Positions 1 through 16,461 of a stretch of DNA of 16,461 nucleotides are shown piece by piece. Origin of the DNA: Hyphomicrobiaceae bacterium (lineage in GTDB: Bacteria > Pseudomonadota > Alphaproteobacteria > Rhizobiales > HXMU1428-3); NCBI GenBank assembly GCA_028285025.1, contig JANQQH010000346.1, positions 1 to 16,461 on the forward strand, written 5' to 3'. The notes under the pieces are model-generated. The model was not told the origin of the DNA. It searched no databases and saw only the letters and a list, made by a program, of their open reading frames with translations. Every line of letters starts with the position of its first letter. Position 1 is the first letter of the stretch. Made by a program: the position numbers and the translations under genes.

Positions 1-596
1 TTGCACCGCGCCCAAGCGTTTTGTTTATGGATGAACCCTTTTCAGGCCTAGACCCGCGTTTACGCGACCGAATGCGCGAAGAAACCCTCACAATTTTACA
101 TGAAATGGGGGCAACTTCAGTGATTGTCACGCATCAGGCAGAAGAAGCTATGCGTATGGCTGATCGCATTGCCGTTATGCGCGATGGGCGCATGATACAA
201 GTGGCCTCAAGCCAAGAGATTTACCATCAGCCCTCCTCCCTTTTTGTGGCACGAATTTTTTCCGAAATGAATGAAATCCCTTGTAAAGTTCTGAATGGGG
301 AAGTGGAAACGATCTTTGGTCGTTTCCCTGTGCCAGACGCGGCAAAGGGCCGCGAGGCGGTCATGTGTATTCGTTTCCAGGCAATTTCTATCAATAAGGG
401 GCCTGAAGGGGAGTTAGGGCGGATTATTCATCGTAAGTTTCTAGGTGATGCCGCTTTGGTTGAAATTATCATAGATGGTCTGGAAAACCCGCTAAAAGTG
501 CGCTTACGCGAAAATTTAGCCCCTGAGATGGGACAAGATGTTTATGTGACCATTGATCGTGAAAGAGCCCTTGTTTTAGCCAGCGATGATGAATAA
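1..596 (+). CDS. ABC transporter ATP-binding protein, C-terminal part (5' truncated by window)
   Basis: Only the last ~197 residues are present; the reading frame is open to base 3. The fragment starts just after where the ABC signature would be and shows Walker B and D-loop (LFMDEPFSGLD), then the H-switch histidine in VIVTHQ, then the usual AxxMADRIAVMRDGR segment. The remaining ~100 residues form a beta-rich C-terminal extension of the TOBE/MOP kind found in the MalK/PotA/FbpC group of importer ATPases. The protein would energise a solute importer at the inner face of the cytoplasmic membrane. The 'PFSGLDPRLR' wording and short C-terminal domain recall ferric-iron (FbpC-like) ATPases, but substrate cannot be assigned without the permease and binding-protein genes, which lie outside the window. 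A stem-loop with a T run follows it, so it is probably not co-transcribed with tatA. Confidence 0.85.
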   Translation, partial: APRPSVLFMDEPFSGLDPRLRDRMREETLTILHEMGATSVIVTHQAEEAMRMADRIAVMRDGRMIQVASSQEIYHQPSSLFVARIFSEMNEIPCKVLNGEVETIFGRFPVPDAAKGREAVMCIRFQAISINKGPEGELGRIIHRKFLGDAALVEIIIDGLENPLKVRLRENLAPEMGQDVYVTIDRERALVLASDDE

Positions 597-652
597 ATAA
601 GAAGATAAGAGCACAATTTAAGCCTACGATATAATCAATGGTCACTTGAGTT

Positions 653-671
653 GCGCAATTTTGCGCTTTTT
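653..671 (+). terminator. Rho-independent terminator after the ABC ATPase gene
   Basis: A perfect inverted repeat GCGCAA-TT-TTGCGC is followed directly by five T residues. It sits 57 bases after the ATPase stop codon and 60 bases before tatA, so it separates the two transcription units. The folded stem would be five pairs with an ATTT loop. Confidence 0.6.
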
Positions 672-731
672 GCCATAGTGAGTTTAATAATTATCAATAT
701 CTGCACACAAGAGAGTGCTTAGGAGAAATAG

Positions 732-974
732 ATGTTTGGTTACCCAGGATTTTGGCAAATTCTTATTGTTTTGCTTTTGGTTGTTTTGTTATTTGGCCGC
801 GGCAAAATTTCTGACCTTATGGGAGATGTTGCAAAAGGCATTACCAGCTTTAAAAAGGGACTAAAAGACGACGAAGACGGGCAGACGTCACAAGCAAGCA
901 ATCGTTCAATTGAGAACGAAGCAGACCCTGAAGAAGCCGTGAATATACAAAAAGAAAAGGCTGATTTATCTTAA
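732..974 (+). CDS. tatA: Sec-independent protein translocase subunit TatA
   Basis: TatA forms the variable-size pore component of the twin-arginine translocase, which exports folded (often cofactor-bearing) proteins across the cytoplasmic membrane. The 80-residue product has the family layout: a short periplasmic N-terminus (MFGYPGFW), one membrane helix at about residues 8-21, the hinge FGRGKISDL, an amphipathic helix with alternating Lys/Gly (to about residue 45), and an acidic disordered tail. The start is supported by the AGGAGA ribosome site 5-6 bases upstream. tatB and tatC follow on the same strand, so this is the head of a tatABC operon. The tail ends with mixed Glu/Lys residues and lacks conserved features, as usual. 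Confidence 0.95.
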
Positions 975-1082
975 AATTTTTAAAGCCCTACCAGCTTGAT
1001 TTGCGTTCATTATGACCCTTTGGGTATTGGATTTTTTCAGGTCAAGGCTATCCCTAGAAAAGGGCTTTAGGAGATATCTTTC

Positions 1083-1565
1083 ATGTTTTTTGATATTGGC
1101 TGGAGTGAATTGCTGATTGTTGGCCTGGTAGCACTGATTGTTGTCGGGCCAAAAGAGCTGCCTGCTTTAATGCGCACAATTGGTAAATTTATTGGACAAG
1201 TCAAAGAAACAGCCAGCTCCTTTCAACGCCAATTTAACAAAGCGGTTGAGGAAAGTGAATTGAGCAAGCTTAAATCAGACGTTGAAGACATCGGGCGGGA
1301 CCTGTCTCCAGATAAAATTATGGGCGGCATTGAAAGTTATGGGCCAGACTTTGATGAGTTAGACCCAGAAGAATGGAACAAACACATATTAGAAAAAGAG
1401 GGTGCTGGACACTATTCACCGCCTAGTAGCCGCAATAGCATAGATGATCCAGAGTTAGAGCCGTACGAATCTACATTTGACGTTGAAGAATCTCACGAGG
1501 CTGATTCCCAAGAAACCGACCCTCAAGAGGCAGATAAATTGGTTGCAGGAAAATCTGCCCCATGA
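1083..1565 (+). CDS. tatB: Sec-independent protein translocase subunit TatB
   Basis: TatB pairs with TatC to form the receptor for twin-arginine signal peptides. The 160-residue product begins MFFDIGWSELLIVGLVALIVVGPKEL: a polar residue (Glu) early in the single membrane helix and the GPKELP hinge distinguish it from TatA. An amphipathic helix runs to about residue 60, and the rest is a long, strongly acidic, low-complexity tail (Glu/Asp/Pro rich). An AGGAG motif lies about 9 bases before the ATG. The gap to tatA is 108 bases, larger than in many tat operons, but no terminator is evident there. The stop codon overlaps the tatC start (ATGA), implying translational coupling. Confidence 0.95.
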   Translation: MFFDIGWSELLIVGLVALIVVGPKELPALMRTIGKFIGQVKETASSFQRQFNKAVEESELSKLKSDVEDIGRDLSPDKIMGGIESYGPDFDELDPEEWNKHILEKEGAGHYSPPSSRNSIDDPELEPYESTFDVEESHEADSQETDPQEADKLVAGKSAP

Positions 1566-2350
1566 GTGTGAATGAAGGCAATGACATTGAGAACAGCAAA
1601 GCCCCGCTCTTATCTCACTTAATTGAACTACGCCAGCGCTTAATCTGGTGCATGGTAGCGCTGGGGCTCGCCTTTGTGGTGTGTTTTTATTTTGCCACCC
1701 CGATTTATAATTTTCTCCTTTGGCCCTATGAACGCGCGGTCACTGCGGATCAAGTGATTGATATGCAATTTACAGCACCCCATGAATTTTTCTTCACCAA
1801 ATTAAAGCTGGCCTTGTTTGGGGCCTTTGTAATCACCTTTCCCATTTTGGCCGCCCAAATTTATATGTTTGTGGCCCCAGGGCTTTATAAAAATGAGCGC
1901 GCGGCCTTTTTGCCATATTTGTTGGCGACACCCGTTTTATTCATCATCGGCGCTTCTGTGGTTTATTTTATAGTTATGCCATTGGCAATGGACTATTTCC
2001 TCTCCCACCAACAAAGCGGAGAAAGCGGCGTGCGCATTCAGCTTGTGGCCAAGGTGAGTGAGTATTTCTCACTTATCACCGCCCTCATTGTGGCCTTTGG
2101 CATTTGTTTTCAGCTGCCCATCGCTCTGACCTTGTTGGCCAGAGCAGGCTTGATCGGCTCTGAAACGTTAAAAAACAAGCGCCGTTATGCCATTGTGGGT
2201 GTGTTTGCTGTTGCAGCTCTTATGACCCCGCCAGATCCGTTCAGTCAATTAGGTCTCGCCTTACCAACTTACTTATTGTATGAGGTCTCCATCTGGATGG
2301 TCCAGCTGGTGGAAAAAAAGCGCGAACAAAGAGAAGCTGCCAATGCCTAA
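1562..2350 (+). CDS. tatC: Sec-independent protein translocase subunit TatC
   Basis: TatC is the polytopic membrane core that recognises the twin-arginine motif of Tat substrates. The 262-residue protein has the conserved cytoplasmic N-terminus with SHLIELRQRL, then six hydrophobic segments (approximately residues 28-48, 75-100, 112-140, 165-190, 205-222 and 226-246). The family's FxxxFKLxLFxxxxxxxPxxxxQxxxFxxPGLYxxER block is present as TKLKLALFGAF...QIYMFVAPGLYKNERA. The start overlaps the tatB stop, with a CAGGA ribosome site inside tatB about 11 bases upstream. Length is normal for alphaproteobacterial TatC. The last ~15 residues are charged (KKREQREA). Confidence 0.97.
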   Translation: MSVNEGNDIENSKAPLLSHLIELRQRLIWCMVALGLAFVVCFYFATPIYNFLLWPYERAVTADQVIDMQFTAPHEFFFTKLKLALFGAFVITFPILAAQIYMFVAPGLYKNERAAFLPYLLATPVLFIIGASVVYFIVMPLAMDYFLSHQQSGESGVRIQLVAKVSEYFSLITALIVAFGICFQLPIALTLLARAGLIGSETLKNKRRYAIVGVFAVAALMTPPDPFSQLGLALPTYLLYEVSIWMVQLVEKKREQREAANA

Positions 2351-2359
2351 GTGCTTGCC

Positions 2360-2400
2360 GCGCCTTAAATGCAAACTTCTCACCATGGCATACAAGGCGC
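2360..2400 (+). repeat. Inverted repeat between tatC and serS
   Basis: GCGCCTT and AAGGCGC form a perfect 7-base inverted repeat separated by 27 bases in the 100-base tatC-serS gap. It could be a leader hairpin or a weak attenuator for serS, but the long loop and lack of a T run make a terminator unlikely. It may be coincidental. Confidence 0.25.
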
Positions 2401-2450
2401 TCTGAGCGTGCCACGAGTTTTTCTAATTTTCTAATAAACGGGGTAAAACA

Positions 2451-3728
2451 ATGTTTGATCTAAAATGGATCCGGGAAAATAGTGAGGCCTTTGACAAAGG
2501 TTTGGCGCGTCGAGGGCTAGATCCGCTTTCTCCTGACATTTTAAAAATAGATCAAGAACGCCGGGATCATTTGCAGGCCTTGCAAGACGCACAAAGCAAG
2601 CGTAATACCGCCTCAAAAGAAATTGGCAAAGCAAAAGCGAACGGCGATGAGGCCGCAGCCCAAGCTGCCATTGATGAAGTTGCCAAATTAAAAAGCTTTA
2701 TTCAATCAGGGCAAGAGGTTGAGCGAGAAATAGAAGGGCGCTTAAAGGATCTGCTGTCAGGCATTCCCAATCTTCCCCATGATGATGTGCCCGAAGGTCA
2801 AGATGAGGCTGACAATGAACTTGTGCGCACAAACGGCGATATCCCTTCCTTTGACTTTGAGCCCAAGGAACATTTTGATATTGGTGAAAGCTTAGGGCTG
2901 ATGGATTTTGAAGGTGCCGCGCAAATGTCAGGTGCCCGGTTTGTGTTGCTCTCAGGGGCTTTGGCGCGGTTAGAGCGGGCCATTGCGCAATTTATGCTGG
3001 ATTTGCAAACCGGCGAGCATGGGTATACAGAGGTGTCTCCGCCTTTGCTGGTCAAATCCAACGCCCTTTACGGCACAGGCCAATTGCCCAAATTTGAAGA
3101 AGATCTGTTTAAAACCACAACAGAACATTATCTCATCCCAACCGCAGAAGTGCCTTTAACCAATATTGTAGCAGACACCGTGATTGAAGAGGATTATTTA
3201 CCGCGTCGATATACCGCTTTTAGCCCTTGCTTTCGCTCAGAAGCTGGCTCAGCCGGGCGTGACACACGCGGCATGATCCGCCAACATCAATTTATGAAGG
3301 TGGAGTTGGTTTCTATCACCAAACCGGAACAGTCTGAAGAAGAATTAGAGCGCATGACCAATTGCGCAGAAGAGGTGCTCAAACGCTTAAAACTCCCTTA
3401 TCGGGTAATAAAACTTTGCACCGGCGATATGGGCTTTGGTGCGCGGCGCACATATGACATTGAGGTATGGCTGCCAGGCCAGGATTGTTATCGCGAAATT
3501 TCCAGCTGTTCGGTTTGCGGGGACTTCCAAGCCAGGCGTATGAACGTCCGTTTTCGCAAAGAGGGTGAAAAGAGTTTGCAATTTGTGCATACATTGAACG
3601 GCTCGGGCCTGGCGGTAGGGCGCACATTGGTTGCCGTTTTGGAAAATTATCAACAAGCTGATGGCAGCGTTGTTGTACCCGATGTGTTGAAACCTTATAT
3701 GGGCGGTATAGACATTATCAAAGCTTAA
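2451..3728 (+). CDS. serS: Seryl-tRNA synthetase
   Basis: SerRS charges tRNA-Ser (and tRNA-Sec where present) with serine using ATP, in the cytoplasm. The 425-residue protein begins [10 protein letters not shown], followed by the N-terminal antiparallel coiled-coil arm (about residues 30-100, rich in Ala/Lys/Glu) that binds the tRNA long variable arm. The class II catalytic core carries motif 2 ([20 protein letters not shown]) and motif 3 ([19 protein letters not shown]). The TAEVPLTN serine-binding segment precedes motif 2. Length and motifs are normal and the gene looks intact. A GGGGTAAAACA leader gives only a weak ribosome site, but MFDLKW is the standard start. The surE gene follows 16 bases downstream, suggesting one transcript. 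Confidence 0.97.
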
Positions 3729-3744
3729 ATAAGAAAGTGACTGT

Positions 3745-4518
3745 ATGCGCATACTTGTAACCAATGATGATGGGATTGATGCAAAAGGCATCAAAGTTCT
3801 AACCCGCGTAGCGCAAAAACTCTCTGATGATGTTTGGGTTGTAGCCCCTCAATTTGATAACAGCGGGGCCTCTCACTCATTGACATTGAAAGACCCTTTG
3901 CGCGTCTCTCAAATCGAAAAACAAGTCTTTTCAGTGCAAGGCACACCAACAGATTGTGTGATTATGGGGGTGCGCCAGTTTTTACAAGGCCAAGCACCAG
4001 ATCTTATTTTATCAGGGATCAATCATGGCCAAAACATTGCTGATGATGTGACTTATTCTGGCACCATAGCGGGCGCCATTGAGGGGACACTTCTAGGCAT
4101 TCCGTCTCTTGCTTTAAGCCTTGTCACTGGCATAAAAGCCCCAGGCTCTATCCAGTGGCAAACAGCCCAAGCATTGGCACCAGATTTAATCAGAGATGTG
4201 TTAAAAAGTGGCTGGCCGGCACAAGTGTTGCTCAACATAAATTTCCCCGATTGCGAGCCTGATGAAGTCAAAGGGCGGATGGTCACCACCCAAGGCAAAC
4301 GCGACCAAAGCCTGCTGACCATTGATGAACGCTTGGACCCGCGCGAGCGCACCTATTATTGGTTTAACTTTCAACGTCGTCGCTCAAATCCACCCAAAGG
4401 CACAGATTTATGGGCAGCTTATAATGATTACGTCTCAATAACGCCTCTGCATTTGGACTTAACCCACCAACAAACCCATTCTCAGCTCCAGCAAACACTA
4501 AACGGGGTACACGGTTAA
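3745..4518 (+). CDS. surE: 5'/3'-nucleotidase SurE
   Basis: SurE is a metal-dependent nucleoside monophosphate phosphatase linked to stationary-phase survival. The 257-residue protein shows the metal site D8-D9 in VTNDDGID, the DNSGASHSLT loop (Ser40), and the SGINHGQN motif (Asn93). The YSGTIAGAIEG segment follows and the GKR..S block is seen near residue 190. The start lies 16 bases after serS, so the two are probably co-transcribed. In many proteobacteria surE is followed by pcm (L-isoaspartyl methyltransferase) and nlpD; here pcm is missing and a terminator follows directly. The gene appears intact and of normal length. Confidence 0.96.
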   Translation: MRILVTNDDGIDAKGIKVLTRVAQKLSDDVWVVAPQFDNSGASHSLTLKDPLRVSQIEKQVFSVQGTPTDCVIMGVRQFLQGQAPDLILSGINHGQNIADDVTYSGTIAGAIEGTLLGIPSLALSLVTGIKAPGSIQWQTAQALAPDLIRDVLKSGWPAQVLLNINFPDCEPDEVKGRMVTTQGKRDQSLLTIDERLDPRERTYYWFNFQRRRSNPPKGTDLWAAYNDYVSITPLHLDLTHQQTHSQLQQTLNGVHG

Positions 4519-4538
4519 TAAACTTCGTTTATTTTTTT
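4517..4538 (+). terminator. Rho-independent terminator after surE
   Basis: A perfect 7-base stem AATAAAC / GTTTATT with a TTC loop runs into a tract of seven T residues (4532-4538). It begins within the surE stop codon. The stem is AU rich, so it is weaker than typical, but the T tract is good. It would end the serS-surE transcript before the LysM/LytM lipoprotein gene. Confidence 0.6.
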
Positions 4539-4718
4539 CTCTTTCGCCTCCTTTCCAGCACAATTTTGATTAACACTAAAAACTTCATTGCATCTCATTT
4601 TGGGGTACTTAAAAGGTCTAGATCGGATAAGGGCTATATTTTCCTTTAATATCAAGGCCTTAAAAGTAATGGGCTTCGTGATGTATGAGCTCTTAAAGCT
4701 GGCTTGGCGGATCATTTG

Positions 4719-4734
4719 TTAATCCTTTATTAAC
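4719..4734 (+). promoter_or_regulatory. CtrA binding box (distal)
   Basis: The sequence TTAA-TCCTTTA-TTAAC is an exact match to the alphaproteobacterial CtrA consensus TTAA-N7-TTAAC. With the preceding G it is symmetrical (GTTAA...TTAAC). It lies 137 bases before the GTG start of the NlpD-like gene and 36 bases upstream of a second box, a spacing compatible with cooperative binding or with repression/activation of the same promoter. Confidence 0.6.
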
Positions 4735-4769
4735 TATGACCGCAAACTCATTCAAATGCCAAGCTGCGC

Positions 4770-4795
4770 GTTAAGGTTTTGTTAAGGTTTACAAT
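4770..4795. promoter_or_regulatory. CtrA box (proximal, 4770-4785) with overlapping promoter
   Basis: Read on the minus strand, 4785-4770 is TTAA-CAAAACC-TTAAC, again an exact CtrA consensus (full site symmetrical on the plus strand as GTTAA-N7-TTAA). Four bases downstream on the plus strand is TACAAT (4790-4795), a near-perfect -10 element, so the CtrA site covers the -35 position, the classic arrangement of CtrA-activated promoters. Transcription would start near 4802 and give a leader of about 70 bases before the GTG at 4871. The promoter is inferred; the box is a direct observation. Confidence 0.6.
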
Positions 4796-4870
4796 GCTTA
4801 ATTTTAACCATGATAAAGTAAGGACGAGTGTTTTTATTTTAATTGGTTTTGCGTTAATAGAGGCCCTATC

Positions 4871-6229
4871 GTGAGTAATGCAGCGCGTTTTATAGTTATT
4901 TGTGCTTTGTGTGTGGGATTGCCCGCATGTAGCTCAAATGTAACAAGATTTGATCTTCCAATGATGGGAATGAAGGGGCAAGACAGCCCTCAAAATCGTC
5001 AACAATATGGCCGCCAGCAATATGCTGGCATTGAGCCGGAAAAAACCTACAAGAATTCCTATGATCGTTCTTATAATCCACCTGTTAAACGTGAGTATCA
5101 AGATCGTTATCAGGCTCAAAATAGGTATGATCGTTCCTATAATCAGCGCGAAGTCTATGACACCGCGAGCACCGATTACAGCAAAAACACCTATGACCGC
5201 TCTGACGTGCAACGTAATCAGTTGCCTGACATAAGCCGGAAAACGGATTATCAAGATCAAGCAAAAGTGGAGCAATATAACAGCGCACCGGAAAAGCAAA
5301 CCTATGCACCCCAACAATTGGCCGCAAACATTGCCAAACGTGACCCTCAAGGGCGCCATATCGTCTCAGAAGGGGATACGCTTTATAACATTTCGCGGCG
5401 CTATAATGTGACCACAGATGAATTGCGCACTGCCAATGATCTGCAAAACAATGACATTAAATTAGGCCAACACTTGTTCATCCCAGGTTTGAGCAAAAAA
5501 CAAACCCCAATAGAAACCAGAGTAAAAGCAGCCCTCGCAAAAACAGGGCGGCACAAGGTCGAGCAAGGGCAGACAGCCTATAGCATTTCTCGCCGTTACG
5601 GCATAACAACCGACCAGCTGGCCAAAGCCAACGGGCTAACAGATGCTTCCCAAGTTCAATTAGGACAAGAGCTGATCATACCAGGATCTGGCGAGCATAA
5701 GGCCCCGGTTCAAGTTGCTTCAATAGATCGCAAAGCAGGCCTAAAACCGCTTAATCCCAAAGTTGCGCCCTCACCAATCAAAAAGCCCTATGAAAGGCCG
5801 GCAAAAATTAAAACCCCCGACAGTGGGGCAGGGGCAAAATTAGCCTCGAACCGTCAATTTTTATGGCCAGCCAATGGGCGGATTATTTCAAATTTTGGTC
5901 GTCAAAAAAGCGGCACAATCAATGATGGTGTTAATTTAGCTTTGCCAATTGGCACCACAATCAAGGCGGCTGAAAATGGCGTTGTTGCTTATGCCGGCAG
6001 TGAACTAAAAGGATATGGCAACCTCATTCTTATCCGTCATAAAAACAATTGGGTTTCAGCCTACGCTCACAATTCAAAATTGCTGGTCAAGCGCGGACAA
6101 AAAGTGACACGCGGGCAAGCCATTGCCAAGTCAGGTAAAACCGGCTCTGTGCATCAACCGCAATTGCATTTTGAACTTCGTAAAGGCTCCAAACCGGTCA
6201 ACCCGATGAAATATTTAGCCATGCGCTAG
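4871..6229 (+). CDS. nlpD: LysM/LytM-domain lipoprotein, NlpD/DipM-like amidase activator (degenerate M23)
   Basis: This is a predicted envelope lipoprotein of 452 residues that would act at the division septum by activating peptidoglycan amidases. A signal peptide ends in a lipobox, LPAC with Cys20 lipidated. Residues 40-115 are a Tyr/Arg/Gln/Asn-rich linker with repeated YDRSY-like units. LysM domains lie at about 161-206 and 226-272, and a LytM/M23 domain at about 330-447. The M23 zinc site is broken: the usual HxxxD is N351...N355 and the HxH is Q431-L-H433, while His400 and His433 remain, so hydrolase activity is unlikely. That pattern, and location after surE, match NlpD/DipM/EnvC-type activators. 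The start is GTG (4871) with AGAGG 8 bases upstream. Two CtrA boxes upstream suggest cell-cycle control. The stop codon overlaps a palindromic repeat. Confidence 0.88.
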   Translation: MSNAARFIVICALCVGLPACSSNVTRFDLPMMGMKGQDSPQNRQQYGRQQYAGIEPEKTYKNSYDRSYNPPVKREYQDRYQAQNRYDRSYNQREVYDTASTDYSKNTYDRSDVQRNQLPDISRKTDYQDQAKVEQYNSAPEKQTYAPQQLAANIAKRDPQGRHIVSEGDTLYNISRRYNVTTDELRTANDLQNNDIKLGQHLFIPGLSKKQTPIETRVKAALAKTGRHKVEQGQTAYSISRRYGITTDQLAKANGLTDASQVQLGQELIIPGSGEHKAPVQVASIDRKAGLKPLNPKVAPSPIKKPYERPAKIKTPDSGAGAKLASNRQFLWPANGRIISNFGRQKSGTINDGVNLALPIGTTIKAAENGVVAYAGSELKGYGNLILIRHKNNWVSAYAHNSKLLVKRGQKVTRGQAIAKSGKTGSVHQPQLHFELRKGSKPVNPMKYLAMR

Positions 6230-6277
6230 AGCGTTCCACCTTAAAGTGGGCACCGGTTTTAGGAAAAAAGGAACGCT
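6228..6277. repeat. Palindromic intergenic repeat, copy 1
   Basis: Outer arms AGCGTTCC (6230-6237) and GGAACGCT (6270-6277) are a perfect 8-base inverted repeat enclosing CCACCTTAAAGTGGGCACC. The element begins inside the TAG stop of the NlpD-like gene. Its first 33 bases are identical to copy 2. The form resembles the short palindromic repeats scattered between genes in Hyphomicrobiales genomes; it may also act as a 3' mRNA hairpin. Confidence 0.75.
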
Positions 6278-6285
6278 AAGATAAC

Positions 6286-6336
6286 AGAGCGTTCCACCTT
6301 AAAGTGGGCACCGGTTTTTTCGAAAAAAGGAATGCT
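6286..6336. repeat. Palindromic intergenic repeat, copy 2
   Basis: Repeats copy 1 with a 58-base period: 6286-6318 equals 6228-6260 exactly. The right arm is GGAATGCT (6329-6336), one base different from a perfect match to the left arm AGCGTTCC, which keeps a G-U pair in RNA. Confidence 0.75.
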
Positions 6337-6347
6337 AAAACAAGAAA

Positions 6348-6390
6348 CTAGAGCATTCCATTAAATTCATCTAAAAGCGAAATGCTCTAG
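6348..6390. repeat. Palindromic intergenic repeat, copy 3 (variant)
   Basis: CTAGAGCATT (6348-6357) and AATGCTCTAG (6381-6390) are a perfect 10-base inverted repeat with a diverged, shorter interior. The outer arm is related to copies 1 and 2 (AGAGC(G/A)TTCC) but the CACCGGTTTT core is missing, so it is a sub-type of the same family. Confidence 0.7.
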
Positions 6391-6430
6391 GTCATATATC
6401 TTTCATGTGAAAGGATTAAGGGTTGTGTAA

Positions 6431-6865
6431 ATGTCTAAAAAAGAAAACAAAACACAACCGACCAAAGTTAATCCCAAAACTTACATCTCATCTATCGACC
6501 ACCCCAAGCGCAAGCAAGATGGTTTGGAGTTACTAGAGTTTTTCAACCGTGTAACAGGCCTAAAACCGGTTATGTGGGGGCCAAGCATCATTGGCTATGG
6601 ACGCTATCATTATAAATATAAAAGCGGCCGCGAAGGTGATTTTTTAATGACCGGCTTTAGCCCGAGAAAATCTGCCCTGACACTTTATATCATGCCAGGA
6701 TACAAAGATATGTCTGATGAACTTTCACGCCTTGGCAAGTACCGTCTTGGCCGGTCATGCCTTTATATTAACAAATTAAGTGATGTAGATATGAATGTGG
6801 TGGAGGAGATGATCTTAAAAGATCTAGAATATATGCGCGAACATTATGAAACTTGGGATGAATAA
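6431..6865 (+). CDS. DUF1801 domain protein
   Basis: A 144-residue cytoplasmic protein with no signal peptide or membrane segment. A basic, Lys-rich N-terminus (first ~17 residues) precedes a DUF1801 (YdhG-like) domain recognised from KRKQDGLELLEFF, the MWGPSIIGYGRYHYKY block, FSPRKSALTLYI and RLGKYRLGRSCLYINKLSDVD. The family has a small alpha/beta fold related to the YjbR/CyaY-like superfamily. Its biochemical role is not established and I do not assign one. It stands alone on the plus strand between the palindromic repeats and a convergent two-component system, only 12 bases from the response regulator's stop. No strong ribosome site precedes the ATG: there is only an AAGG (6411-6414), about 16 bases upstream, followed by AGGG. 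Confidence 0.85.
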   Translation: MSKKENKTQPTKVNPKTYISSIDHPKRKQDGLELLEFFNRVTGLKPVMWGPSIIGYGRYHYKYKSGREGDFLMTGFSPRKSALTLYIMPGYKDMSDELSRLGKYRLGRSCLYINKLSDVDMNVVEEMILKDLEYMREHYETWDE

Positions 6866-6877
6866 GAGGTCCTTTGT

Positions 6878-7504
6878 TTAAGTATGCTCAATCGCAATCC
6901 TCATCAGGTCAGGTAATTTCTTAACCCCCAATTTGGATTTGAGCTGGGTCGCGCAATTGGCAACAGTTTTATAACTCAAGTTCAACTGTTCGGCGATGTC
7001 GCCATGACTTTTACCCTCACCGATTAATTTTAAAATTTGCAATTCGCGCCCAGTTAAATCCTCTAGACGGTTTGAAGTTTTGCCAGTGTTCAAAATCGCA
7101 ATTTGTGCAGCCATGTCATCTTCTAAAAAAACATTGTCAGCTAAGATTGTTTCAATTGCCAAAATAAATTGATCAAGGCCAGAACTTTTTGTTAAAAACC
7201 CATCAGCACCAGCTTCTAAAGATTTTGTCGCAAAAACCGGATCATCATGCATGCTAAAGGCCAGCAGTTTAATATGGGGATGATGGATGCTAAAATGCTC
7301 GATCAAAGCAAGCCCCCCTATGCCTGGCAGGCCAATATCAACAATCACCAGATCTGGATGTTCTTTTTCAACTGTGGCAATGCCCTCATCACAATCAGCA
7401 GCTTCCAATATGGTTTGAAAACCAGCTTCAGTTAAAAGGTTGCGACAGCCAATATGGGTGACTGGGTGATCATCAATAACAAGTACGATAAGGTCTTTAT
7501 TCAT
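6878..7504 (-). CDS. NarL/FixJ-family response regulator
   Basis: A 208-residue transcription factor of a two-component system. The receiver domain (residues 4-120) has the acidic pair D11-D12, phospho-acceptor D56 in VIVDIGLPG, the conserved Ser84 position and Lys106 in FLTKS, so it should be phosphorylatable. A LuxR-type HTH follows at about 147-205 (LTGRELQILKLIGEGKSHGDIAEQLNLS). The recognition helix region reads YKTVANCATQLKSKLGV, where most relatives have TVxxHxxxIxxKL; the His is replaced by Cys184. It is encoded 74 bases downstream of the histidine kinase on the same strand, so the two form a cognate pair. Targets cannot be inferred. Confidence 0.93.
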   Translation of the reverse strand: MNKDLIVLVIDDHPVTHIGCRNLLTEAGFQTILEAADCDEGIATVEKEHPDLVIVDIGLPGIGGLALIEHFSIHHPHIKLLAFSMHDDPVFATKSLEAGADGFLTKSSGLDQFILAIETILADNVFLEDDMAAQIAILNTGKTSNRLEDLTGRELQILKLIGEGKSHGDIAEQLNLSYKTVANCATQLKSKLGVKKLPDLMRIAIEHT

Positions 7505-7578
7505 AATAACGATCGTAGATTAAAAGGGGTTTATAACATACATAAAACAGCACTTTTAGAAAAATCATCCCCTTACTC

Positions 7579-8994
7579 TTATTGAGCAAACTGAATACGC
7601 GCTTCCACTTTAACACCTTGAGGAGAATTTTCTGAAATAGAAAACACCCCGCCCAAAGCTGCAATGCGTTCCTCTAATCCAGTGATGCCATGGCCTGGCT
7701 GAGACGTTTCAGAGATGCCAACGCCATCATCACGCACACTCATAGTAAGTTCAGTGTTTTTCCCCACTTCTTTGTCCTGAAGATTAATTAAGTGATCTTG
7801 TTGTATATCAATCATGACATTTTTAGCCTTCGAATGACGCGCCACATTAGTCAAAGATTCTTGAATAAAACGATAAACAGTTAAATCAATGGTTTCACCA
7901 AAGCTAGGCAAAGGGGAAGGCATCTCTAACTGCCAAGTAATATGGTTATAGCGCACCCTGAATGTGCCAACGAGCTTTTCGATTAATTCAGAAAGGTCAA
8001 TTTCCCCAAGCGCCATTGGTCTAAGCTGGTTCAGTAAATCTCGATTGCACGCTTCCATATGTGAAACAATATCTAACACAGATTGCATCTTTTCTTGAAA
8101 AGGCCGATTATTAGCCTCATCTTGCTTTTGCATATGGTTGCGCACTGAAGTTGCATTAGATTTGATACCAAACAAACAGGGTCCAAACTCATCATGGAGT
8201 TCTTGGGCAATGTGGCGACGTTCTTGATCTTGAACGGTCACAATGCGTTGAGATAGTCTTTCTCGCTCTTTAGAGACAGTATCTAATTTACGTGCCAAAT
8301 CATTAAATCCTTGCCCAATGATTGAAAGGTCAGGACTAGAAATTTTTGAAATTCGATATTTAAAATTGCCAGCCTCTAAATTTTTCATGCCTTCAGTAAT
8401 TGAGCCAATCGGTTGTAAAGCTCGACCAAGAGCAACATGTATAGAAATCAATAATATGAGCAAAGAGATCGCGGCAATTTTTATCAAAATAACGATATCA
8501 GCCCAAATTTCATTCATCTCGTCTAACGGTTCAACGCTTAAGGTAACGTAGCCCAATTCTTGTGACCCAAAACGAATAGGCGTACTAGTGACCTCATGAT
8601 GAGGCCACAACAAAGACCGAAACCATAATGGGCTTTCTTTTTTGGTATCTTTTTTTATTTCATCTTCTGATAATTGGTAGGCCGGATTGCCCAGAACTTC
8701 CCTGTCCTTATCGTTATAAACGCGAATTTTGATATGGCGAATTTCGCCAAATTTAACTGGCAGCGTTTCTAAAAACTGTTCAAAAGTTATAAAGTTTGGA
8801 ATGGTCTTGGTACTTTCCTTAATTAAAGAATTAGCCAAAATACGGCTCGCTGTAACCTCGTTTTGAATGGCAGAGCGCGCATTGGAAAGTAAAAATACAC
8901 CCGATACAAGAATGGTAATAACAGAAAGTATAATAAAAATAATCATCAGCCGGGAACGAAGGGATAAAGCAGGCATAATCTTTCTTACCAACAA
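7579..8994 (-). CDS. Membrane sensor histidine kinase (HAMP, HisKA_3, HATPase_c)
   Basis: A 471-residue inner-membrane sensor kinase. Membrane helix 1 (about 15-36) and helix 2 (about 167-189) enclose a ~130-residue periplasmic sensor domain similar in style to the LapD/MoxY N-terminal domains. A HAMP linker covers about 190-243. The HisKA_3 dimerisation domain holds QERRHIAQELHDEFG with phospho-acceptor His267. The HATPase_c domain has the N box (QESLTNVARHS, Asn383), RDDGVG (421-426) and GHGITGLEERI. The Gln of the DxxxQ phosphatase motif usual after the histidine in this family is Pro272 here. It would phosphorylate the response regulator encoded just downstream. The signal is unknown. The next gene upstream is a tRNA on the opposite strand. 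Confidence 0.92.
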   Translation of the reverse strand: MLVRKIMPALSLRSRLMIIFIILSVITILVSGVFLLSNARSAIQNEVTASRILANSLIKESTKTIPNFITFEQFLETLPVKFGEIRHIKIRVYNDKDREVLGNPAYQLSEDEIKKDTKKESPLWFRSLLWPHHEVTSTPIRFGSQELGYVTLSVEPLDEMNEIWADIVILIKIAAISLLILLISIHVALGRALQPIGSITEGMKNLEAGNFKYRISKISSPDLSIIGQGFNDLARKLDTVSKERERLSQRIVTVQDQERRHIAQELHDEFGPCLFGIKSNATSVRNHMQKQDEANNRPFQEKMQSVLDIVSHMEACNRDLLNQLRPMALGEIDLSELIEKLVGTFRVRYNHITWQLEMPSPLPSFGETIDLTVYRFIQESLTNVARHSKAKNVMIDIQQDHLINLQDKEVGKNTELTMSVRDDGVGISETSQPGHGITGLEERIAALGGVFSISENSPQGVKVEARIQFAQ

Positions 8995-9140
8995 AAAAAG
9001 CTACACATATCTATAGTGACCTTGTCACATCTTATAAGTATAAGCGAAAAACCATATAAATCGAGGGGCTTTTCTCAAGAAAATAATATGCTGATCTGTT
9101 GACAAAATCGGACAATATGGAAACAAAAAAGAGCAAAAAA

Positions 9141-9167
9141 TTGTGTCATATGAAAAAAGAATATGAT
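9141..9167 (+). promoter_or_regulatory. Possible promoter of tRNA-Pro
   Basis: TATGAT (9162-9167) is a good -10 hexamer and TTGTGT (9141-9146) a modest -35, but the spacer is only 15 bases. It lies 62 bases before the mature tRNA 5' end. A TTGACA further upstream (9099-9104) lacks a suitable partner. Low confidence. Confidence 0.3.
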
Positions 9168-9229
9168 AAACAATGATTGTCTCTTAACTTAGAAAAAAGA
9201 ACCAGAGACGATCAAATCCATTTACTTGT

Positions 9230-9307
9230 CGGAGCGTGGCGCAGCTCGGTTAGCGCACTGGTCTGGGGGACCAGGGGTCGTAGGTTCAAATCCTATCGCT
9301 CCGACCA
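9230..9307 (+). tRNA. tRNA-Pro (anticodon GGG)
   Basis: The sequence folds as a full cloverleaf: acceptor CGGAGCG / CGCTCCG, D-stem GCGC / GCGC, anticodon stem CTGGT / ACCAG enclosing loop CTGGGGG (anticodon GGG, codons CCC/CCU), T-stem GTAGG / CCTAT with TTCAAAT loop, discriminator A and an encoded CCA (9305-9307). Six T residues follow directly (9308-9313), enough to end transcription. The 3' end lies 116 bases from an integrase remnant, making it the probable attachment site of an integrated element. Confidence 0.95.
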
Positions 9308-9423
9308 TTTTTTACCTCTAAAATCAATGACTTATCCTCATTTTACTCTTTTGTCTTACCTCTGTTTTTGTGGTGGCTTGGAACAAAGGCTTGTAACATT
9401 TGTTTCATGATCTGCACTTTGCT

Positions 9424-10049
9424 CTATCCGTCTGAAATCAAATCTGTAATTTTAGTATCAATCACATTAGGCATTTTATTTAAGGTTTCTATGGCGTCAT
9501 CATTCTGAACATGTGCATAGCGCTGGGTTGTGCCTATATCTGTATAACCTAACACAACCTGAATCTCCTTAATATCACTCGCACCAAATTGTCTAAGCCA
9601 AGTGGCACCGATATGACGCATGTCACGCCAACGCAAATCTTCTCGCCCAGCAAGTTTTCTTGCTCTCTCCCACGCCTTACGCCGGTTTGTTAGGTCAAAT
9701 ACCTTCAAAGGATCATTTGTCGTCTTACTGGCGAGCTTGAGAACTTTTAAGCAAATATCATTTAAGAGAATGCGCCTCTTGCCCGTCTTACCATTTACCC
9801 AACAAAATCGTTCATTAAAATATATATCAGGTTTTACAAGTTCGCGCGTCTCGCCCAAACGGGCCATGCTATAAAGAGACCACAGAGCTGCTAGTTTTAT
9901 ATTTAATGGCAGAAATGACATGATTGAGGCCATTTCTTCAGGGGAACAATAGACATCTCTTTCTTTTGGTTCTTTTTGACGATGTGTTGACCAATCTATT
10001 TTCCCTACCTCTTCACCCCATTTTTTCTCAGCATAATTTATGGCGCTCT
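9424..10049 (-). pseudogene. Tyrosine recombinase (phage-type integrase), C-terminal remnant
   Basis: The frame is open from the IS3 boundary (10049) to the stop at 9424, about 207 codons, more than the Met-initiated 169. The extra part reads SAINYAEKKWG...VGKIDWSTHRQKEPKERDVYCSPEEM, typical of the segment before the catalytic core. Core residues seen: Arg in YSMARLGETREL, Lys in GKTGKRR, the RH of DMRHIGATWL, and Tyr of TQRYAHV. The first His of HxxR is Asp and the usual LGHSS His is Tyr, so activity may be weak even if complete. The N-terminal half is missing: the IS3 element abuts here and its far side is unrelated DNA. Position next to tRNA-Pro indicates a former integrative element. The gene is surely non-functional as it stands. 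Confidence 0.85.
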
Positions 10050-10074
10050 TGTCAAGCCCCCTGAGTATGCGCCA
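10050..10074 (+). repeat. IS3 terminal inverted repeat (orfB side)
   Basis: Begins TGTCAAGCCCC and ends GCCA. It pairs imperfectly with the other end (shared TGTC, AGCCCC and GCCA blocks). The orfB stop codon (10052-10054 on the complementary strand) lies inside it. Confidence 0.65.
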
Positions 10075-10921
10075 GTTTTAGGGTCGTAGTTTCAGGGATT
10101 GGCGGTCTCATATTTAAGGCCTGATGTGGTCGGATATAATTGTATTGTTTGAGCCATTGATTGATCACGGTCTGAGCTTCCCTTATCGTTGCAAACCATT
10201 GAGCATTGAGAACTTCATTGCGTAGTGTCCCATTAAATCGTTCGTTATAACCGTTTTCCCAAGGGCTGCCTGGATAAATGCGGATTGGGCTTATACCGAC
10301 ACGCTTCAGCCAGCTTTGCAAAGTTTCAGAGACAAACTCCGGGCCATTATCTGAGCGAATAAAGTCTGGCTTGCCATGTTTGATAATGAGCGGGTAAAGA
10401 ACCTCTAGGACATCCGCCGCGCCCATCTTGTGAGATACATGTACGGTCAGAGCCTGACGGCTATATTCCTCCATCAATGTCAGCATCTTGTAAGCTCTTC
10501 CATTGGAGAGCTTGTCATGGACAAAATCAATCGACCAGATATGGTTTTGATATTTAGGGTGAAGACGGATAACAGAGCTGTCTTTGTGATAAAGCCGCTT
10601 GCGTTTTTTATGGCGTTTGGGTAGTTGGAGCCCTTCCTTACGCCATAAACGTTCAACTTTCTTGTGATTAATTTGCCAGCCTTCAATCCGCAAAAGCTGG
10701 GTGATTTTGCGATAGCCATAACGGCCATACTGTTTGGCAAGACGGATAAGGTCCAGCCTGAGTGCATTATCATCGTCCCGATCAAAAACACGATATTGCA
10801 TCGTTGACCGGGCAAGCTCAATAACTTTACATGTCCGTCGTTCTGAAGTGTTCAGTTTCTGACGGATATAAATGACAGCTTGACGTAGTTGGTTTGCACT
10901 CAGGCTTGGGGCTTTAGATAA
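10052..10921 (-). CDS. IS3-family transposase OrfB (DDE integrase domain)
   Basis: OrfB supplies the catalytic domain of the OrfAB transposase. The frame is open from 10921 and has no start that fits a free-standing protein near its beginning; the family's N-terminal segment (SANQLRQAVIYIRQKLNTSERRTC) is read upstream of the first ATG (10801). It is therefore expected to be made by -1 frameshifting from orfA, with the shift between about 10903 and 10921. Numbering from the ATG, the DDE triad is D92 (WSIDFVHD), D151 (RSDNGPEF) and E187 (GYNERFNG), with 35 residues between the last two as in retroviral-type integrases. An HTH_21-like region precedes it (YGYRKITQLLRIEGW). All key residues are present, so the element could be active. 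Confidence 0.9.
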   Translation of the reverse strand, partial: LSKAPSLSANQLRQAVIYIRQKLNTSERRTCKVIELARSTMQYRVFDRDDDNALRLDLIRLAKQYGRYGYRKITQLLRIEGWQINHKKVERLWRKEGLQLPKRHKKRKRLYHKDSSVIRLHPKYQNHIWSIDFVHDKLSNGRAYKMLTLMEEYSRQALTVHVSHKMGAADVLEVLYPLIIKHGKPDFIRSDNGPEFVSETLQSWLKRVGISPIRIYPGSPWENGYNERFNGTLRNEVLNAQWFATIREAQTVINQWLKQYNYIRPHQALNMRPPIPETTTLKLAHTQGA

Positions 10922-11187
10922 TCAAGGCTTTCTTTAAGGATCAATTTGTCAAGTTCAAGATCAGCCACAATCTTTTTCAGCCGTTGGTTTTCTTTTTCCA
11001 GGGCTTTGAGTTCAGAGAGTTTGGCACGACCCATGCCACCATATTTGCGCCGCCAAACATAATAAGTCTTATCTGAAATGCCTGCTTGACGACAAGCACT
11101 TGCCACATCCATGCCACTGTTTAAATGAACTTCAATCTCACGTAAAAGACGTAATATATCTTCTTCTTTGTACTGCTTCCGAGCCAT
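10900..11187 (-). CDS. IS3-family transposase OrfA (HTH_8 domain)
   Basis: OrfA is the DNA-binding half of the transposase. The 95-residue product has a helix-turn-helix (VASACRQAGISDKTYYVWRRKYGG) and a C-terminal leucine-zipper-like helix (SELKALEKENQRLKKIVADL). I place the start at 11187 (MARKQYKEED) rather than 11199 because GGAGGG sits four bases before it, and family members begin with a similar MxRKxY. Its end overlaps the orfB frame by about 22 bases in the -1 register. The frameshift region contains CTAAAGCCCCAAGCC (minus strand), which is not a textbook A6G slippery site, so the exact shift point is uncertain. Confidence 0.88.
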   Translation of the reverse strand: MARKQYKEEDILRLLREIEVHLNSGMDVASACRQAGISDKTYYVWRRKYGGMGRAKLSELKALEKENQRLKKIVADLELDKLILKESLDYLKPQA

Positions 11188-11225
11188 GAAACCCTCCATT
11201 CCTTTGTAGAGTTTTACTAAATTTA

Positions 11226-11251
11226 TGGCTCAGGTTTAAGGGGCTAGGACA
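11226..11251 (-). repeat. IS3 terminal inverted repeat (orfA side)
   Basis: On the minus strand it begins TGTCCTAGCCCC and ends GAGCCA. One base longer than the opposite repeat. It lies 39 bases upstream of the orfA start. Confidence 0.65.
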
Positions 11252-11950
11252 CGGTGGCTGATAAATGTTTTTTGAAGGTGTATAGAGTTCGCCAGTGTAA
11301 GCCCCCTCGATCCCTTGATGAGGACGCTGATGATTGTAAACCTTTATGAAGCGATCAAACATCTCTTGCTGCCGGAGAAAGTTGAATCCAGGTGGTTTGG
11401 TGGCTGCCTTTGTAAGGGTAAGGTGCATGCGCTCATGTCTGCCGTTTTGCTGTGGGTTACAAAGTTTGATGCGTTCGATGTTAATGCCCAGTTTCAGCCA
11501 CCATACGGATAGTTTAGAGAGACCAAACAAGGCCTGAGGACTGGCAAAAGGGGTTCCATTATCAGTTCTGATTGTATGGGGTAGGCCGAACTCTTTGAAA
11601 GCAGGCTCAAAAACAGCATGCACTGTGGAAATGGCTGGCGCTTTAATCATAGGATATTGGCGGCTCAATTTATCACGGATTTTAGGCGCACCCCAGCTTG
11701 GATATTCTTTCTTTAAGCCCAAAATAGCGCGTTATATCTGAAATGGGAGACGGTTCACTTGACGCTAAGGCTGCCTTGAACGGTCATTAAGACCATCCAG
11801 GCCATAGACCTTATAACACTTGTAAATTTTATAGCCAGTAACATGTGATATCCCAAACGCGCGGCACAACGGGCTCATCTTTTCGCCCTCAAGAAAGCGG
11901 GCAATAAACTTTAATCGTTCATCCATAGGTTTACACTCTTCCCAAGGCAC
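11252..11950 (-). pseudogene. IS481-family transposase, degenerate remnant
   Basis: From GTG at 11950 the frame reads VPWEECKPMDERLKFIARFLEG..., the usual IS481-type beginning, through an HTH (LCRAFGISHVTGYKIY). It then meets two in-frame stops: TAG (11765-11767) where relatives have Tyr after DRSRxP, and TAA (11732-11734) where relatives have Glu before RAILGLKKEYPSWGAPKI. After ISTVHAV the sequence jumps to EPAFKEFGLP, so roughly 80-100 residues with the first catalytic Asp are deleted in frame. The second Asp (RTDNGTPFAS) and Glu (HERMHLTL) remain. The C-terminus is cut by the IS3 element at 11251. The 5' end of the original IS was not located; it may lie in 11951-12040. Confidence 0.82.
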
Positions 11951-12040
11951 CTGGACACTCCCCAAATGCAGGTTGTGTAAACAATGTCTCCGGAATAAAC
12001 TGTCAACCATCACTCGATAAGGTCACAAAGAAACCACTGA

Positions 12041-13864
12041 TCAGAAAGTTTTGAGATACTCTATTAAGGCCATTGCACCATCGATATCATCTGACCAGTT
12101 GAGTTTATAAGTTTTACTTCCCTGTTTGATGTCTGTGTCATGTCCTTGATTACTGAAGGCTGGGAACAATGTTGTGTCGAAAATATACGCTTTGGTTTTT
12201 TTGTCTTTTTCTGAAAAAGGCAATTGCCAAGAATAGCCTAACTTGGATTGATCGTAATCGATTCTGCTCTTGACAAAAGCGCTGGGCCGACTGGTTGGAA
12301 CCAATAAGTGATAAAGGGTAGGCACTGAACCATTATGCAAATAGGGGCCTTGGGACCAGATCCCCCCCAGAGGGAGTGCATTATAGCCAAGATGATCATT
12401 TGGGTCGGGCATAATCAGCTTGTCTTTCCCTTTTAATGAGACAGTTTTATATTGTGCACAAGGTGTTGTTTCTTTCCCATAAACTTTAATCACTGTCTTC
12501 TCAGAACAAATTCGTATTAAACGGTCAGCTCCAGCTTTTCTGATAGCTTCAGTAATCACCTGTGCGCGGTCCATATTAGTGTTAATCGAGCTATAAACAG
12601 TGCCATTATTCGGTCGATGGCAATTCAGGCAGTTTTGCTCAAAAAGGTCTTTTCCTTTTTTGGCTAACTCAAGATCAACATCAAAGGGATAAACAGGGGC
12701 GGGCATGTTATCCAGTAATTTGACAGAATAAGCAGCGACTCTCAAATCATTATCTGCAAGGCCCACTGATAGTTGAGCGGCGATATTACGATAAATCGGA
12801 ATAGGGATATTCCCATTCCACTGCCCCCCGCCGGAGTGAAATTTTGTCTTAGTTTTATCCCAGGAAACAGCTCTTTTATTTTGCTCCCAAACGGCTTGAA
12901 AATCAGTTATGCCAGCTGTTGGCGGTAAAATAAAAAAATAAGCCAGTAGACGGGAAAAGAACCCATCTACATTAACATAAGCACTTGATGTTCCAAAGCC
13001 AGAAGCATCAACCATGCCAGGAAATCCGGCAACAAATTTTTCAGAGATGTGATTATAACTATTATCCCTTAACGCAATCAGGGCTTGATAGTTTTTTTCA
13101 GTTTTGGTTATGAATTGACTTGCAAGTGTTAAAGCTCGTTCTTTAAATAATTCAATTTGTTTTTTTTCATATTCGGTGTCTAGCACTATATTTTTATAAC
13201 TGTAATGATTATAAAAATAATTCGGATCCTGGGCTTCAATTGTTTCTAAAGACTTCAGTAATGCAGCTACAAAAAGGTTTGCCTTTTTCGTCTTGTCTGT
13301 TTCACCTTGAAATATTTTTTGCAACGTCTTGTAAACGTTCACGCGAAACTGAACAACGTTGAACTCAGAATTAACCCCACCATCAAGATAAACGACTTTC
13401 CCTTGCTCTTTTTTGGCGCGTCCAAAATGACAGGCCGCACATGTGAACGTTGCGTAATCAATTTTTGCGCTCAAAGGATTATCGCGATTGAACACGCTGA
13501 TACCTATGCCCCTTGCAATTGGAAAACTAGGCTCTCTTTCATCAATAAATAAACCGACGCGATCGAGAAAGTTAGATTGGCTTCCCCATAATTCTGGTGC
13601 AAGAATTGGAAGCAATTTCAGCATAATGTATGGGGTGCCATCAGTTTGACTAAACGCAAATTTTGAAAACCAGTCATAGGGTCTTTGATTGGCTTGAATA
13701 TAGTCTGCTAATTCAGTGTCTCGTTTGGCCTGTTCTAACGCCCAATTTAGAGGAACTTCTTGGGCTTTGTACTCAGGTTTTTGCGTTTCAGCTCTTAAAC
13801 TTCCATGCCCCAAGATCATCATACCCAAACTAAGGATAAACATTAGTTTTTGAGAATAATCCAT
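12041..13864 (-). CDS. Secreted di-heme c-type cytochrome, RoxA/cytochrome c peroxidase-like (607 aa)
   Basis: A Sec signal peptide (hydrophobic residues about 7-20, likely cleavage after RA25) exports the protein, which would receive two covalent hemes at CAACH (142-146) and CLNCH (412-416). The C-terminal block PLGGIWSQGPYLHNGSVPTLYHLL (499-521) is the signature of the MauG/di-heme peroxidase superfamily, and the ~600-residue length with heme 1 after a ~140-residue N-terminal part fits RoxA-like proteins better than ~350-residue CcpA-type peroxidases. Two further cysteines, 453 and 469, could form a disulfide. A shared plan with the 678-residue neighbour (CxACH, then a DGGxxxxFxxxxF segment, then CLxCH and YLHNGS) marks them as paralogues. 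An AAGGA ribosome site lies 7 bases before the ATG. Likely role: periplasmic or secreted oxidation or dioxygenation; substrate unknown. Confidence 0.82.
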   Translation of the reverse strand: MDYSQKLMFILSLGMMILGHGSLRAETQKPEYKAQEVPLNWALEQAKRDTELADYIQANQRPYDWFSKFAFSQTDGTPYIMLKLLPILAPELWGSQSNFLDRVGLFIDEREPSFPIARGIGISVFNRDNPLSAKIDYATFTCAACHFGRAKKEQGKVVYLDGGVNSEFNVVQFRVNVYKTLQKIFQGETDKTKKANLFVAALLKSLETIEAQDPNYFYNHYSYKNIVLDTEYEKKQIELFKERALTLASQFITKTEKNYQALIALRDNSYNHISEKFVAGFPGMVDASGFGTSSAYVNVDGFFSRLLAYFFILPPTAGITDFQAVWEQNKRAVSWDKTKTKFHSGGGQWNGNIPIPIYRNIAAQLSVGLADNDLRVAAYSVKLLDNMPAPVYPFDVDLELAKKGKDLFEQNCLNCHRPNNGTVYSSINTNMDRAQVITEAIRKAGADRLIRICSEKTVIKVYGKETTPCAQYKTVSLKGKDKLIMPDPNDHLGYNALPLGGIWSQGPYLHNGSVPTLYHLLVPTSRPSAFVKSRIDYDQSKLGYSWQLPFSEKDKKTKAYIFDTTLFPAFSNQGHDTDIKQGSKTYKLNWSDDIDGAMALIEYLKTF

Positions 13865-13994
13865 ATGATAATCCTTAGAGTTAGGAAGTGACAGATTAAG
13901 TCTAGCATAGCCAAAATTGCATTTTGCGAAAATTCAAGCAATACTATAATTACCTAACAACTTTGATGAAAATCGTTTTTGATAAATTATTCGT

Positions 13995-14010
13995 GAAAAC
14001 ATATGTTTTC
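13995..14010. promoter_or_regulatory. Perfect 16-base palindrome, candidate operator
   Basis: GAAAACATATGTTTTC is its own reverse complement. It lies in the 263-base region between the two divergent di-heme cytochrome genes, 130 bases from one start and 117 from the other. No T run follows, so it is not a terminator. A TATAAT (13945-13950) upstream could be the -10 of a plus-strand promoter, which would place the palindrome downstream of its start site, in a repressing position. Binding factor unknown. Confidence 0.45.
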
Positions 14011-14127
14011 GGTTGAATGATGCAAATGTGATAGGTCATACACAACAAAGAGCTGTACAACTGAATTTAAAAAATTTCTTAAAGAATTCGCTCAAGGCAA
14101 TCTTTATATTTTACCTTTCGGAGCTTA

Positions 14128-16164
14128 ATGATTATGCTAAAGAGATTTCTTTTATTTATTGCCATGATAATCACTATCATCGGTGTTGGTTTTTTTTATT
14201 TACGCGATAATCCTTATCGGGCGTACAATAAATCACCGGATGACCCTGTTCAATTGATCGCTCTAGATCAAAATTGGTCAGAGGCTAAGAGGGCCTTTTG
14301 GTATGGTGCAACTCAAGGATCCCGTCTTATTCCGCTAGCTTGGTTGGAAGCTCTTGAAATGCCGGGCGCTATAGACCTGTTTATGGCACCTGAACATGTA
14401 AAAAAATTCAATTTAATTCCTAGAAAAGTGGATGTTCCAGATCGTAAATCTGATGCGCAGTTAGCTCTTGGATTTGTAATTGATAAAAGTTCTGACAAAT
14501 ATCTAGAGCGAACAAAACTGCGCTGGAAAAACGACCAAACTGACAATGAAGCTTGGGTGGGGCTAAACTGCTCAGCATGTCACACGTCGCAAATTCAATT
14601 CCAAGGAAAAGATATTAGAATTGACGGTGGCGCTTCCCTATTTGATTTCCAAGCTTTCATGGAAACTTTGAACTCTGCTCTTGAACAAACCTACAGTGAT
14701 CAGGTGAAATGGGATCGGTTTGCGCAACGTGTTTTATCTGACGATAACGATAATCCAGACAATAAAGATAAGCTGCGTAAAGCGTTTAAAAAGTTGCTGG
14801 ATTGGCAAAAGAAAGAAGCGCAAGTCAATAAAACACCAATGAGATATGGGTATGGCAGAATTGATGCATTTGGCCATATATTTAATAAGGTTGGGTTATT
14901 GGTCAACGATGAGGCTCAATCTTTTGTCCGCTCTGACGCTCCGGTAAGCACGCCCTTTGTTTGGAGCGCCCCCCAATACAATAAAGTTCAATATAATGGT
15001 GCTGCCCCGCGCATCATATTCGGCGGGATTGATGTCGGCGCGATTGGTCGCAATGTTGGTGAGGTTATAGGTGTTTTCGGGGATATTACCCTTAATAAAA
15101 ACCTTGATCTTGATGGATTTCACTCAAGTATTCACCTCAAAAATCTTTATAACCTTGAAGAAGTTTTAAGAGACCTGCGCTCTCCCAAATGGCCAACAGA
15201 AATTTTTGGACCCTTCACAAAAGAAGAACGGGAAAAAGAAGCTGTCCAAATCGAAAGGGGCCGTCATCTATACAATCAAAACTGTCTTTATTGCCACGAT
15301 GTTATTGATAGAACAGATACCAAAAGCAACATTATCGTTCAGGACAATTATTTTATTGAAGCAGCTGATATAGCACCTGAACGGGCAAAAAATTTACCCC
15401 CATATGCAAAGACAAAAAAAATTGAGCCCATTCAAACCGATCCCTGGATGGCATGTAATGCCTATAGCTACAGCTTGAAAACGGGATTATGGAGAAGTGA
15501 AAAACCTCGCTCTATTGATTATGAAAGCATAGGACGCGGCGATCAGCTTATGCTTGGGCAGTCAGTGAAGGCATCAAAATTATTAGCCGTTACCGTGGCA
15601 GGGGTGATGGCAGCAAATAAACAGAATGTGGCCGAACTCATCGGAAATAATTTTTTTAAAATGCCTCATATCCCTTCTGGATTGAGCACCACATTGCAAG
15701 ATGGACCGATTATTAATCTTGATGAATCTTGGAAGAATACATTCCGCCCTGAAGAAAAAACGCTTAGATTAGCCGAATGCAAAAAGGCTTGTAGAGCGTT
15801 TTCTCAAAGCCAAATGAAAGAAGAGAACAATGTTCTTGGTTACACAAGCCGGCCATTGAATGGTATCTGGGCATCCGCTCCTTATTTACATAATGGCTCC
15901 ATACCAACTCTTTATGACCTGTTACTACCGGAGAGTGAAAGACCCAAAACCTTTTGGATGGGTAGCCTGGAATTTGATCCGGAAAAAGTTGGTTATGTTA
16001 CCAAGCAAAGCCTAAAGAATAATTTCTTATTTAAGGTCGGAAATAAAAAAGCAGACGGCTATGAATTTATAGATGGAAATCTGAATAATGGACATGACTA
16101 TGACAATAAAAAATTCACTCATGCAGACCGTATGGCTTTAATCGCTTATCTAAAAACACTTTAA
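14128..16164 (+). CDS. Membrane-anchored RoxA-like di-heme c-type cytochrome (678 aa)
   Basis: An N-terminal hydrophobic segment (about 5-24) without a clear cleavage site suggests a periplasm-facing anchored protein. Residues 48-77 (DQNWSEAKRAFWYGATQGS then LIPLAWLEALE) match the N-terminal hallmark of RoxA-type 'di-heme cytochrome c peroxidases'. Heme motifs are CSACH (148-152) and CLYCH (386-390); PLNGIWASAPYLHNGS (576-591) and RPKTFWMGSLEFDPEKVGY complete the family signature. Extra cysteines are 443, 551 and 555. RoxA oxidatively cleaves polyisoprene; relatives have unknown substrates, so rubber cleavage should not be assumed. CGGAG lies 4 bases before ATG 14128 and 10 before an in-frame ATG at 14134, so either could be the start. 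The paralogous 607-residue gene is divergent. Confidence 0.85.
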   Translation: MIMLKRFLLFIAMIITIIGVGFFYLRDNPYRAYNKSPDDPVQLIALDQNWSEAKRAFWYGATQGSRLIPLAWLEALEMPGAIDLFMAPEHVKKFNLIPRKVDVPDRKSDAQLALGFVIDKSSDKYLERTKLRWKNDQTDNEAWVGLNCSACHTSQIQFQGKDIRIDGGASLFDFQAFMETLNSALEQTYSDQVKWDRFAQRVLSDDNDNPDNKDKLRKAFKKLLDWQKKEAQVNKTPMRYGYGRIDAFGHIFNKVGLLVNDEAQSFVRSDAPVSTPFVWSAPQYNKVQYNGAAPRIIFGGIDVGAIGRNVGEVIGVFGDITLNKNLDLDGFHSSIHLKNLYNLEEVLRDLRSPKWPTEIFGPFTKEEREKEAVQIERGRHLYNQNCLYCHDVIDRTDTKSNIIVQDNYFIEAADIAPERAKNLPPYAKTKKIEPIQTDPWMACNAYSYSLKTGLWRSEKPRSIDYESIGRGDQLMLGQSVKASKLLAVTVAGVMAANKQNVAELIGNNFFKMPHIPSGLSTTLQDGPIINLDESWKNTFRPEEKTLRLAECKKACRAFSQSQMKEENNVLGYTSRPLNGIWASAPYLHNGSIPTLYDLLLPESERPKTFWMGSLEFDPEKVGYVTKQSLKNNFLFKVGNKKADGYEFIDGNLNNGHDYDNKKFTHADRMALIAYLKTL

Positions 16165-16169
16165 AAAAG

Positions 16170-16189
16170 AATGCATATTGGTGCATTTT
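16170..16189 (+). terminator. Weak stem-loop after the 678-aa cytochrome gene
   Basis: AATGCA / TGCATT forms a 6-base stem with a TATTGG loop and a short T tract (four T). It starts 5 bases after the stop codon. The weak stem may only partly stop transcription, so the next gene could share the transcript. Confidence 0.3.
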
Positions 16190-16256
16190 ACGAAAATCAA
16201 AGAAGCTCATCATGCGACGAAATAGCTTGTAGTAAAGGATATGGAACTCAAAGATC

Positions 16257-16461
16257 ATGAGACAAAATAAAATAAAAATTGGGCTTTATATCCTCGCTTT
16301 TGGAACTTTGAGTCTTTGGGTTATTGACCATTTTGAAAATAAAGTCCCAGAAGAAATCAGAGGCGCAAAAAATCTTGAAAAAGCAGCCATTGATACGGTT
16401 GTCAAACTTGTCGTTCAAAATCTTGATGAGTTATATAAAGGCAAAAAAAGTACAGTCCAAA
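16257..16461 (+). CDS. Unidentified protein with N-terminal membrane segment (3' truncated by window)
   Basis: The open frame from ATG 16257 runs to the window end, giving 68 residues. It starts MRQNKIKIGLYILAFGTLSLWVI, a positively charged N-terminus and one hydrophobic helix (about 8-23) suggesting a membrane anchor or uncleaved signal, followed by a charged helical stretch (NLEKAAIDTVVKLVVQNLDELYKGKK). No family can be assigned with confidence. The helical segment loosely recalls the start of catalase-related heme proteins sometimes seen near RoxA-like genes; this is speculation. It lies 92 bases after the di-heme cytochrome gene on the same strand. The ribosome site is poor (AAAG 3-4 bases away, AAAGGA about 20 bases away), so the start is uncertain. 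Confidence 0.55.
   Translation, partial: MRQNKIKIGLYILAFGTLSLWVIDHFENKVPEEIRGAKNLEKAAIDTVVKLVVQNLDELYKGKKSTVQ

Follow-up and report, generated by a model that had tools for sequence, protein, structure and literature searches.

Three genes at the end of the window, the 16,461-nucleotide stretch analysed, form a unit: P1 and P2, which encode two large di-heme c-type proteins, and P3, a catalase-related gene. The genes themselves, their heme motifs and recurrent linkage, and a RoxA fold in the models of P1 and P2 were directly observed, and the gene products may plausibly, if still tentatively, be assigned to an extracytoplasmic (periplasmic) fatty-acyl or lipid-oxygenation module. The initial annotation had considered the pair alone (12041..16164), a span that stops short of P3; the start of the latter at 16257 belongs to the same unit.

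Organization of the locus and the third gene

The P1 and P2 ORFs diverge, and together with the heme motifs, the C-terminal blocks and the scores to the Pfam family RoxA-like_Cyt-c (59.3 bits for P1, 66.1 bits for P2, cut-off 26.7) they confirmed the divergent RoxA-like di-heme paralogues of the initial annotation (Table 1). As both scores exceed the cut-off, the likeness to this family is not due to chance. A BLASTP comparison of P1 with P2 gave a good alignment limited to the C-terminal 131 residues (40%, 2e-20), and in a whole-profile comparison the aligned part comprised the C-terminal 109 columns only; when the profile comparison was restricted to the two-heme region, an E value of 7.7e-10 was obtained. 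Judged by sequence, P1 and P2 are distant paralogues.

Table 1. Features of the P1/P2/P3 locus
Feature	Position	Strand	Description
P1	12041..13864	-	607 aa; RoxA-fold di-heme c-type protein (model); Sec-signal-like N-terminus
P1 C-terminal block YLHNGSVPTL	12314..12343	-	residues 508-517; H510 in 44/44 aligned rows
P1 heme 2 CLNCH	12617..12631	-	residues 412-416; C412 and C415 in 44/44, H416 in 43/44 aligned rows
P1 heme 1 CAACH	13427..13441	-	residues 142-146; both Cys and His in 44/44 aligned rows
Divergent control region P1/P2	13865..14127		263 bp
P2	14128..16164	+	678 aa; RoxA-fold di-heme c-type protein (model); N-terminal membrane anchor, from hydrophobicity
P2 heme 1 CSACH	14569..14583	+	residues 148-152; both Cys and His in 44/44 aligned rows
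P2 heme 2 CLYCH	15283..15297	+	residues 386-390; both Cys and His in 44/44 aligned rows
P2 C-terminal block YLHNGSIPTL	15883..15912	+	residues 586-595; H588 in 44/44 aligned rows
P3, 5' part	16257..16461	+	68 codons, ends at contig end; catalase-related, y4iL type, hydrophobic start

The N-terminus of P1 contains a Sec-signal-like stretch ending in SLRAET, as judged from hydrophobicity, and that of P2 a helix of strong hydrophobicity (Kyte-Doolittle mean of 2.81 over the best 17 residues). The soluble/anchored contrast proposed earlier is not general, with a lipobox found by regular expression in 3 of the 14 listed P1 rows out of 44 (P0012, P0015, P0019). For P2, the GGAG at 14120-14123 fits an in-frame ATG at 14134 better than the start at 14128. 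The idea that the shared P1-P2 region holds a conserved motif or promoter was dropped: promoter-like matches in 11950-16461 were not above chance (9 versus 11.9 in shuffled sequences), no promoter or motif was found in 13865..14127, and little was conserved among the four divergent loci compared. IS elements adjoin P1 in the window.

The window part of P3 is identical in 66 of 68 residues to P0249 (PF00199; 379 aa, encoded on a contig of 21167 bases) and matches a catalase-like gene of genome G049 (9.8e-9). Scores of P3 relatives to PF00199 scatter around the cut-off of 25 bits, with G049 (25.1), G1320 (26.6), G1418 (27.2) and M. currus (28.8) above and G001 (21.9), NGR234 (21.1) and G699 (21.1) below it; the P. 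yeei protein gave no match. The G049 P3 shows 31% identity in an alignment with the catalase of the NGR234 cluster, whose gene is probably y4iL; the y4iL protein of Rhizobium sp. NGR234 gave the y4iL-like catalase domain (CD08152) its name. Unlike this domain, the window P3 and closely related proteins have a hydrophobic N-terminus and are encoded next to P2. The distal His73 and the proximal RxxxY (Arg351, Tyr355) occur in 35/35 aligned rows of P3 relatives (the 68 residues in the window stop before all of these positions), a distal Asn in 29/35, and Ala precedes the distal His in 33/35. The best match of the P3 profile among solved structures was 3e4w (2e-19), followed by catalases (best 2.4e-15) and the coral allene oxide synthase 1u5u (4.2e-8).

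Fold and family relationships of P1 and P2

RoxA was the best fold match for both the P1 and the P2 model, each with two c-type heme motifs, and MauG was the second best for P2; the residues around heme 1 were read from alignments. With the rubber oxygenases RoxA and RoxB, P1 and P2 share the fold, the two c-type hemes and the C-terminal motif, but they score below the NCBIfam models of RoxA, RoxB and RoxC (36.2, 47.0 and 46.2 bits for P1; 49.7, 62.4 and 57.9 bits for P2; cut-offs 900-1000), and their pocket residues differ by motif alignment. Plain membership in RoxA/RoxB was rejected on these scores, in support of the initial annotation. Of the Pfam families, RoxA-like_Cyt-c was matched, whereas PF03150 (CCP_MauG) gave no match to P1 or P2 at E 0.001; a di-heme control protein of the same genome scored 179.9 bits. 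MauG and bacterial CCP resemble P1 and P2 in being di-heme proteins, and P2 in a weaker fold match, but are about half their size. P2 is a full-length member of NF040606 (di-heme-cytochrome C peroxidase; 539.2 bits over residues 50-677, cut-off 150), a family for which no tested function was encountered, and P1 stays under the cut-off with 131.1 bits. In the tree, the 15 P1 rows clustered apart from the others with good support (SH-aLRT 99), in agreement with the separate clade that the initial annotation had named as support.

P1 carries Ala363 in 44/44 rows, and the corresponding P2 position in the motif/profile alignment is an invariant Glu (Glu312); by this alignment alone, both fall near the RoxA F317 region. 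At the position of RoxA F301, the alignment places Gln in 44/44 rows of P1 and in 44/44 rows of P2, the register being given by profile alignment of the P1/P2 two-heme region and by placing RoxA F301-W302 on the Q-W/Y motif. The RoxA distal pocket, with F301 and F317, is hydrophobic and devoid of acid-base residues; changes of F301 impair the enzyme.

Recurrence of the three genes

Gene content was compared across 24 loci by one uniform BLAST. At seven loci P1, P2 and P3 were all present, in three gene orders: four genomes have the divergent layout, two (G699, G1418) a tandem P3-P1-P2 arrangement, and an S. fredii plasmid the order P1-P3-hypothetical-P2-patatin with a broken P1. The divergent arrangement, initially regarded as defining, is therefore one layout among several. 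With the ORFs taken from their longest starts, the tandem genes of G1418 overlap (4 and 23 bases), and those of G699 are spaced by 34 and 35 bases. The pair recurs, and for the six genomes with both proteins included the P1 and P2 branchings were without conflict, which supports the earlier proposal of one functional unit. The S. fredii P2 sits on a separate P2 branch and, of the P1 proteins, the one from P. yeei comes closest to the S. fredii P1; therefore, this cluster may have assembled separately.

The co-occurrence is not strict: P1 was found without P2 and P3 at 3 of 11 loci (G241, G846, G976; in the latter two next to a rhodanese/metallo-beta-lactamase protein), neither P1 nor P3 was present at 5 of the 11 P2 loci in the order survey (one of them on a short contig of 4.7 kb), and both were missing from 7 of 8 P2-like loci on plasmids. 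Shared contig-length fingerprints of P2 and P3 numbered 15 versus 0.8 expected (maximum 5 in 500 jitters); for P1 the counts were only 5 (with P2) and 3 (with P3), which were also attained in some of the jittered lists. An animal-haem-peroxidase gene adjoins P1 and P3 in P. yeei, and in M. currus and Phyllobacterium animal haem peroxidase is encoded next to P3-type genes or as a fusion with them, a patatin gene lying nearby in Phyllobacterium; a haem-peroxidase partner occurred in only two of five further P3 plasmid loci inspected. No further neighbour common to the trio loci was found when ORFs from 100-120 aa upwards were considered. With P1 as query, a contig scan yielded a single locus (a 35-residue match in a Bacteroidetes MAG), a search of the 48-genome class round G065, run without a positive control, gave no match, and among relatives of G846 no genomes beyond the two already found were obtained.

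A putative role in lipid oxygenation

In P. aeruginosa, PA2077 and PA2078 ("FadCcp") are described as a RoxA-like di-heme pair of 10S-dioxygenase and 7,10-diol synthase that dioxygenates oleate and processes the hydroperoxide, 10-H(P)OME; overexpression of PA2077 is toxic unless PA2078 is co-expressed, and both carry Gln for RoxA F301 (PMC4496055). Because this pair is already described there, substrate and chemistry are less open than the initial annotation claimed. As in FadCcp, two RoxA-like di-heme paralogues are encoded side by side, with export of P1 and P2 predicted from their hydrophobic N-termini; Gln stands at the F301 position (in P1/P2 by alignment), and the motif PYFHNGSVP corresponds to PYLHNGSVP in P1 and PYLHNGSIP in P2. 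A transmembrane helix is predicted in PA2077 but not in PA2078, as in P2 and P1, respectively, and the heme-to-heme spacings are 245 and 235 compared with 238 in P2 and 270 in P1. In contrast, PA2077/PA2078 form a tandem operon and share 43% identity, P1 and P2 far less, and the Results of that study mention no catalase-related partner; the likeness to P1/P2 is one of reported features. For Nostoc, Brash in 2014 reportedly described a linoleate 10S-dioxygenase together with a catalase-related 10S-hydroperoxide lyase. To go by the title, a heme dioxygenase works there with a catalase-related hemoprotein, as suggested here, but it is a cyclooxygenase relative rather than a RoxA-fold di-heme protein. 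In our analysis, these two systems are the nearest precedents of the trio. A paired RoxA-like system is known, and no description of the P1, P2 and P3 set was found among the titles and abstracts listed from the open-licence literature.

Substrate and reactions of the module are inferred from such relatives and from the neighbours. One of the RoxA-fold di-heme enzymes, more likely P1, would use its N-terminal heme to oxygenate an unsaturated fatty-acyl chain with O2, yielding a hydroperoxide as does PA2077 with oleate. This product, toxic if left, as reported for PA2077 overexpression, would at once be converted by P3, by P2 or by both, giving oxylipin-type signals or lipids rendered harmless. 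P3 would act as an organic-hydroperoxide peroxidase, an allene oxide synthase or a hydroperoxide lyase; in P2, an invariant Glu is retained at the position of the Ala of P1. The lipid reading is supported by the lipid-type neighbours (patatin in S. fredii; animal haem peroxidase in P. yeei, M. currus and Phyllobacterium), by the Gln common to PA2077, PA2078, P1 and P2, and by the invariant His73 and RxxxY of P3 relatives; a joint module is supported by the seven trio loci, the tight packing in G1418 and G699 and the P2/P3 fingerprint excess. The loci with P1 alone, the P2 loci without P1 and P3, the few shared fingerprints of P1 and the possibly separate assembly of the S. fredii cluster count against the module, and two features of P3 against lipid oxygenation: true catalases outscore the coral allene oxide synthase with its profile, and y4iL-type domains also occur fused to LodA/GoxA oxidases, which make H2O2.

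The serious rival, though on balance unlikely, is periplasmic peroxide handling, in which P1 and P2, as large cytochrome c peroxidases, would draw on respiratory electrons to reduce H2O2 (or organic peroxides), and the remainder would fall to P3 as a catalase. The name of NF040606 was given by homology, and no tested member was encountered; the closest fold is that of RoxA, reported to be without peroxidase activity, P1 has Ala in place of the Glu of P2, PF03150 recognizes another di-heme protein of the genome but neither of the two, and the patatin and haem-peroxidase neighbours are left unaccounted for. Improbable is a MauG- or MbnH-like maturation, in which the di-heme enzymes would oxidize not a small molecule but amino acid residues of a partner, possibly P3 or a neighbouring gene product; the second place of MauG among the fold matches of P2 would fit, as would two Rhizobium plasmids on which S8/S53 peptidase and serine protease genes directly follow P2-type genes, but P3 is itself enzyme-like, and the trio loci share no further neighbour in the ORF size range covered, a substrate encoded by smaller ORFs being conceivable. 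That the trio travels together as a mobile or neutral neighbourhood with no joint function is very improbable: the IS elements next to P1, the plasmid-borne relatives and the solitary P1 and P2 genes are set against differing gene orders, close packing or overlap in two operons and branchings without conflict. Least probable is cleavage of polyisoprenoids or terpenoids in the manner of RoxA/RoxB, for which the fold speaks but not the scores of 36-62 bits or the Gln replacing F301.

The lipid-oxygenation reading may be extended, with more doubt, to a bacterial oxylipin pathway of an undescribed kind, located entirely in the periplasm, in which the P1 dioxygenase would replace cyclooxygenase or lipoxygenase, P2 would rearrange or use the hydroperoxide by means of its acid-base Glu, and membrane-anchored P3 would cleave or dehydrate it. 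The names of NF040606 and of y4iL-type "catalases" were given by homology, and the proteins are repeatedly joined with P1 in a three-gene unit; a joint function is therefore testable. If the pathway exists, many genes annotated as "di-heme cytochrome c peroxidase" and "catalase family protein" would encode lipid-signal enzymes. If the trio makes oxylipins, bacterial oxygenated fatty-acid signalling, as described for P. aeruginosa (PMC6377657), would reach the alphaproteobacteria with a new combination of enzymes.

Family placement and surroundings of P1 and P2

The two reading frames proposed in the initial annotation for the di-heme c-type proteins P1 and P2 were borne out, as were their motifs, with two CxxCH sites and a RoxA-like C-terminal domain in each. 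P2 is a full-length member of the di-heme-cytochrome C peroxidase family NF040606 (539 bits, cut-off 150), and P1 scored slightly under this cut-off (131 bits). Against the RoxA, RoxB and RoxC models, both proteins scored 36–62 bits, below all three cut-offs (900–1000). RoxA was the sole solved structure matched by the P1 and P2 sequences at E ≤ 0.001, mainly via the C-terminal block.

A quick tree was built from 55 RoxA-like proteins; the tool warned that long branches meet at its base, so its deep order is unsafe. P1 formed a single supported group in it (15 rows, SH-aLRT 99), in line with the separate clade that had been named as support. The four genomes with the divergent arrangement formed one group with support of 100 on the P1 side and the P2 side alike; G049 and G1225 were paired on both sides (98, 99), as were G699 and G1418 (100, 100), and the window paired with G001 on the P1 side (82), a pairing unresolved on the P2 side. 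These groupings fit a joint inheritance of P1 and P2. The P2 of Sinorhizobium fredii NGR234 lay on a different P2 branch. Catalase linkage was scattered across the P2 branch (7 changes); P2 rows from the protein database were scored as 'other' when no P3 was listed for their contig, a label that does not show P3 to be absent.

The window spans contig C221 in full; its genome is fragmented (549 contigs totalling 2.41 Mb) and 90% complete. The pieces abutting the end of P1 make up a mobile or decayed segment. Elsewhere in this genome (contig C532, stretch L051, 1607–4174), an ordinary CCP_MauG di-heme peroxidase gene lies directly 5' of a HisKA histidine kinase gene.

Other features in the window
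Feature	Position	Strand
LuxR/NarL-type response regulator and HisKA_3 histidine kinase (two-component pair), convergent with a DUF1801 gene	6878-8994	-
Mobile or decayed segment	9424-12013	-
Tyrosine recombinase fragment	9424-9933	-
IS3-family transposase parts	10052-10801, and 10900-11199 by position	-
IS481-like fragment	11138-11722	-

Occurrence and linkage of P1, P2 and P3

P1 is rare. With a threshold of E 1e-60, it was found in 3/398 genomes of a phylum draw and 2/385 of a class draw, both including the window's own genome, in 2/368 and 2/143 genomes of two further draws (the same two genomes), and in 0/48 of another, the draws overlapping. Among plasmids, 5/45 records matched over at least 80% of the P1 length, namely four Paracoccus yeei plasmids (one opened) and that of NGR234.

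The suggested survey for co-occurrence showed that P1 and P2 do recur together, and 7 of the 11 P1 loci inspected contained P1, P2 and the catalase-related gene P3. These seven are a biased sample, as G1225 and G1418 were reached via P2; among loci reached via P1 the trio was complete in 5/9. P1 and P2 are divergent with P3 after P2 in the window's genome (G000), G001, G049 and G1225, whereas G699 and G1418 have a tandem P3-P1-P2 order, P2 being cut at the contig end in each. The NGR234 order is P1, catalase, hypothetical, P2, patatin; its P1-like gene (L038, 8908–10831, pNGR234a) looks broken, as it is spread over two overlapping frames that the annotation treats as separate hypothetical proteins. 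In P. yeei, P1 is accompanied by a gene of the catalase family and one for an animal haem peroxidase. The stretches inspected in G241, G846 and G976 contained P1 but neither P2 nor P3, that of G976 being split across two contig ends. The P1-type gene of G846 (L069, 9154–12328) and G976 (L071, 948–3115) lies directly 3' of a gene whose product combines rhodanese and metallo-beta-lactamase and has a signal-like start, which hints at sulfur chemistry in this lineage.

P2 was found at E 1e-100 in 11/397 genomes of the order. P1 and P3 were both present at five of these 11 loci, P3 alone adjoined P2 at one (G1320), and neither was seen at five, including G1336 with a contig of 4.7 kb. P2-like plasmid loci had P1 or P3 neighbours in one of the eight opened (NGR234). 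A co-linkage check, independent of the opened loci except for a few contigs in common, compared the sizes of longest contigs among the best 120 relatives per protein. P2 and P3 relatives shared 15 sizes, whereas 500 jittered lists gave 0.8 on average and never more than 5; P1-P2 shared 5 and P1-P3 shared 3, numbers reached by some jittered lists.

On each of two Rhizobium plasmids (L041, 7600–14254; L058, 5699–12366), a helix-turn-helix regulator precedes a P2-type gene, and genes for an S8/S53 peptidase and a serine protease follow it. Another tandem pair of RoxA-like cytochromes, distinct from P1 and P2, occurs on R. ruizarguesonis plasmid p4 (L062, 4828–14771) and in G036 (L045, 8276–16420), with a larger CxxCH protein encoded nearby; on p4, NADH:flavin oxidoreductase, GMC oxidoreductase and patatin genes are also present.

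The catalase-related protein P3

Both G001 and G049 carry, directly 3' of P2, a gene for a catalase-family protein of 380 aa. The same gene starts at 16257 in the window, where the contig ends after 68 codons. This fragment is identical in 66/68 residues to the database protein P0249 (379 aa), encoded on a contig of 21167 bases; the contig of P0121, a P2 relative with 93% identity, also has 21167 bases. The start of P3 is hydrophobic, so P3 is probably membrane-anchored too. All 35 aligned family members keep the distal His as well as Arg and Tyr in the RxxxY motif, and 29 keep the distal Asn. The best-matching solved structure was 3e4w (2e-19), which we take to be the M. avium catalase-related protein, followed by catalases (2.4e-15) and coral allene oxide synthase (4.2e-8).

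An animal haem peroxidase gene adjoins the P3-type gene in M. currus and is fused with it in Phyllobacterium, where a patatin gene is nearby; this neighbour was absent at three other P3 loci opened. Of 113 plasmid records, 40 were listed; in five of these 40, the P3 match lay within a LodA/GoxA-annotated gene, and such fusions are also described in PMC4417212.

Possible hydroperoxide or H2O2 chemistry

The divergent P1/P2 pair had been correctly observed in the initial annotation; as a whole unit it was too small, P3 having to be added. The P. aeruginosa pair PA2077/PA2078 is a comparable two-gene system that is already known, and no description of the three-gene set appeared among the papers listed in literature searches for it. 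According to PMC4496055, PA2077 is an enzyme that turns oleic acid into 10-H(P)OME by oxygenation and needs both of its hemes; its overexpression is toxic, co-expressed PA2078 relieves the toxicity, and mutants indicate that the PA2078 hemes are not required.

The simplest account of the trio is a hydroperoxide-making di-heme enzyme with a hydroperoxide-consuming hemoprotein: the hydroperoxide would be made by the former and consumed by the latter, encoded beside it. This hydroperoxide reading fits the lipid-type neighbours. A catalase-heme dioxygenase fusion, mentioned in PMC11719350, shows that partnering of a heme dioxygenase with a catalase-type hemoprotein does occur. The main rival explanation is that P1, P2 and P3 handle H2O2, given the resemblance of P3 to catalases and the presence of its domain in LodA-type oxidases.
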